Shown piece by piece: positions 1 to 64,000 of a stretch of DNA of 64,000 nt. The stretch is taken from positions 530,890-594,889 of the forward strand of contig NZ_LMUT01000025.1 in the NCBI RefSeq assembly GCF_009765785.1, in the 5' to 3' direction. Made by a program: the position numbers and the translations under genes. The notes below the pieces were generated by a model. The model worked only from the letters and a program-made list of their open reading frames with translations. It made no database searches and had not been told where the DNA came from. The first letter of the stretch is position 1, and each line of letters starts with the position of its first letter. Source of the stretch: Granulicella sp. L46. GTDB taxonomy: Bacteria; Acidobacteriota; Terriglobia; Terriglobales; Acidobacteriaceae.

Positions 1-316
1 TCCAGAAGTCGGCATCCGCTGCAGACGTCCAGCCCCGTCCCACGATACACACGAAGCCGTTCGTGCCTTTGACCGCCGTTTCGAAACCGTGACGTCCCAG
101 CACCAGCACCTCTGCATCGCGGGCAATGGACTCCGGCACCGCACTGCGCGCCAGCGTTATCTCCGCATCCCGATCAGCCATGAGGTATTGGTCGACCGGC
201 GCCATCTTCGTGTACGTCGTCGCGGCCTCCTGTGACCTTGCCCGGCAAGTCATCGCGAGTACAACAAGCAGCGCGAAGCTTTTAGTTGCGATTGCGTGAA
301 CCTTCATCTTCCGCAT
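1..316 (-). CDS. Secreted protein of unknown function, 3' part beyond window
   Basis: An open frame runs leftwards off the window edge, so only about the first 105 residues are visible. The start at 316 is chosen because AGGAGG lies six bases upstream; an in-frame ATG at 307 is the alternative. The product begins with a basic stretch and a hydrophobic segment (ATKSFALLVVLAMTC), which reads as a Sec signal peptide or a lipoprotein signal. The mature part contains no motif I recognise. It is the last visible gene downstream of the YCII/sigma-factor operon on the same strand, 76 bases after the broken YCII copy. Confidence 0.6.
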   Translation of the reverse strand, partial: MRKMKVHAIATKSFALLVVLAMTCRARSQEAATTYTKMAPVDQYLMADRDAEITLARSAVPESIARDAEVLVLGRHGFETAVKGTNGFVCIVGRGWTSAADADFW

Positions 317-392
317 TGCTCCCCTCCTGAGAACGGGCTATCCATGACTGCCGGCCGATTGCCTGAGAATGATTTCCGCGCCGGTGGATTGG

Positions 393-786
393 TTATGGCT
401 TTGGCTTTACCCGCGATGGGTGAGGTGTGCCGGTCGGCAGGCTGCTGTAGGGGATCTCGCGCACCTCGCCCCGCGAACTCGGGTCGAAGGCAGCCTTGCG
501 GGCCCACGCCAGCGCCTCGTCCATATCAGCGGCTTCCAGGATCCAGAAGCCGCCAATGTGCTCCTTGGCTTCCAGATAGGGACCGTCGGTGGATAAGCGC
601 TTCACCGTTGGGCTGCCCCCGCACCGACTTCGCCTGGCTCGCCGGGCTAAGGCCGCAAGCCATGAGCCTGGCACCGGCAGCTTCTAACTCATCGTTGAGA
701 TCGTTGATAGCTTGAACCGTCGCTGCGGTCACTGTGGACGGGTCGAAGTTGTCGGGGAGGTAATTCGCAAGTAAATAATGCGGCAT
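393..786 (-). pseudogene. Frameshifted YCII/DGPF-domain protein
   Basis: Translation from the ATG at 786 (preceded by AAGGAG) gives a YCII-family N-terminus resembling the neighbour at 909-1256 up to QPNGEALI. The match then continues in another frame as TDGPYLEAKEHIGGFW to a stop at 393. One extra base at about 591-592 explains the switch: removing it restores one frame of about 130 codons. The gene is a tandem duplicate of the next copy. Either it is a decaying paralogue or the insertion is a sequencing error; the reading on both sides is well conserved, which favours a recent event. Confidence 0.75.
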
Positions 787-832
787 GATTTCTCCTTTGT
801 GATTGTTCGGTTTCGAAAAGCCCGTTTGTCCG

Positions 833-901
833 GCCTTCACAATGTCGACGAATGGGCAGACCCGAATTCTACAAATAGCTCAGAAATTTTTATCTCAATC
901 G
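833..901. repeat. 69-bp direct repeat, copy A
   Basis: This stretch matches 1301-1369 without gaps at an offset of exactly 468 bases, with about seven mismatches. It lies directly upstream of the frameshifted YCII copy and 8 bases beyond the stop of the intact YCII gene. It marks the unit of a tandem duplication that includes one YCII gene plus its leader. Confidence 0.85.
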
Positions 902-908
902 CTCTGGG

Positions 909-1256
909 CTACTTCGGCCTTTGGAGGAACTCGCGTACCTCAACCGGTGCTCGACAGGCGATCACGGCCTTGCGCCCCCACTTCAGAGCCTCGTCCAGAT
1001 TGGCGGCCTCCAGCAACCAAAATCCGCCTACGTGTTCCTTGGCTTCCAGGTACGGCCCATCCGTGATCAGCACCGCGCCATCGGGCTGCGCTCGCAGTGA
1101 CTTCGCCTTTGCCGCAGACTGCAGGCCTCCAGCGAAGACCCTGACACCAGCGGCCTCCATCTCTTCGTTCAGCAAATCAATATCCCGAATCATCGCTTCG
1201 TCCTCTAGCGACGGGTCGTAGTTGTCAGGGTGGTGAATCGCAACCAAATATTGCAT
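909..1256 (-). CDS. YCII (DGPF)-domain protein associated with ECF42 sigma factor
   Basis: The 115-residue product has the YCII-family layout: N-terminal MQYLVAIHHPDNYD strand, a helix with LLNEEMEAAG, then LITDGPYLEAKEHVGGFWLLEA, the signature DGP(F/Y) followed by K-E-x-x-G-G-F/Y-W. Start 1256 is supported by AAGGAGA ten bases upstream; a longer frame to 1292 has no such signal. DGPF proteins are typically encoded next to ECF42 sigma factors, as here. Their biochemical role is not established; a small-molecule or ferredoxin-like fold function is assumed in the family. Confidence 0.88.
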   Translation of the reverse strand: MQYLVAIHHPDNYDPSLEDEAMIRDIDLLNEEMEAAGVRVFAGGLQSAAKAKSLRAQPDGAVLITDGPYLEAKEHVGGFWLLEAANLDEALKWGRKAVIACRAPVEVREFLQRPK

Positions 1257-1300
1257 CGTATCTTCTCCTTTAACAATTCTTTGGCAGACCAATCTTCGCT

Positions 1301-1369
1301 GCCTTCACAATGTCGACGAACGGCCCGACCCGAATTCTACAAATAGGCCAGGATTTTTTATCTCAATCG
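1301..1369. repeat. 69-bp direct repeat, copy B
   Basis: This is the partner of 833-901. It forms the leader of the intact YCII gene and its end covers the stop codon of the sigma factor gene (stop at 1363-1365). The copy next to the sigma factor is therefore likely ancestral, and the 468-bp unit of leader plus YCII gene was duplicated downstream. Confidence 0.85.
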
Positions 1370-2643
1370 ATCAACATCGCCTGCTTTAGTTTCTTCGACA
1401 GCACATCTTGCTCACGAACGTTGTCTGTCATCGCAAGGGCGCGTTGAAGCTCTTCGCGAGCTTCGGCATATTGTCCCAGCTTCATAAGCAAATCCCCCCT
1501 GACGCTCGGTAGCAGGTGATAGTTGGCCAGCGCGGGCTCAGCCGCGAGAGCATCCAGCGCATGGAGTCCAGCGGCCGGTCCATGTGCCATTCCGAGGGCT
1601 ACCGCGCGGTTCAGCGCCACGATCGGTGACGGGCTGACCTGAAGCAGTGCGTCATACAGAAGCACGATCCGCTCCCAGTCGGTCTCCATCACGGTGTCGG
1701 CTCGCGCGTGACAAGCTGCAATCGCCGCCTGCAAGGCGTAGCTGCGGGCGCCGCCACTCAGCTGCTGCGCGCGCTGGAGCGCAGCCATTCCTCGCTCAAT
1801 CTGTGCGTGGTCCCACAGAGAACGGTCCTGTTCCGGCAAAAGCACGGCTTCTCCCGTCGGACCGCGACGCGCTGCCGTACGCGACGCTTGCAGCTCCATC
1901 AGCGCCAGCAGACCATGGACTTCCGACTCTTCGGGAAGAAGCCCCATCAGCATGCGTCCAAGGCGGAGCGCATCCTCACAGAGTGCTGCTCGCATCCACT
2001 CCTCTCCAGACGTCGCGGTGTATCCCTCGTTGAAGATGAGATAGACCACAGAGAGCACCGACTCGAGCCGCTGCTTTAGCTCATCACCGCGCGGAGCCTC
2101 AAAGGGAACATGAGCTTCGGACAGTATCTTCTTGGCCCGAAAGATGCGTTGGCCTAGCGTCTTCTCCGGCACCAGGAAAGACCGGGCAATCTCGGCCGTT
2201 GTGAGGCCGCAGGCCAGGCGCAGCGTGAGTGCGACGCGGCCGTCGATGGTCAGCACCGGATGGCACGCGGTAAAGATGAGGCGGAGGACGTCATCATCAA
2301 TGACCTGGTCCAAAGCTTGATCCATTGCTTCACCGAGCCGCTGCTGCTGGAATTCCAGTTCTCGCGCAATCTCTCCATGCTTTAGTTCCAGCATCCGACC
2401 GCGGCGCAAAGAGTCGATGGCCCGCCGCTTCGCTGCTGTCATAAGCCATGCTGCTGGCTTTTCCGGAATCCCTTCTTCTGGCCACCTCTCAAGCGCCGCA
2501 ACCAGCGCATCCTGCGCCAGTTCCTCCGCAATGCCAATGTCGCGGGTAACGCGCGCAATTCCCGCGATCAGTCGCGTCGACTCGATCTTCCACACCGCCT
2601 CAATCGCTTTGTGAATGTCGATCGTTTTGTTAATCTCGCTCAT
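1363..2643 (-). CDS. ECF42-type RNA polymerase sigma factor with C-terminal TPR-like extension
   Basis: The 426-residue protein starts with sigma region 2 (about residues 12-80, with ELAQDALVAALERWP and PAAWLMTAAKRRAID) and region 4 (about 125-180, ending in TTAEIARSFLVPEKTLGQRIFRAKKIL). It continues into a helical domain of about 230 residues with TPR-like pairs (RAVALGMAHGPAAGLHALDAL, YAEAREELQRAL). This long extension is diagnostic of the ECF42 group, which lacks a classical anti-sigma factor and is linked to DGPF/YCII genes. The gene overlaps the upstream YCII gene by ATGA (2640-2643), so translation is probably coupled. Regulation by the C-terminal extension is known for the group and is assumed here. 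Confidence 0.92.
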   Translation of the reverse strand: MSEINKTIDIHKAIEAVWKIESTRLIAGIARVTRDIGIAEELAQDALVAALERWPEEGIPEKPAAWLMTAAKRRAIDSLRRGRMLELKHGEIARELEFQQQRLGEAMDQALDQVIDDDVLRLIFTACHPVLTIDGRVALTLRLACGLTTAEIARSFLVPEKTLGQRIFRAKKILSEAHVPFEAPRGDELKQRLESVLSVVYLIFNEGYTATSGEEWMRAALCEDALRLGRMLMGLLPEESEVHGLLALMELQASRTAARRGPTGEAVLLPEQDRSLWDHAQIERGMAALQRAQQLSGGARSYALQAAIAACHARADTVMETDWERIVLLYDALLQVSPSPIVALNRAVALGMAHGPAAGLHALDALAAEPALANYHLLPSVRGDLLMKLGQYAEAREELQRALAMTDNVREQDVLSKKLKQAMLID

Positions 2644-3065
2644 GCCCTTACAGCAGCCGCGTTCGGAGGCCCTTCAAAGCCTCCCGCCGGCTTCTGCACG
2701 CCTCCACGAAAATCGTCCCTCTCGTAGATCTGGCGCACTTCGACAATCTCGCCGTTGGCCATCGGTGCTCGCCTGGCCCATTCGATCGCTTCTTCTCGCG
2801 AGCGCACCTGGATGATCCAGTAACCGCCGATAGCCTCTTTACCCTCCTCAGCGAACGGCCCATCTGTAACCGTTGCCTTGCCGTCTGAGTAGGAAACACG
2901 TGCCCCGGTTGAAGGGGGGAGAAGCCCATCGAGCCCGAGCAGTATGCCGGCTTTCTGTAGGCTCCTGTTGTACTCCATCATCCCGGCCACCACTTCCGCG
3001 CCAGCGGCTGCGTCCGCAGCTGCCGTTTCATACCCTTTAGGGATCACCACCATCATGAAGCGCAT
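2640..3065 (-). CDS. YCII-family protein, first gene of the ECF42 operon
   Basis: The product (about 141 residues from the ATG at 3065) contains MRFMMVVIPKGYE, a central TVTDGPFAEEGKEAIGGYWIIQVRSREEAIEWARR block and a glycine/proline-rich C-terminal tail. DGPF is the exact family signature. The start at 3065 has AAGGAG seven to eight bases upstream; a start at 3083 would add six residues. The gene overlaps the sigma factor start by four bases and is the promoter-proximal member of the operon. Confidence 0.88.
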   Translation of the reverse strand: MRFMMVVIPKGYETAAADAAAGAEVVAGMMEYNRSLQKAGILLGLDGLLPPSTGARVSYSDGKATVTDGPFAEEGKEAIGGYWIIQVRSREEAIEWARRAPMANGEIVEVRQIYERDDFRGGVQKPAGGFEGPPNAAAVRA

Positions 3066-3262
3066 CAATGGCTCCTTCATCATCGATTCCAGCCAACTTC
3101 GGCTGTTCTATTAATACGTCGAATAGGTTGCGCCAATTTCTACCACGAACGATAGAAACCTCCGACCCACCGGAGGGAGCGGCTCCCATTGCGCAAACAT
3201 GGGGAATGTCACTTTCGAACTGTTCTGTAGATGGAGTAAGCGCAATGCCTACATATAGATAA

Positions 3263-3288
3263 CCCCTTCAATGTGACCTCTGAAGGGG
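3263..3288 (-). terminator. Possible terminator hairpin downstream of tRNA-Pro
   Basis: An 8-bp perfect stem (CCCCTTCA / TGAAGGGG) with a 10-nt loop lies 13 bases beyond the tRNA 3' end on the tRNA strand. It is followed by TTATCTATAT rather than a clean T tract, so the terminator reading is moderate. A second TGAAGGGG-like copy lies beside it (3290-3297). Confidence 0.45.
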
Positions 3289-3301
3289 CTGAAGGGGAAA
3301 A

Positions 3302-3378
3302 TGGTCGGGACGACTAGATTCGAACTAGCGACCTCACCCACCCCAAGGGTGCGCTCTACCAGGCTGAGCCACGTCCCG
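3302..3378 (-). tRNA. tRNA-Pro (anticodon GGG)
   Basis: Read on the minus strand, the 77-nt sequence folds as a cloverleaf. The acceptor stem is CGGGACG/CGTCCCG, the D arm contains AGCCTGGTAGAGC, the anticodon stem CACCC/GGGTG encloses loop TTGGGGT (anticodon GGG), and the T arm contains GTTCGAATC. Discriminator A is followed by an encoded CCA. It decodes CCC proline codons. Confidence 0.95.
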
Positions 3379-3476
3379 ACTTGTTACGATTGCCGCTCGC
3401 ACCTCAAAGGGCCAGCAGCTGGGGTACCTTCAGTCTACACCAACCCGACGTGCTTCTCTTGCTTGCGAAGGTGCGT

Positions 3477-3524
3477 CCCGAAACCGGGCTAAGTACGCCT
3501 CTGAGTAACCCGAAACCGGGCTAA
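3477..3524. repeat. Pair of 16-bp direct repeats (CCCGAAACCGGGCTAA)
   Basis: The same 16-mer occurs at 3477-3492 and 3509-3524, 32 bases apart start to start. Each contains a short imperfect dyad (CCC...GGG). They lie in the gap between tRNA-Pro and the yggX stop. No protein-coding signal is seen here; the function is unknown. Confidence 0.6.
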
Positions 3525-3556
3525 ACACGCTCGAAACGCACCCGAATTCAGCCGCT

Positions 3557-3829
3557 TTACGTCGTTGGCGCGACGTACTCCTTGGGCAGTTCGCCCCCGG
3601 CGCCGAAGAAAAACTCGTTCATCTGCTCCACTAAAAACTCCTGCGCCTCGCGCGTCCAGGGCTGAAGACGATACTCATTCAACAGCATCTTCTGCCGCTC
3701 CACCCACTCGCCCCAAGCCTTTTTGGACACATTCTTATAGATCTTCTGGCCAAAATCCGTATCAAACGGCGGTTCGTCCAACCCCTCCATCTCAGCCTTA
3801 TATTTCGTGCAGAACACCATGTGCGCCAT
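3557..3829 (-). CDS. yggX: Probable Fe(2+)-trafficking / oxidative damage protection protein YggX
   Basis: The 90-residue product matches the small YggX family in length and order: the conserved cysteine near the N-terminus (MVFCTKYK), then EGLDEPPFD, GQKIYKNVSKKAWGEWVERQKMLLNEYRL, and a C-terminal helix ending EFFFG. YggX is a cytoplasmic protein that protects iron-sulfur enzymes and is thought to take part in Fe(II) trafficking. AAGGAG lies seven bases before the ATG. It is a single gene, divergent from ligA. Confidence 0.92.
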   Translation of the reverse strand: MAHMVFCTKYKAEMEGLDEPPFDTDFGQKIYKNVSKKAWGEWVERQKMLLNEYRLQPWTREAQEFLVEQMNEFFFGAGGELPKEYVAPTT

Positions 3830-3835
3830 CGTTAA

Positions 3836-6055
<2,220 letters not shown>

Positions 6056-6474
6056 GTACCCCCCCTCCCCTACTTTCACTTTTCCGCTAGCGAACTCTAT
6101 TAGAATGAGCGAGTTGACGAGTGAAAGCAGCTTTCAACCCGCTCATTCTAAACGGGTTACGCGTATGATATTCTCCCCATTGGAGTTAGGGGGCCAAATG
6201 TGAAAGCTGGGGCTGTTCGCCCCCGCCGCCTTATCGGAGCGGAGGCTTTGATCCAGGGAGAGGGTCCCGTGGTTAAGGTGGGAGGCTCTAGTTAAATTGT
6301 AGCGAGTTGGTGGGGGTGATTATGCCAAGTTTTGGAAATATATATCGCTAGTGTTTATAGGGTGTTTGGCGTTTCTGATGGTGTTTAGGGGGTTGACAGG
6401 TTTTGCGCGAGCGGTGGGTGTCGGGTTGGCGCCGTTTGGAACCCACCTGGGGAAATCGTCGTATCCTGCTCGGA
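6056..6474. other. Intergenic region with long imperfect hairpin
   Basis: No convincing gene lies between ligA and the GT39-type gene. The main feature is an inverted repeat at 6100-6151: arms TTAGAATGAGCG (6100-6111) and CGCTCATTCTAA (6140-6151), extended inwards to GTTGA/TCAAC across one mismatch, with a nested GAAAG-CAG-CTTTC hairpin at the tip. No T tract follows, so it is not a standard terminator. The stretch 6190-6270 is GC-rich and could be structured RNA, but I cannot assign a family. Confidence 0.5.
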
Positions 6475-7992
6475 ATGCTTTCTGCCAAGCCAACGACCTC
6501 TCTGCGCCGAGATGTGTTTGTCCTCAGCGCGCTTTCCTCCCTGCTGCTCTTTGCCCATTTTCTTATGGGCAATGGCTACGGATTTCATCGCGATGAACTG
6601 CAGTTTCTGGATGATGCGCGGCATCTGCAGTGGGGATTCGTGGCGTATCCGCCGATGACGTCGTTCTTTGGGCGGGTGGCGATTGCGTTGTTTGGGATTT
6701 CGGTCCAGGCGTTCCGGCTACCGGCGGCGATAGTGAATGCGGTTTCGCTGGTGTTGGCGGGGTTGATGGCGCGCGAACTTGGTGGCGGGCGGGCAGCGCA
6801 GGTGGGAACGCTGCTACTTAGCTTTCCGTTGGCCCTGACGATCAGTTCATTGATGCAGTACGTCACCTTCGACATGCTGGCGTGGTCGGTGCTGATTCTT
6901 TCTACGGCGCATGTGCTGCGGACCGGGGATGAGCGATTCTGGATGGGGGCGGGGCTAGGGGTCGGGCTGGGCGTGCTCTCGAAGTATGCGATTGCGTTTC
7001 CGCTGGCGAGCCTGCTGGCAGGGATTGTGCTGTTGCCGTCGCAGCGGCGGCATTTGAAGAGCTGGTGGTTCTGGATGGGAGCGCTGGTGGCGGTGGTGGT
7101 TGCGGCGCCGAATTTAATTTGGTTGGCCCGGCATCACTTCATCACCCTGCAGATGGAGCACTATGTCCATGTGCGGGATGTGCGGATAGGTCGAGCAAAG
7201 GGGTTCTTTACCGACCAGATCAGGTTCACCATGTTTGGGCTGCCGTTCGCGGTGGGTGGGTTGATTGCCCTGCTGCGGAGCTCGCGGTTTCGACTGATGA
7301 GTGCGTTTTATCTTGGACCGATTGTGCTGCTGGCACTGGCGAAGGGTCGAGGATATTACATGCTGCCGGCGTATCCGTTGGTGTATGCGGCGGGAGCGGT
7401 CGGGCTGGAGAGTTGGCTGGCGGGGCGGGCGGCTTTCCGACATGCGAAGGCGGTGCGGGGGACGGTGTATGTGGCCGTGGTGGCGGCGGTGTTGCTCGAG
7501 GTTGGAGCTGTGGCGTGGGCAACTCTGCCGATATGGCGGCCGGGATCGGCGGCGTGGAACTGGCAGATGAAGAACAACGACGATCTAGCGAATGAGGTTG
7601 GCTGGCCGGAGCTGGTGGCGGAGGTTGCGGCGGCGCGGGATGGGTTGCCGGCGGCTGAGCGTGCCAACTACGCGGTGCTGGGGGAGAACTATGGAGCGGC
7701 AGGGGCGGTCGCGCTATACGGGCCAAAGTATGGGCTGCCGGTGCCGATTGCTACGGTGAATGATTTTTATGATCGCGGGTGGGGGCCGTTCGAGCCGGAG
7801 ACGTTGATTATTGTGGGTGGGCGGCTGGAGGAGGAGAGCCACTTCTTCGAGAGCTGCTCGGTGGCGGGGATGGTTCATCTGCCGTATGACGTGCGGAATG
7901 AGGAGTCGGTGGATCATCCGCAGATTTTGGTTTGTCATCATCTGAAGGAGCCGTGGCCAGCGGTGTGGGGACGCTCGCGAGACTTCGGCTGA
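6475..7992 (+). CDS. GT39/ArnT-like integral membrane glycosyltransferase
   Basis: The product from the ATG at 6475 has 505 residues, about 10 hydrophobic segments, and the N-terminal extracytoplasmic motif FHRDELQFLDDARHLQWGFVAYPP. That motif, with its acidic residues and YPP, is typical of the PMT_2/ArnT superfamily, which transfers sugars from polyprenyl-phosphate donors to lipid, glycan or protein. The acceptor cannot be read from the sequence. The start is uncertain: an upstream start at 6403 adds 24 non-hydrophobic residues. TATCCT seven bases before 6475 could be another leaderless -10. It converges with the permease gene. Confidence 0.8.
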   Translation: MLSAKPTTSLRRDVFVLSALSSLLLFAHFLMGNGYGFHRDELQFLDDARHLQWGFVAYPPMTSFFGRVAIALFGISVQAFRLPAAIVNAVSLVLAGLMARELGGGRAAQVGTLLLSFPLALTISSLMQYVTFDMLAWSVLILSTAHVLRTGDERFWMGAGLGVGLGVLSKYAIAFPLASLLAGIVLLPSQRRHLKSWWFWMGALVAVVVAAPNLIWLARHHFITLQMEHYVHVRDVRIGRAKGFFTDQIRFTMFGLPFAVGGLIALLRSSRFRLMSAFYLGPIVLLALAKGRGYYMLPAYPLVYAAGAVGLESWLAGRAAFRHAKAVRGTVYVAVVAAVLLEVGAVAWATLPIWRPGSAAWNWQMKNNDDLANEVGWPELVAEVAAARDGLPAAERANYAVLGENYGAAGAVALYGPKYGLPVPIATVNDFYDRGWGPFEPETLIIVGGRLEEESHFFESCSVAGMVHLPYDVRNEESVDHPQILVCHHLKEPWPAVWGRSRDFG

Positions 7993-8027
7993 GGTCCTGC
8001 ACGAACGGCGAATTGCTTCGCGCGGTG

Positions 8028-9461
8028 CTACAAAGACGGGGTGCGGCTTTGCTTGTTGGTAAAGGCTAGCCAAAGGAGCGCTGTGGCTAGATAGGCGGCG
8101 TAGAGGTAAGGGAAATAACGCAGGGGCGCCGGCGGAACGGGATAGAAGTTGCTGGCCATCGCCAGCAGCATCGCCAGCGTGGCGACGCTAGTTAATAGAA
8201 TGTAGCCAAAACTTAGCCGCCGGGAATGTTGAAGGTGGAACGCGAGGGCTACCGCTACCAGCCCATAAGCCGTGAGGAAGCCATAGACGGCGAGCGTGCC
8301 CATCCAGCCGTAGATGTCTGCACCGCTGGTGCCGTGCAGAGCAAGTCCGGCAGCCGGAAGGAATGCAAGCAAGGCAGCCAGGATGCTGGCTTCGCCGGGG
8401 GTTTCGTGTGTGGTGTTGGTGTGGGTGAGGCGCTGGGGTGCGAGGCCGTGATGGGCCATGAGAAGCAGGACTCGGGATGCCGCGATGACGCAGGCGAGCG
8501 TGGCGGCGAACATGCTGATCAGGACGCCGATGTCGATGATGGGGCCGAGGAAGGGAATGCCTGCCTGGGTGCTGAGATAGCGGAAGGGGTTGGAGCTATC
8601 TCCGAGGGCGATAGAGGAATTGCGGAAGCCGAGGACTTCTCCATAGCCGGCCACGACGAAGAAGACGCCGGCGAGGATTGCGGATTGGATGACGGCTCGG
8701 GGGATGGAGCGGAGTGGGTTGCGGGCTTCCGAGCCGAGAGTCGTGGCAGATTCGAATCCAACAAAGCTGAAGATGGCGAGCATTACGCCGAGGCCGATGC
8801 CGCGGGGCGACATGGTGGCGAGATGAAGCTGAGGGTGGTCGAAGTGGAAGCCGTGGCGGAGGAGGAGGGCGACGGTGACGATCGCGATGAGGGTGACGGA
8901 GATGCCCTCTATATAGAGCATCAGGCGCGCCGAGACTTTAACGTCGTGATAGGCGACGAAACCGGCGATCGCAGCGGCGACGATGACGAGGACGATTGCA
9001 GGGATGTGTGGAACGCCGAAGCGGGCATGGAGTGGGTTTAGGAAGATGTAGGCGAAGGCGACGAAGCCCCCGATGACTGCGGAGGCGGTGGTGATGTAGG
9101 CGAAGAAGAGTGCAAGCGCCGTGATGGAGGAGAAGATCGGCGGAAGCGACCTGCGCGTGTAGCTGTAGAGCGAGCCGGGAGAAGAAGACTCGCGGGCAAA
9201 GGCGGCGATGCAGAAGCCGACGAGAATCATTAGGCCCATCGCGATCAGGTAGGCAATCGCGGTGCCCTGGCCGGCGAGGACGAAGACAAGGGGGATCGTG
9301 AGTTGCGGGGAGGTGCTGGGAGCGATGGTGGAGACGGACTGCGCGAGGGTTTCGAGGGGCGAGAGAGCGTTGTGGCGGAGCCCGAACGACTCGGCCGCCG
9401 CTAGCTTGGCTCCGTCGTAGGAAGGATGCTCGGGCGGGGGTGCGGTTGTATCCTGGTGCAT
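8028..9461 (-). CDS. APC-family amino acid permease
   Basis: The product (477 residues from the ATG at 9461) is a 12-TM-type transporter. It has an N-terminal soluble tail, then the APC-family hallmark region SPLETLAQSVSTIAP...FVLAGQGTAIAYLIAMGLM and GSLYSYTRRSLPP, with further membrane helices and a glycine-rich FSFVGFESATTLGSEARNP motif (TM6/loop region). It is expected to import amino acids or related amines by proton symport; the substrate is unknown. GAGG lies five bases before the ATG at 9461; a GTG six bases upstream is possible. Confidence 0.88.
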   Translation of the reverse strand: MHQDTTAPPPEHPSYDGAKLAAAESFGLRHNALSPLETLAQSVSTIAPSTSPQLTIPLVFVLAGQGTAIAYLIAMGLMILVGFCIAAFARESSSPGSLYSYTRRSLPPIFSSITALALFFAYITTASAVIGGFVAFAYIFLNPLHARFGVPHIPAIVLVIVAAAIAGFVAYHDVKVSARLMLYIEGISVTLIAIVTVALLLRHGFHFDHPQLHLATMSPRGIGLGVMLAIFSFVGFESATTLGSEARNPLRSIPRAVIQSAILAGVFFVVAGYGEVLGFRNSSIALGDSSNPFRYLSTQAGIPFLGPIIDIGVLISMFAATLACVIAASRVLLLMAHHGLAPQRLTHTNTTHETPGEASILAALLAFLPAAGLALHGTSGADIYGWMGTLAVYGFLTAYGLVAVALAFHLQHSRRLSFGYILLTSVATLAMLLAMASNFYPVPPAPLRYFPYLYAAYLATALLWLAFTNKQSRTPSL

Positions 9462-9582
9462 CTTCACCTCGGGCTAAGCAGAGTCGTTTGCTGTTCCGGC
9501 GGAAGATGCGCGCATGCCGGTGAGATTTAGAGAAAGCAAAAGGGGACGACTCCAGCTTAGCCCAGATGGAAACGCAGACAGA

Positions 9583-10605
9583 CTAGAAGGCGAGGCGCGC
9601 GACGGGAATGTGGGGGCGCAGATACTTCCAGACCTCGATGGCAATATCCAAAAGCATGAAGAGCATCGCGATCTTGAAGCTGACGCCGATCCAGTGGTTG
9701 ACGATGGCTAGTGTGTGCAGGTCCGTGCCGGGGCCGGTCGCGACAATGTAGGTCCCGGCGGATACCAGCCAGCCGATGAGCACGACGCCGAACACCTTGG
9801 ACGTGAGATCGAGTGGGGTCCGCCAACGTCCGACGCCTTCAAAGAGGTTTGCGATCTTGATCCCGAGTTGGACTAACAGCAGGAACCACAACGCTACATA
9901 AAACGTGTGCCACACGGGTGCCCAGCCGACCTGAAGACGCGCGACGAAGGAATACCCAGGTCCAAATAGCAGGTAAGGATGACGCGGGACCTCGATCACA
10001 TAAGCCATCCATAGGCAGTGGAATGCCAAATCGGCGACGCGGCTGACGAGCGATCTCCGCTTCTTGGCGTCCTGAGGCTTGACGGGCGGAAGTTTGGCTG
10101 GGCTCCACTCGTCCAGGTGCCACTTCTTGCCGCAACTCTCGTGCGTGCGCTCGAGGATAGCGAAGATGATCGTCATGACACCCAACCAGAGAAAGAGCAC
10201 CGGAATGAGCTGGAAAGTGCTGTCGACAAGGCCTCCTGCTATGGACCCTATGCCGTTTCGTGTGGCCGCGATCTTGACGAAGTTTGCGACGTAATAGATC
10301 GCCACAACGAAGGGGAGGACGCGGCGCATCGTGAGCAGGTAGAAGGGAAAGATCGACGGTCCGATCAGGTAGCGTTGCGGCTGATACCGCATTGCGACGA
10401 CTTCGGGGCGGCCGTGAGCCTTGAGGATGGCGGCCAACTCGGGTTCGGTGAGAGGGCGGTCCAGCTCTTCTTCCCGGTCGTCGATTTGGGCGGTGAGGTT
10501 CGCGCGCAATTCGTTGAGAACGTCCTCGCGGTTGGCGGGGGGAAGAGACTGGCCGATGGCCTGGAGGTAGCGCTCGAGGAGGTCGATGGTGGTGTTGGTG
10601 TTCAT
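9583..10605 (-). CDS. HAAS-domain multi-pass membrane protein, partner of PadR regulator
   Basis: The 340-residue product starts with a soluble helical domain (LLERYLQAIGQSLPPANREDVLNEL... to about residue 65) that resembles the HAAS/DUF1700 domain commonly encoded beside PadR regulators. About five hydrophobic segments follow (for example YLLTMRRVLPFVVAIYYVANF and LIPVLFLWLGVMTIIFAIL). The start ATG at 10605 overlaps the PadR stop as ATGA, so the two are co-translated. The role is probably envelope sensing or regulation; no enzymatic motif is visible. Confidence 0.8.
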   Translation of the reverse strand: MNTNTTIDLLERYLQAIGQSLPPANREDVLNELRANLTAQIDDREEELDRPLTEPELAAILKAHGRPEVVAMRYQPQRYLIGPSIFPFYLLTMRRVLPFVVAIYYVANFVKIAATRNGIGSIAGGLVDSTFQLIPVLFLWLGVMTIIFAILERTHESCGKKWHLDEWSPAKLPPVKPQDAKKRRSLVSRVADLAFHCLWMAYVIEVPRHPYLLFGPGYSFVARLQVGWAPVWHTFYVALWFLLLVQLGIKIANLFEGVGRWRTPLDLTSKVFGVVLIGWLVSAGTYIVATGPGTDLHTLAIVNHWIGVSFKIAMLFMLLDIAIEVWKYLRPHIPVARLAF

Positions 10606-10976
10606 GAGATTACCTCTGCGTGGGAGTTCTGGAGGATGTTGTTGACGGAGCCGTTGATGCTGTTCCACTCGGCGAGCAGCTGGGTGAGGATCGTTTCGCC
10701 TTGGGGGGAGAGCTTGTAGAAGCGCTTGTTGCGCTTGTCCTCTTCGCGCCACTGGCTGGTCAGGAGCTGCTGGGTTTCCAGGCGGCGCAGTAGGGGGTAG
10801 AGGGTGCTTTCTTCGATCGCCAAACCCTGGTCGGCGAGGGCTTTGCGGAGGGTGTAACCGTAGTGCTCCGTCTTTAATTGCGCCAAGACAGCCACGATCA
10901 GGCAGCCGCGGCGCAGTTCAAGGCGGAGGGAATCGAAGATCTGTGAGTCGGGAGTCGAGTTAGAGCTGGTATCCAT
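10602..10976 (-). CDS. PadR-family transcriptional regulator
   Basis: The roughly 124-residue protein contains the PadR winged helix (RRGCLIVAVLAQLKTEHYGYTLRKALADQGLAIEESTLYPLLRRLETQQLLTS, with wing WREEDKRNKRFYKLSPQG). The core YPLLRRLE motif is a family hallmark. The ATG at 10976 is preferred over a TTG at 10988. PadR proteins usually repress their own operon together with an adjacent membrane protein; the overlapping HAAS gene fits this. Confidence 0.9.
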   Translation of the reverse strand: MDTSSNSTPDSQIFDSLRLELRRGCLIVAVLAQLKTEHYGYTLRKALADQGLAIEESTLYPLLRRLETQQLLTSQWREEDKRNKRFYKLSPQGETILTQLLAEWNSINGSVNNILQNSHAEVIS

Positions 10977-11019
10977 ACTGTATGTCAACTACTGTATGGC
11001 GCATAGTGTGTGATGTCAA
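10974..11019 (-). promoter_or_regulatory. padR promoter with repeated operator-like motif
   Basis: On the minus strand TTGACA (11019-11014) is followed after 17 bases by TACAGT (10996-10991), a good sigma-70-type promoter. CATACAGTA occurs twice with 14-bp spacing: once over the -10 (10998-10990) and once over the ATG (10984-10976). The second is also a palindrome, CATACTGTATG (10974-10984). Occupation of these sites would block the promoter and start codon, as expected for PadR autorepression. Confidence 0.65.
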
Positions 11020-11169
11020 GTACTAATTTTGACCTGCAAAACCTCGCTGTAACGGGCTCGCTCTCAGGAATCGATCACCTCACGATTCATCGTCTTTTAT
11101 TCGCTGGGCTTGACTAGATGCGCTAAGCTGAACGCGGACGCGGGTGGGTTGACGCGGACTGGAGCAAAT

Positions 11170-11919
11170 GTGAGTCAGGTAGTCTTCGTCCTGGAAGATG
11201 ATTCGGACATCAGGCGGCTGGTGCAGTATCAGCTGGAGGGCGCTGGATACGTGGTGCGAGCGTATCCGGCAGTGGGATCGATTGTGCAGGATGCGGAGCG
11301 GCAGCGGCCGGCGCTGTTTCTGCTCGATATTATGGTGCCGGGCGGCGACGGGCTCGATCTCTGCCGGCGGCTGCGGCTGAATCCCACGCTCGCCAGCGTG
11401 CCTATCATCTTCTTGACCGCCCGCGCGGGCGAGAACGATCGCGTTCACGGTCTTGAGCTGGGAGCGGACGACTACATCACCAAGCCGTTTGCAATGCGCG
11501 AACTGCTGGCGCGGGTGAAAGCTGTTCTGCGACGGTTCGAGCGCCCTACCGAGACTCAGGGAGCATCCTCCGTCTTGAATATCGATACCCTTGAGATTGA
11601 TGGAAACTCCATGCAGCTTCGCGTGAATAACGAGCTCGTGACCACGACGGCGACAGAGTTTCGGCTGCTGGACTATCTTGCCCGGCATCCAGGGCGGGTA
11701 TTCAGCCGCGACCATCTGCTGGATGCGGTGTGGGGCGATGCTCGGTTTGTGACGCCGCGAAGTGTGGACGTATATGTGCGGCGAATTCGGGAGAAGATCG
11801 AGGTTGATCCTGAGACGCCGCGTTTCCTCAAGACGATGCGCGGAGCTGGCTACCGGTTTGATCTTCCCAAGGCGAAGGAAGCTTCCATCGGGAGTGCGGT
11901 GGGCGCGGCAACCGAGTAG
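11170..11919 (+). CDS. phoB: PhoB-type response regulator (OmpR/PhoB family)
   Basis: The GTG at 11170 is preferred over upstream starts because GGAG precedes it and because it places the phospho-acceptor at the canonical position (D53 in LLDIMVPGGDG). The receiver domain has the acidic pair EDD near residue 10 and K in DDYITKPF. The C-terminal winged helix (about 140-235) contains EFRLLDYLARHPGRVFSRDHLLDAVWG and VDVYVRRIREKIE. It heads the phoBR-porin-pst locus, so phosphate-starvation control is inferred from context. Confidence 0.92.
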   Translation: MSQVVFVLEDDSDIRRLVQYQLEGAGYVVRAYPAVGSIVQDAERQRPALFLLDIMVPGGDGLDLCRRLRLNPTLASVPIIFLTARAGENDRVHGLELGADDYITKPFAMRELLARVKAVLRRFERPTETQGASSVLNIDTLEIDGNSMQLRVNNELVTTTATEFRLLDYLARHPGRVFSRDHLLDAVWGDARFVTPRSVDVYVRRIREKIEVDPETPRFLKTMRGAGYRFDLPKAKEASIGSAVGAATE

Positions 11920-11928
11920 TCTGCTCGC

Positions 11929-13347
11929 ATGGGATCGTGGCTGCGAAAGAGCTTGTACCTGGCGCTATTTTGGCGCATCGCGGTAGGAATCGCGGTGATG
12001 GCTGCGGCCACTCTGCTGCTTCCTCGCTGGTGGATGGTGATTGGCACCGGCTTCCTCGTGGCGCTGTGGATCGCTGCGTGGGGTACCAGCGTTGTCACCA
12101 CTGCTATCGAAGTGATTGAGCCTGCCGCAGCGTCGGTCGCCGGCCGGGATTCGCGCTGGCCAGACGCTCCCTTTCGGCAAATGGAGCCTCTGTTGCAGGC
12201 GCTCCATCTGTCCGCGGCCGAGGTGGTTCGACAGCTCGAGGCCAGCTCCGAGAGCCGTCGCAAGCTCGAAGCGTTGTTGGATTCCATGCAGGACGCCGTG
12301 ACCAGCGTCGACGGAGCCGGCCGAATCGTGTGGGCGAACGTGCCCATGCAGAGGCTGGTGGCCGAGTCGTCGGGAAGTGTGCGCGCGGGGCACTCCCTGG
12401 TGCAGACGATTCGCTCCCCCGAGATCCTCGAGTGCGTCCAGGAGGCGCTCGAAAAGCGCGAGTATGTCGAGATGCGGCCCGTATCCATGCCGATGGGCAG
12501 AATCTTTGCGGTCAGTGCTGCGCCCATGCCCGAAGGCGGCGCGGTCGTCGTGATGCAGGACATTACCCACGTGGAGCAGGTGGAACGCACGCAGAGAGAG
12601 TTTGTAGCGAATGTCTCGCACGAGTTGCGAACACCGCTGACGTCCATCTCGGGATATGTCGAGACATTGCTTGAGGATGAGCGGACGGGTCTATTCTTCA
12701 CGCCACAGGTAAGAGAATTTCTGGAGGCCATCTATAAGAGTGCGAAGCGGATGGGCCGGCTGACCGATGATCTGCTGGCGATGGCGCGCGTGGACTCTGG
12801 GGAGCAGAAGCTGCGCCCGCAACCGGTCGAGGTGGGCGTCCTGATCCAGGAAGCTGAGGACGCGGTGACGGCGTTGGCTCGGGAGAAGCATGGTGTGCTG
12901 GAGATCGGCGAGTTTCCGAACGTGGAAGTGATCGCGGACCTCGATGCGATTGTCCAGGTACTCAGCAACCTGATCGAGAATGCGCTGAACTATGGAGTAA
13001 GTCCTGTCAGTGCGGGACAGGCGCTCCCCGGCCAGCCGCTGGATGGGGCGTTGGTCGTGCTGAGTGCGGCCATCCTGGAGGGATCGCAGGACGTAAGGTT
13101 CTGCGTCGAAGATTTCGGTGCGGGAATAGCCTCGGAACATTTGAGCCGCCTGTTTGAGCGGTTTTATCGGGTGGACAAGACTCGCTCCCGAGAGTCGGGT
13201 GGGACGGGGTTGGGGCTCTCGATTGCGAAGCATATTGTGGAGTCGCACAAGGGTCGAATGTGGGTTGAGAGCGAGCTTGGCCGGGGCAGCCGCTTCTGTT
13301 TTACGCTCCCACAGATGCTCTATCCAGTGCCGGCAGTCCCGGTCTAA
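11929..13347 (+). CDS. phoR: PhoR-like sensor histidine kinase
   Basis: The 472-residue kinase starts nine bases after phoB. It has two N-terminal membrane helices (about residues 10-31 and 35-52) with almost no periplasmic loop, as in PhoR. A PAS-like domain follows (about 112-215), then the HisKA box with phospho-acceptor H231 in NVSHELRTPLTSI and an HATPase domain with NLIENALNYG, a degenerate DFGAGI G1 box and GGTGLGLSIAKHIVESHKG. The lack of a large sensing loop fits sensing through PstSCAB-PhoU, encoded downstream. Confidence 0.92.
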   Translation: MGSWLRKSLYLALFWRIAVGIAVMAAATLLLPRWWMVIGTGFLVALWIAAWGTSVVTTAIEVIEPAAASVAGRDSRWPDAPFRQMEPLLQALHLSAAEVVRQLEASSESRRKLEALLDSMQDAVTSVDGAGRIVWANVPMQRLVAESSGSVRAGHSLVQTIRSPEILECVQEALEKREYVEMRPVSMPMGRIFAVSAAPMPEGGAVVVMQDITHVEQVERTQREFVANVSHELRTPLTSISGYVETLLEDERTGLFFTPQVREFLEAIYKSAKRMGRLTDDLLAMARVDSGEQKLRPQPVEVGVLIQEAEDAVTALAREKHGVLEIGEFPNVEVIADLDAIVQVLSNLIENALNYGVSPVSAGQALPGQPLDGALVVLSAAILEGSQDVRFCVEDFGAGIASEHLSRLFERFYRVDKTRSRESGGTGLGLSIAKHIVESHKGRMWVESELGRGSRFCFTLPQMLYPVPAVPV

Positions 13348-13410
13348 TCGGTCATGCTGGTACGGGATGCACAACATGAAAGTGGAAAAAAGCAGCCACT
13401 CCAAAGCCTA

Positions 13411-13450
13411 TTCACCTTCTATTCACGTTTCGTTCCCTGTTCATTCATAC
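13411..13450 (+). promoter_or_regulatory. Pho box array, four heptamers at 11-bp spacing
   Basis: TTCACCT (13411), TTCACGT (13422), TTCCCTG (13433) and TTCATAC (13444) are spaced exactly 11 bp apart, the arrangement bound by tandem PhoB dimers (7-bp repeat plus 4-bp spacer). The array lies 94 bp before the porin start in the phoR-porin gap. The same heptamer family precedes pstC. Confidence 0.75.
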
Positions 13451-13543
13451 AGGGTTGCGAGGATCAACTCACGGACAAATCTGGCAAGGTAGTTCCACGA
13501 AGCCATAAGCGAGTTCTCGCGCCTTAGCCACCGTCCCTGAGGA

Positions 13544-15472
13544 ATGATGAAACGATATAACGCATTGAGTGCTGCGCTGGTCGCGATGACGCTGTTGACG
13601 ACCCAGCTTCCGATGAGTGCCCAGACGACAAACAGTACTACCAAATCCAAGACCGCGAAGTCGGCCAAGCCTCGCAAAGAGACTCCCACGGAAATTCAGA
13701 TTCGTGAGATGAGAGAGGCTTTGAAGGCGCAGCAGGATCAGATCAATGCGCTGCAGCAGCAGCTATCGTCGAAGAGCAGCGATGCGACCGCCGCCCAGCA
13801 AACCGCAGCTGACGCGCAGGCACAAGCAGCCGCGGCAGCCGCTTCTGCTGCCCAGGCACAGGCCGCCGCAACTGCAGCTGCTACCAAGGCCGACGCGGCT
13901 TCTACCAGCGTGACAGAACTCCAGACGACGACCACCACCCTGAACGACAACGTGATCGCTAACCAGAGGAAGGTGGAGGATGAGATCAATTCGCCCTCTA
14001 CGTTCCACTACAAGGGAGTGAACATTACTCCTGGTGGCTACGCGGCATTTGAAGGTGTGTGGCGTCAGCACTCGGTGAACTCTGACATCAACACTCCGTT
14101 CAACAGCATTCCTTTCCCGAGCGCGAATGAAGGGCATGTGAGCGAGTTGAACTTCTCCGCTCGGCAGAGCCGCTTGTCCGTGCTGGTTACGGGCGACGCA
14201 GGTGCCTACAAGCTGACTGGGTACTGGGAGATGGACTTCCTTGGAACCGGCACGTCGTCCAACAACAACCAGAGCAACAGCTACGTGCTGCGTCAGCGGC
14301 AGATCTGGGGCCAGTTTGCGACGCCTGCGGGCTTTGCTGTAACCGGCGGCCAGATGTGGTCGTTGATTACGGAAGACGCGAAGGGCGACGATCCGCGGAC
14401 GGAGATTCAGCCGCTGACGATCGATCCACAGTACCTGGTTGGCTACAGCTGGGAGCGTCAGCCCGGTATCCGTGTTGAGCAGCGGCTGGGTAACCCCAAC
14501 GCCGGAGCGGTTACGCTTGCGGTATCGGCCGAGCAGGCGCAGATTACCAACTTCACGGCTGCCGGTTCGATTCCGACCATGTTCTTCTTTGGCGGGATCG
14601 GGCAGAACGGCGGTCTGTACAACGCTGCGGGCAACGTCACTGCGGGCAACACGGCAGGCACTGGAGCGATCAGCACCTACGCGAACAACGTCGCTCCTGA
14701 CATCCTCTTGAAGGCGGCGTTCGATGAGCCCAAGTTGCACTTCGAAGTGGGCGGCATTCTTCGCTTCCTGCGCAACGAGTATTTCCCGGTGTTGACCGTG
14801 GCCGGGACTGCATCCGCTCCGGTCTATACCTACTCACCGATCCTGCGGAACAGCACGGCTACTGCCGGCGGCGGGTTCTTCAGCCTCCGCGTAAAGCCAA
14901 TCCCGTTGTTTGAGACTGCCATCCAGGGAACGTTCGGCACCGGTCTGGGTCGCTATGGTTCGTCGCAGCTTGCAGACGCAACCTTGAGACCCAATGAGAC
15001 GCTGGAGCCGATCCGGAACGACCATGCCTTGTTCAGCCTCGTCTTCCATCCGTCCAAGAACTGGGACTTCTTCGCCTACTACGGTGGCGAGTACGACCAG
15101 CGCACGGTATACGCGGTGGCCACGCCGACAGGAAACGCTCTGATCGGTTATGGTCCGCGCAACCTGAACGACTCGGGCTGCTACAACCTGCCGGCGATAA
15201 GCGGCAACAGCAGCGGTACCGCAGGTTCCATCTCTGCCACGAACTGCGCTTCGCCAACACGCTTCATCCAGGAAGCCATGGGCGGGTTCATCTGGCGCGC
15301 GGTCAACAGCCCGAAGTATGGTCGTCTGCAGTATGAGGCTACCTACAGCTACGTGCAGCGCAACCTGTGGTCCGGAAACAACGTTCCTGCTACCGGACCC
15401 ATCACCGGCCCGACGGGTCCTCGCGCTACGGACCCGATGATCCACATCAGCATGCGTTACTTCATACCGTAG
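13544..15472 (+). CDS. Phosphate-locus outer-membrane porin with N-terminal coiled coil
   Basis: The 642-residue protein has a signal peptide (to about MSAQ, residue 27) and a basic linker. A predicted coiled coil follows (IQIREMREALKAQQDQINALQQQLS, then a long Ala/Gln/Thr repeat to about residue 130), and then a barrel-like region rich in alternating aromatic and small residues ending MRYFIP. This resembles DcaP-type trimeric porins, which also carry an N-terminal coiled coil. The substrate is inferred: position between phoBR and pst and the upstream Pho boxes suggest a phosphate- or organophosphate-uptake porin, an analogue rather than homologue of PhoE/OprP. Confidence 0.75.
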   Translation: MMKRYNALSAALVAMTLLTTQLPMSAQTTNSTTKSKTAKSAKPRKETPTEIQIREMREALKAQQDQINALQQQLSSKSSDATAAQQTAADAQAQAAAAAASAAQAQAAATAAATKADAASTSVTELQTTTTTLNDNVIANQRKVEDEINSPSTFHYKGVNITPGGYAAFEGVWRQHSVNSDINTPFNSIPFPSANEGHVSELNFSARQSRLSVLVTGDAGAYKLTGYWEMDFLGTGTSSNNNQSNSYVLRQRQIWGQFATPAGFAVTGGQMWSLITEDAKGDDPRTEIQPLTIDPQYLVGYSWERQPGIRVEQRLGNPNAGAVTLAVSAEQAQITNFTAAGSIPTMFFFGGIGQNGGLYNAAGNVTAGNTAGTGAISTYANNVAPDILLKAAFDEPKLHFEVGGILRFLRNEYFPVLTVAGTASAPVYTYSPILRNSTATAGGGFFSLRVKPIPLFETAIQGTFGTGLGRYGSSQLADATLRPNETLEPIRNDHALFSLVFHPSKNWDFFAYYGGEYDQRTVYAVATPTGNALIGYGPRNLNDSGCYNLPAISGNSSGTAGSISATNCASPTRFIQEAMGGFIWRAVNSPKYGRLQYEATYSYVQRNLWSGNNVPATGPITGPTGPRATDPMIHISMRYFIP

Positions 15473-15604
15473 CCTGATGACTGGTAACATCTGCCATTTC
15501 CTGCAGATGGGCGAAGAAATAGTGTGACGCGGCGGTAAAATTAGGTCGCGTTCACGGTCAACGGTCGCCGATTCTCGTAGGATTTTGAGTGGAGCTATTC
15601 GTAG

Positions 15605-15630
15605 CTGGCCCTTCTTAACGGAAGGGCCAG
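15605..15630 (+). terminator. Perfect 10-bp hairpin between porin and pstS
   Basis: Arms CTGGCCCTTC and GAAGGGCCAG enclose loop TTAACG. Only TTACC follows, so it is either a weak terminator or a transcript-stabilising stem that separates porin and pstS expression. Confidence 0.5.
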
Positions 15631-15698
15631 TTACCGACATAAGCGAACATCACAGCCGCGGTAGGGACTAACTGCTCGCTTGCGGCTCAGGAGACATC

Positions 15699-16715
15699 AT
15701 GAAGACAAAACTTTTATCCCTGGTTGCGATGGCGGCGATGACGGCAAGCGTACTGCCCGCCGTGGCGCAGCATCTTACGGGTGCGGGTGGAACGTTCCCC
15801 AATCCGATCTATCAGCGTTGGTTCACCGAGTACAGCAAGGCGCATCCCGGCGTGCAGATCAACTACCAGTCGGTAGGCTCGGGCGCTGGCATCCGCCAGA
15901 TCTCGCAGGGCATTGTCGACTTCGGCGCGTCGGACGGGCCGATGACCGACAAGCAGCTGGCGGATTCCAAGCAGAAGCTGCTGCATATTCCCACGGTGCT
16001 GGGCGCCGTCGTACCGGCCTATAACCTGCCGGGCCTCAGCGCGGAGCTGAAGTTTTCCGGCGACGTGATTGCTGACATCTACCTCGGCAAGATCACCAAG
16101 TGGAACGACCCTCGCATCGCCAAGGATAATCCCGGCGTCAGTCTGCCGAACCACCCGATCCTTCCCGTCTATCGTTCGGACGGATCAGGCACCAACTACA
16201 TCTTCACGGACTACCTGAGCAAGGTCAGTCCGGACTTCAAGCAGAAGATCGGCTCTGCGACTTCGGTGCAGTGGCCCGGCGGTGTGGGTCAGAAGGGCAA
16301 TGAAGGCGTGGCAGGAATGATCCGCAACAGCCCCTTCTCGTTTGGGTATGTTGAGCTGATCTATGCAGAGTCGAACAAGATGCTGTTTGGCGTGGTCAAG
16401 AATGCGAGTGGGAATTGGGTCAAGGCCTCGACGGACTCGGTGAGCGCAGCAGCCGCGGGCGCAGCCAAGGCCATGCCGGCTGACTATCGCGTGTCGATCA
16501 CGAATGCTGCCGGAGCGGACGCCTATCCTATCTCATCTTTTACCTGGCTGTTGATTCCTGATCCCTCCAAGGATGCGGCCAAGGGCAAAGTGCTGCACGA
16601 TTTCCTGCAGTGGATGCTGGATCACGGTGAGGCCGAGGCTTCGAGCATGACCTATGCTCCGCTGCCTCCGGCAGTGATCAAGATGGTGCGCAAGACCATT
16701 ACAGCTATCCACTAA
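15699..16715 (+). CDS. pstS: Phosphate ABC transporter substrate-binding protein PstS
   Basis: The 338-residue periplasmic binding protein has a signal peptide cleaved near AVAQ (residue 24). Family motifs are LTGAGGTFPNPIYQRWF (phosphate-binding loop), YQSVGSGAGIRQI, DFGASDGPM, IYLGKITKWNDPRI and YRSDGSGTNYIFTDYL. It captures phosphate and delivers it to PstCAB. AGGAG lies five bases before the ATG. A strong terminator follows, which would raise pstS mRNA relative to pstCAB. Confidence 0.96.
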   Translation: MKTKLLSLVAMAAMTASVLPAVAQHLTGAGGTFPNPIYQRWFTEYSKAHPGVQINYQSVGSGAGIRQISQGIVDFGASDGPMTDKQLADSKQKLLHIPTVLGAVVPAYNLPGLSAELKFSGDVIADIYLGKITKWNDPRIAKDNPGVSLPNHPILPVYRSDGSGTNYIFTDYLSKVSPDFKQKIGSATSVQWPGGVGQKGNEGVAGMIRNSPFSFGYVELIYAESNKMLFGVVKNASGNWVKASTDSVSAAAAGAAKAMPADYRVSITNAAGADAYPISSFTWLLIPDPSKDAAKGKVLHDFLQWMLDHGEAEASSMTYAPLPPAVIKMVRKTITAIH

Positions 16716-16726
16716 ACCCCGCAAAA

Positions 16727-16766
16727 GGGGAACCTGTTATAGCGCAGGTTCCCCCTTTGTTTTCTT
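16727..16766 (+). terminator. Rho-independent terminator after pstS
   Basis: GGGGAACCTG (16727-16736) pairs with CAGGTTCCCC (16745-16754) around an 8-nt loop, followed by a T-rich tail containing TTTGTTTTCTT. A separate Pho box array downstream allows pstC to be transcribed independently. Confidence 0.88.
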
Positions 16767-16806
16767 ATTCTTCAACGTTTTGGCGTCGGTGGGCTGACCG
16801 CCGAGA

Positions 16807-16835
16807 TTCACGGTCCATTCACATTCCTTTCATAA
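16807..16835 (+). promoter_or_regulatory. Pho box array upstream of pstC, three heptamers
   Basis: TTCACGG (16807), TTCACAT (16818) and TTCATAA (16829) are spaced 11 bp apart, matching the array at 13411-13450 in sequence and period. The array lies between the pstS terminator and pstC, indicating a second PhoB-controlled promoter within the pst cluster. Confidence 0.72.
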
Positions 16836-16861
16836 AGTGATAAGGAGCCTGCGAGCAGCCC

Positions 16862-17962
16862 ATGAATGAGCCAAAGATCATACCGTTGCCCCCCGTGCCC
16901 GAGGAGCCCCCTTCGGCGCCACACAGGATCACACCCTCTCCTATGATCAAGACCATGCTTCCGCAGACGGAGATGGGTTCGCCAGTCGCGGTGGCGCCAG
17001 TGACGCCGTCGGCGGTCCGCATGTTCTTGCAGGCAAAGAGCTCAGGACGGATGGCCGATGGAGCCTTCGCGTCTCTGATGGTGGTTTGCGCGCTGAGCAT
17101 CTTCGCGATCGTGATCCTGATCGTCTCCGTCCTGGTCTCGCACTCGCAGCTTTCCATCAAGGCGTTCGGTTGGCATTTCTTTTCGACCCGGACCTGGGAC
17201 CCGGTTTCAGGCGATTTTGGCGCGCTGCCGTTCATCTATGGAACGGTGCTGTCCTCGCTGCTGGCAGTGTTGATGGCAGTGCCGCTAGCTCTTGCTACGT
17301 CCATTTTTCTGTTGGACATCTGCCCCAAGTTTCTGCAGGCGCCGATCTCGTTTCTCACCGAGTTGCTGGCAGCGATTCCCAGCGTTGTGTACGGCCTTTG
17401 GGGCGTCTTTGTTCTGGTGCCTATCATTCGTGACCAGGCCGGCCCGGTGCTGGAGAAATACCTTGGTTGGACAGGTCTCTTTGTCGAGCCAAACTTTGGC
17501 GTGAACATGTTTGCCGCCAGCGTGATTCTGGCCATCATGATCTTTCCGGTGATTAGTTCCATCAGCCGCGATGTCATGCGCGCGGTGCCTGTCCACCAAC
17601 GCGAGGCGGTTCTCGCGCTCGGCGCTACACGCTGGGAGATGTTGCGCATCGGCGTATTACGCAACGCACGTATGGGCATTATCGGGTCTGTGATTCTTGG
17701 ACTCGGCCGCGCTCTGGGAGAAACGATTGCTGTGACCATGGTCATTGGCAACCACGCGGCCATCATGAAGAACCTGTTCGCGCCAGGCTATACGCTTGCC
17801 AGTGTGATCGCGAATGAATTCAGCGAAGCAACCGGTGACCTCTATCTGAGCGCGCTCATTGAGATCGGGCTCGCGCTGTTCCTTGTGACCATCATCGTGA
17901 ACGCCATCGCGCGGCTCCTAGTGTGGGCGGTTGTCCGTGACAACGCAGGGAGCGCGCACTGA
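16862..17962 (+). CDS. pstC: Phosphate ABC transporter permease PstC
   Basis: The 366-residue permease has a proline-rich N-terminal tail of about 55 residues, longer than usual, then about six membrane helices. The family EAA-like loop is VHQREAVLALGATRWEMLRIGVLRNARMGIIGSVILGLGRALGETIAV. It forms the inner-membrane channel with PstA. The next gene's ATG shares its last base with this stop (TGATG), so translation is coupled. AAGGAG is about 15 bases upstream of the chosen ATG, so a slightly later start cannot be excluded. Confidence 0.94.
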   Translation: MNEPKIIPLPPVPEEPPSAPHRITPSPMIKTMLPQTEMGSPVAVAPVTPSAVRMFLQAKSSGRMADGAFASLMVVCALSIFAIVILIVSVLVSHSQLSIKAFGWHFFSTRTWDPVSGDFGALPFIYGTVLSSLLAVLMAVPLALATSIFLLDICPKFLQAPISFLTELLAAIPSVVYGLWGVFVLVPIIRDQAGPVLEKYLGWTGLFVEPNFGVNMFAASVILAIMIFPVISSISRDVMRAVPVHQREAVLALGATRWEMLRIGVLRNARMGIIGSVILGLGRALGETIAVTMVIGNHAAIMKNLFAPGYTLASVIANEFSEATGDLYLSALIEIGLALFLVTIIVNAIARLLVWAVVRDNAGSAH

Positions 17963-18849
17963 TGGACGCCTTACCTCTACGCTCTCGCGGGGTTTCGAAC
18001 TTTGTTACCGTGCGGCGCAACCTTACTAATCACGTTGTAACAGGCGTGGCGATCATCAGTACGATCCTTGTCCTGGTTCCGCTCGTCGCGATCTTCGGAT
18101 ACCTGCTCTACAAGGGTGCGAGCTCCCTTAATCTCGCGTTCTTCACGCATGTCCCGGTGCCGGTGGGCGAGCCAGGCGGCGGCATGGCTAACGCCATTGC
18201 CGGCTCGGGGGTGATCCTCGGCCTGGCAAGCCTGCTTGGAATTCCCGTTGGAATCGGCGCGGGCGTCTATCTCGCGGAGTACGCCCGAGGCACGTGGCTA
18301 GGTGCGGCCGTGCGGTTCACGGCCGATGTGCTCAATGGCGTTCCGTCCATCGTGATGGGCTTGGCCGCCTATGCCCTGATCGTTGCCAGGCAACAGCATT
18401 TCTCCGGCATGGCCGGAAGCGTGGCGCTGGCCATCATGATGATCCCGACGGTCACGCGGACGACCGAAGAGATGCTCGCCACGGTACCGAAATCGGTGCG
18501 CGAGGCGGCCCTGGGCCTGGGCATCCCCAAATGGCGGACCGTGCTTTCGGTCAGCTTGCGAACCGCGTCGCCGGGAATTATTACCGGTTGCATGCTGGCC
18601 TTTGCGCGTGTCGCTGGAGAGACGGCGCCGCTGCTGTTCACGGCCTTCGGAAACCAGTTTTGGAGCTTTGATCTCAACCAGCCAATCGCAGCGTTGCCGC
18701 TGCAGATTTACGTGTACGCGCTATCGCCCTATGACGAATGGCACCGCCTTGCATGGGCTGGAGCTCTTGTATTGATTGTGCTGATTATGGCTTCGGTGAC
18801 GCTGGTACGTATTTTCGCGAACCGCGGCGTGCTTAAGGGAGGAAATTAG
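17962..18849 (+). CDS. pstA: Phosphate ABC transporter permease PstA
   Basis: The 295-residue protein has six predicted membrane helices. The conserved PstA segments are [49 protein letters not shown] and the cytoplasmic loop [34 protein letters not shown]. It pairs with PstC. The start overlaps the pstC stop by one base and the stop overlaps the pstB GTG by one base. Confidence 0.95.
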
Positions 18850-19607
18850 TGGGAGTCGACATTCGCGTCGAGAATTTGAATGCATGGTACGGACCGGTGC
18901 ACACGCTTCACGACGTGTCGCTGCACATTCCGGCAAACCATGCGACGGCGCTGATCGGGCCTTCGGGCTGCGGCAAGTCAACGTTTGTCCGCTGTCTGAA
19001 CCGCATGCACGAAACCAGCCCCGGAGCGCGGGCGGACGGCACAGTCCTCATGGGCGACATCGATATCTACAAAGATGCGACGCCAGTCGAAATCCGGCGC
19101 CGGGTAGGCATGGTGTTTCAGCGCCCAAATCCGTTTCCCACCATGTCGATCTACGACAACGTCGCGAGCGGATTGAAGCTGAACGGGTTTCGCAAGAAGC
19201 GCGTACTGGATGAAGTGGTCGAACGCTCGCTTAAGCAGGCCGCGTTGTGGGACGAGGTTAAGGACGACCTCAAGAAGAAGTCCGGCGCCAGTATCTCGGG
19301 CGGCCAGCAACAGCGCCTGTGCATCGCACGCGCCCTCGCAGTCGATCCTGAGGTGCTCTTAATGGACGAGCCAGCAAGTGCGCTCGACCCTGTTTCCACA
19401 GCCAAAATCGAGGATCTGATCTTCAAATTGAAGAGCCAGTACACAATCGTGATCGTGACGCATAATATGCAACAAGCAGCTCGTGTAGCGGAGAACACCG
19501 GGTTCTTCCTCATGGGCAAACTGGTTGAGTTCGCGCCAACCACCAAGATCTTTACGAACCCCTCGGATAAACGCACCGAGGACTACATCACAGGGAGGTT
19601 CGGATGA
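18849..19607 (+). CDS. pstB: Phosphate ABC transporter ATP-binding protein PstB
   Basis: The 252-residue ATPase starts at a GTG overlapping the pstA stop, with GGAGG just upstream. It has Walker [10 protein letters not shown], the PstB-specific LNRMHE and [12 protein letters not shown], the signature [15 protein letters not shown], Walker [14 protein letters not shown] and the H-loop VTHNMQQA. It energises phosphate import by PstCA and also transmits the phosphate signal to PhoR through PhoU. Confidence 0.97.
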
Positions 19608-20278
19608 TACGGATCAAATTCCAGCAGAGTCTGGACGAGTTAAAAGAGCGCCTCCTGGTCATGGCTGGACTTGTCGAGCAGGCCATTCAGCGAGCGACCG
19701 AGGCCTACACCTCGCGGGACGAGAGCTTGTGTGAGCTGGTCAAGATGTCCGAGCCGGCAATCAACCGCATGGAGCGCGAGATTGATCAGCTTGCGTTGGA
19801 TCTGCTTGCCATGGAACAGCCGATGGCCGTGGACCTGCGCTTCATCCTCTCGGTCATCCGCATCAACGTTGACCTCGAACGTATGGGCGATCAGGCAGTC
19901 AACATCGCCGGCCGCGTGCTGGATCTTGGCAAGCAGGCGAATGTCGATCTGCCGGTAGATATTCCTCGGCTGGCACTGCTATCGGCGGCCATGGTGCGCA
20001 AGGCACTGCAGGCGTTCATCGAAGGCGATGCCGAAATGGCGCAGTCGGTGCTGATGCTCGATGACCAGGTCGACGACATGAATCGGGATGCATTTCGCGC
20101 GCTTGGCGACCTTATCAAAGACAAGCCAGAGTTGGCTCCGCAGGCGCTCAATGCGCTGATCATCTCGCGCAACCTGGAACGCGTTGGCGACCACGCAACC
20201 AATATCGCTGAGGACGTGATCTTCTGGGTGCGCGGCAGGGATGTGCGCCATCATAGCCTCCCTGACGATGGGGATTAG
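19604..20278 (+). CDS. phoU: Phosphate signalling protein PhoU
   Basis: The 224-residue all-helical protein overlaps the pstB stop by ATGA. It carries two PhoU repeats (about residues 15-100 and 120-205), each with the metal-binding E/D-rich pattern ([16 protein letters not shown] and [20 protein letters not shown]). PhoU represses PhoR kinase activity when phosphate is plentiful and modulates Pst transport. It is the last gene of the locus and is followed by a strong terminator. Confidence 0.96.
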
Positions 20279-20301
20279 CCGAAATCAACAGCTGATTGTG
20301 C

Positions 20302-20330
20302 GAAAGCCCGGAGATTTTCTCCGGGCTTTC
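20302..20330 (+). terminator. Strong hairpin terminator after phoU
   Basis: A 13-bp perfect stem, GAAAGCCCGGAGA (20302-20314) and TCTCCGGGCTTTC (20318-20330), encloses a 3-nt loop. Its descending arm ends in CTTTC followed by GCTTTG. It closes the pst-phoU transcript. Confidence 0.8.
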
Positions 20331-20395
20331 GCTTTGCGTGGGAGCGCAAAATTCTCGCGGCTATGTAGTCTTCCTCACGGCGCACGCGTCTCTAC

Positions 20396-21040
20396 ATGCA
20401 GGAAAGAGCGCAGGTTCAGCAAGCGCAACCCATGATGCCGCAACAAAATCTCCAATCCGCCGAACTGACACTGGCTGAGAACGGGGCAGAGCACGTCACG
20501 CCTTTCGACGATATCGCAGCAGTCCACGCGCTATACGAGGAGAGAATTTTTCGCTTCCTGTTGCTATCTGTGCGCGACCGCGATGTGGCCCTCTCGCTGA
20601 CTCAAGACACGTTCCTGAATGCCTGGCGGACGCGCGCGAACTTTCGAGGAGAGTGCTCGATTGCGACCTGGCTGATGTACATCGCGGTGAATCTGCTGCG
20701 CAGCCACACTCGGACGGAGAGCTTTCGTTTCTGGAAGCGTGTAGGCACTACCGCAGTTAGTGCGGATGATTTAAAGTCCCAACTTCCGCATCCCGAACGG
20801 TCGGCCGAAGCGAAGATGATCGCACAGGCGGAGCTGGAACAGATTTGGCAGAGAGTTGAAACGTTGTCGAGACCACAGCGCACCATCTTTCTCCTGCGCT
20901 TCATCGAGGAACAAGAGTTGGCTGAGATCGCTAAGGTGATGCACATGCCGGTTCCGACGGTGAAGAGTCATTTGTATCGCGCGTTAGACCACGTTCGAGC
21001 TAGCCGATCCGCGGGCTTGAGAAAGAAAGGGAAGAGATGA
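20396..21040 (+). CDS. ECF RNA polymerase sigma factor
   Basis: The 214-residue sigma factor has region 2 at about 40-105 (ALYEERIFRFLLLSVRDRDVALSLTQDTFLNAWRTRANFRGECSIATWLMYIAVNLLR) and region 4 at about 145-200 (LSRPQRTIFLLRFIEEQELAEIAKVMHMPVPTVKSHLYRALDHVR). It overlaps the next gene by ATGA, the usual sigma/anti-sigma arrangement. The target regulon probably includes the Spy-like gene two genes downstream. No clear Shine-Dalgarno precedes the ATG. Confidence 0.92.
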   Translation: MQERAQVQQAQPMMPQQNLQSAELTLAENGAEHVTPFDDIAAVHALYEERIFRFLLLSVRDRDVALSLTQDTFLNAWRTRANFRGECSIATWLMYIAVNLLRSHTRTESFRFWKRVGTTAVSADDLKSQLPHPERSAEAKMIAQAELEQIWQRVETLSRPQRTIFLLRFIEEQELAEIAKVMHMPVPTVKSHLYRALDHVRASRSAGLRKKGKR

Positions 21041-21513
21041 ACAACGATCACCTCACAGTCGAACAGATGGAAGCGTTGATCTCGAATCCAGAGTTGCGTG
21101 AACGATCACGACACCTCCAGATATGCGGTCCCTGCTCGGAAGAGTTTGAGTCCCTGCATGCCGTCCTGTGTGACCTGCGCGCGGGGGTGATCGCATCGTC
21201 TGAAGTGCATCGGCGATTGGCTGTTATGCCAGAGCGTGCGTATCGAACTCCGCGCGCGCTATGGCGCCTGGTCGCGGCGGCAGCTCTGCTCTGTGCCGCA
21301 GCCCCGGTCGCACTGCACCACAAGCCGGCGCATGTTGCCGTCGTCCAGTCGCCACTACTGCAGGCTCAAGCAGCCGTGTCCGACGATCAGTTGATGAGCG
21401 ATGTCCAACAGGATCTGAGTTCATCGGTTCCGCAGGGATTGCTTCCGCTGACCGCGAACGATGCGCCGACGCAATCAACAAGATCAATATCCAGCTCGAA
21501 GGAGAACGAATGA
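21037..21513 (+). CDS. Probable zinc-finger-type anti-sigma factor
   Basis: The 158-residue protein has the anti-sigma zinc motif H-x3-C-x2-C at H26, C30 and C33 (HLQICGPC). A single membrane helix follows at about 76-95 (LWRLVAAAALLCAAAPVAL), then a periplasmic tail of about 60 residues. This topology (cytoplasmic ASD, one TM, periplasmic sensor) is that of RseA-like anti-sigma factors. It overlaps the sigma gene upstream and the Spy-like gene downstream, both as ATGA, so the three are one operon. Confidence 0.82.
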   Translation: MNNDHLTVEQMEALISNPELRERSRHLQICGPCSEEFESLHAVLCDLRAGVIASSEVHRRLAVMPERAYRTPRALWRLVAAAALLCAAAPVALHHKPAHVAVVQSPLLQAQAAVSDDQLMSDVQQDLSSSVPQGLLPLTANDAPTQSTRSISSSKENE

Positions 21514-22193
21514 TTATCCGCAGATTATTTGCAGCCTCTCTTATCGCGGCAGCACCGCTTTGGCTGACCGCACGCACGGCACACGCGCAAGACGTGTCTC
21601 AGGCGACCGCTGCGGCCGCCCCTGCTCCAAGCGCCCAGAGTATGCCAGCACCCGGCGCGCCGCCGCCTCCCGGAAGCAGCGGCGACCGGTCCTGGGGCCC
21701 GAGGCATGATTGGGATCGCGGAGGCCGTCCCGGTCCTGACGGCGGCATGGAACGTGGTCGCAGAGAGGGAAGGGACTGGGCTCACGATGACGGACGTCGC
21801 GACGACATGCTGCCCTTCGGCATGTGGTGGAAGAATCCAGACGTCGCGGCGCGCATTGGCCTGACCGCTGAGCAGCAGAAGCGCATTGGCGACCTGTTCC
21901 TGCAGAGCCGTGTGCAGCTGATCCACATGCACGCTTCGTTGCAAGAGGAGCAGTTGCTGCTGGAACCGCTGCTGGATGCAACGCCATTGGATGAGGCGAA
22001 GGCGATGACGCAGATCGATAAAATTGCCGATACTCGCGCAGATTTGGAGAAGGCCAATGCGAAGATGCTGCTGGACATTCGCGGCGTCCTGACTGCTGAT
22101 CAGTGGACAAAGCTGAGGAACCATCCACGTGGAATGCGTGGACCGGGTGATCGCAGCGACAAAGGGCCGCAGGGTCAACCAGCGACGAACTAG
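21510..22193 (+). CDS. Spy/CpxP-like periplasmic stress protein
   Basis: The 227-residue product begins with a signal peptide ending near TAHAQ (residue 27). A low-complexity Pro/Gly/Arg/Asp-rich region follows, then a helical domain from about 120 with two LTxxQ motifs (LTAEQQKRIGDLF and LTADQWTKL), the hallmark of the CpxP/Spy/ZraP group. Such proteins act as periplasmic chaperones or metal-stress sensors. Coupling to an ECF sigma/anti-sigma pair suggests envelope- or metal-stress feedback. The start at 21510 has GGAG upstream and overlaps the previous stop. Confidence 0.8.
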   Translation: MIIRRLFAASLIAAAPLWLTARTAHAQDVSQATAAAAPAPSAQSMPAPGAPPPPGSSGDRSWGPRHDWDRGGRPGPDGGMERGRREGRDWAHDDGRRDDMLPFGMWWKNPDVAARIGLTAEQQKRIGDLFLQSRVQLIHMHASLQEEQLLLEPLLDATPLDEAKAMTQIDKIADTRADLEKANAKMLLDIRGVLTADQWTKLRNHPRGMRGPGDRSDKGPQGQPATN

Positions 22194-22321
22194 CACCTCC
22201 GTTTCGCGAGCTTCGGCTCTAAGTCATTCGGACGAAACATCGGCGTCGAGCTCAATGCCCGGCGCCGTCCTCTTTGGTTACAGGCACATGCGCGGCACCC
22301 TGGCGCGATTCAAACTGAAAG

Positions 22322-22350
22322 TTGGTCTTCGAGCCAGCTTCCGGTATATA
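22322..22350 (+). promoter_or_regulatory. Probable leaderless promoter of M14 peptidase gene
   Basis: TTGGTC (22322-22327), 17 bases, then TATATA (22345-22350). The ATG at 22358 is seven bases after the -10, so the transcript should begin at or one base before it. There is no Shine-Dalgarno sequence. Confidence 0.7.
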
Positions 22351-22357
22351 AATCGAT

Positions 22358-25321
22358 ATGCGACATTCAGCCTTCCTCTCGGCCTTCCTGGCCGCCGCTG
22401 CGCTTTCTCTTTGCGTCTCCGCCTCCGCTCAAGTTGCGAACACCGAGTACGCACGTGACCCTAACCAGCCGGTAGACCAGCAATACACCAAGAAGATTCT
22501 GGAATACACCACGGACCCGTCGTTCATTTCGCCCCTGGTCAATTATCTGCCCGCCTCCACGACCGTTCCGACGCCCGAAAAGGTATTGGGCGATGTGTCC
22601 GGCGCACCGAACATGCTTCCGTACGCAGAGGACGTGTACAAGTATTTCCGGCTGCTGGCGGCGAGCACGCCGCGTGTGCAGGTGGTAACGATTGGCCATA
22701 GCGAAGAGGGCCGCGAGATGATCGCCGTGGCCATCGCCGATGAGAGTCTGCTCAAGGGTCAGAAGGAAAATAACGAGCGCCTCGCAAAGCTCGCCGACCC
22801 GCGCACAATTGGCATGGATGACGCTAAGGCAGCGCCGCTGATTGACGCTTCTTACCCCGTCTACTACATCACCGGCACCATCCACTCCTCGGAGACCGGC
22901 GCGCCGACAGCGCTGATGGAGATGGCTTACCGGCTAGCCGTGGATAATTCGCCCTACATCAAGTACATCCGTTCGCACATGATCGTGCTGATTACGCCTG
23001 TCGTGGAGGTCGATGGACGCGATCGCATGGTCGACATCTATAAGTGGCACCGCGCGCACCCAACCGAAGACTGGCCCCGCCTGGTCTATTGGGGTCACTA
23101 CGTAGCCCACGACAACAACCGTGACGCCATGGGCATGACGCTCAACCTCACCAACAACGTGCTTAACACCTACGTGGATTGGCATGCGCAGGTGCTGCAC
23201 GATTTGCATGAGTCCGTACCGTTTCTCTACGACAACACCGTCGGCGATGGTCCCTACAACGCGTGGATCGATCCAGTACTCGCCAACGAGTGGGCTGAGC
23301 TCGGCTGGAACAACGTAGCGCAAATGCAGAACTTCGGCATGCCCGGCGTGTTTACGCACGGCGACTTCGACACCTGGAGTCCCGGCTACTTGATGTTCCT
23401 CGCGGGCCTGCACAACGGTATCAGCCGTCTGTACGAAACGTTCGGCAACGGCGGCGCTGACACCGAGAAACGTATCCTCTCGCCAGAGGAGTATTCGCGC
23501 ACCTGGTATCGGCAGAATCCGGCGTTCCCGGTGGTGACGTGGTCGCAGCGCGACAACAATAACTACGAGGAGAGCGCCCTGCTATCGACACTGTCGTACT
23601 TCTCGAAGAACACTCATCACTTCCTGGTGAACTACTACGAGAAGAGCAAGCGTTCAATCCTGAAGCCAACAGTCGAGGGGCCTGCCGCCTACGTCCTCTC
23701 TACGAACACTGCTGAACTCAACCGTCAAATTCAGTTGCTCGAAGTTTTGAAGAAGCAGCACGTGGAAGTTAGCCAGCTCACGGATGCAGTGACGGCCAGC
23801 GTGCCGCCCGCGAAACGCGGCGATAAGCCTACCCAAGAGACATTTCCTGCGGGCAGCTTCGTAGTCCGGATGGATCAACCCTACTCCAGGATTGCCGACG
23901 CGCTCCTGGACAAGCAGTATTGGGCTCCGGATGACCCGCAAAAACATCCATATGATGACACCGGATGGAGCTTCACCGAACTGTTCAATCTGAAGGTGGC
24001 GCGGTTAACCGACCCCGCGATCCTTGCCGCGAAGATGACGAGTGTCGATGATCCTCAAAGCCTCTCAGGTAAGCAGACAGGCACGGGCTCCGTTGCAGTC
24101 ATTGCGAACACTGGGCAGAGCTCGCTGCTGGCGCTCGTGTACAAACTGAAAGATGCACATATCGCAGTTGCGGAAAAAGCCTTCGATGCAGCGGGAAATA
24201 AATACAGCGCAGGCTCGCTCTTGATCAGCGATGCTTCCGACGCCACGCTGGCGCCGGTATTGAAGGAGCTATCGCTCGATGCGACCCGCCTGGCATCAGC
24301 GCCCGATGTGGCGACGCACCCGGTCAAGGCCCCGCGGATCGCGTTCATGCACACATGGCAGTCAACGCAGACCGAAGGCTGGTGGCGCTACGAGTTCGAC
24401 CATGCAGGTGTCCCCTACAAATACATCAGCACCCAGACGGCAGCCGCCGAAGCAGATCTCCGCAGCAAGTACGACGTGATCATTTTTGCACCGGTGGGCT
24501 ACTCAACCACGCAGTCGATTATTAATGGCACCCCGAAGTACGGAAATGCAACGCCATGGCAGACAACGGATCTGACCCCGAACCTCGGTCGCCTGGACTC
24601 CACCCCGGATACCCGCCCCGGCCTCGGGCTTGACGGTTTAGCGCACCTCCGCACGTTCGTCCAACAGGGAGGTCTGCTGATCACGTCGGAGGACACTTCT
24701 GAATTTGCGATCGACAGCGGTCTCGCTCCCGGTGTGTCCGTCGTGAAAGGCGATGCACGCGTCGTCGGCACGGTTCTGGACTCGATCTTTGTGGCACCCA
24801 ACCATCCGGTTGCCTGGGGCTATGGCGCGTCGGTTCCCGTGATCAGCGCGAATGGCATGGCCTTCAACATCAGCAACGTGGAAGGTGGCAGAGGGGCGGG
24901 CCGCACGCTCATGGATCCTTATGCGCAGCGGCCCACAGGGCGTGGAACTCTCGAAGACAGCGATGTGGTCCAAGGACGGAAGGATGTTGATCCTGAGCCC
25001 TTGGCGAAGCAGAAGCCATGGGAGGCGAAGACGCTCAACGAAGAGCAGCTGCGCAACAATCCCTCGGTCATTCCGGCCGCCCTGCGTCCGGAGGTCATTC
25101 TGCGATTTGCGGATGGGAAGGCTATGTTGCTCTCAGGGCTGCTGGCTAATCCGACCTCCATCGCCGAACACGCCATCGTTGTGGATGCACATCTGGGCGC
25201 CGGGAATGTGCTCCTGTTTGCAAATAATCCCGTGTACCGCGGTGAAACGGTGGGGAGTTACCCGCTGGTCTTCAATGCAATCCTGAATTTCGATCACCTC
25301 GGACATCCTGCTAAGCCATAG
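22358..25321 (+). CDS. Secreted M14-family zinc metallopeptidase
   Basis: The 987-residue protein has a signal peptide (cleavage near ASAQ, residue 25). It then has an M14 carboxypeptidase-type catalytic domain with the zinc motif H-x-x-E at H176/E179 in GTIHSSETGAPT and downstream His residues (HDLHESVPFLYDN) in the position expected for the third ligand and substrate pocket. The C-terminal half (from about 640) resembles a class I glutamine amidotransferase-like/ThuA-type fold (APRIAFMHTWQSTQTEGWWRYEFDHAGVPY; LRTFVQQGGLLITSEDTSEF). This large two-part architecture is common in Acidobacteriota exopeptidases. It probably degrades external peptides. Confidence 0.88.
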   Translation: MRHSAFLSAFLAAAALSLCVSASAQVANTEYARDPNQPVDQQYTKKILEYTTDPSFISPLVNYLPASTTVPTPEKVLGDVSGAPNMLPYAEDVYKYFRLLAASTPRVQVVTIGHSEEGREMIAVAIADESLLKGQKENNERLAKLADPRTIGMDDAKAAPLIDASYPVYYITGTIHSSETGAPTALMEMAYRLAVDNSPYIKYIRSHMIVLITPVVEVDGRDRMVDIYKWHRAHPTEDWPRLVYWGHYVAHDNNRDAMGMTLNLTNNVLNTYVDWHAQVLHDLHESVPFLYDNTVGDGPYNAWIDPVLANEWAELGWNNVAQMQNFGMPGVFTHGDFDTWSPGYLMFLAGLHNGISRLYETFGNGGADTEKRILSPEEYSRTWYRQNPAFPVVTWSQRDNNNYEESALLSTLSYFSKNTHHFLVNYYEKSKRSILKPTVEGPAAYVLSTNTAELNRQIQLLEVLKKQHVEVSQLTDAVTASVPPAKRGDKPTQETFPAGSFVVRMDQPYSRIADALLDKQYWAPDDPQKHPYDDTGWSFTELFNLKVARLTDPAILAAKMTSVDDPQSLSGKQTGTGSVAVIANTGQSSLLALVYKLKDAHIAVAEKAFDAAGNKYSAGSLLISDASDATLAPVLKELSLDATRLASAPDVATHPVKAPRIAFMHTWQSTQTEGWWRYEFDHAGVPYKYISTQTAAAEADLRSKYDVIIFAPVGYSTTQSIINGTPKYGNATPWQTTDLTPNLGRLDSTPDTRPGLGLDGLAHLRTFVQQGGLLITSEDTSEFAIDSGLAPGVSVVKGDARVVGTVLDSIFVAPNHPVAWGYGASVPVISANGMAFNISNVEGGRGAGRTLMDPYAQRPTGRGTLEDSDVVQGRKDVDPEPLAKQKPWEAKTLNEEQLRNNPSVIPAALRPEVILRFADGKAMLLSGLLANPTSIAEHAIVVDAHLGAGNVLLFANNPVYRGETVGSYPLVFNAILNFDHLGHPAKP

Positions 25322-25642
25322 AGTTGCAGAAGTGCCTTGCACTTAACGGCAGCGCGCACGAAGAAGTGGATTCGTGGCGCTGCCGGCAAGTGGTACAGAC
25401 CGCTGTGCCGATCGCGGCTTTTGTTTTGCGTGGACGATGGAGAGTGGCTCAAATCTGGATATCTCGCGTCATCATGTCCACTTGCATTTGAAGTCACCTT
25501 GCTGTAATACATTACTTATCCACGAATTTAAGATCCATATACCTGTTTGATTATTGGGAAACCAGACTTAAGCAGATCCCTATACGTTTCTCCCCTTTTT
25601 TTAGGGCTGATCAAGCTGTTATCTCTCTGGAGGAAGCTTTTG
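25322..25642 (+). promoter_or_regulatory. Upstream region of Oar-like receptor with sigma-70-like promoter at 25482-25510
   Basis: This non-coding gap contains TTGCAT (25482-25487), a 17-base spacer and TAATAC (25505-25510), a good sigma-70 candidate about 130 bases before the receptor start. No other gene is supported here; an in-frame upstream extension of the receptor to 25547 lacks a signal-peptide start. Confidence 0.55.
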
Positions 25643-28600
25643 ATGAGACGCATTAGTGTATTCGCACTTGTTCTTTTTCTCTCCCTTGGTACGGCAGTAA
25701 GCTTTGCACAACACGCCACAACTTCACTGCGCGGCGTCGTGAAAGACCCAAGCGGAGCTGTGGTGAGGGACGCAACCATCACGCTGGTAAACGAGGCGGC
25801 GGGCCAGAAACTAACGACTACTTCAAAACAAGACGGCGAATATGCGCTGGAGCAGATTCTGCCAGCAAAGTACACCATCACGGTGACGGCTCCGGGCTTC
25901 GGTGCGCAAACCAAGACCGCCGAACTGCTGGTGGATGAGCCCGCGACGATCAACTTTGGGCTGACGGTGCAGGAAAACACCCAGATTATCGATGTGTCCG
26001 CGGCGGCGCAGACTCTGAACATAAGCGATGCCTCCTTGGGCAGTTCGGCGGACAACGCATTAATCCAGGCACTGCCGAGCGAGACGCGCAACGTGCCGGA
26101 CCTACTATCGCTGCAGCCGGGCGTGCTGGCGTTTCCTCCCCCGGCTGATCCTGCGATGGCAGATAGCCGAAGCGGCGCGGTCAATGGCGGTCGTTCCGAT
26201 CAGGGCAATATTACGTTGGACGGCATCGATGACAACGACCAGGTGCGCGGGCTGGCCTTTTTCGGAGTGCTACGCGAGACCCAGGATTCAGTTCAAGAGT
26301 TCCGTGTGACCACCGGCATTGCCAACGCGGATCAAGGCCGCTCTTCCGGAGCGCAAGTTTCGTTGGTCACCAAGTCGGGCACCAACAAATTTCACGGCGC
26401 CGCTTACGAGTACTTTCGTCCAACTAATACGGTGTCGAATGATTTCTTCAACAAAAATTCTCAATTGTCGAGCGGAGAAGCGAATCGCCCGCCAAAACTA
26501 ATTCGTAACGTCTTCGGCGCGGACTTCGGCGGGCCAATCATCAAGAACAAGCTTTTCTTCTTCGGCAATTATGAAGGAACGAGGCAAGCAGAGAGCGCGA
26601 TTGTCAGCCAGACGACACCGACGGCGAGCTACAAGCAGGGCGTCATCACATACATTGGGGACAACGACGGCGCACCCGGGGGTACGCAGATTGACACCAT
26701 CTCGCCGGCCCAACTCGCCCTGCTCGATGCAAGCTGCGTCGTGTGCGGTTCGGAGGCCTATCCTCCGGGGCCTGGGCCGAATCCAAACGCACTGGCGTAC
26801 TTTGCAACGTTGCCTACTGCCAATACAAATAATCCAGGTTCAGCTGGTGGGGATGGGCTGAATACGGCGTTGTATACGTTCTCCTCGCCCAATCCGAAGA
26901 CGTTGAATACAACGATCGTACGTATCGACTACGTTCCATCGCAGAAGAATCGCCTCTTTGCTCGTGGAAATCTGCAGAAGGACACGACGGCTGGAACGGA
27001 GCAGTTTCCGGGCCAGGGACCATCGACCGAGCTGATCGACAATACGAAAGGCATGACCTTCGGCGACACGTGGACCATTACGCCGACGATGGTGAACGAT
27101 ATCCGCTACGGATACATTCGCCAGGGATATGGTTCGTCGGGCGCGGGTAGCGGCGACTACGTCGATTTCCGTTACATCGCAACGCAAACAGCGGAGACGC
27201 GGAGCACCATTTCGATTATTCCGGTCAACAACATCGTTGACAACTTCAACTGGACTAAGGGGAAGCACAATTTTGAGTTCGGAGTGAACTGGCGGCTGAT
27301 TCATCAGAACCGTTCCTCGAATGTGAACTCTTTCAATTCGGCTTCGACGAATCCGCAGTGGCTCTCGGGGCAGGCGCCTTTGGATCCCAGCACTCTTGGG
27401 GAAGGCATCGATCCTGTCGATAGCTCCTTCACGTTTCCCTACAAAATTGCTTATGCCAACCTGGTGGGAACGATTCCGTCTGTGACGAACCAATACAACT
27501 ATGAAGTGACCAGCCCGACCAGCGGTACGTTGCTCGCAGATGGAGCACCTATCAACCGTCATTTCAGTGCGAACGAGTACGAGGGATATGCGCAGGACCA
27601 GTGGCAGGCACTGCCTAATCTTATGCTCACCTTTGGGTTGCGCTACACGGTGTTGCAGACCCCGTGGGAGACGAAAGGACAGGAGGTTACGCCCACGATC
27701 GACACGGATGCCTGGTACAAACAACGCGAGATCTCCGCGCAACAGGGCGTCATCTATGAGCCTGATTTGAGCTTTGCGCCGGCGGGCAGGTACTACCATA
27801 AGCCCGGGTTCTTCCCCAAGAGCAAGAATAATTTCGCACCGCGTTTTGCGCTGGCGTATGCGCCGGATCCAAAGACATCCATTCGCGCCGGGTTCGGTAT
27901 GTATTATGACCATTTTGGCGAGGCGCTGATCAATGTCTTCGACCAGAACGGTGAGTTCGGGCTGTCCTCGTCGACGACGAATCAAGCAAACGAATTCAGT
28001 ATCGAAAGCGCGCCTCGCTTTACGGACCGGCGCACCCTCCCGTTTACCAATGGAGCGGGAGCGCCGACGACGACGTTTCCGTACACCTATCCCGATGGGA
28101 CCGCACAGATATCCTTCGGTATGGATAATCGCTTGAAAACACCCTATTCGGAGGCGTTTGACCTATCAGTTCAACGCCAGCTTCCGGGCGGCCTGACGTT
28201 TGAGGCTTCTTATGTTGGAAGACTGGGCCGTCACTTGATCAGTCAACTCGACCTCGCGGAGCCCACAGATTGGGTCGATCCCCAGGGTGGCGGAGACTAC
28301 TACACAGCCGGAACGCAGCTATCCAAAATTGCGAACGCGACCGGAGATGATCCGACTGCAACTGTCCAACCAATTCCTTTTTGGGAAAATACCTTTCCTT
28401 TTATGGCGAACGTTGATTACCCAGGAGAGAGCGCAACGCAAGCGATCTATTCCGATGAGTGGGCTCCGAACCAGATTGGCCTGGGCGCGACAACATCAAT
28501 ATTCGATATCGACTATGCATGCGTCTACGGTTGCCCGGAAGGGTGGGTCCCCAAGATGTGGCAGCCGCAGTTCGCCAGTCTGTTTTCACTCTCCACAATT

Positions 28601-29395
28601 GGCATGAGCTACTACAACGCTCTGCAGCTCTCTTTGAAGGCTGTAAATACCCATGGCATTCAAGGTGAGGTTAACTACACCTACTCGAGATCGATTGACT
28701 ACAGCTCAGATGCTGAGCGCTCAAACACGTTTTCCAGCGGCGTCGCTGGCAGTGGAACGATCATTCAGAATACCTGGAGGCCAGCGTTGAATCGAGGACT
28801 CTCCGACTTCGATACAACGCAGCTCCTGACGGCAGACATGGTCTATTCTCTGCCGTTTGGTCGCGGTAAAGCTATTGCGGGCAACACGAGTCGCACAGTG
28901 GATGCATTCATAGGGGGATGGCAGTTCTCAGGTATCTTCCGTTATGCTTCCGGTCTGCCTTTTTCGTTCTTCGAGCCGGGGTACACAACGAATTGGACAT
29001 GGTCCGGCTATGGCGTAGTCACCGACCCCAGCCAGGTGAAGGTGCATAAGCATCTGGACTCCTCGGGAAATCCGGTTTACTTCGACAACGCAAACGCGAT
29101 CAGCGGCGGGGCCCAGTTCGGAACGCCTATCCGCGTTCCGTATCCAGGTGAGGCCGGCGAACGTAATAACTTCCGCGGAGATGGTTACATCAATCTGGAC
29201 GCCGGACTGGCGAAGGTCTGGCAAGTATCGAGGTTTGGAGCCCTGAAGTTCACATGGGAGGTCTACAACGTCACAAACACCAACCGCTTCGATCCGGCGT
29301 TCATCGCAACGCAGCTGACCTACACAATTGGCACAGCTGACACCCTTCTGACACAGCCACGCCGGATGCAGTTCTCTCTTCGCTACGACTTCTAG
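25643..29395 (+). CDS. Oar-like TonB-dependent outer-membrane receptor
   Basis: The product (1250 residues from the ATG at 25643, preceded by AGGA) has a signal peptide (VSFAQ). A carboxypeptidase-regulatory-like domain follows at about 25-105 (LRGVVKDPSGAVVRDATITLVN...YALEQILPAKYTITVTAPGF), then a plug-like region (NGGRSDQGNITLDGIDDNDQ) and a large barrel ending in LRYDF with a terminal aromatic. This is the Oar/CarbRD-TonB family expanded in Acidobacteriota, thought to import oligosaccharides or peptides. It lies between two secreted peptidases (M14 and S9), so peptide uptake is a reasonable inference. Confidence 0.9.
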   Translation: MRRISVFALVLFLSLGTAVSFAQHATTSLRGVVKDPSGAVVRDATITLVNEAAGQKLTTTSKQDGEYALEQILPAKYTITVTAPGFGAQTKTAELLVDEPATINFGLTVQENTQIIDVSAAAQTLNISDASLGSSADNALIQALPSETRNVPDLLSLQPGVLAFPPPADPAMADSRSGAVNGGRSDQGNITLDGIDDNDQVRGLAFFGVLRETQDSVQEFRVTTGIANADQGRSSGAQVSLVTKSGTNKFHGAAYEYFRPTNTVSNDFFNKNSQLSSGEANRPPKLIRNVFGADFGGPIIKNKLFFFGNYEGTRQAESAIVSQTTPTASYKQGVITYIGDNDGAPGGTQIDTISPAQLALLDASCVVCGSEAYPPGPGPNPNALAYFATLPTANTNNPGSAGGDGLNTALYTFSSPNPKTLNTTIVRIDYVPSQKNRLFARGNLQKDTTAGTEQFPGQGPSTELIDNTKGMTFGDTWTITPTMVNDIRYGYIRQGYGSSGAGSGDYVDFRYIATQTAETRSTISIIPVNNIVDNFNWTKGKHNFEFGVNWRLIHQNRSSNVNSFNSASTNPQWLSGQAPLDPSTLGEGIDPVDSSFTFPYKIAYANLVGTIPSVTNQYNYEVTSPTSGTLLADGAPINRHFSANEYEGYAQDQWQALPNLMLTFGLRYTVLQTPWETKGQEVTPTIDTDAWYKQREISAQQGVIYEPDLSFAPAGRYYHKPGFFPKSKNNFAPRFALAYAPDPKTSIRAGFGMYYDHFGEALINVFDQNGEFGLSSSTTNQANEFSIESAPRFTDRRTLPFTNGAGAPTTTFPYTYPDGTAQISFGMDNRLKTPYSEAFDLSVQRQLPGGLTFEASYVGRLGRHLISQLDLAEPTDWVDPQGGGDYYTAGTQLSKIANATGDDPTATVQPIPFWENTFPFMANVDYPGESATQAIYSDEWAPNQIGLGATTSIFDIDYACVYGCPEGWVPKMWQPQFASLFSLSTIGMSYYNALQLSLKAVNTHGIQGEVNYTYSRSIDYSSDAERSNTFSSGVAGSGTIIQNTWRPALNRGLSDFDTTQLLTADMVYSLPFGRGKAIAGNTSRTVDAFIGGWQFSGIFRYASGLPFSFFEPGYTTNWTWSGYGVVTDPSQVKVHKHLDSSGNPVYFDNANAISGGAQFGTPIRVPYPGEAGERNNFRGDGYINLDAGLAKVWQVSRFGALKFTWEVYNVTNTNRFDPAFIATQLTYTIGTADTLLTQPRRMQFSLRYDF

Positions 29396-29417
29396 GTTGT
29401 GTGTCGTAGCTAACCAT

Positions 29418-29460
29418 CAGCCGACGGAGGGGCTCACGCTCTCTCCGCCGGCTGAATCTT
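29418..29460 (+). terminator. Imperfect terminator after Oar-like receptor
   Basis: CAGCCGACGGAG (29418-29429) pairs with CTCCGCCGGCTG (29443-29454) with one A-C mismatch, followed by AATCTTTT. It separates the receptor from the S9 peptidase gene. Confidence 0.7.
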
Positions 29461-29491
29461 TTGCGCAAGATGTAACCTTTTACCAACGCCG

Positions 29492-31627
29492 ATGGAACCA
29501 TTGCACACCTCTATGAGATCGACCCAAGCATCCGCACTCTTGCTTTCTATTCTGATGGTCGCCGGACTCCCGACCAACGCACAGACTTCTCCAGCGGCAC
29601 CAAGCAAGCCGCCCATCTCTCTTGACGAGTTCATGAATGCGACCGACATCCTCGGCGCGCGTATCTCGCCAGATGGAAAGGCCGTGGTCATCTCCGCTGC
29701 GGCTTCGGACTGGCAGCATAACCGCTTCACCGAAGATCTCTGGTTGTGGAAGAAGAAGAATGGAGTCGCCACTCCGCTTACCCATGCGGGCCATGATTCT
29801 TCACCGCAGTGGTCACCTGACGGACGCATGATCGCATTCCTCTCCGATCGCCCGCTGCCCACCGAGCCCCCTAGTGACGACGACAGCAAGGAGGGCACGA
29901 CCCGCGTCTGGCTGATCCCTATCGACGGCGGCGAGGCAGTGCCGCTCTACCGCGACAAACTGGATGCCCATGCCTTCGCGTGGTCCAGCGACGGCGCGAG
30001 CGTAGTGTTTTCCGTAACGCAAGCACTCTCTAAAGCCGCCGACGACGCACAGAAAGAAGAGTGGAAGGATGTAATTCGCTGGCGGGAACAGGAGCGAGGC
30101 GATGTCTTGCTTTCCTTTCCCGTAGCTGCCGCCATCCATAACAGCGCGAAGATTTCGCCGCCGCATCAGGATCCGAAACCAACTGCAGACAAACCGGCGT
30201 ACCCGGAAGATGCCACCGTGTTGACCACGAGCTCGCTGCAGATTAAGGAGATCGCGCCATCGCCTGACGGCCAGCAGATCGCCTTTGAGACTGGACCCGT
30301 CTCACTTCGCCTCGAGAATCCATCCGCCAGCGAGCTTTTTCTTGTCGCTGCAAAAGGTGGAGATGCGCACCAACTTACGCATAACCAGGGTCTCGAAAGC
30401 GATATCCACTGGATGCCTTCGGGAAACAATCTCATTCTTCTCGTGCGCGCGGCCGCCGGATCCATTGAAGGCCCATACCAGGACGTACAGGGCCGGATTT
30501 ATTCCCTCGACACTTCAACCGGAAATTTCATCCGCTTAGGCGCGGCGTTTCATGGTTCCTGGGAAGGCGCGGCCGTTACGTCGGACGGCACAATCCTGGC
30601 CGCGGGTCTGACCGGTATCGATCAGCACGTGTATCGCATTGACGGCGACAAAGCGACCGTCGTCTCAAACGCACCCGGAAATAATAATTTTCTGGACGCC
30701 GCTCGACACAGTAGTGAGCTGCTCTTCACCCACTCCACTATTACCGATCCCACACAGGTATTCGTAGCGGACAGTCTACCCTCGGTGAATGATGCGAAGG
30801 CCGTGACTACATTCAACCCGATCTTCCACGAGCGCGCGCAGGTTGCGTGGAAGCCCTATCGTTGGAAGTCCAACGATGGCACAGAGGTAGAGGGCGTGCT
30901 CATCTATCCTCCAGGCAAGTTGAACGAGAAGCATTTGCCCATGCTCACATTAATTCACGGTGGCCCAGCCGACGCCGACGGCAATCGTTTCGAAGCGGAC
31001 TGGTACGACTGGGCGACGCTCGCCGCAACCAATGGCTGGCTTGTCTTTCGTCCCAACTATCGCGGCTCCTCCGGCTATGGTGACGACTTCATGCTCGCCA
31101 TCCATCCGCATCTCGTTTCCGCGCCTGGCCACGACATCCTCTCCGGCGTCGACGCGCTCGTTCACGACGGCATAGCCGACCCCGATCACCTGACCATCGG
31201 CGGCTACAGCTATGGTGGCTACATGACCAACTGGCTCATCACCCAGACCCATCGATTCAAGGCCGCCGTCACTGGCGCGGGAGCCGTCGAGCATGCCGCC
31301 AACTGGGGTAATGACGACCTCACCTGGGACGACGCGTGGTATCTCTCCGGCACGCCCTGGGAGAAGCCAGAGCTCTATCAGAGCGAGGCCGCGCTCTTTC
31401 AGTTGAACAAGGTGACCACGCCGACCCACATCGTAGGAGGCAACGCGGATAATCGCGTCAGTTACTTCGAACAGGTTCTCCTCGAGCGCGCTCTCGAGCG
31501 CCTAAACGTGCCGCATGAGCTATTAGTCTTCCCCGGCGAGAATCATCCGCTCGACAAGAACCCCTGGCATGGCTACATCAAGGTTCGCGAGGAGCTGAAG
31601 TGGCTCGCACGGTACGGCCGCAACTAA
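29492..31627 (+). CDS. Secreted S9-family prolyl oligopeptidase / acylaminoacyl peptidase
   Basis: The 711-residue protein has a signal peptide (LPTNAQ, about residue 31), a beta-propeller of WD40-like PD40 repeats (ARISPDGKAVV, PQWSPDGRMIAFLSDRP, IAPSPDGQQIAFETG) and a C-terminal alpha/beta hydrolase. The catalytic triad is S573 (GGYSYGGYM), D653 (GGNADNRV) and H685 (ENHPLD). It hydrolyses short peptides in the periplasm or outside. An internal ATG at 29513 is an alternative start that gives a tighter signal peptide. Confidence 0.93.
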   Translation: MEPLHTSMRSTQASALLLSILMVAGLPTNAQTSPAAPSKPPISLDEFMNATDILGARISPDGKAVVISAAASDWQHNRFTEDLWLWKKKNGVATPLTHAGHDSSPQWSPDGRMIAFLSDRPLPTEPPSDDDSKEGTTRVWLIPIDGGEAVPLYRDKLDAHAFAWSSDGASVVFSVTQALSKAADDAQKEEWKDVIRWREQERGDVLLSFPVAAAIHNSAKISPPHQDPKPTADKPAYPEDATVLTTSSLQIKEIAPSPDGQQIAFETGPVSLRLENPSASELFLVAAKGGDAHQLTHNQGLESDIHWMPSGNNLILLVRAAAGSIEGPYQDVQGRIYSLDTSTGNFIRLGAAFHGSWEGAAVTSDGTILAAGLTGIDQHVYRIDGDKATVVSNAPGNNNFLDAARHSSELLFTHSTITDPTQVFVADSLPSVNDAKAVTTFNPIFHERAQVAWKPYRWKSNDGTEVEGVLIYPPGKLNEKHLPMLTLIHGGPADADGNRFEADWYDWATLAATNGWLVFRPNYRGSSGYGDDFMLAIHPHLVSAPGHDILSGVDALVHDGIADPDHLTIGGYSYGGYMTNWLITQTHRFKAAVTGAGAVEHAANWGNDDLTWDDAWYLSGTPWEKPELYQSEAALFQLNKVTTPTHIVGGNADNRVSYFEQVLLERALERLNVPHELLVFPGENHPLDKNPWHGYIKVREELKWLARYGRN

Positions 31628-31651
31628 ATCTTCAGGCCGCAGTCGCCGCCT

Positions 31652-31975
31652 TCACGCAGCAGGAGCCTCGATGCGTTTCGTTTTTCTGTAAACGCTCGCG
31701 ACCGCTAACGTCCAGAGCGGTATCAAATCAGCGCCCGGCACGAGCTTGCCAATGAACGATGGCGCAAATTCCCAGTGCCAGCCGAGCAGTGCAATCAACG
31801 CGATCCCAACCCCGGCATCGAGCGCGTCATCGGCAGGCGACGCCGCTCCTTCCACGAACATCGGAAGAAGCGCAATCTGCAGCACATCCGCAACGATCGC
31901 AAGGATCAATGCAATTCGAAAGCGCACCATGCTCGATTCCGGTTTGAAGATCTCATTCATAGCAACTTCGCTCAT
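31652..31975 (-). CDS. Small membrane protein of unknown function
   Basis: The 107-residue product has a hydrophobic helix (RIALILAIVADVLQIALLPMFV), an acidic loop, a second helix (AGVGIALIALLGWHW) and a third (LVPGADLIPLWTLAVASVYR). It ends with a basic tail. No catalytic motif is visible. GGGAGG lies five bases before the ATG. It converges with the S9 peptidase gene and lies downstream of the NUDIX gene, but 69 bases away. Confidence 0.72.
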   Translation of the reverse strand: MSEVAMNEIFKPESSMVRFRIALILAIVADVLQIALLPMFVEGAASPADDALDAGVGIALIALLGWHWEFAPSFIGKLVPGADLIPLWTLAVASVYRKTKRIEAPAA

Positions 31976-32044
31976 CGCAACCTCCCTGCTTTCTGTGACC
32001 CTCTACGCTCGGACGGTCGCCTGTCAAGCGTGTCTCAGAATAGT

Positions 32045-32515
32045 TTAACGCTGAGTCTTCGCCAGTGCATCGCGCAATCTCTCCAAGAGCGGCTCCTGCT
32101 CTTTGCGGATCGTCTCGCGCGCCGCTGTCATCCCAAACCACCGCCCCTCATCAATTTCCGGAATCTCGACGAATTTCCCGGACTTTGGGGGCCATTGAAG
32201 ACTGCAGGTGTTGCTCACTAGCTCTGCGGGATCACAATCGCCTTCGATCGCCCATGCGGTAACAATTTTTCCGCTCTTCTGCTGGATTGATCCAAGCTCA
32301 ACTAACGTCCCCGTCGGTGTGAAGCCCGTCTCCTCCGTGAACTCGCGCTTCGCTGCATCCACAGGCTCTTCTCCCTTGTGGTACTCGCCCTTTGGAATGC
32401 CCCACGCGCCTCCGCCCTTCTTCGCCCAATACGGTCCTCCTGGATGCACGAGAAACACCTCCAGCCCGCTCGCCGTTCGTCGATACATCAGGAGACCTGC
32501 ACTGCGCTTCGGCAT
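32045..32515 (-). CDS. NUDIX hydrolase
   Basis: The 156-residue protein carries a complete NUDIX box matching G-x5-E-x7-R-E-U-x-E-E-x-G-U (GEYHKGEEPVDAAKREFTEE, then TGF). The N-terminus SAGLLMYRRTASGLEVFLVHPGGPYWAKKGGGAWGIPKGEY resembles the diadenosine-polyphosphate/ADP-ribose-type family. It hydrolyses nucleoside diphosphates linked to another group; the exact substrate is unknown. Confidence 0.92.
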   Translation of the reverse strand: MPKRSAGLLMYRRTASGLEVFLVHPGGPYWAKKGGGAWGIPKGEYHKGEEPVDAAKREFTEETGFTPTGTLVELGSIQQKSGKIVTAWAIEGDCDPAELVSNTCSLQWPPKSGKFVEIPEIDEGRWFGMTAARETIRKEQEPLLERLRDALAKTQR

Positions 32516-32538
32516 TCTTATTTCCCAGCCATACCCTT

Positions 32539-32973
32539 TCAGCTAGCAGCCGAGCGCAGCCATTGCTCCATTTGGTTGTGGTCGACGAGCCCGGCCTGCT
32601 GCACCACCGTCTTGCCGCCCGAGAGCACCACAAAGTTGGGAATTCCACGCACCTGGAATCGGGCCGATAGTTGCGGATTGGCTTCCGTGTCTACCTTCAA
32701 TACCAGCGCCTTGCCCGCCATATCAGCCGCGGTGCGCGCAACCTCAGGAGCTGCCGCGCGGCAAGGCCCGCACCACCCAGCCCAGAAATCGACCAGCACC
32801 GGCACCGTCGCATTTTGGACGACTTCATCAAACAGTACAGAGTCCACCGCCAATGGCTCCGCCAGCGGAGGAAGTGGCGCCTTACATGCGCCACAACGGC
32901 CCGTATCGCTCAGATGTTTAGCGGAGACCCGGTTTTTCTGGTGGCACTGCGCGCAAGTTCGAATGACAGGCAT
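32539..32973 (-). CDS. trxC: Thioredoxin 2 (zinc-binding type)
   Basis: The product from the ATG at 32973 has 144 residues. An N-terminal zinc ribbon has cysteines at C7, C10, C27 and C30, and the thioredoxin domain has the active site WCGPC (residues 67-71) and cis-proline GIPNFV. This four-cysteine plus WCGPC layout is TrxC, an oxidative-stress disulfide reductase of the cytoplasm. GGAG lies four bases before the chosen start. It is near msrA, another oxidative repair gene, on the same strand. Confidence 0.92.
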   Translation of the reverse strand: MPVIRTCAQCHQKNRVSAKHLSDTGRCGACKAPLPPLAEPLAVDSVLFDEVVQNATVPVLVDFWAGWCGPCRAAAPEVARTAADMAGKALVLKVDTEANPQLSARFQVRGIPNFVVLSGGKTVVQQAGLVDHNQMEQWLRSAAS

Positions 32974-33062
32974 AGAACTCCGATCCGTAAACCTACATCC
33001 GCCCAATTCGATGCGCTAGCCATGCAAAAAGTTACGCGCACATCTTCCGCCCACTGAGGCAG

Positions 33063-33746
33063 TTACTTCCCGTGATACTCGACGAAGAGCTCAGGAAACT
33101 CCTTTTTCAGAGCCTCAGTCTTGGGTCGATCGCACACCATAATGTACGGGTTGTTGGGATTATTCAACGCATAATCCTGGTGGTACGACTCAGCATCGTA
33201 AAACCCCTTCAGCGGAGTCACTTCCGTCACGATCGGCTTAGCAAACACATGCGCCGCATTCAATTGCGTAATATAGGCCGCACTAATCTTGCGCTGCTCG
33301 TCGTTCACATAAAAGATCGCCGAACGGTACGAAGTCCCCACATCCGGTCCCTGCCGGTTCAGTTGCGTCGGATCATGCACCACCGAAAAGAAGATCCGCA
33401 GCAGCGTCCCGTACGTAATCTTCGCCGGATCGTAAACCACCTTCACCGACTCCGCATGCCCCGTCGTCTCGGTCGTCACCTGGTCGTAGGTAGCCGTCGA
33501 AGAAGAGCCGCCAGCGTACCCCGCGGTCGTTGCTACCACACCCTTCACTCGCTCAAACACCGACTGCGTTCCCCAGAAGCATCCCCCAGCGAAGATCGCC
33601 GTCTGTTTGCCGTGAGTCTGCGAGAGGGAAGCGTCGACCTGCGGCGCCGGGATCGGCGCGCGGGTCTCAGCGTGCGTGCAGCCCATAAACGCAAATGCCA
33701 GCAGCGCCGTCGGAACGATCAAAGAAGTACGGTGGTTCGGAAACAT
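33063..33746 (-). CDS. msrA: Peptide-methionine (S)-S-oxide reductase MsrA, lipoprotein form
   Basis: The 227-residue enzyme has the MsrA active-site motif GGCFWG with catalytic C56, followed by FERVKGVVATTAGYAGG and YRSAIFYVNDEQ. Its N-terminus is a lipoprotein signal with lipobox FMGC (C23), so this MsrA is exported and membrane-anchored rather than cytoplasmic. It repairs oxidised methionines in envelope proteins, probably with a membrane electron donor. AGGAGG precedes the ATG. Confidence 0.93.
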   Translation of the reverse strand: MFPNHRTSLIVPTALLAFAFMGCTHAETRAPIPAPQVDASLSQTHGKQTAIFAGGCFWGTQSVFERVKGVVATTAGYAGGSSSTATYDQVTTETTGHAESVKVVYDPAKITYGTLLRIFFSVVHDPTQLNRQGPDVGTSYRSAIFYVNDEQRKISAAYITQLNAAHVFAKPIVTEVTPLKGFYDAESYHQDYALNNPNNPYIMVCDRPKTEALKKEFPELFVEYHGK

Positions 33747-33880
33747 GAGACCTCCTGCGGGAGAAGATACAAAGGGTTAGACGTCGCCAACCTTCTCGAC
33801 GTTACAGAAAGTGCTGGCCTGACACAACAAAACCCCGATTTGTCCGCACAAAATGCGCAACTCGACACGCCGATGTTCAA

Positions 33881-33909
33881 TTGCTGTGACGGGGCGAATC
33901 CGCTATCGT
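33881..33909 (+). promoter_or_regulatory. Probable leaderless promoter of threonine aldolase gene
   Basis: TTGCTG (33881-33886), 17 bases, then TATCGT (33904-33909). The ATG at 33916 is six bases beyond the -10 and has no Shine-Dalgarno sequence, predicting a leaderless transcript. Confidence 0.62.
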
Positions 33910-33915
33910 CAATCC

Positions 33916-34971
33916 ATGCAACAGCAACCTCAGCAGTTCGCCAGTGACAATTACGCCGGAGTATGTCCGGAAGCCTGTGAGGCGATGGACGAAGCCAACC
34001 ACGGCCACGAACCCGCCTATGGTGGCGACTCCTGGACCTCCCGCGCATCGGACGCCTTTCGTAACCTCTTCGACACCAGCTGCGAGGTCTTCCTCGTCTT
34101 CAATGGAACAGCCGCCAACTCACTTGCATTGGCTTCGCTCTGCCAGAGCTATCACAGCGTCATCTGCTCGGAAACGGCCCACGTCGAAACCGACGAGTGC
34201 GGTGCGCCCGAGTTTTTCTCCAACGGTTCCAAGCTCCTCATCGCCCCTTCGCCCAATGGCAAGCTCACCCCCGAAGCCATCCGCACCGTCGCGCTCAAGC
34301 GCACCGACATTCATTATCCCAAGCCCCGAGTAGTCACCATCACGCAGCCCACCGAGACCGGCGAACTCTATCAACTCGAAGAAATCCGCGCCATTTCAGA
34401 TATATGCCGCGAACTTGGCCTGAAGCTGCATATGGATGGCGCGCGCTTTGCCAACGCCTGCGCCTCGCTCGGCTGCACCCCAGCAGAGATCACCTGGAAA
34501 TCCGGCGTCGACGTGCTCTGCTTCGGCGGCACGAAGAACGGCATGGCCATCGGCGAGGCCGTGATCTTCTTCGACACCAGGCTCGCAGAAGACTTCGACT
34601 ATCGTTGCAAGCAGGCCGGCCAGCTTGCCTCCAAGATGCGGTTTCTTGCCGCCCCCTGGGTCCGCATGCTGGAGAGCGGCGCATGGCTCCGCTATGCCGC
34701 GCACGCCAATACCTGCGCGACGGAGTTTGCCCGTAAAGTCAGAGACCTCCCTCTGGTCGAGCTAATGTTCAAGGTGGAGGCCAACGCCGTCTTCCTGAAG
34801 CTGCCGTCTGATGTAGCGGAAGGACTGCGTGCGCGCGGATGGATGTTTTACACTTTCATCGGCGGCGGCGCGCGTTTTATGTTTGCGTGGGATGCGGAGC
34901 CCGAGCGCATGAATGCTTTGGTCGGTGATCTCCACGACCTCTGTTTGGCTCCCGCAACCTGGCGGACCTGA
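33916..34971 (+). CDS. ltaE: Low-specificity L-threonine aldolase (beta-eliminating lyase family)
   Basis: The 351-residue PLP enzyme begins FASDNYAGVCPEACEAMDEANHGHEPAYGGDSWT, typical of bacterial threonine aldolases. The PLP-binding lysine is K207 in CFGGTKNG and HMDGARFANA carries the aspartate that contacts PLP. It cleaves L-threonine or allo-threonine to glycine and acetaldehyde in the cytoplasm. The start at 33916 is chosen over an upstream ATG at 33853 because the -10 element lies between them. Confidence 0.92.
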   Translation: MQQQPQQFASDNYAGVCPEACEAMDEANHGHEPAYGGDSWTSRASDAFRNLFDTSCEVFLVFNGTAANSLALASLCQSYHSVICSETAHVETDECGAPEFFSNGSKLLIAPSPNGKLTPEAIRTVALKRTDIHYPKPRVVTITQPTETGELYQLEEIRAISDICRELGLKLHMDGARFANACASLGCTPAEITWKSGVDVLCFGGTKNGMAIGEAVIFFDTRLAEDFDYRCKQAGQLASKMRFLAAPWVRMLESGAWLRYAAHANTCATEFARKVRDLPLVELMFKVEANAVFLKLPSDVAEGLRARGWMFYTFIGGGARFMFAWDAEPERMNALVGDLHDLCLAPATWRT

Positions 34972-35116
34972 AGTAAGACTGTTTTTGTGAATATGCAGGT
35001 GGCCAGCACAATAACCACTGAAGTGGCTATTGCATGTAAGGTGTTCATCTGTGAGTCTAAAAGCGGGTAGAACCGGATGTGAGGGCAAGCTATCAATCAG
35101 TGGGGAACAACAGGGT

Positions 35117-35944
35117 ATGGCCGTAAGAACCAAATTTGCTTCAGTCGCATTCTCGTTGGTCTGTTGCGCCACCGTTAACTGGGAACATGTGTGCGCTGCG
35201 CAGACATCGACGCCCGTGCCGGTTGTGGTCGAACTCTTTACCTCCGAAGGCTGCTCTTCGTGCCCCCCTGCCGATGCGTTTCTGCAGAGATTGCAATCAA
35301 TGCAACCTATTCCCGGAGCGAAACTGATTACTCTGAGTGAGCACGTTACGTATTGGAACCACGACGGATGGAAGGATCCCCACTCCTCGGACCAGCTGAC
35401 GGATCGTCAGCAAGTCTATGTCAGTAGATTTGGACTTCCTTCTCCGTATACACCCCAGTTCGTGGTGGATGGAACCGATGAACTGAAGCTCACTGACGAG
35501 GCCCAGGTTCGTGCGGTCTTTGAAAAGGCAGTCAAAGATCAGCGGATTCCAGTGACGATAACTTCAGCTCATATTGACCCGGCGGGATTTGGCATTCTCC
35601 GTGGCCATATCGATATCGACGGCACTTCCGCCAAACAGCCTGCAGACATCTACGTAGCGGTAACCTTGCACCAGGCGAATTCTGACGTATCCGCAGGCGA
35701 AAATAAAGGCCGAAAGCTAACGGAAACTGAAGTCGTCCTCAATCTTGAGAAGATCGGGAAGACTACTCCTGGCCATGTTTTGTCACGTGATTTCGAAGTG
35801 AAACTGAAATCAAGCGAGGCGCCCGCCAATTTGGGTGTTGTAGTAGTTGCACAAGCTGGTGGCACCGGAAAAATTGTAGGTGCGGCGTCCGTAGAAGAAA
35901 TCGGCCCGGCCCAGCCCAGCACCGTATCGGATAATCATCCCTAG
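35117..35944 (+). CDS. Secreted DUF1223 thioredoxin-fold protein
   Basis: The product from the ATG at 35117 has 275 residues, a signal peptide (VCAAQ) and a thioredoxin-like domain with VVVELFTSEGCSSCPPADAFL. The CSSCP pair is the DUF1223 signature, followed by LSEHVTYWNHDGWKDPHSS and PYTPQFVVDG. Function is unknown; a periplasmic redox or metal role is assumed for the family. An in-frame start at 35030 would add a non-hydrophobic leader. Confidence 0.85.
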   Translation: MAVRTKFASVAFSLVCCATVNWEHVCAAQTSTPVPVVVELFTSEGCSSCPPADAFLQRLQSMQPIPGAKLITLSEHVTYWNHDGWKDPHSSDQLTDRQQVYVSRFGLPSPYTPQFVVDGTDELKLTDEAQVRAVFEKAVKDQRIPVTITSAHIDPAGFGILRGHIDIDGTSAKQPADIYVAVTLHQANSDVSAGENKGRKLTETEVVLNLEKIGKTTPGHVLSRDFEVKLKSSEAPANLGVVVVAQAGGTGKIVGAASVEEIGPAQPSTVSDNHP

Positions 35945-36002
35945 AATCAGACGCGCTCAGGCTCCACGGGGCGCCACGTAAATCTTCCATCCTGGAGCTG
36001 TC

Positions 36003-36761
36003 TTGAAGACGGAAAACACGGCGAGGGTCTTTGGTTTGCGGGTCTACGGTGTGGGTGTGGCGGCGCTAGGGCTGGCCTGTCTAGTGTTTGGAGACTTCGA
36101 CCCCGGCCAACCGGTGCCGAAGAATTTTCCCGTTCGCATCCCACTGGCATATTGCGTTGGTGCGTTTATGGTCGTCGCAGCGTTGGCCATCGAATGGCGC
36201 CGAACCAGGGTTTGGGGCGCCGCGGCGCTTACCGTTTACTACGCCGTGTTTGTTCTCCTGCTGATGGACGGTCGCCTGCTGCTTAGCGGTTACGGCGTAT
36301 ATGGTACCTACGAAGACATCGCCATGCAGCTGGCGATCGCCGCGAGCGCTCTAATCGTCTACGCCGGTAGCGCTCAGATTGACAGGGCCCTCGCCGTGCG
36401 CCTCACACGGATCGGTCGGATGGCTTTTGGCGTCTGCTCCGTGATCTGGGGAGGAGCGCATTTTATGTATATGAACATGACCGCTCCTCTGGTCCCAAAA
36501 TGGCTACCCCCTGGGCAAGTTTTTTGGGGATACGTAACGGGAGTCTGCTTCATCGCGGCCGGGCTCGCCATACTGACAGGAATAAAGGCCAGACTGGCCA
36601 CGGTCCTGCTGACAGTCATGATTGCATCCTTCGGCTTGCTGGCAAATGGGCCGATGCTCGTTGCCAATCCCTCAAGCCATTTCAACTGGACCGAAAGCGC
36701 CCTGAATCTGGCTCTGATCGGTACCGCCTGGGTCGTGGCTGATTCCCTAGTTCAAAGCTGA
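36003..36761 (+). CDS. DoxX-like integral membrane protein
   Basis: The 252-residue protein has about seven hydrophobic segments in two halves. The second half (RIGRMAFGVCSVIWGGAHFMYMNMTAPLVPKWLPPGQVFWGYVTGVCFIAAGLAILTG) matches the DoxX/DoxD-like pattern. The start is a TTG preceded by GGAG at a suitable distance. The role is unclear; DoxX proteins are linked to quinone-dependent oxidation or thiol stress in some bacteria. Confidence 0.75.
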   Translation: MKTENTARVFGLRVYGVGVAALGLACLVFGDFDPGQPVPKNFPVRIPLAYCVGAFMVVAALAIEWRRTRVWGAAALTVYYAVFVLLLMDGRLLLSGYGVYGTYEDIAMQLAIAASALIVYAGSAQIDRALAVRLTRIGRMAFGVCSVIWGGAHFMYMNMTAPLVPKWLPPGQVFWGYVTGVCFIAAGLAILTGIKARLATVLLTVMIASFGLLANGPMLVANPSSHFNWTESALNLALIGTAWVVADSLVQS

Positions 36762-36839
36762 CCTGATCTCGTTTGGCCTGGAGATACGTGCCGGCCTAAT
36801 CCTTTTCGTGTTGTGAAAGTGGTTAGACGTTGGAGCACC

Positions 36840-36868
36840 TTGACGCTGATATCAGCGACCATTAAGCT
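36840..36868 (+). promoter_or_regulatory. MocR leaderless promoter with 14-bp palindromic operator
   Basis: TTGACG (36840-36845), 17 bases, then TAAGCT (36863-36868), six bases before the ATG at 36875. The spacer contains a perfect palindrome CGCTGATATCAGCG (36844-36857). A regulator bound there would sit between -35 and -10; autoregulation by the adjacent MocR protein is the simplest reading. Confidence 0.65.
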
Positions 36869-36874
36869 CCAGTC

Positions 36875-38377
36875 ATGTCTAAGCGAGTCGCATCCGGAAT
36901 TGTGCCAGTGATCCGCATCGATCGAAATGCAGCGGTGCCGTTGCATCGACAGATATACGACGCTGTGCGAATGGCGATTTCGGAAGGCCGCCTGCGACCG
37001 GGACAGCATATCCCGTCCAGCCGGCTGCTCGCTAAGGAACTCGAGGTGTCGCGGCTACCGGTTCTCAACGCGTATGCGCAACTGCTGGCTGAGGGCTACC
37101 TGACAGCACAGATAGGCTCTGGGACCGCGGTGTCGGGCCAGCTACCAGACCGTTTTACGTCGACTGCTCCGGTGCAGAAAAATGGAGGCGCTTCCGCCCG
37201 CGAAGGTTCTCGAAAAGTGGCGCAGCGAACCGCGACTCTTCCGTCGTATCGGATGATGCCCTGGACGCGAAACTGGGGTGCGTTTGGTGTCGGGCAGGTG
37301 GCCGCAGACAGCTTTCCTTTACAAACATGGTCCAACATCGTTGCGCGTCGCTCAAAGAACATGAGCGTCCGATCGTTTGGGTACGGAGACCAAATGGGGT
37401 ATCTTCCGCTTCGCCAAAGCATAGCGGCGTACCTGCGAACGGCCCGATCCGTGTCATGTGACGCCGATCAGATTTTGATCGCTTCTGGATCGCAACAAGC
37501 CCTGGAAATCTCTGCCCAGGTGCTCGTGGATCCGGGAGACCCCGTCTGGATCGAGGAACCGGGGTATCGCTTCTCGCGTGAGGTCTTCGCGTTAGCTGGA
37601 AGCCGTCTTGTCGCCGTCCCAGTCGACGATCAAGGCCTCAACGTCAGCGCAGGTATCAAAATGTGCCGGCGTGCGCGCGTCGCGATCGTAACTCCATCGC
37701 ACCAATTCCCGTTGGGCGTGACGATGAGCGCCTCGCGCAGACTGCAGCTTCTGCAATGGGCCCAGCAGAACGGATCCTGGATTATCGAAGACGATTATGA
37801 CAGCGAGTATCGGTACGAAAGCTCGCCAATCTCCTCGCTCCAGGGTCTCGACAACAATGAGCGCGTTATCTATATCGGAACGTTTAGCAAGGTGTTATTT
37901 CCTTCTTTGCGCATCGGCTATATTGTCGTCCCTCGTGATCTGCTGGGCCATTTCGTAGCAACTCGACGTGCTACAGATCTCGGGTCGCCGACATTAACAC
38001 AGGAAGTTCTTGCAGAGTTCATCGGCGAGGGCCATTTTGAGCGACATATCCGGCGCATGCGGCTGCTCTACAAAGAACGCAGAAGCATGCTCGTTGAATC
38101 CCTCCGAACGAGTCTCGATGCCGCATGTGAAGTAATTGGCGCGGAAGCTGGCCTGCATCTGACGCTTACCCTGCCGGGGCTGGAATCTGATTATGACATC
38201 GCTCTCCGCGCCGCTTCGCAGAACCTGTGGGTGTGGCCACTCTCCACCGCGTATTCCGGTGGGGCAGCGCGTAACGGATTGATCCTGGGCTTTGGCAGCA
38301 CACAGACCGCAGATATTCCTGCCGCGGTTCGCAAGCTTCGTGGAATTCTCTTAAACGCGGGCTCATCAGGCGCCTGA
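36875..38377 (+). CDS. MocR/PdxR-type GntR regulator with aminotransferase domain
   Basis: The 500-residue protein has a GntR winged helix at about 17-85 (AVPLHRQIYDAVRMAISEGRLRPGQHIPSSRLLAKELEVSRLPVLNAYAQLLAEGYL) joined to a fold-type I aminotransferase-like domain (about 130-490). The PLP lysine is K339 in TFSKVLFPSLRIGY. Other family motifs are LIASGSQQALEI and IIEDDYDSEYRY. MocR proteins sense PLP or amino compounds and often regulate a divergent or adjacent target; here the only close neighbour is the DoxX-like gene upstream on the same strand. Confidence 0.93.
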   Translation: MSKRVASGIVPVIRIDRNAAVPLHRQIYDAVRMAISEGRLRPGQHIPSSRLLAKELEVSRLPVLNAYAQLLAEGYLTAQIGSGTAVSGQLPDRFTSTAPVQKNGGASAREGSRKVAQRTATLPSYRMMPWTRNWGAFGVGQVAADSFPLQTWSNIVARRSKNMSVRSFGYGDQMGYLPLRQSIAAYLRTARSVSCDADQILIASGSQQALEISAQVLVDPGDPVWIEEPGYRFSREVFALAGSRLVAVPVDDQGLNVSAGIKMCRRARVAIVTPSHQFPLGVTMSASRRLQLLQWAQQNGSWIIEDDYDSEYRYESSPISSLQGLDNNERVIYIGTFSKVLFPSLRIGYIVVPRDLLGHFVATRRATDLGSPTLTQEVLAEFIGEGHFERHIRRMRLLYKERRSMLVESLRTSLDAACEVIGAEAGLHLTLTLPGLESDYDIALRAASQNLWVWPLSTAYSGGAARNGLILGFGSTQTADIPAAVRKLRGILLNAGSSGA

Positions 38378-38809
38378 GGAACGATGCCAACTGCTTCGAG
38401 TGAATCGCGGCTACGACCGAATTCGTAACCGGGCAGTGACCCCTTAGTTTCCAGACCTATCGCAGTTCAACTGATCTGGTCCTGACATCTACCCCACTGG
38501 GCTGGGTCGGGCAGTCGCATTCATTGCGTCCTGTGTACATACAAGTGGTCGGCAAATCCTGGTGAGAATGGCTATTGCCACCGACGACCTGTCCTGTGAA
38601 GCTAGCACTGTTTGTCCTGTATACGTGTGTGGCCCTCGCACCAAACTCTTTTGGACCCGACAGGACACTCAGTTCCACTTCAGCAGCATTGCAAGCCAAT
38701 GTTGCTTCTGACGGTATGATTGCCGTTTTTCAGTCAGCTACAAGACAAACGTTTGTCTAAATACGATTCATTGCTAAACCATGCACCACTTATGAAGCTC
38801 GGAGGCAAT
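38378..38809 (+). promoter_or_regulatory. Oar-like receptor upstream region with 16-bp palindrome at 38743-38758
   Basis: This 432-bp gap has no convincing gene. At 38743-38758 lies the perfect palindrome AGACAAAC/GTTTGTCT with central CG, the form typical of LacI-family operators. It is 51 bases upstream of the receptor ATG. A LacI-family regulator is encoded just beyond the receptor, so regulation of the receptor by that protein is likely. No unambiguous -35/-10 pair could be fixed. Confidence 0.68.
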
Positions 38810-41800
38810 ATGAAGTTAAGTTTTTCAACATTAAGGATGGTGGCCATCGCCATGGCTGGTGTTTTGGGATTAGGCAGCGCCTATGCACAAAGTACAAACT
38901 CCGGAGATATTCGCGGCATCGTCACTGATCCCTCAGGAGCCTTAATTCCCGGAGCTACTGTCAGCGTATTGAATCTCGACACCGGCGTAGCGAAGGATTT
39001 CCCCACCAACAACGACGGCTTGTACGATACAAACTCGGTCGTCGCCGGAAGCTACAAGCTCACCTTCAAGAAGAATGGGTTTGAAACCTACGTACGTGGA
39101 CCCATCACCGTCCTGGTTGGTATCACCGACGTCAACGCCCAACTGAAAATCGGTTCGTCATCCGTTGAGGTAACCGTCAATACCGACGTGCCTCTTCTCA
39201 ACACCGAAAACGGTGAACGCTCCGCAACCCTCGAAGCTCACGACATGCAGCAGATGCCCAACGTAGGCGGATCCAATGGCCCCGATTGGCAAAACTTCAT
39301 GATCCTGCTCCCCGGCGCCTCTGGTACGTACAACGGCAGCATGAATCAGATGAACGCCTTCAATCCCGGTCAGGAAGTGTCCACCAACGGCAACCTGCCC
39401 TTCACCAACGTGCTCGCGGATGGTGCCTCCACCACGCTTCCAAGCAGCCAGAACGCCAATCCCGCCGCATTCGAAGACGTCCAGGAACTGCAGGTCAGTC
39501 TTTCTTCCTTCTCCGCGCAGTATGGCGTAGGCGGGCTCATCATTAACCAGATTACCAAGAGCGGTACCGACAAGTTTCACGGTGTTCTGTATGAGTACTT
39601 CCAGAACACATCGCTGAACGCGGCCAACTACGGTTTTGGCAACCAGGAGAAAGTGCCCGCCCTTAACTATGATGACTTCGGCGGAACGTTCAGTGGCCCA
39701 ATCCCGTTCTTTGGGCTGAGGCACAAGGCGTTCTTCTTCTTTGGTTACGACCAGATTCACAATAACGCCGTCAGTGCTGGCTACCAGACCGTGCCAACTG
39801 CTCCAATCATGGCCGGCGATTTCAGCGGTAACATCGAAGCCAACCCAACAGCTCCGTACCTTATTTACGATCCCACGACGCAAGTCATCGCGACGGATTC
39901 GGAAGGCCATCCATACCCGATTCGTCAGAGCTTCCTCAGTGAGTACGGAACCAACGCCATTCCCGCGGGCATGATCGATTCGGTCTCGAATAACTTCCAG
40001 CAGTATTATCCAACACCTGAAAACCACATCCCCTACGGTAACTTCGTATCGAACGCAACCGTCAATAGCGCCGGCGTTCTCACCAACAACTTCTACTCGC
40101 AATATCCAGTGCCCCGGCCGTGGAAGAGGTATTTCGGACGGTTGGATTATGCGATCACTCAAAATAACCGCCTGACGTTATCTGATACGCAGGGCGACGA
40201 ACTTGAAAATGGCGCGAACGCAATAACGGAATGCCCGGTCGGCTGCCAGATCGGCGACGTAGATAACAACAATGCACAGGTCACCGACGTTTGGAATATC
40301 AGTTCAAGAACCGTCAACGAAGCCAGATTCGGTTACACCGATCAGCTGAACTTCTTTGCGGACGCTGGTACGGGCTTGGGTTATCCCGCCAAGATCGGTT
40401 GGCAGTTTGCGAAAGCCGACGTCCTTCCGTCAGTCCAGTTCCAGCGCAACAATCCCTACACAAACATTGGGCCAGCTACTAATGCTGAATACAAGGAATT
40501 CGTCTTCGATCCTTCCGACGTGGTCACGATGATTCGCGGCAAACACGTGATCCACTTCGGTGGGGAGTTTGCCTTCTATCGCGACGACACAACCACATGG
40601 GGCAACATCAACGCGGGAACCTTGCAGTTCTCCGGTGTCTATACCGAGAATTGGACCGTCAACTCTGAGACGGGCGTCGCCTCGGCGAACAGCAAGTCGG
40701 GCGAAGAGTATGCTGACTTCCTCCTCGGCTACGCTCAGAACTGGAACGCCAGCGTCTCTCCTGAATATGGCGTGCGCTTGAAGAAGCCCCAGGTGTTCGT
40801 TCAGGATGATTGGAAGATCAAACAGAACCTGACCATCAACCTCGGTCTCCGTTACGAAATCAGCCACGGGTATAACGAGGTCACCGGCAACATGGATAGC
40901 TTCGATCCAACCGTAACGAACCCGGCAACGGGCACTCTCGGTGCGTATTGGTTTGGAGAAACCCACGCCAATGGCCGGACCTCTATGCAGGCAAACGTAT
41001 TTAGTACTTTCCTTCCGAGAGCTGGCTTCTCCTGGCTTGTGCATCCAAATACCACGCTGCGTGGCGGTTTCGGACTCTACTCCTACAACTGGAGCACGGA
41101 CAACTACGGCAGCGCTACCAATGCGGGCTTAGGTCAATCCGTGTCCTCCTCTGGAAGCGTCAACGACTCATCGAACGGAATCTATCCAACGACCAAATTC
41201 GATGGGCCCGGAACGCTCTTCCCCTTGGGCGGAGGCGAAATGACCTCCCTGCCTTATACAGGCGCTTCCCAGGACCCAACCAGGTTCAATGGGCAGAACG
41301 CGGGCTACGTCGCCTACCACACGCCGATCCCGAAGATCTATCAGTGGAATTTCGGCATGGATTGGCAGTTGAGCACGAACACGGTGGCGACGTTGAGCTA
41401 TGTCGGCAGCCACGGGCTTAACCTGACCTTCCCCACCAATCTCAATGCAGCACCTCTGGACAGCCTGTCGTCCAGCGATCTCTCGGGCTGCGGCACGGGG
41501 TCAACAGTCAACTGCGTCGCAGCGTATCCGATATATAAGCAGATCACCGGCAACCTCTACCAGGCGCTCTCAAACTACAACGCACTGCAGGTCACCATCA
41601 CCAAGCGCCTGCAGCACGGATTCAGCTTCAGCGCCAACTACGTCTGGTCTCACATGTTGGATGATCAGGATTCGTCGGGATGGGGAACGCATGCTGGCCC
41701 TCAGCCTTATCAATATGCAAGCTTCTTAACGGCCAATTATTCAGGTAAGAATTACGGAAACTCGAACTTCGACGTTCGCAATGCGTTCAAAGGGTTTGTG

Positions 41801-42352
41801 GTCTATCAACTTCCTTTCGGCAAGGGCAGGGCATTCCTGAATAAGAACTGGTTCGAAGATGTAACCGTCGGTGGTTGGCAAGTCTCCGGCACCGTCATCG
41901 TGTCGTCGGGAAATCCATTCCAGGTGCTCGCAACGGACTGTACCTATCAGCAGTCCTGTCCCGGCACACAATTCCCCAGCTTCTCTGGACTTAGCTCGCG
42001 TCCCGCGCACAGAGGCATCGCAGAGTGGTACAACCCAGCCGCATTCATCAACCCTGGAAACGGAAACTTCGGCAATGTGGGTAGAAACCCGTTGGTCGGC
42101 CCCGGGTTCAACACCGTGAATCTCTCGGCCCTCAAGGAGTTCCACTTGCCCTGGGAGCGGATGGCCTTCTCGATTCGCTGTGATGCGCAAAACGCATTCA
42201 ACCATCCCAGCTTCAGCCCTCCTCAGGGTCAGCTTGCGGGAGACAGCGGTCCGGGTACCGAGTACACCACTACCAGCAACGGCGGAAACCAGATCACCGG
42301 GATCCAGATTGGTGGAAGGACTTTACAACTAGGAGCTCGCCTCTCCTTCTAG
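38810..42352 (+). CDS. Oar-like TonB-dependent outer-membrane receptor
   Basis: The product (1180 residues from the ATG at 38810, with GGAGG four bases upstream) has a signal peptide (SAYAQ). A carboxypeptidase-regulatory-like domain lies at about 25-110 (IRGIVTDPSGALIPGATVSVLN...YKLTFKKNGFETYV), followed by a plug-like region and a barrel ending LGARLSF with the C-terminal aromatic. The large soluble loops and repeated aromatic strands fit the Acidobacteriota Oar family. The LacI-type operator upstream and convergent LacI gene suggest a carbohydrate ligand (inference). Its 3' end overlaps the LacI gene by four bases. Confidence 0.9.
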   Translation: MKLSFSTLRMVAIAMAGVLGLGSAYAQSTNSGDIRGIVTDPSGALIPGATVSVLNLDTGVAKDFPTNNDGLYDTNSVVAGSYKLTFKKNGFETYVRGPITVLVGITDVNAQLKIGSSSVEVTVNTDVPLLNTENGERSATLEAHDMQQMPNVGGSNGPDWQNFMILLPGASGTYNGSMNQMNAFNPGQEVSTNGNLPFTNVLADGASTTLPSSQNANPAAFEDVQELQVSLSSFSAQYGVGGLIINQITKSGTDKFHGVLYEYFQNTSLNAANYGFGNQEKVPALNYDDFGGTFSGPIPFFGLRHKAFFFFGYDQIHNNAVSAGYQTVPTAPIMAGDFSGNIEANPTAPYLIYDPTTQVIATDSEGHPYPIRQSFLSEYGTNAIPAGMIDSVSNNFQQYYPTPENHIPYGNFVSNATVNSAGVLTNNFYSQYPVPRPWKRYFGRLDYAITQNNRLTLSDTQGDELENGANAITECPVGCQIGDVDNNNAQVTDVWNISSRTVNEARFGYTDQLNFFADAGTGLGYPAKIGWQFAKADVLPSVQFQRNNPYTNIGPATNAEYKEFVFDPSDVVTMIRGKHVIHFGGEFAFYRDDTTTWGNINAGTLQFSGVYTENWTVNSETGVASANSKSGEEYADFLLGYAQNWNASVSPEYGVRLKKPQVFVQDDWKIKQNLTINLGLRYEISHGYNEVTGNMDSFDPTVTNPATGTLGAYWFGETHANGRTSMQANVFSTFLPRAGFSWLVHPNTTLRGGFGLYSYNWSTDNYGSATNAGLGQSVSSSGSVNDSSNGIYPTTKFDGPGTLFPLGGGEMTSLPYTGASQDPTRFNGQNAGYVAYHTPIPKIYQWNFGMDWQLSTNTVATLSYVGSHGLNLTFPTNLNAAPLDSLSSSDLSGCGTGSTVNCVAAYPIYKQITGNLYQALSNYNALQVTITKRLQHGFSFSANYVWSHMLDDQDSSGWGTHAGPQPYQYASFLTANYSGKNYGNSNFDVRNAFKGFVVYQLPFGKGRAFLNKNWFEDVTVGGWQVSGTVIVSSGNPFQVLATDCTYQQSCPGTQFPSFSGLSSRPAHRGIAEWYNPAAFINPGNGNFGNVGRNPLVGPGFNTVNLSALKEFHLPWERMAFSIRCDAQNAFNHPSFSPPQGQLAGDSGPGTEYTTTSNGGNQITGIQIGGRTLQLGARLSF

Positions 42353-43488
42353 CAAAGATTGAATGTAGTACCTCCTTGGAGACGGCGACGACCTTCGCCG
42401 TCTCCTTTTTTTCTCAAAAAAGCTTGGCGCCCTATGGCGGCCCGCGGCGCGGTTCCACTGGATTCCCTCACGACTAACTGCGGTTCCACCTGAATCGTCG
42501 ACGGCAAATCTTCATCTGCCATCCTTCGCAACAGCGCCGCTGCCGCTGTGCTTCCCATCAACTTCAGCGGTTGTCGAATCGTCGTTAGACTCGGCAAGCG
42601 ATACGAAGCAGACTGAATATCGTCAAATCCCACAATCGAAATATCATGCGGAATCTGGTACCCATGGTCATGCAGCGCGCGGATGCTGCCCATCGCTGCG
42701 ATGTCGTTGAAGCAAAGAATTGCAGTGAACTTTTGCTTGCTCTCCAGCAAGTCATGGATCCCCGGATAGCTGATCTCCGGAGACGTCGAATCCTTCGCCA
42801 GTTGAATCGTCAGATGTTTATCGACTGCCAGTCCCAACTCTCGCGCCACCTTCATCGTCGCAGACCAGCGCGGCTCTGTATCGGTACTCACCGTCTGTCC
42901 TTTCATGTAGACAATCTTGCGGTGCCCCAGATCGTACAAGTGCCGTAGCGCCAGCCGGGCCGCGTGCTCATGATCCAGCACAACGTTGGTCACATCCGGC
43001 AACGTCGAATGGCCCGCGATCAGCACTGCGGGGAGGGGCAGAGGATTGGTGAGCTTCGTATCAATCGCTAGAATTCCATCAACTCCGCGCGCCTGCAGCA
43101 ACGCAGGGTATTCCTCGATCAGGCTCTCCAGATGCCGATGATGAACGGTGAAATAAAAATACCCCTCTTCCATTAATAAGTCGCCGATCCCCGACAGCAC
43201 CTGCGAGTGATATCCCTCACCCAGCACAGGTAACAGGATGCCAATACTGCGCATAGGCTTGCCTAGCAACGATCGCGCAATCATATTCGGCTTGTAATTG
43301 AACTCGATCGCCGCTGCTCGAATCCGCTCGCGTGTCGCCTGAGGAATCGAGCGTCCCGGCGTGTCGTTTAGCACATACGATATGGTCGACGGACTCAGAT
43401 GCAGGTGCGCCGCGAGATCCTTGAGGATCACTCGGCGAGGGTGAGCGTTCACGTTCGGGATCGGGTCGTTCGCTTGAGGTTCTCGCAT
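42349..43488 (-). CDS. LacI-family transcriptional regulator
   Basis: The 379-residue protein has a LacI helix-turn-helix (VILKDLAAHLHLSPSTISYVLNDTPGRSIPQATRERIRAAAIEFNYKPNMIARSL, about 20-75) and a periplasmic-binding-like effector domain (SIGILLPVLGEGYHSQVLSGI; FNDIAAMGSIRALHDHGYQIPHDISIVGFDDI). Its last 20 or so residues (KKGDGEGRRRLQGG) are the antisense of the receptor terminator and are not part of the usual fold. The start is uncertain: 43488 lacks a Shine-Dalgarno and the first 18 residues precede the HTH. It probably represses the neighbouring receptor. Confidence 0.9.
   Translation of the reverse strand: MREPQANDPIPNVNAHPRRVILKDLAAHLHLSPSTISYVLNDTPGRSIPQATRERIRAAAIEFNYKPNMIARSLLGKPMRSIGILLPVLGEGYHSQVLSGIGDLLMEEGYFYFTVHHRHLESLIEEYPALLQARGVDGILAIDTKLTNPLPLPAVLIAGHSTLPDVTNVVLDHEHAARLALRHLYDLGHRKIVYMKGQTVSTDTEPRWSATMKVARELGLAVDKHLTIQLAKDSTSPEISYPGIHDLLESKQKFTAILCFNDIAAMGSIRALHDHGYQIPHDISIVGFDDIQSASYRLPSLTTIRQPLKLMGSTAAAALLRRMADEDLPSTIQVEPQLVVRESSGTAPRAAIGRQAFLRKKGDGEGRRRLQGGTTFNLC
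42378..42412 (+). terminator. Strong terminator of the Oar-like receptor, inside the opposing LacI gene
   Basis: GGAGACGGCGA (42378-42388) pairs perfectly with TCGCCGTCTCC (42395-42405), followed by seven T residues (42406-42412). The whole element lies within the last 21 codons of the convergent LacI reading frame and its antisense encodes part of a basic, glycine-rich tail of that protein. Confidence 0.9.
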
Positions 43489-43911
43489 AGAGGCGCCACC
43501 ACGGCGATTTCCGTTAGCTATCGGCCTATGTTCTCGCTAGCCGCAACATCAGGTCTGGCGGCGACACCACCCACATTCCCCGGCCTAACTGGACAGCGGT
43601 TTCGCATTTTATTTCCCGTGTCCCCTTTAGATTTTCAGAAGGAGAACCCCCAGGCAATATCCACTCATTCCGTCCTTATGCTGACCACCGGTACAGGCCA
43701 GTTAGGCGCAAGTGCAAGACGAGGCCCTAAGAATGAAAAGCCCACAGCAATGCGGCTTGAATCGGGAACGAAAAGCGCGTTTGCATTTGCTTCATCTCGC
43801 TCCAGCCGTATCCGTCGGATTGGATAACGATGCAAAGCACAGGAGGGAAAATATGGTTCGGTTGCGAAATAGCGTTCGAAGGTCCGCTTGCCACGAAATG
43901 GCCGGCCATTC
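43489..43911. other. Intergenic region between LacI and LysR genes
   Basis: No supported gene lies here. A 10-bp inverted pair (GCCTAACTGG at 43583-43592 and CCAGTTAGGC at 43698-43707) is separated by about 105 bases. The region upstream of LacI must hold its promoter but I see no clear consensus elements. Confidence 0.4.
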
Positions 43912-44835
43912 CTACGTCGAAAAAATAGTGGCCTGGACCGTCGTAGATAGGAACTCAAGAAACACGCGTGTCTTCGGTGCGAGGTATTGGCGCGAAGGAT
44001 AGTAGGCATACAGGGGGAAACGTTCCTCCTCCCAATCCGGAAAGAGGGCCACCAGTCGTCCACTCGAGAGATGGACGTCGACGCCGAGCTCGAGAACTTG
44101 AGCGATCCCATATCCTGCCAGGCACACAGCGTGCATTGTTGCGACGTCACTCAGCATGAGCTGGTTTTGCGTCTCAACCTTGATTTCCCTTCGACCTTTA
44201 CGGAATACCCACTCGAAGGGACGGCCCGTCTCCGGGTCTCGAAAATCAATCATCCGATGTCGATCTGCGACCAGCTGCTGTGGGTCGGTAGGGTGGCCCT
44301 GTTTCTTTAGATAGGCTGGCGAGGCTACAGTAAGAACTCTCGTCTCCAGCAATCTTCGGGCGACAAGAGTGGATGGGCGCGGCTCGCCGAAGCGAATTCC
44401 CAGATCGTATCCATCCGAGATCAGATCTCCGAGGCCCTCCCGCGTGATCAGGTCCACCTTAAGTTCCGGATATGCTTTAAGAAACCGGCTGAGCTGCGGC
44501 CCGAAAATGAGCTGTGAGAAGTAAGGGTCCATGTTGACGCGGAGTCTCCCCCGGACGGTCACTTTACCTTCAGCCAGAGCGGAGGTGGCGTCTTCGAGCG
44601 CCGCCACAATTGGGCCAATAGTCTCGTAAAACCGCCTGCCTTCGTCCGTAAGGGAGACGGAGCGTGTCGTCCGCTCCAAGAGTCGGATTCCAACCTGCGC
44701 CTCCAGCCGAGCTACTGCACGGCTGATGCCCGGTTGGGAGACATTCAAGGATCTCGCGGCGGCCGCGAAGCCACCCGTCCTCACCACGGCTGCAAGTGCG
44801 GTCACCCCATTCAGAAGACGGTCATCAAAACTCAT
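43912..44835 (-). CDS. LysR-family transcriptional regulator
   Basis: The 307-residue regulator has an N-terminal HTH (LNGVTALAAVVRTGGFAAAARSLNVSQPGISRAVARLEAQVGIRLLERTTRSVSLTDEGRRFYE) and a LysR substrate-binding domain (about 90-295: VRGRLRVNMDPYFSQLIFGPQLSRFLKAYPELKVDL). It is divergent from the four-gene enzyme set at 44.9-47.8 kb and has a LysR-type box between the two starts, so it is likely their activator and its own repressor. Confidence 0.93.
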   Translation of the reverse strand: MSFDDRLLNGVTALAAVVRTGGFAAAARSLNVSQPGISRAVARLEAQVGIRLLERTTRSVSLTDEGRRFYETIGPIVAALEDATSALAEGKVTVRGRLRVNMDPYFSQLIFGPQLSRFLKAYPELKVDLITREGLGDLISDGYDLGIRFGEPRPSTLVARRLLETRVLTVASPAYLKKQGHPTDPQQLVADRHRMIDFRDPETGRPFEWVFRKGRREIKVETQNQLMLSDVATMHAVCLAGYGIAQVLELGVDVHLSSGRLVALFPDWEEERFPLYAYYPSRQYLAPKTRVFLEFLSTTVQATIFST

Positions 44836-44836
44836 G

Positions 44837-44861
44837 CACTTATGCTAATTGGTTATAAGTG
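44837..44861. promoter_or_regulatory. LysR box CACTTAT-N11-ATAAGTG
   Basis: A perfect 7-bp inverted repeat with an 11-bp spacer (44837-44843 and 44855-44861) fits the T-N11-A rule of LysR regulators. It begins two bases upstream of the lysR ATG and 79 bases before the divergent gene at 44940, suiting autorepression plus divergent activation. Confidence 0.75.
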
Positions 44862-44939
44862 AAATGCCGAGAAGATTAGTTCCGAATCAATCCCTGTGCG
44901 TCAGATAGTAGGAAGCACGGAAAGGGATAGGTAAGGGAT

Positions 44940-45527
44940 ATGGTGATTCGTAGAATATGGGCGGTACTACTCGCTGCAGCAATATTCGGCGTGAACGGTC
45001 ATGCGCAGGTGCCGGCGCTTCAAGGACTTACATTCAACGGCGACGGTGCGTTGCGTAACAACCAAATCCATTGGCCCAAGGGCTTCGAGCCTGAGCAGGC
45101 GGACCTCTTTGCGCACAATGAGATCGACATCCAGGCTGGATGCGAGATCGTTTTTTCCAATCTTGTCGATGCAGAGACTTGGCCCTCCTGGTACTCGAAC
45201 TCGAAGGACGTCAAGGTTCTGAACACTCCGGATCATCGGCTCCGGAAGAACGCTCGAATCTCGTGGGAGACCTTCGGATTCCATATCGATAGCCACGTGT
45301 GGGAGTTTGAGGCGAATAGCCGCCTCGGGTGGCTCGGAGAGGGTAAGGACGTCCATGCTTATCACACGTTTCTTCTTACCAAGACCCCTGACGGGTGCCA
45401 TGTCGTCACAGAAGAAGTTGTGAAGGGCCCTGGCGCCATTCAGTTCCGTGAGCAACGACCGAACGCCATGCACGAGGGCCATCAGCTTTGGTTGACGACT
45501 TTGAAGGACCGGTCAGAGAAACACTGA
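44940..45527 (+). CDS. Secreted SRPBCC-like (polyketide cyclase/START-type) protein
   Basis: The 195-residue product has a signal peptide (GVNGHAQ, about residue 23). The SRPBCC-like domain shows the typical opening EIVFSNLVDAETWPSWYSNSKDVKVL, a central WETFGFHIDSHVWEFEANSRLGWLGEG and a C-terminal helix-like end. Such domains bind hydrophobic ligands. An AAGGGAT tract upstream serves as a Shine-Dalgarno. It is the first gene opposite lysR and may be co-regulated with the dehydrogenases downstream. Confidence 0.72.
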   Translation: MVIRRIWAVLLAAAIFGVNGHAQVPALQGLTFNGDGALRNNQIHWPKGFEPEQADLFAHNEIDIQAGCEIVFSNLVDAETWPSWYSNSKDVKVLNTPDHRLRKNARISWETFGFHIDSHVWEFEANSRLGWLGEGKDVHAYHTFLLTKTPDGCHVVTEEVVKGPGAIQFREQRPNAMHEGHQLWLTTLKDRSEKH

Positions 45528-45568
45528 GACTCGCAATGAATCATTTCAAGATAGGAAGGAGCAAGACT

Positions 45569-46342
45569 ATGGCACGCATATTCATCACCGGATCTGCTGA
45601 CGGACTCGGCAGAATGGCAGCGGAGGTGCTGATTGAGCAGGGTCACAGAGTCGTTCTGCACGCTCGAAGCCAAGCCCGCGCCGAAGAGACAAAGAGGAAC
45701 GTTCCGCTGGCGGAGGCAGTGGTTATCGGCGACCTCAGCACAATTGCCCAGACTCGAAAGGTCGCAGAGCAGGTCAATGCGCTCGGAGCGTTCGACGCCG
45801 TCATCCACAATGCTGCCGTCGGTTACAAGGAGCCGAAGCGAATCGAGACGGAAGATGGCCTCTCGCATGTCTTCGCGGTCAACACCCTTGCTCCCTATAT
45901 CCTGACAGCCCTGATCACGAAGCCGAAGCGACTGATCTATCTCAGCTCCATGCTTCACCAGAACGGCGATCCGACCCTTGAGGACCTGACATGGAGGGCT
46001 CGCGCATGGGACGGTGAACAAGCCTACTCCGATACGAAGCTACATGATGTGCTCCTCGCCTTTGCTATAGCACGACGTTGGCCTGGAGTCCTCTCGAATG
46101 CACTGGAGCCAGGTTGGGTCCCAACGAAGATGGGTGGCACCGCGGCGACCGATGATCTGGACCAAGCACATCGCACCCAGGTTTGGCTTGCTGCAAGCAA
46201 TCAACCTGAGGCACTCGTAACTGGAGAGTACTTCTATCACCTAAGGAAGAAGGGCACCCTTCCAGCTGCCCGCGACGTTGCCAGGCAAGATCGGCTCCTC
46301 GCGATCTGCGAGCGCCTCAGCGGTATCGCTCTGCCCGAGTAG
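45569..46342 (+). CDS. Short-chain dehydrogenase/reductase
   Basis: The 257-residue protein from the ATG at 45569 (AAGGAG seven bases upstream) has the Rossmann motif TGSADGLG (residues 7-14) and the catalytic Y-x3-K in AYSDTKLHDV, with a preceding LSSM serine. It is a cytoplasmic NAD(P)-dependent oxidoreductase of unknown substrate. It lies 41 bases after the SRPBCC gene in the LysR-flanked group. Confidence 0.9.
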   Translation: MARIFITGSADGLGRMAAEVLIEQGHRVVLHARSQARAEETKRNVPLAEAVVIGDLSTIAQTRKVAEQVNALGAFDAVIHNAAVGYKEPKRIETEDGLSHVFAVNTLAPYILTALITKPKRLIYLSSMLHQNGDPTLEDLTWRARAWDGEQAYSDTKLHDVLLAFAIARRWPGVLSNALEPGWVPTKMGGTAATDDLDQAHRTQVWLAASNQPEALVTGEYFYHLRKKGTLPAARDVARQDRLLAICERLSGIALPE

Positions 46343-46430
46343 CAGGTTTGATCCGAATCTTTTGGCGACAGGCGCCGCTGCGGTTGGCCGATGTCACCCA
46401 TAACAACGATAAAAACTAGGAGCCATCAAT

Positions 46431-47303
46431 ATGTACGCAGTCATGGGAATCACAGGAAATGTAGGCGGCGCCGTTGCGCGCACGCTTCTTGCAAAGGGCG
46501 AGAAGGTTCGAGGGATCGTAAGGAATCCAGAGAAATCGGCAGAGTGGCAGAAGCAAGGTGCGGAGCTCTTCAAAGCCGACTATGACGACTTGGATGCGCT
46601 TACGGCTGCGTTCACCGGTGTTGCCGGCGTGTTCGTAATGATTCCTCCAAACTTCGCGCCGGAACCGGGCTTCCCCGAGACCAAGGCAACGTTGAAGGTC
46701 CTGCGTGAGGCACTCTCAAGAGCTCTGCCGTCGAAAGCGGTTTATCTGTCATCCATCGGAGCGGAACAGGCCAGCGGATTGGGTTTGATCACAAACTCAC
46801 ACCTCCTCGAAGAGACGTTGGGCGACCTTCCGCTCTCTCATGCATTTCTGCGTGCTGCTTGGTTCTTTGAGAACTCAGCCGGTGACGTAGCGAGCGCGCG
46901 GACCGAAGGCAAGATCCGGTTTCAGCTCCATCCTCTTGACCGGAAGTTTCCTCTGGTTGCCACCGCGGACATCGGCAAGGTGGGTGCAGAGACGCTCACT
47001 CAGCGCTGGACCGGAATCCGCCATATCGAAGTTGCGGGCCCGGAGGACTACAGTCCACTCGATATAGCAGATGCTTTCGCGGATGCGGTCGGGCGCCCCA
47101 TCGAGGCAATCGCCGTTCCCAGGGCGGAATGGGAGACGCTATGGGTCTCACAGGGAATGCCGGAGGGACGGACGTCACCTCGGGCGGAGATGGTCGAGGG
47201 ATTCAATTCCGGTTGGATTCACTTTGGCGTACCCGGAACCGAGCATGTGGATGGAGCGACGCCGCTTCGTGAGGTGATTACTCAACTCGTGACGCGCGGC
47301 TAG
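46431..47303 (+). CDS. NmrA-like NAD(P)-binding protein
   Basis: The 290-residue protein has an N-terminal glycine-rich NAD(P) motif (MGITGNVGGAVARTLL) and the atypical-SDR features RGIVRNPEK, ADYDDLDALTAAFTGVAGVFVMIPPN and SIGAEQASGLG. It lacks the classical YxxxK catalytic pair, as in NmrA/HSCARG redox sensors and NAD(P)H:quinone reductases. AGGAG lies eight bases before the ATG. Its role is probably redox or quinone detoxification; uncertain. Confidence 0.85.
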   Translation: MYAVMGITGNVGGAVARTLLAKGEKVRGIVRNPEKSAEWQKQGAELFKADYDDLDALTAAFTGVAGVFVMIPPNFAPEPGFPETKATLKVLREALSRALPSKAVYLSSIGAEQASGLGLITNSHLLEETLGDLPLSHAFLRAAWFFENSAGDVASARTEGKIRFQLHPLDRKFPLVATADIGKVGAETLTQRWTGIRHIEVAGPEDYSPLDIADAFADAVGRPIEAIAVPRAEWETLWVSQGMPEGRTSPRAEMVEGFNSGWIHFGVPGTEHVDGATPLREVITQLVTRG

Positions 47304-47368
47304 CTCCACTGTCCTCAATTCGACTCTTAGTGGTAGGGCCGGCTTCGAGATCTGCGGCAATGGAGTTC

Positions 47369-47397
47369 GAACTACTCATAAAGAATCAACAAGCGAG
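47369..47397. repeat. 29-bp imperfect direct repeat, copy 1, upstream of tautomerase
   Basis: This 29-mer matches 47933-47961 with about five differences; both contain GAATCAACAA(G/A)CGAG. The copies flank the tautomerase gene. Neighbouring bases also show weaker similarity. Confidence 0.6.
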
Positions 47398-47450
47398 GTT
47401 GCGCGTATCAAATCGAGGGACGCAGAAATATCCAGCAATCAGGAGGCTCT

Positions 47451-47843
47451 ATGCCCATGTTTACCGTAACGATGAAGTCCAACAGGTCAACCAACGAGAA
47501 AGACCGCCTTTCCAGAGCTATCCATGCTGCAAGCATTGCTGCTGGATATCCAGAGGACGACCTTTTCCAACGTTTCCTCTCATTGGGACCAAGCGACTTC
47601 AGGGTTGATCTGTACTATCCCGCACTGCCCAAGCCACGCACCAACCAGCTGTTGATGATTGAGGCGCTCGTATCTTCAGGGACCGACACTGATCGGAAAA
47701 AAGGTCTTGTTGCGGCCCTGGTCGAAAAACTTAGCGAGGCAGGCATCGACCCAAACGACATAATGGTGTTCTTTTTGGAGACCGATCGCGCAAGTGGATC
47801 ATTCGGTGGTGGCCAGTTCGCACGACCCGTTGCACTCGCTTGA
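47451..47843 (+). CDS. 4-oxalocrotonate tautomerase-family protein
   Basis: The 130-residue protein starts MPMFTVTM; proline 2 becomes the N-terminal catalytic base of the tautomerase superfamily after methionine removal. Further family-like features are KDRLSRAIHAASIAAGYPEDD and the C-terminal DPNDIMVFFLETDRASGSFGGGQFA. The length suggests a fused-type (cis-CaaD/MSAD-like) subunit rather than the 60-residue form. AGGAGG lies four bases upstream. It is the last gene of the LysR-flanked set, 147 bases after the NmrA gene. Confidence 0.85.
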   Translation: MPMFTVTMKSNRSTNEKDRLSRAIHAASIAAGYPEDDLFQRFLSLGPSDFRVDLYYPALPKPRTNQLLMIEALVSSGTDTDRKKGLVAALVEKLSEAGIDPNDIMVFFLETDRASGSFGGGQFARPVALA

Positions 47844-47932
47844 CTACGCGCATGGCATCCTTGCGGCATGGATTCGAAGAAGCCGGAGATGTACAGCGGA
47901 GGTGGCTTTGAAGCCCGCAGCATCGGATCCGT

Positions 47933-47961
47933 GAACTGCTCTTAGAGAATCAACAAACGAG
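47933..47961. repeat. 29-bp imperfect direct repeat, copy 2, downstream of tautomerase
   Basis: Partner of 47369-47397. The pair bounds the tautomerase gene plus about 170 bases of flanking DNA, suggesting an old duplication or insertion boundary. Confidence 0.6.
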
Positions 47962-48000
47962 ATGAGCGCTTATGGATAAAGGACCTAGGCCCAAGGAAAA

Positions 48001-48111
48001 ATGAACGCCGTAAGAAAAATGAGCTTGAAAACGCTGGCGTCGCCTCTTTCGCGTCAATTTGCAAACACATCGAGAGGAAGAATCACTAACAATGCCGTGA
48101 CAATTACCTGA
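48001..48111 (+). CDS. Candidate 36-residue small peptide at head of the cluster
   Basis: A short frame with a good ribosome-binding site (AAGGA four to five bases before the ATG) encodes a basic, Ser/Thr/Asn-rich peptide ending TNNAVTIT. It lies 145 bases before the nucleotidyltransferase gene. It has no Cys or Trp and no acidic residue for lasso-type ring closure. It could be a precursor peptide, a leader, or chance: a 36-codon frame is not rare by itself. Confidence 0.3.
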   Translation: MNAVRKMSLKTLASPLSRQFANTSRGRITNNAVTIT

Positions 48112-48256
48112 CATCCAGATAACAAGTTGTATCTCGCAATCCACTAAGCTCACCTATATTGGCTCGCGTTGACGGACGTATCTTCGGCTCCGCCGGAAGA
48201 GAAAGGCAAAGCTCAGCAGTGCATCCTATGCTCAAGTCGGAGATAGCGGCACCTCA

Positions 48257-49555
48257 TTGTCCGCCACTCCTCTCTCTGTCTCTCGTTCCGCCGTCGGCGG
48301 CGTAAATGCGGCGGTATTCCCAGTGAACCGTACTCAGGAGCTCCGCCACACCGTGCTGTTGAGCATCGGCGCATGTGTCCTCCCCCCAGTCGATCTGATG
48401 CATCTCTCTCGCAGGCAATGGAAGACGCTGCTTGCGTGGCTGGACATCAGCGGCATGGCACTATATTTTTCTGAGCACCTTACGCTGCTCGGGGTACACG
48501 ACGCGTTGCCTGCAGTCATTCGGCAACGTCTACAACAAAACATGGAAGACAACGCAAAGCGCACACGCGGCATGGTGGCAGAGTCCGTTGTCCTTCAGCT
48601 AGAGTTCCAGAAAGCGGGACTCTCCTACGCCGTCATGAAGGGTCTTTCGCTTTCGCCGGTCGCCGTGCCTCGCCCAGAGCTGAGACATCAGTTCGATCTT
48701 GATTACCTGGTCTCCGAGTCCAGCGCGCCCGAGGCCCGCCGCATTCTCGAGCGCAGAGGATACACCCTCTATAGCATTAGCGGAAATAGCTGGGAATTCA
48801 AGATAAATGAAACGCCACACGTCTCGATGAAAGACCTCTACAAGGACCTTCCATATCGAACTGTAGATCTGCACCTTGAGTCAGAAGTCTCGGAGATAGG
48901 CTCTCGCCTGGAGCGGTCCGTTCAACGGTCGATGTTCGGCATCAGCATGCCGGTGTTCTCGCCGACGGATCTCTTTCTTCATCAGACAATGCACGTTTTC
49001 AAGAATGTATGCAATGGCCACACGCGCACAGCACATATCCTTGAATTCTATCGGCACGTGCGCACTCGTTACGCGGATGATACATTTTGGTATGAACTTC
49101 GCGCTCGGACGAAAGGCAACTCGAGTGCGCGTCTCGGCATAGGTGTTATGACCTATCTCGTCTCCTCAGTGCTCGACGACTTCGCGCCGCAGACCCTCAC
49201 AGAGTGGACATCAGACCGGCTGCCTCCTTCCGTGCGTCTGTGGGTGGATCTATATGGACAAGAAGTCGTCTTCGGCAATCATCCTGGTAATAAGCTCTAT
49301 CTATTGCTGCAAAAAGAGCTCGAGACCGCAGGCATACCTCAGAAGCGATCGACTAAGACATCCTTGCTTCCTTCCGCCCTTCCGCCAATTGTCATTCGTG
49401 CAACTCACAACGAGACCTTCCTGACTACGCTTGCTCGCTATCGCGTGCAAGTGCGCTATTTGTGCTCGCGTCTTCTTTTTCATGTCGTAGAAGATCTTCG
49501 TTATGCACTTGAGTTGCGGCGTTGGCGAAAATATTTGGAGCGACTCTCATCTTGA
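48257..49555 (+). CDS. Uncharacterised nucleotidyltransferase family protein (PF14907-like)
   Basis: The 432-residue protein has the PF14907/NTP_transf_5 core: AVMKGLSLSPVAVPRPELRHQFDLDYLV, with K128-G129 before the D147-x-D149 nucleotidyltransferase pair, then ARRILERRGYTLYS and TVDLHLESEV. Members often sit in lasso-peptide or exopolysaccharide clusters next to HPr-kinase-like proteins, as here. Substrate unknown. The start is a TTG at 48257 with only a distant GGAG; no better in-frame start was found. It overlaps the next gene by four bases. Confidence 0.82.
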   Translation: MSATPLSVSRSAVGGVNAAVFPVNRTQELRHTVLLSIGACVLPPVDLMHLSRRQWKTLLAWLDISGMALYFSEHLTLLGVHDALPAVIRQRLQQNMEDNAKRTRGMVAESVVLQLEFQKAGLSYAVMKGLSLSPVAVPRPELRHQFDLDYLVSESSAPEARRILERRGYTLYSISGNSWEFKINETPHVSMKDLYKDLPYRTVDLHLESEVSEIGSRLERSVQRSMFGISMPVFSPTDLFLHQTMHVFKNVCNGHTRTAHILEFYRHVRTRYADDTFWYELRARTKGNSSARLGIGVMTYLVSSVLDDFAPQTLTEWTSDRLPPSVRLWVDLYGQEVVFGNHPGNKLYLLLQKELETAGIPQKRSTKTSLLPSALPPIVIRATHNETFLTTLARYRVQVRYLCSRLLFHVVEDLRYALELRRWRKYLERLSS

Positions 49556-50361
49556 CTTCTTCTCTGCGCCCTGCAGCCTCTGCCTTTGACGCCGTCGCGC
49601 CCTCGTATGACTCCCGCTTTGGGGTCTGGGCCAGCGTAGCCGCACAGCGCCGCGCTGTACGCACAGCTTTGATTCAACAGTTTCCTGCAGGCGGGCGCAT
49701 TCTGGAAGTAGGCGGTGGCACCGGAGAAGACGCCTTGTTTCTCGCCCAGCATGGGTTCGAGATATTGCTCACGGATCCGTCCCCAACGATGGTGAAACTC
49801 TCCGCTGAGAAACTCGCTCCGTTCAATGTCGCAACTGAGATCGCCACGGGAGAGGAGATGGAGGACTTTGCGCAACGCTATCTCATTGCAGGCCGACCCC
49901 TGTTCGACGGCGCCTTCTCAAACTTCGCACCGCTCAACTGTGTCGGAGATCTAAGCCTCGTTGCACGCGGTCTATCGCAACTTCTCAAGCCCCAGGCAAC
50001 GGCGATGCTGGTTTTCTTTGGGACCTGCTGTCCTGGAGAGATGGTCGTGGAAACTCTTCATAGGCGACCGCGACAAGCACTTCGACGCCGGAAACTGGGT
50101 AACGTCGAGGCAAGGCTGGCCAAACGTGAGTTTCAAATTGTCTACCATCGCCGAGCTGCAATCGAGCGCGCATTCGCGCCGTGGTTCATTCTCGAAAGAA
50201 CTGTCGGCATCGGTATCACTGTGCCTCCCAGCGCAGCCGAGCCCTGGATATCTCGGCACCCGCGCCTGCTCTCGGCCATGGAAGCTATTGATCGTGTACT
50301 CGCGCATCCATTGGCAATGCTAGGAGACCACATTCTCTATCAGTTCCGCCGGACAGCATGA
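49552..50361 (+). CDS. Class I SAM-dependent methyltransferase
   Basis: The protein (about 269 residues from the TTG at 49552 overlapping the previous stop) has FDAVAPSYDSRFG, then SAM motif I ILEVGGGTGEDALFLAQHGFEILLTDPS and a motif II-like RPLFDGAFSNFAPLNCVGDL. The C-terminal part is basic and hydrophobic, without a known specificity domain. GGAG lies about 12 bases upstream. It is the second gene of the cluster; the acceptor is unknown. Confidence 0.85.
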   Translation: MTSSLRPAASAFDAVAPSYDSRFGVWASVAAQRRAVRTALIQQFPAGGRILEVGGGTGEDALFLAQHGFEILLTDPSPTMVKLSAEKLAPFNVATEIATGEEMEDFAQRYLIAGRPLFDGAFSNFAPLNCVGDLSLVARGLSQLLKPQATAMLVFFGTCCPGEMVVETLHRRPRQALRRRKLGNVEARLAKREFQIVYHRRAAIERAFAPWFILERTVGIGITVPPSAAEPWISRHPRLLSAMEAIDRVLAHPLAMLGDHILYQFRRTA

Positions 50362-50477
50362 TGAGCGACATGCGGCGAACCAATAACCCGACGACTAGAG
50401 AATATTTTCCCGACACGATGGCAGCTGTAGGTATGTACATTCGCGAAACGGATGTCGAATGTCGTCGCTGCTGTTGA
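50358..50477 (+). CDS. Candidate 39-residue Cys-ending peptide coupled to methyltransferase
   Basis: The ATG overlaps the methyltransferase stop as ATGA, and the frame runs 39 codons into an otherwise empty 263-bp gap before the radical SAM gene. The peptide is leader-like (charged, Met-rich) and ends in DVECRRCC, with all three cysteines in the last five residues. Position and composition suit a RiPP precursor, but there is no Shine-Dalgarno, no homologue is known to me, and a chance frame of this size is possible. Confidence 0.35.
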   Translation: MMSDMRRTNNPTTREYFPDTMAAVGMYIRETDVECRRCC

Positions 50478-50624
50478 TTGAATCTCCTCTTTACTAGCGC
50501 GTTCTTAGGGACTACTGGCGAGTCATGCAAAGATGACATTGCGCTGACATTCGCAAGACAAATCAACCTCTCGCGCGCAGATATGCTGGACACCTGAAGC
50601 GGCGATCCACGCCGCATCAGGTCT

Positions 50625-52154
50625 ATGGCCCGAGTCTCCGCGCTACGGGCCAGACAGCCGAGTTTGAGGTGGCCCTTGTCCGACGTTCTGCTGACGCACT
50701 CCTATCATCTGCCTTTCGATGCGAAGCAGTTGCGCAAAATGCAGCCTTATACGCCTATCGGCACGCTCTACGCGGCCACTGCGTTGCGGGGGCACGACAT
50801 CACCGTTGCAGTTTTCGATGCGATGCTGGAACCGCCGGGCGAGAAGCTTTTTGCGCTGCTTGAGGTGCAGCGGCCAAAGATTGTGGCGGTCTATGAAGAC
50901 GACTTCAACTTCCTCTCGAAGATGTGCCTCACACGCATGAGAGAAGTTGCAAAGGAGATATCGAAAGCCGCTCACGAGATCGGCGCTATCACCATCATCC
51001 ACGGTTCTGACTCGACGGACAATCCCGAGTTGTTCCTCGCGAGTGGCTTCGATTATGTGCTCTGCGGTGAAGCCGAAAGCGTTCTCGTGGAGTTATGCTC
51101 GTCCATCCTCGAGCATAGAGAGGTCCCGGAACTCGACGGGCTTGTGCGTATCGACGAATTGGGAAAGGTCGCCCGTGGTCAGCAACGGCTCGCGAAAAAC
51201 CCCTCATGGGCACAACTCGCTCTACCTTCTCGCGATCTCATCGACCTGGAGCCCTACCGGGCCGCTTGGATGCAGGCACACGGGTACTTCTCGACAAATA
51301 TGGTGGCGAGCCGCGGCTGTCCATTTCATTGCAACTGGTGTGCGAAGCCCATCTCAGGCAATCGCTTTCACCTACGCGTCGCTTCCGTTGTAGCGGAAGA
51401 GATGTTGGTGTTGAAAAACGCTGGCGTGCAACACGTGTGGTTTGGTGATGATGTTTTCGCGTTGAACCGTCACTGGGTCAAGGAATTCGCCGAGGAAGTG
51501 GAGAAAAGAGACGCGGCCATACCTTTCAAGGTCCAGTCTCGCGCCGACCTGATGTATGAGGATACAGTGCTCCATCTTAAAGCAGCGGGATGCGCCGAAG
51601 TATGGATGGGCGTGGAGTCTGGAGCTCAAAGCATCCTCGACGCTATGGACAAGGGCATCACGCTCAGCAACGTTATTGCCGCACGTGCGCTGTTACAGAA
51701 CGCCGGCATCCGCGCTTGCTTCTTCCTGCAGTTCGGCTATCCCGGTGAGACCTGGATTGAGCTCCAGCAAACTATAGAGCTAGTTCGCGAGCTCCGCCCT
51801 GACGACATCGGCATCTCATTCTCTTATCCGCTGCCGGGCACTGTCTTTTACGAACGTGTGCAGGCGCAGCTCGGCGATAAACGTAACTGGAACGACAGTG
51901 ACGACCTCTGCATTATGTTCAAGGCCGCGTACACCACAGACTTCTACCGTGCGGTACGCGAAGCTCTGCACGCGGAGGTAGACGCATGGCACCATCCATA
52001 CGCAACAGACAATGTTGCTCTGCTTTGGCAGAGAGTGCATGAGCTGGAGCCCGTAAGCCGGGTCTCGGACGCCTTGGAGGTCCCTGCACTCAACAACCTC
52101 ACGTCCTCTACCTTCGTTCCCGTTGAGCAACTCACCGCGCTTAGGAGCTCATAG
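50625..52154 (+). CDS. B12-binding-type radical SAM protein
   Basis: The 509-residue enzyme has an N-terminal cobalamin-binding-like Rossmann region (about 20-165: TPIGTLYAATALRGHDITVAVFDAML; IIHGSDSTDNPELFLASGFDYVLCGEAE). The radical SAM domain has the 4Fe-4S motif C-x3-C-x2-C (C232, C236, C239 in RGCPFHCNWC), followed by HVWFGDDVFALN, EVWMGVESGAQSIL and FFLQFGYPGET. The N-terminal domain lacks an obvious DxHxxG, so cobalamin may bind base-off. It probably methylates or rearranges an unactivated carbon of the cluster product. It is 147 bases after the candidate peptide. Confidence 0.88.
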   Translation: MARVSALRARQPSLRWPLSDVLLTHSYHLPFDAKQLRKMQPYTPIGTLYAATALRGHDITVAVFDAMLEPPGEKLFALLEVQRPKIVAVYEDDFNFLSKMCLTRMREVAKEISKAAHEIGAITIIHGSDSTDNPELFLASGFDYVLCGEAESVLVELCSSILEHREVPELDGLVRIDELGKVARGQQRLAKNPSWAQLALPSRDLIDLEPYRAAWMQAHGYFSTNMVASRGCPFHCNWCAKPISGNRFHLRVASVVAEEMLVLKNAGVQHVWFGDDVFALNRHWVKEFAEEVEKRDAAIPFKVQSRADLMYEDTVLHLKAAGCAEVWMGVESGAQSILDAMDKGITLSNVIAARALLQNAGIRACFFLQFGYPGETWIELQQTIELVRELRPDDIGISFSYPLPGTVFYERVQAQLGDKRNWNDSDDLCIMFKAAYTTDFYRAVREALHAEVDAWHHPYATDNVALLWQRVHELEPVSRVSDALEVPALNNLTSSTFVPVEQLTALRSS

Positions 52155-53120
52155 ATGCTTACTCAGGAGCATCCTCTTCGGGAAGCGCGAGATGAGGTCT
52201 CCGCTAGCACGCGGCTTCTCTTGCGATGCCCGCGTTGCCACACAGATATAGTGGAACTCGTCTGTCCACAGTGCACCTTCCACATGGAGGTCCATCACGG
52301 TATTGTGCATGCTTTGTCACCGGAGCGTGCCATACGCTATCGCCAGTTCATGGCAGACTATGAGCACATTCGCACAGCAGAAGGTCGCGGCAGCCGCAAT
52401 GAGGACTTCTATCTAGCCTTGCCCTATAAAGACACGACGGGAAAGAATAGCCACCAGTGGAGGATTCGAGCGAAGAGCTACGACTACCTGACAAAGCACG
52501 TGCTCGGTTCTTTACCTGACGGTGCTTTCATATTGGACCTTGGCGCGGGCAATTGCTGGATGTGCTTCCGCCTGGCCCGTCTCGGCTACAAGCCAGTAGC
52601 TGGCGATCTCCTCACCAACGAGGACGATGGTCTGGGCGCCGCATCTCATCTTCTGAAGCACCTCCCCACACCATTTCCGCGCTTCCAGGCAGAGGCCACG
52701 CATCTCCCGTTCGGTGACGGCCAGTTTGACGCGATCGTCTTCAACGCGTCCTTCCACTACTCCGAAGACTATGAAGAGACGCTCCGCGAGGCGTTGCGCT
52801 GCCTCAAGCCTGCAGGCCTTCTGATCATTAGCGATACCCCCTGGTACTCACGCGATGAGAGTGGGAGGCAGATGGTTGCGGAGCGACAGGCTGCATTCCG
52901 CCGACGGTTTGGCACCGCATCGGACTCTCTCAAGAGCCTTGAATATCTAACAGACGAGAGGCTGCAGACTCTCGAAGGCAGTCTGTCCATTCGCTGGGTG
53001 AAATACGTTCCCTGGTACGGTTCGCGATGGGCCCTCCGTCCATGGATAGCGAAGCTACGTCATCGCCGGGAACCATCTCAATTTCGAATCTATGTCGCGA
53101 GGAAGCATGCTCGCTCATGA
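52155..53120 (+). CDS. SAM methyltransferase with N-terminal zinc ribbon
   Basis: The 321-residue protein begins with a four-cysteine zinc ribbon (C25, C28, C37, C40: CPRCHTDIVELVCPQC) followed by a class I methyltransferase domain. SAM motif I is FILDLGAGNCWMCFRLARLGYKPVAGDL, then FDAIVFNASFHYSEDYEETLREALRCLKPAGLLIISDTP. This resembles UbiE-type enzymes with a Trm112-like ribbon, frequent in antibiotic and glycan clusters. AGGAG lies seven bases before the ATG; the radical SAM stop immediately precedes it. It overlaps the amidohydrolase by ATGA. Confidence 0.9.
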   Translation: MLTQEHPLREARDEVSASTRLLLRCPRCHTDIVELVCPQCTFHMEVHHGIVHALSPERAIRYRQFMADYEHIRTAEGRGSRNEDFYLALPYKDTTGKNSHQWRIRAKSYDYLTKHVLGSLPDGAFILDLGAGNCWMCFRLARLGYKPVAGDLLTNEDDGLGAASHLLKHLPTPFPRFQAEATHLPFGDGQFDAIVFNASFHYSEDYEETLREALRCLKPAGLLIISDTPWYSRDESGRQMVAERQAAFRRRFGTASDSLKSLEYLTDERLQTLEGSLSIRWVKYVPWYGSRWALRPWIAKLRHRREPSQFRIYVARKHARS

Positions 53121-54397
53121 GATCTCCGCAACGCCTTCCCAGTGCAATCGTCATTCACGGGGCCGTCTGCGCGTCAGATCCTGAAGAAGCACGCCGCGAC
53201 TCATTACGGGTTGTCCCTTCCCGCCCATCCATTCCTCTCGCCGCGCCCGCACCTCCAATCCACATTGACCTGAGTGGATATCTAGTGATGCCGGGGCTCA
53301 TCAATGCGCACGACCATCTACAGTTCGCGCTGCATCCTCGGCTCGGCAATCCTCCATACCGCAACTACATTAACTGGGGCGAAGATATACACGCCACACT
53401 GTCGCAGTTGATCGCGACCTACAAGACAGTGCCGAAGGATGTCCGCCTCTGGTGGGGCCTCATTCGTAACCTTCTCTGCGGCGTGACGACGGTTTGTCAT
53501 CACGACGAAATCTGGCCTCTTCTGCGGCTGAACGACCTTCCCATCACAGTCGTTCAACGATTTGGCTGGGCGCACTCGCCAGCGCTAGGCGGCGATCTCC
53601 GCCAAGCCCATGCTATGACCTCGCATGACAGCGCGTTCATCGTGCATGCCTGTGAAGGCGTCGACGATCTTGCGCGAAACGAACTCCGCGAGCTTCATCA
53701 TCTCGGAGTACTGGATGCCCGCACCGTCATCGTGCACGGCCTGGCCATGAATGAAACGGATGTCCGCCTGGTGAATGAACATAGAGCGTCTCTCATTCTC
53801 TGTCCTTCCTCGAATGAATTTCTTTTCGAAAGGGTGCCGCACTTCGGCACCCTTGGCGCGGTCGAGAAGGTAGCTCTTGGAAACGACTCTCCCATAACTG
53901 CCACCGGCGACTTGCTTGATGAGGTCCGCTTTGCTATCGAGCACTGCGACATCGCGCCCGCTCGGGTCTACCGCATGGTAACGGAGTCGGCCGCGACGGT
54001 ACTCCGTTTGAAAGGAGGGGAAGGCACTCTTTGCACGTCAGGCGCGACTGACTTGATCGCTATTCGAGACACTGGCGAAATCCCAGCGGAGAGACTTCGA
54101 ACGCTCTCCATGCACGACATCGAGCTTGTCATCGCGCACGGCAGCGTCCAGCTTGCTTCAGCGTCAATGCGGCAGCGGCTGCCCAGCGAACTCACGCAGA
54201 ATATGGAGCCCCTCTGGATCGACGGGGATATTCGCTGGTTACGCGCCCCTGTCCAAATGCTTCTACAGCAGGCGGAAGCGGTTCTGGGCTGCGGTAACGT
54301 GCAACTCGGGCGCCGCACGGTTCGAAGCCCACATCGTTCCAGCGTCGCCGCAATAACTTCGCAGGAGCTGCCTGCATATAGCGGCGGGAGGGCCTGA
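53117..54397 (+). CDS. Amidohydrolase-family metal-dependent hydrolase
   Basis: The product from the ATG at 53117 has 426 residues. It has the amidohydrolase HxH motif (H65-D-H67 in PGLINAHDHLQF), further metal-ligand-like histidines in FIVHACEGVDD and VIVHGLAMNE, and the catalytic-type aspartate in ALGNDSPIT. This is the ATZ/TRZ-like deaminase/chlorohydrolase group. It would cleave a C-N or C-X bond on a cyclic intermediate. The start overlaps the methyltransferase stop (ATGA) and its end overlaps the glycosyltransferase start (TGATG). Confidence 0.85.
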   Translation: MRSPQRLPSAIVIHGAVCASDPEEARRDSLRVVPSRPSIPLAAPAPPIHIDLSGYLVMPGLINAHDHLQFALHPRLGNPPYRNYINWGEDIHATLSQLIATYKTVPKDVRLWWGLIRNLLCGVTTVCHHDEIWPLLRLNDLPITVVQRFGWAHSPALGGDLRQAHAMTSHDSAFIVHACEGVDDLARNELRELHHLGVLDARTVIVHGLAMNETDVRLVNEHRASLILCPSSNEFLFERVPHFGTLGAVEKVALGNDSPITATGDLLDEVRFAIEHCDIAPARVYRMVTESAATVLRLKGGEGTLCTSGATDLIAIRDTGEIPAERLRTLSMHDIELVIAHGSVQLASASMRQRLPSELTQNMEPLWIDGDIRWLRAPVQMLLQQAEAVLGCGNVQLGRRTVRSPHRSSVAAITSQELPAYSGGRA

Positions 54398-55740
54398 TGG
54401 CGCATTTCGGCTTGCTTTCTTACAAAGGCACCGGCCACCTCAATCCCCTCATCTCGCTCTCGCGGCAATTGATCGCGCGAGGCCACAAGGTGACGCTCTT
54501 CCAAAGCCCCGAGCTGGAGCTGAGAGCACGCGAGCAAGGGCTGGACTTTTTCCCCATCGAAACCTCCCACTCGGCCGACATAAAGCAGCACCGAACGCGG
54601 AAGCCCACAAGCTCCGCATCTCTCGTCGAGATACGCTATCGTCTCCATCGCATCTCCTCCGAGATGGAGACTTTTCTGCATGCGTACCCTCCTGCGTTGC
54701 GCGCTACAGGCGTCGACACACTCATCATGGGAGAGATTTCACTCACCGGACCCACCGTCGCCGAATTGCTTCGCCTCCCGTACTTTATCGTGTCGACCTC
54801 CATCCCGCACAACTTCGGATGGCACGCGCCTCGCTCGATCTTGTCCACAACCTCTTGGACCGAAGGCCTGCAGAAAAAGCTTCTCGAGGTATCCGTACTT
54901 CACATGAACGGCCCTGTCCTGTGGAGTCTCGATCGCCTCCGGAAGCGCGTTGGTCTTGCCTCCGCGCGCAATATCGCAAAGACCCACCCAGAACTCGCAC
55001 ACATCACGCAGTGGCCGCAGTGCCTTGACGACCAGCGCTTTACGCTACCGACCAACTTCTTCTACACCGGCCCGTTCGTCAACGACATGGCACGGCCTTC
55101 CATCGACTTCCCATGGGAGAAGCTGGATGGCCGTCCTTTGGTATATGCATCTCTCGGAACCACGCGGAAAAACGATGCGTCTATCTTCCATCGCATCGCG
55201 CAGGCATGCAGCGGTTTGGGCATGCAATTGGTCATCACACTTGGCGGACGTCGCGACCCTTCCATCCTTGGCGGTCTTCCCGGCGATCCTGTCGTCGTCG
55301 GGAACGCTCCTCAGCTCGAGCTCTTGAAGTCGGCCGCAATCGTTATCACGCACGCCGGTCCCAACACTGTTCTGGAAACGCTCTTACATGGCAAGCCCAT
55401 GGTCGCGCTTCCTATGACACTCGATCAGCCCGCTGTCGCTGCCCGTCTTGCAAAAGCAGGCGCAGCAGTAGTCCTCTCCGAACAGTACCGCTCCGTGAAA
55501 GACATTCGCGACGCGTTGCTAAAGGTGCGTGACGATCCGCGTTACCACGAAGCCTCTATCAAACTTCAAACACAAATGCTTCCTTTGCGCGGCCTGGAGC
55601 GCGCCGCGGAGATCATCGAACAATCGCTGGCGTCCCACCATCGCAGCGTTCCCCCTGCGCAGGATTTACCTTTCACTGATACGCAAACGGCAATCCATAA
55701 CGTCCTGGAAAGAGAAACCGCAAACCTAAGTCTCGCGTAA
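54397..55740 (+). CDS. GT1-family (MGT-type) glycosyltransferase
   Basis: The 447-residue protein has the GT-B fold of the UDP-glycosyltransferase superfamily. The N-terminal domain is FGLLSYKGTGHLNPLISLSRQLIARGHKVTLFQ, and the donor-binding end is GNAPQLELLKSAAIVITHAGPNTVLETLLHGKPMVALPMTLDQPAVAARLAKAGAAVVL, with His-Ala-Gly and the D-Q pair. Members glycosylate natural products (CrtX, macrolide GTs). It is coupled to the amidohydrolase and its 3' end overlaps the convergent kinase-like gene by 15 bases. Confidence 0.92.
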   Translation: MAHFGLLSYKGTGHLNPLISLSRQLIARGHKVTLFQSPELELRAREQGLDFFPIETSHSADIKQHRTRKPTSSASLVEIRYRLHRISSEMETFLHAYPPALRATGVDTLIMGEISLTGPTVAELLRLPYFIVSTSIPHNFGWHAPRSILSTTSWTEGLQKKLLEVSVLHMNGPVLWSLDRLRKRVGLASARNIAKTHPELAHITQWPQCLDDQRFTLPTNFFYTGPFVNDMARPSIDFPWEKLDGRPLVYASLGTTRKNDASIFHRIAQACSGLGMQLVITLGGRRDPSILGGLPGDPVVVGNAPQLELLKSAAIVITHAGPNTVLETLLHGKPMVALPMTLDQPAVAARLAKAGAAVVLSEQYRSVKDIRDALLKVRDDPRYHEASIKLQTQMLPLRGLERAAEIIEQSLASHHRSVPPAQDLPFTDTQTAIHNVLERETANLSLA

Positions 55741-56754
55741 ACTACCCTGCGTCAGCATCTCGAGTTGCATGATTGCGTCATTCAACTCGCAGTAGTGCAG
55801 CTCATAGGTCGGCACGCCGGCAAGCTTCTCTAGCACTCTCTCATGCTTCGAGCGAATATCTCCAGCGGAGAAGAGATCTCGACTCATCTGCTCCGTCGCA
55901 CTTCGCCGCGGCAAGGCCACCAGCGAAGCATGCGCCTCCGGATATCGTTTTAGGTAAACCACAGCATGAACCGTAGCCTCCGGAGCCGTCTCCATCGCAG
56001 GGAGTTCGGCAACAGGCACCTCGATCGAGGCCTTGCCTTCCATGCGCGGCGTAATCTCGCGTTCCTCCAGCTCGGGAAATAGCTTCTTCGCCGCTGGCCG
56101 AAATCGCACGCGATGCGAGTGGCCGATTACGCGCGGCACCATCGAATGGTTGATCAGATAGCTCGTGTCGTCCGACGTGTATGTCCACCCTGCGCGTGCA
56201 CACGCATAAGCAAGAGTCGACTTGCCGGCCCCCGAATCCCCACACAGCAGGACACCAATTCTCTGCTTGCTTACACACGCTGCATGGATGTCCGTCACCA
56301 TTGACGAACCCAGCAGGAGGTAGACAGTTTTCTCTAAGAAGTTATGTCGAAGATAAAGACTATTCTTCAGCGCGTCACGGTTCAGCCAGATGAAGCTCGT
56401 GCCGGTCTTCAGGTCCAGTATCGCCTGGTTTTCCGTATTCGCTACCATCGAGTACAAGTGCTTGTACTCACGGCGCACCGGCTCGGGTGCTACCTGCGAG
56501 CCGCCTTCATCCGTCACGCCTATGCGTATCTGAATGCCCGTGCCTCCTCGGCTCAGGCGACGGTGACCAAAACTCGCCTGCGCGGCGTCCAACACCTCGG
56601 ATCTGTTCGTAAGTATCTCGACCGCAAATCCCAATGGATAGAACGTTTGCCGCAGCGGCAACTCCATATCAAACAACAGAGTATCCTGCAACCGACGCGA
56701 CTCTGTGCTCGGACGTTGCCGTTTGTCTGGTCGACGGATAAGCGCGTTCGGCAT
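55726..56754 (-). CDS. HPr kinase/phosphorylase-like protein
   Basis: The 342-residue protein has a Walker A P-loop GDSGAGKST at about 172-180 and the HprK-like YTSDDTSYL a few residues later. The N-terminal region (FYPLGFAVEILTNRSEVLDAAQASFGHRRL) is that of HprK-related proteins found beside PF14907 nucleotidyltransferases. It is longer than the short kinases of lasso clusters, and there is no HPr or PTS gene nearby. In lasso clusters such enzymes phosphorylate the precursor or product; that role here is inference. It is antisense to the cluster direction, so it has its own promoter. Confidence 0.82.
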   Translation of the reverse strand: MPNALIRRPDKRQRPSTESRRLQDTLLFDMELPLRQTFYPLGFAVEILTNRSEVLDAAQASFGHRRLSRGGTGIQIRIGVTDEGGSQVAPEPVRREYKHLYSMVANTENQAILDLKTGTSFIWLNRDALKNSLYLRHNFLEKTVYLLLGSSMVTDIHAACVSKQRIGVLLCGDSGAGKSTLAYACARAGWTYTSDDTSYLINHSMVPRVIGHSHRVRFRPAAKKLFPELEEREITPRMEGKASIEVPVAELPAMETAPEATVHAVVYLKRYPEAHASLVALPRRSATEQMSRDLFSAGDIRSKHERVLEKLAGVPTYELHYCELNDAIMQLEMLTQGSLRET

Positions 56755-56936
56755 AGCTTACGGTAGACGGATTCGTGCAAACCGCACGCGACCGCTCTTC
56801 TCCCTGTAATGAGCCTGCGCCAGCACACAACCGCTGAGTGACACGGCCAACTACCTCGAAGTCTAGCAATCATCTCGTACTCATTTGTCATTTTAGGGTC
56901 ATACAACTGTCAATCCTTCTTCGTCTGCTAGTGCCA

Positions 56937-56994
56937 TGGATCCTCTACCGAACGCGCAAGTGTGACAATCAATTGACAAAAAATAGAGGATCCA
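56937..56994. promoter_or_regulatory. 11-bp inverted repeat with TTGACA upstream of PhyH gene
   Basis: TGGATCCTCTA (56937-56947) and TAGAGGATCCA (56984-56994) form a perfect pair with a 36-base spacer. A TTGACA (56973-56978) sits inside the spacer and the right arm lies where the -10 spacer would be. It may be an operator for the downstream gene or a structured leader. Confidence 0.45.
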
Positions 56995-57067
56995 AAGACA
57001 CCTTTGAATCTGCACCGCACTATCGTGGCTAAGGTGCGGGCATGACCCAGCCGTTGCCGAGGCATAC

Positions 57068-58006
57068 ATGAAAACTTTCCACGAGCTGCACGCTGCGAAC
57101 ATCAACCCCGAGGCGTTGCGCAGCGAAATTGACACTAAAGGCTATGCGCTGATTCGCAATCTCATCCCGCAGGATTCCATCCGCTCCGTACTGGCTGATG
57201 TAACGCGCATCCTCTCTACAGAAAACTGGCTGTCGCCAACTGCGGATCCCCTGCAGCGCATACCGCAGCACAGCGTAGCCTACGGCGATCCCGACCCGGT
57301 CTTCAAGCGTGTTTATCAGGATGTATTCAACCTCGAGTCCTTCCATGCGTTGCCGCACCAACCCGCGCTGCAGCGTGCAATGAAGATGATCGTCGGCGAC
57401 CAACTGCTTATCCACCCCAAGCCCATCGGCCGCCTCATCTTCCCGAACTGTGAGCACCTTGTGGTGCACGCACATCAGGACTACGAGTTCATGGGTGGCG
57501 ACTCCGAGTTCTTCACTGTGTGGATTCCTCTACACAATTGCCCCACCGACATGGGCGCACTACGCATCCTTGAAGGCTCGCACCGATACGGTATACAGCA
57601 CCACCAGCGCGAAAATCTCCACGTCCCCGAGATTCCACTCGACAGGGTCGCGGGCAACGATTGGGTAGGAGGCGATCTCAACGCCGGAGACGTGCTCATA
57701 TTCCACAGCCTCACCGTTCACGCAGCCTCACCCAACATTTCACAGCAGATGCGCCTCTCGCTCGACTGCCGCTTCCAGGATGCACGTCGCGTACTCAACC
57801 CCTCCAACCTCGTCTTCGCAGGCGAGTCCGGCAAGTCTTGGGAGAAGACCTACTCCGGCTGGAAGTCGGACACGTTGAAGTTTTACTGGAAGAACATCCC
57901 GCTCACCTTCAATCCTTCGAAGGCCGAGATCGAGCACCTGGCACGAACCGCCGAGCCCCCTTCGAAGCGCGCACGCTACGCTCGCATGGTGAGTCAGCTC
58001 GCATGA
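57068..58006 (+). CDS. Phytanoyl-CoA dioxygenase (PhyH)-family Fe(II)/2-oxoglutarate enzyme
   Basis: The 312-residue protein has the facial-triad H-x-D at H136/D138 (HAHQDYEFMGGDSEFFTVWIPL), the distal histidine at about H218 (FHSLTVHAASPN) and the 2-oxoglutarate-binding arginine in MRLSLDCRFQ. It hydroxylates or oxidises an unactivated carbon. Its GAGG site precedes the ATG. It belongs with the cluster by location but is separated from it by the antisense kinase-like gene. Confidence 0.9.
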   Translation: MKTFHELHAANINPEALRSEIDTKGYALIRNLIPQDSIRSVLADVTRILSTENWLSPTADPLQRIPQHSVAYGDPDPVFKRVYQDVFNLESFHALPHQPALQRAMKMIVGDQLLIHPKPIGRLIFPNCEHLVVHAHQDYEFMGGDSEFFTVWIPLHNCPTDMGALRILEGSHRYGIQHHQRENLHVPEIPLDRVAGNDWVGGDLNAGDVLIFHSLTVHAASPNISQQMRLSLDCRFQDARRVLNPSNLVFAGESGKSWEKTYSGWKSDTLKFYWKNIPLTFNPSKAEIEHLARTAEPPSKRARYARMVSQLA

Positions 58007-58049
58007 CTTTCTCACAGCGCTAACACCTAAGGTGCATATACATGCCTAA

Positions 58050-58232
58050 TGCAGGTGGGTTCCGGAGAAACACTTGCGTCGCTCGAATAACGCTGTATGT
58101 CCCGATCAGTATATGGTCAATCCTTTCTTTGTAACGAACCTGTTCCTCAATTACGCGATCCGCACCATTCCGCAGCTTGAGATCAAGGTCTCCGCTTACC
58201 ATCGAAGCCAGTCGAGGCTGACAGACTACTAA
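58050..58232 (+). pseudogene. Possible C-terminal remnant of a TonB-dependent receptor
   Basis: One frame is open from about 58050 to TAA at 58232 without a convincing start. It contains VNPFFVTNLFLNYAIRTIPQ followed by a C-terminal strand-like LEIKVSAYH, reminiscent of the last barrel strands of TonB receptors. No receptor body precedes it; the PhyH gene ends 44 bases upstream. The length is short and the match is by eye only. Confidence 0.3.
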
Positions 58233-58237
58233 AGCTC

Positions 58238-58261
58238 ACTCAGCAGTATGCTGGGCTGAGT
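58238..58261. terminator. Hairpin in gap after PhyH
   Basis: ACTCAGC (58238-58244) pairs with GCTGAGT (58255-58261) around a 10-nt loop. The following sequence is TGCGAAATTTGATTTT, mildly T-rich. It may end the cluster transcript; the rest of 58007-58350 shows no gene apart from the remnant above. Confidence 0.4.
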
Positions 58262-58350
58262 TGCGAAATTTGATTTTAGGTCAAGAGAGTTTGCCGACTG
58301 CACTTCTCCTCACGTCGAAGGACTATCGACTGGCAGAGGTACAAGGTTTG

Positions 58351-61300
58351 TTATTGCCCAAATCTGACAACGATACCGGCGCCAAGGAGAAGGTCGTTCT
58401 GGATATTGTTGGTTCCGTTGGGCAGCTGTGTGTGTTGCCAGGCGGCTTCGATTGCACGCACAGCGACATGCTGCGAGAGCCTGTAGTCGAGCCCGCCGCC
58501 GGCTTGGGCGCCACCTCCCATCGAGCGCTTGTGTTGCAAGGACCCTTGATTAGCTGCCGTCTGTATGGTCATGGTGAAGCTTGTCGGATTCGTCCCCGGC
58601 GTCAAGGTCTGTGGGGTGAATGTCGCGGTGGCCGCCGGCGACAATCCTGCTGCACTGAGAGTGATGGGGAAGTTGAAGGGGCCGAGCAGCGGTGTCAGTG
58701 CAAATTTGAAGATCACTGCCTTGCCGGGAATCACAGTCCGACTGGTTGAACCGGCTGGGTTGTTCGGCTGCGGCGTTAGGGTGATGCTGAAGTCTTCGAC
58801 CAGCTGAGGGATGGCGGGGGAGGTGCTGCCGGTAAAGCTTGAATTCCCTGAATAGACTGCGGTGATGTTGTCCGTACCGGTAGCGATGGAGACGTTCGCG
58901 GCGATGGCGGTGACGCCGCCCGGGGGAAGAGTCTGAGTGCTGAAGGGGGTACCGGCGGCAGCGAAGGCAATGGTGCCGGTGGGGGTGCCGAGGCCCAGGG
59001 GAACAACTACAGCGGTGTAGGTGATTGGTTGACCGGCGAGGGCGGGGTTGACGTTAGAGGTGAGGGTGATGGTGGTGGGGGAGACAGTTGCTGTGCCTGT
59101 GAGCAGGATGCTCTGGGGGACTATGCCGGCACCGGTGAAGACGACCGAGCCGGTGGAAGTTCCGGCGGTTACGGGGAGAAGCTCGAGGTCCTGGGTGCAG
59201 CTGGCGCCGGCGGCGAGGGTAATCGGCGGGGCGGAGCAGGTGCCACCGGTTGCCGTCGTAAAGCCCGCGCTCGTAGTGATCGTGGAGACGGTGATCGCGC
59301 CTGTGCCGGTGTTGGACAGGGTTACGGCCTGCGGTGGACTCGGTATACCAACGTCTACGGCTGGGAACGTAAGGGTTGGGAGTGTGCCGGAGCGCAGGCG
59401 CTGGTTGAGGCGGTCGGCGATGAAGAGGTTGCCGAAAGCGTCGGGTGCGACGGCGTGCGGGGAGTTGAGGATGGCTGCGGTGGAGAGGCCTGCGTCGCCG
59501 CCGTAGCCTTGCGAGCCCGAACCCTCGATGGTCGCGATGGTGTTGTTGCCGACCTGGCGAATGCGCTGGTTGTCGGTGTCGGCGATGTACGCATTGCCGG
59601 CGGCGTCTACGCTGACGCCGGAGGGCTTGGAGAGGGTTGCGGCGGTTGCCGCGGCGCCGTCGCCAGAGAAGCCTGCGCTGCTGGTTCCTGCGAGGGTGAT
59701 GATGGTGCCGCCGCTCACCATGCGGATGCGTTGGTTGAGGCGGTCGGCGATGTAGACGTTGCCCTCGCGTCTACGGCGACGCCTGTGGGTGAGTCGAGGG
59801 CAGCAGATGTGGTGGGTCCGTTGTCGCCCGCGTAGAGCTCCTCGCCGTCGCCGGCGAGTGTGGTGATGGTGCCGCTGCTGACCTTTCGGATGCGGTGGTT
59901 GTTGGTGTCGGCGATGTAGACGTTGCCGGTGCTGTCGACGGCTACGCCGCTGGGCAGGGAGAGTTGTGCGGCGGTGGCGGCTGCGGCGTCGCCAGAGAAG
60001 CCGGGCGTTCCTGTTCCCGCGACGGTGGTGATGGTCCCGCCGCTGACCTTGCGGATGCGATGGTGTGGTGGTGGCGTTGCTGATGGAGAGCGTGCCGGTT
60101 GTGCCTGAGGTGGTCACGGTGCCGACGCTAACGGAGGTGACGGAGCCGGTACCGTTCGCGCCCGCGCCCTGGGGCCTGCCGGACCAGCGGCACCGGCTGG
60201 GCCTGCGGGGCCGATGGGTCCCTGTGAGCCTTCTGGTCCGAAGGCGCCGGCACGGGCAATCAGGTTCCAGACGCCGGGGTTGGTGGGGGGATCGATATTA
60301 AAGTTTGTGACGAGCGCGATGTAGCTGGAGCCGCTGGTGGAGCAGGCCGCGCAGAAGACGACTTGTCCAATGGTGTAGGCGGTGGAGGAGGCCCAGTTGG
60401 TGACGGTGCCGAGGGTGCCGACGGGGCCTTGCGGGCCGGGGGCGCCGGCTGGTCCTGCGGGGCCGGCTGGACCGGTAGCGCCAGCGGGTCCGGTGAGACC
60501 CGTTGGGCCAATGGGACCTGCTGGACCGGTACCCCCTGCGGATCCAGTCGCGCCGTGTTCTGCGATGAGATTCCAAAAGCCGGTCTGCGTGGGGGGATCC
60601 TGATTGGTGTTGGTAGCGAGCGCAACGAAGCTGGAGCCGTTGCTCGAGCAGGCCGCGCAGAAGACAACCTGTCCGATCTGGTAGGTGGTGGTGGAGGACC
60701 AGTTAGTCACCACGCCGATGGTGCCGGCGGGACCTGCGGGGCCATCAACGCCGATTGGGCCTGCAGGACCCATGGGGCCGGGGACGCCGGTGGGACCAGC
60801 GGGTCCGGCTGCGCCATTTGCTCCAGCGGGACCGATGGCTCCGGGGGCGCCGGAAGGACCGACGGGGCCGGGGATTCCGTTGGCACCGTTCGCGCCTGCG
60901 GGACCGGCGGGGCCCTGGGGTCCGGGAATAGCCTGCGGCCCGGTTGCGCCCTCGGAGGTGATGGTGATGTCGAGGGTGGCGGCGTGGCCGGTCTCGTCAT
61001 TTTCTTTGCTCGAGGAGAAGGTTGGCGGAGTCGGAGGTAAGGGCGACGCCGAAGTTGGTGGCGGGCGTGGTGACCCAGTTTTGGACGAGCGTAGTGACGT
61101 CGAGTGTGACGTACTGGCCGGGAGCGGAAGCCATGAAGATGCCGGCAGTCGTGCCGAGGGTGGGGGCGGAGGTTGAGGTGACGGAGGACTCGCTCCAGGC
61201 AGAGGTGGCTGGAGCGAGGGTGACGGAGCCGGCTGTGTTGACGCGGTTGACGAAGACAGTGAGGGTCGCGCGCGCGATCTGTGCGGAGGTGGTTCCGGCC

Positions 61301-61518
61301 GGCAGCGTGCTGAGATCGAATTGCAGGAACGCCGAGTTGCCGTTTCCGACGTAGAGGTTCGAGAGAGTGCCGAAGTTCGTCGACGGTCGCGCAGTGCTGA
61401 CGCTCGCATCGCCGGTCAAGGTTATCTGTGCGGCGTTGGCGGCTGTGCTAAATGGAAGAGTGGCGAGGACGAGGGATAGCAGCCGAACACGCGATAGTTC
61501 AAGAAATCGCTCCTGCAA
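58351..61518 (-). pseudogene. Frameshifted DNRLRE/collagen-like/NHL/Ig-like secreted protein fused to an OmpA-porin-type tail
   Basis: Read from 61518, the frame gives a signal peptide (STAANAAQ) and a DNRLRE-type domain (LYVGNGNSAFLQFDLSTLPAGTTSAQIARATL), then shifts at about 61009. A second frame carries two collagen-like Gly-x-y blocks with repeated GQVVFCAACS segments, then shifts at about 60172 (a CCCC tract). A short GTVTTSGTTGTLSIS stretch is cut at about 60066. NHL-like repeats (VYIADTNNHRIRKVSSGTI) run in a third frame to about 59765 and then return. Ig-like Big_3/5 domains follow, and the end (SQHVAVRAIEAAWQHTQLPN...LGAGIVVRFGQ) is the barrel end of a different porin-like protein. 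Four frame breaks and a chimeric tail mark decay, unless the read is faulty. Confidence 0.7.
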
Positions 61519-61919
61519 CGTTTGTACGCACGAGCTACGCTGAGGAACGATGTTCTATCCGCGAAGTGAAGCTCAGAGGCGTCGGAAACAGCAAAATAGC
61601 TGAATCAAGGATCGCTTGATTCTACATGCGGCCTTCATTGGAAGATGAAAAGTTCAGCTTCAAAAAAATACGAGAGAGGTCCCAATGTTGGTAAGGTATC
61701 GAAGGGCATTGGACCGACGCAGCGAGCGTCGCGGGAGTGAGAAGTGGTCAGCATGCTGCTGGCCCGGCGGAATTTATGCGGAGGAAGATGCACTCGAGCT
61801 TGCTCCGAGCGCCGTTTAAGGGCAACTGTAAGTGATCCAGAGCGGCTCCAGTTCAAGCCCGGTTTTGGCAGTCGCTTTAGGGCTGGCGACTACACTTGCA
61901 TTCGGGTGGTGATTGGATC
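61519..61919. other. Intergenic region with palindrome and short frame
   Basis: A perfect hairpin GAATCAAG-N5-CTTGATTC lies at 61602-61622 and may be an operator or terminator. A 44-codon frame at 61685-61819 (plus strand) has a GAGAGG five bases before its ATG and encodes a basic start, a CCWPGG segment and an acidic tail; I cannot tell a gene from chance. No other signal was seen. Confidence 0.35.
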
Positions 61920-63536
61920 TTAGTCTATTCTCCAGAGTTCATATCGGTCGCTCTCACTGTCGCCAAATCCCCACAGCCAGTAACCCCCTATATTGCTGTA
62001 GAGGCCCATTCCAGCTCCCATGGTTCTTCCAAACCGATACTTGTGGGTTAGCTCGCCGACCAATGTGCGATGCGGGAAAAGGGCCAGCGATCTGTCTTCT
62101 GCTTCGAGCCGGCCCACCACCAGCAGGTCCCCCGGCTTTGGTTGAGGGCCGCCCGGGAAGGTGAGCTTTGCCCCAGCCAGAGGCGCGTACCAATAAGCCG
62201 AGTACTGGTCGCCGAACCATACTCTTTCGCCCGCTGCAACGTGCGGCTGAATCAAACGAAACATGGCATCCCGGCCAAATTCCGCATACTCAGCGTCCGA
62301 ACGAAGAATCAGTAGAGAATAGCCGGTGCTGACAACGATCAACGCGACGGCCGCGGCCCGGGCTACCCTGAACGAAAAACCTTCCATCAGCCGGAAGCAG
62401 AGGAAAATGATGGCGGGCAGGCAGGGAACCAGATACTTCATCGGAAGTTGAATGTAGTAGACGACAGGAAGAGGAATCAGAATCCAGAGCAGGAGGAAGA
62501 CAGCAGTATGATCGCGCTTTCGCAACGCTTCGATAAGCAGGTCGGCCAGCACGCCGAACCCGACAATCGCGAGGGACAGGACAAGCGAATGTTCATGACG
62601 CAAAAACAAGACGACCGCCAACCCAGTAAAGATGATCACGATCAGCGGCCGTCCGGTCTTCAAACGGTTCGCAATCCAGCAGACGGCCAGGGGTAGAGGA
62701 AAAACGAAGTACATCAGATAGCAATGAAGATTATTTCGTATGTACTGTGTTCCCGTGTAAACGGATGGCGGACTATCGGCCGCCCGACTATGCACATGGG
62801 TAGCAGCGATGATTGCCAACAGTAAAACAGTGCCAGCGATAACCGGTGTCCAAAGCCATACTTTCCTTCGGATCTGCGACACAATCTCCCTGGGTTGGAT
62901 GCTATTGAGCAGAAAAAATGCCGCGAGAGGGAGGAGAAGCACGAGGTGTGGGCGCGCATAGGCTGCGAGGGCCAACGCGATGGCGGCCGCCACGCCCTGA
63001 CTACCTTTCTGTTCGGCCTTCCAGGCTGCGAGGCGTTCTATTGCCACCAGCGCGAGGGCTGTCGCGAGAATATCGGGCATCGCTGTGCTGGCCATGGGAA
63101 GAAAAGGAGCGATGGCCACCAAAAGCAGAGCGCCCGTGATTGCATGAGCCCGATCCCATCCGAAGCGAAAGACCAGCGAAGTCATCGCCAACACCGCAAT
63201 CCAGACGAGCGCCAGTTGCGTGAGGTGTGCCATCCACTCGTGAGCGCCGCCCAGAACGGTCGGCACGAGTACATAACCTATCGCTTCTTCTCCAAACAGG
63301 GCATTTCCAGGCCTCAAACAGTTAACAGAGAGGTTCCAGCAAATACTAAAATCCATCGGCTGCATCGGGTGCTTGACAATCTGCTGCGCCATGGTGAGAA
63401 ACCACGGATCGTCATTGATGAAAGCCTTGTTCAGAAATGGGAGAAGGCACACCGTGGCGAGAAGTAACGCAGGCCACGCGCAGGCCAGCACAGCGATTGT
63501 CGAGACCGTCTGAGGTGCCTCGCGATTCGTCGTCAT
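61920..63536 (-). CDS. GT39/ArnT-like polytopic membrane glycosyltransferase
   Basis: The product from the ATG at 63536 (538 residues; CCGGAG three bases upstream) has an N-terminal hydrophobic helix, an acidic extracytoplasmic motif KAFINDDPWFLTMAQQIVKHP and about ten further helices. It ends in a soluble domain (YWYAPLAGAKLTFPGGPQPKPGDLLVVG). The DD after the first helix and polyprenyl-type topology fit the PMT/ArnT superfamily, but catalytic sugars and acceptors are unknown. It is preceded at 30 bases by a methyltransferase on the same strand. Confidence 0.78.
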   Translation of the reverse strand: MTTNREAPQTVSTIAVLACAWPALLLATVCLLPFLNKAFINDDPWFLTMAQQIVKHPMQPMDFSICWNLSVNCLRPGNALFGEEAIGYVLVPTVLGGAHEWMAHLTQLALVWIAVLAMTSLVFRFGWDRAHAITGALLLVAIAPFLPMASTAMPDILATALALVAIERLAAWKAEQKGSQGVAAAIALALAAYARPHLVLLLPLAAFFLLNSIQPREIVSQIRRKVWLWTPVIAGTVLLLAIIAATHVHSRAADSPPSVYTGTQYIRNNLHCYLMYFVFPLPLAVCWIANRLKTGRPLIVIIFTGLAVVLFLRHEHSLVLSLAIVGFGVLADLLIEALRKRDHTAVFLLLWILIPLPVVYYIQLPMKYLVPCLPAIIFLCFRLMEGFSFRVARAAAVALIVVSTGYSLLILRSDAEYAEFGRDAMFRLIQPHVAAGERVWFGDQYSAYWYAPLAGAKLTFPGGPQPKPGDLLVVGRLEAEDRSLALFPHRTLVGELTHKYRFGRTMGAGMGLYSNIGGYWLWGFGDSESDRYELWRID

Positions 63537-63565
63537 GTTCTCCGGTTCCTTTGTGAAGGAACCCA

Positions 63566-64000
63566 TCACCGGATACATTCCAGAATCAGATGTGTGTATG
63601 GAATACGCAAGAGATCGTGGCGTACGCTCGGTCTAATATTGCTGAATACCTGAGACGCAATTCCCACGTACTCCCTCTCGCTCCTTACGTATTCTCCCCG
63701 GTCTTTTGACAACAACCACCGCGCGGTGGGGGACTGGCCGTCGGCGTACACACCATCAACGGTAACCAGCTTGCCACCCGGCCTTAAAGCATCATATGCA
63801 ATCTGAAATAATTGCCGCGCTTCTGCATCGTCGAGGTGGTGCACAATCCCAAGCGCCAGCACCACGTCAAACGTCTGCTCTTTGGCGAGTGAGAACTGAC
63901 TGACTCGTTCGCAGACAAAGTGTGCCTCTGGAAACCGCTTCTTTGCCTGTTCGACGTACTTGGGACTTAAATCGAATCCCAAATACTCGGAAGGCGGTAG
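63566..64000 (-). CDS. Class I SAM-dependent methyltransferase, 5' end beyond window
   Basis: An open frame enters from the right edge and stops at 63566, so the N-terminus and SAM motif I are mostly missing. Visible are YLGFDLSPKYVEQAKKRFPEAHFVCE, the acidic motif FDVVLALGIVHHLDDAEARQLFQIAYDALRPGGKLVTVDGVYADG and a C-terminal GIASQVFSNIRPSVRHDLLRIPYTHLILECIR. Many such enzymes act on sugars or lipids; its tandem with a membrane glycosyltransferase suggests a glycan or glycolipid pathway. Confidence 0.88.
   Translation of the reverse strand, partial: LPPSEYLGFDLSPKYVEQAKKRFPEAHFVCERVSQFSLAKEQTFDVVLALGIVHHLDDAEARQLFQIAYDALRPGGKLVTVDGVYADGQSPTARWLLSKDRGEYVRSEREYVGIASQVFSNIRPSVRHDLLRIPYTHLILECIR

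Follow-up and report, generated by a model that had tools for sequence, protein, structure and literature searches.

The gene cluster between positions 48,001 and 58,006 of the window, i.e., the whole 64,000-nucleotide stretch of Granulicella sp. L46 DNA that was analysed, is probably a module that tailors an acidobacterial exopolysaccharide (EPS), or a glycoconjugate linked to EPS, and is wired to the EPS locus of the genome by arrays of TGTCA half-sites and a dedicated regulator. Soils are rich in acidobacteria, whose exopolysaccharides presumably matter for survival there; to our knowledge, little is known about the genes for unusual acidobacterial EPS chemistry and its control. An orphan enzyme set is hereby tied to a specific EPS locus, with a testable regulator and binding site. 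The features of the region are as follows.

48087..48124, minus strand: four TGTCA-like half-sites with an 11-bp period, upstream of NT
48257..49555, plus strand: NT, PF14907 nucleotidyltransferase-like protein, first gene of the operon (Pfam, 1.7e-32)
49552..50361, plus strand: MT1, class I SAM methyltransferase; its TTG start overlaps the NT stop
50362..50624: 263-bp gap between MT1 and rSAM; position of GTP cyclohydrolase II in relatives, lost here
50534..50560, minus strand: three TGTCA-like half-sites with an 11-bp period, 64 bp upstream of the rSAM start, kept in relatives
50625..52154, plus strand: B12-binding radical SAM enzyme (rSAM), core of the module (Pfam, alignment, tree, AlphaFold/Foldseek)
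52155..53120, plus strand: MT2, Zn-ribbon SAM methyltransferase (Pfam scan, conserved residues)
53117..54397, plus strand: AMH, amidohydrolase-superfamily enzyme; alternative ATG start at 53027
54397..55740, plus strand: GT1 glycosyltransferase, UDPGT/MGT-like (profile matches)
55726..56754, minus strand: HprK-like kinase, convergent, with His, P-loop Lys and Asp-Asp (HKDD)
56886..56912, plus strand: three TGTCA-like half-sites in the intergenic region of HprK and PhyH
56963..56978, minus strand: exact TGTCA-N6-TGTCA, 90 bp upstream of PhyH
57068..58006, plus strand: PhyH-type Fe(II)/2-oxoglutarate dioxygenase (Pfam scan, conserved residues)

The gene set and order described for this region in an earlier note were borne out by gene calls and Pfam. 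Its left edge, 48001, is non-coding, with the first gene starting at about 48257 or later, and HprK and PhyH diverge from a common 313-bp spacer that holds control sites. The claim of a tightly packed modification cluster also held, the cluster being kept as a unit: the same order was found at 11 further loci in acidobacteria (rSAM proteins 65–74% identical), which excludes a chance origin of the arrangement. The 12 loci of this type A form a single clade in the rSAM tree (SH-aLRT 97) and show the order NT–MT1–(GTP cyclohydrolase II)–B12 radical SAM–MT2–aminohydrolase–GT1–(GT87)–HprK/PhyH, with an MT1 orthologue in 12/12. Besides the cyclohydrolase, the GT87 gene is missing from the window cluster.

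The catalytic pattern KG..R...DxD of NT is invariant and the fold is that of the ANT(2'')/MNT nucleotidyltransferase superfamily. In rSAM the CxxxCxxC motif is formed by C232, C236 and C239, cysteines that are invariant in the alignment, and Pfam finds both the Radical_SAM and the B12-binding domain in 14/14 family members, placing the family among the cobalamin-dependent radical SAM enzymes. The combination of a radical SAM core with a B12-type N-terminal domain is shared with AprD4 (apramycin diol dehydratase), TsrM, OxsB, MgmA, TokK and CysS; identity to AprD4 and other cobalamin radical SAM enzymes is, however, only about 20%. AprD4 (6fd2) was the best sequence/profile match (2e-29), and the structure of AprD4 bound to paromamine, which represents sugar-like chemistry, is among the nearest solved ones. 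The best fold matches of the AlphaFold model in Foldseek were TsrM, AprD4 and MgmA; the equal closeness of the fold to TsrM, a tryptophan methylase, and to AprD4 counts against an EPS role. In the HprK-like protein, which reads H...GKST...SDD and hence contains the His-Lys-Asp-Asp motif, H128 and K149 are conserved in 100% and D167 in 94% of 31 homologues. None of the cluster proteins could be named directly from NCBIfam, as every cut-off was missed: rSAM reached 98.6 bits against the AprD4 family NF033070 (curated cut-off 500), and the HprK-like protein 23.2 bits against HPr kinase proper, TIGR00679 (cut-off 240).

In eight relatives, the cluster is located within or adjoining a Wzx/Wzy-type EPS locus. 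EPS genes adjoin or enclose it, as far as the contigs reach, in G049, G359, G130, L067, L068, L085 and L066, and L065 shares their flanking porin-like gene. According to Pfam, these surroundings encode an SLBB export protein, Wzz, Wzx, Bac_transf, WecG, a Wzy_C ligase and a response regulator/histidine kinase, matching the usual composition of Wzx/Wzy-dependent loci (SLBB/Wza, Wzz, Wzx, Wzy-type ligase, initiating transferase). The window cluster differs in being detached from such a locus: the segment itself holds no Wzx/Wzy signature genes, and the cluster lies on contig C19, whereas the EPS locus of the genome lies on C9. There, export, chain-length, flippase, ligase and initiating transferase families are all present, with homologues in the relatives. 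L063 and L064 likewise have the cluster away from the EPS locus, and these three cases count against the EPS assignment. As a finding that would speak against its own reading, the earlier note had named membership in a known exopolysaccharide pathway. The EPS setting and common control elements were indeed found in most well-flanked relatives; a known pathway was not, and our literature searches for EPS pathways with a B12 radical SAM enzyme, or for systems combining HprK, PF14907 and EPS, returned nothing relevant. In contrast to the described EPS loci, the window cluster combines B12 radical SAM, aminohydrolase, methyltransferase, HprK and PF14907 proteins, a set we found described for no EPS pathway. 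In favour of the EPS assignment, methoxyl groups have been reported in Granulicella EPS (PMC5259719).

Both loci share control sites. In the 5.5-Mb genome there are 17 copies of the exact element TGTCA-N6-TGTCA with its 11-bp period. The window cluster and the C9 EPS locus hold three each, and a further one precedes the genome's third PF14907 gene. Thus 6/17 sites are in the cluster or the C9 locus (p 4e-9; genome G000); in G049, 8/10 sites lie within 21.5 kb (p 1e-17). Across 101 related loci (1.72 Mb) 58 exact elements were counted, compared to a mean of 2.9 and a maximum of 14 for 59 permuted half-sites; 55/58 are intergenic, mostly at operon leaders, and 47 are upstream of cluster genes. 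The spacing profile of the half-sites peaks only at N6 (58) and N17 (47), with counts of 0–5 at every other spacing, and additional half-sites at ±11 bp accompany 26/74 sites against a background of 1.6%. Site scores are mostly 9–10 of 10 at the operon leaders NT, rSAM, HprK and PhyH, and mostly 6–8 at internal genes. A specific cis-element is common to the operon leaders, as expected for a dedicated OmpR-type regulon.

At C9, an OmpR-type regulator/kinase pair has one of the sites 66 bp upstream, i.e., ahead of the regulator gene itself. This regulator consists of Response_reg and Trans_reg_C domains (OmpR/PhoB family) and is a candidate binder of the arrays. Its gene accompanies the sites across genomes: nine genomes with an orthologue have 6–17 sites, four genomes lacking it have 0–3 (Mann-Whitney p 0.003). 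The regulator-bearing genomes G225, G036 and G195 have no rSAM, which marks the module as accessory and is a further observation that counts against the EPS reading.

Taken from these observations and the protein families, the putative EPS-tailoring module probably lay inside a Wzx/Wzy-type locus in the ancestor. In the window genome it lies on C19, away from the C9 locus, and has lost its GTP cyclohydrolase II. The half-site arrays would keep the detached module linked to EPS control; they are proposed to bind the OmpR-type regulator whose gene lies, together with that of its sensor kinase, at the end of the EPS locus. We infer the following reactions, with a glycan or glycan-linked substrate: the B12 radical SAM enzyme might C-methylate or rearrange a sugar carbon, MT1 and MT2 would carry out O-methylations, PhyH a hydroxylation, and GT1 would add a sugar. 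The HprK-like protein and NT would transfer a phosphate and a nucleotidyl group to an intermediate; the aminohydrolase could either act on the product or clear 5'-deoxyadenosine/SAH.

The earlier note had read the cluster as lasso-like. In such a pathway, for a lasso relative or another ribosomal peptide, HprK would phosphorylate, and PF14907 nucleotidylate or glycosylate, a modified peptide. Tailoring pairs of an HprK-like kinase and a nucleotidyltransferase are documented in lasso clusters (PadeK, PsmK/PsmN; PMC9266682), and the window protein shares the HKDD motif of the lasso kinases (PadeK/ThcoK) as well as the nucleotidyltransferase-fold partner. However, the Pfam scan of all eight genes found no B1, B2 or PqqD and no asparagine-synthetase-like cyclase, in agreement with the note; B2-type PF13471 genes of the genome are located only at C5:1311457 and C21:375067. 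The partners are instead polysaccharide and B12-rSAM genes, and the pair of HprK and NT is also found in an EPS locus without the rSAM module. A precursor is missing, too. The gap said to hold a peptide frame measures exactly 263 bp, but small-ORF comparison of the 12 orthologous type A clusters gave no shared peptide, and the gap aligns with relatives only at a conserved promoter element (50529–50562). The frame was accordingly discarded as precursor, the gap being the scar of the cyclohydrolase loss plus a promoter. Likewise, the 704-aa and ~216-aa genes of relatives, considered as B1/B2, turned out to be a GT87/PD40 protein and GTP cyclohydrolase II. A peptide pathway is thus already largely refuted and highly improbable.

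Alternatively, the cluster could produce a small, diffusible compound carrying sugar and methyl groups, perhaps on a GTP-derived pyrimidine scaffold (GTP cyclohydrolase II, deaminase, methyltransferases, PhyH, GT1), its genes being merely under the EPS regulator with both serving biofilm life. GT1-family glycosyltransferases and GTP cyclohydrolase II usually belong to small-molecule pathways, which counts against the EPS reading, as does the lack of an obvious glycan role for the cyclohydrolase. In 11/12 type A loci the latter is a paralogue beyond the housekeeping copies. AMH carries HxH, HxxE, H and D, the signature of mononuclear aminohydrolases/deaminases; GT1 is nearest to macrolide/small-molecule glycosyltransferases and PhyH to 1-deoxypentalenic acid hydroxylase. 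Yet the window cluster has lost its cyclohydrolase and that of G130 contains an internal TAG, with the remaining cluster genes open in both; the type A core has no dedicated exporter, and in the larger type B ancestors cyclohydrolase and GT1 are mostly missing, with rSAM, MT and AMH retained. We consider this origin unlikely. The standalone C5 cyclohydrolase was rejected as a displaced cluster copy, since this standalone copy and a RibBA-like gene are present in 8/8 sampled genomes of the family, whether or not they carry the cluster. The Pho box is CTGTCAT-N4-CTGTCAT, and the resemblance of the half-site counts against a dedicated regulator: as in PhoB/OmpR direct-repeat regulons, 11-bp-spaced TGTCA half-sites meet a regulator of the OmpR/PhoB family. 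If the arrays were PhoB boxes, the cluster would belong to the phosphate-starvation response and make, e.g., a phosphorus-free surface glycan or glycolipid. In contrast to the Pho regulon, the sites accumulate at operons of the EPS locus and the cluster and at the promoter of the regulator itself, 0/17 genomic sites lie at a recognisable pst/pho gene (judged from protein N-termini only), and site number follows the EPS-locus regulator orthologue across genomes, rendering a PhoB response quite improbable.

The enzyme set is one branch of a B12 radical SAM family that extends over several phyla; a description of this family was not found in the literature. Its core occurs in Acidobacteriota, Bacteroidota, Ignavibacteriota, Chloroflexota, Gemmatimonadota and Rhodanobacteraceae. 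Outside the acidobacteria it lies among varied glycosyltransferase genes and a full EPS locus is not always present, an observation that counts against the EPS reading. Tentatively, the B12-rSAM/methyltransferase/aminohydrolase/HprK/PF14907 core might represent a widespread, undescribed pathway class whose product is a surface glycan with radical modifications or a nucleotide compound linked to glycan, placed under a dedicated two-component regulon in Acidobacteriaceae. More members can be sought via the TGTCA array or the rSAM core.

All eight genes named in the earlier note are present in the cluster (window 48257-58006), and the tight packing described there was recovered as well: gene junctions abut or overlap, with a 263-bp gap (50362-50624) as the sole exception. 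The genes are, in order:

NT, nucleotidyltransferase of family PF14907
MT1, class I methyltransferase
rSAM, 509 aa, with a B12-binding domain and a radical SAM domain
MT2, likewise a class I methyltransferase
AMH, member of the amidohydrolase superfamily
GT1, resembling UDPGT/MGT
HprK, convergent (minus strand), with the HPr-kinase P-loop region
PhyH, dioxygenase, the final gene

Searches across the phylum and through 85,000 species genomes revealed rSAM orthologues in about 100 loci with two main architectures. Type A, to which the window belongs, follows the order NT-MT1-GCH2-rSAM-MT2-AMH-GT1-(GT87)-HprK/PhyH (12 loci; GCH2, GTP cyclohydrolase II). Type B is larger, with its B12 radical SAM genes in a tandem run of two to five; it also contains MT1, MT2, a SPASM radical SAM gene, and a methyltransferase and an aminohydrolase, either fused or paired. 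Because the type A rSAM proteins form a single clade (SH-aLRT 97) nested in the acidobacterial type B branch, type A looks like a reduced derivative of type B. Its sister group comprises two type B loci, one of them from Edaphobacter lichenicola, whose locus has GT87 and GCH2 as neighbours. With identities of 43-50%, the family extends beyond Acidobacteriota into Ignavibacteriota, Bacteroidota, Chloroflexota, Gemmatimonadota, Planctomycetota and Rhodanobacteraceae. The Dyella and Rhodanobacter orthologues (L125, L138, L142) lie beside genes for an HprK-like kinase, an ABC exporter and a PF14907 protein; AMH, a methyltransferase and a second B12 radical SAM gene were also seen close by.

The module is conserved, linked to exopolysaccharide (EPS) loci and equipped with a shared, specific cis-element. 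Type A clusters lie in or adjoin an EPS locus in genomes G049, G359 and G130 and at loci L066, L067, L068 and L085. Within the reach of each contig, and with identities taken from Pfam, these EPS loci carry SLBB/Poly_export, Wzz, a Wzx-type flippase, Bac_transf, WecG and a Wzy_C ligase, together with a cupredoxin, a cytochrome c and an OmpR-type regulator with its sensor kinase. L065 has a flanking porin-like gene in common with these loci. Type B clusters are found next to such EPS loci too (G337, G370, G249), and regulator/kinase genes adjoin them at L078, L081, L082, L084, L086 and L087. The window's copy is relocated and reduced: in its own genome the corresponding EPS locus is on contig C9, with HprK and PF14907 paralogues of its own, and the cluster lies separately on C19. 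The module probably serves in EPS tailoring. Methoxyl groups were reported for Granulicella EPS, where the strain's genes were not linked to them (PMC5259719), and methyltransferases within the EPS locus fit this report. Cupredoxin and cytochrome c genes were observed inside the EPS locus beside the O-antigen ligase gene (L178:6949-7772), and likewise in relatives.

The element, TGTCA-N6-TGTCA, emerged from short conserved non-coding matches 5' of NT. With at most one mismatch it matches the window 10 times (3.2 expected; none of 100 shuffles reached 10), and eight of these matches fall within the three intergenic regions of the cluster, in arrays of 2-4 half-sites. A set of 101 related loci, totalling 1.72 Mb of which 89% is coding, yielded 58 exact matches, whereas permuted half-sites gave a mean of 2.9. 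Of the 58, 55 fall between genes, and 47 precede cluster or EPS genes. When spacings of 0-22 were scanned, N6 (58) and N17 (47) alone stood out, and about one third of the sites carry a third half-site at +/-11 bp (background 1.6%). In type A, genes that lead an operon mostly score 9-10 of 10, internal genes mostly 6-8.

The whole genome holds 17 sites (reversed control, 3), with three in the cluster and three in the C9 EPS locus, one of the latter 66 bp 5' of the regulator gene. A third PF14907 gene (C5:474934; L057:8935) is also preceded by an exact element, 263 bp upstream, and therefore all three PF14907 genes of this genome carry it. In G049, eight of 10 sites are packed into 21.5 kb. Genomes with the regulator (at least 59% identity, n=9) contain 6-17 sites and those lacking it (n=4) 0-3 (p 0.003), and the regulator is present in 8/8 rSAM-bearing genomes tested versus 3/10 without rSAM (p 0.004); both values are indicative, since related genomes are not independent. 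These observations point towards control of the module in trans by the C9 regulator. A triple TGTCA half-site array was also noticed upstream of a 201-aa secreted protein (C5:1461335-1461361; L176:5036-5062), possibly a further regulon member.

The earlier note had placed a short peptide frame in the 263-bp gap and suggested a modified peptide or small molecule as the product of this lasso-like cluster. A lasso or other peptide product is not supported: the small-ORF comparison of the clusters yielded no conserved frame, and other small-ORF matches were mostly shadows of flanking genes, the short remainder being the control element. Most relatives align with the gap at 50529-50562, the element upstream of rSAM, and little elsewhere. 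Of the 12 type A loci, 11 have GCH2 between MT1 and rSAM; the window is the one without it. An in-frame TAG interrupting the G130 copy (L033:9169) suggests that this loss is still under way in the window's genus. The in-cluster GCH2 is an extra paralogue, as all eight genomes checked carry a standalone cyclohydrolase and a RibBA-like gene whether cluster-bearing or not; the standalone enzymes share 58-62% identity with the cluster copy of L031. Elsewhere in the genome, two small loci (C5:1311457, L192; C21:375067, L193) each show a PF13471 B2-type match near a PqqD-like protein of 84-91 aa and a protein of ~400-440 aa, and are its better lasso/RiPP-like candidates.

Structural matches to the rSAM model (pLDDT 80) are TsrM, paromamine-bound AprD4, MgmA and OxsB, and the profile search gave AprD4 as best solved relative. 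The HKDD motif described for lasso-peptide kinases is retained in HprK. NT adopts the nucleotidyltransferase fold, and its KG, R and DxD residues are invariant. AMH might form the product. Alternatively, it may clear the 5'-deoxyadenosine and SAH that its partner enzymes, the methyltransferases and the radical SAM protein, release. All 30 homologues retain HxH, HxxE, H and D, the residue set of the mononuclear deaminase type, and the closest solved relatives include the MTA/SAH deaminases 4f0r and 4gbd; judged from these residues and relatives, the clearing role is plausible. 5'-Deoxyadenosine is described as a toxic byproduct of radical SAM enzymes in PMC6079011.

Downstream of the cluster, window 58351-61518 (minus strand) holds a collagen-like ORF with GPAGPxG repeats (60114-61409) and an adjoining NHL/Ig-like repeat ORF.
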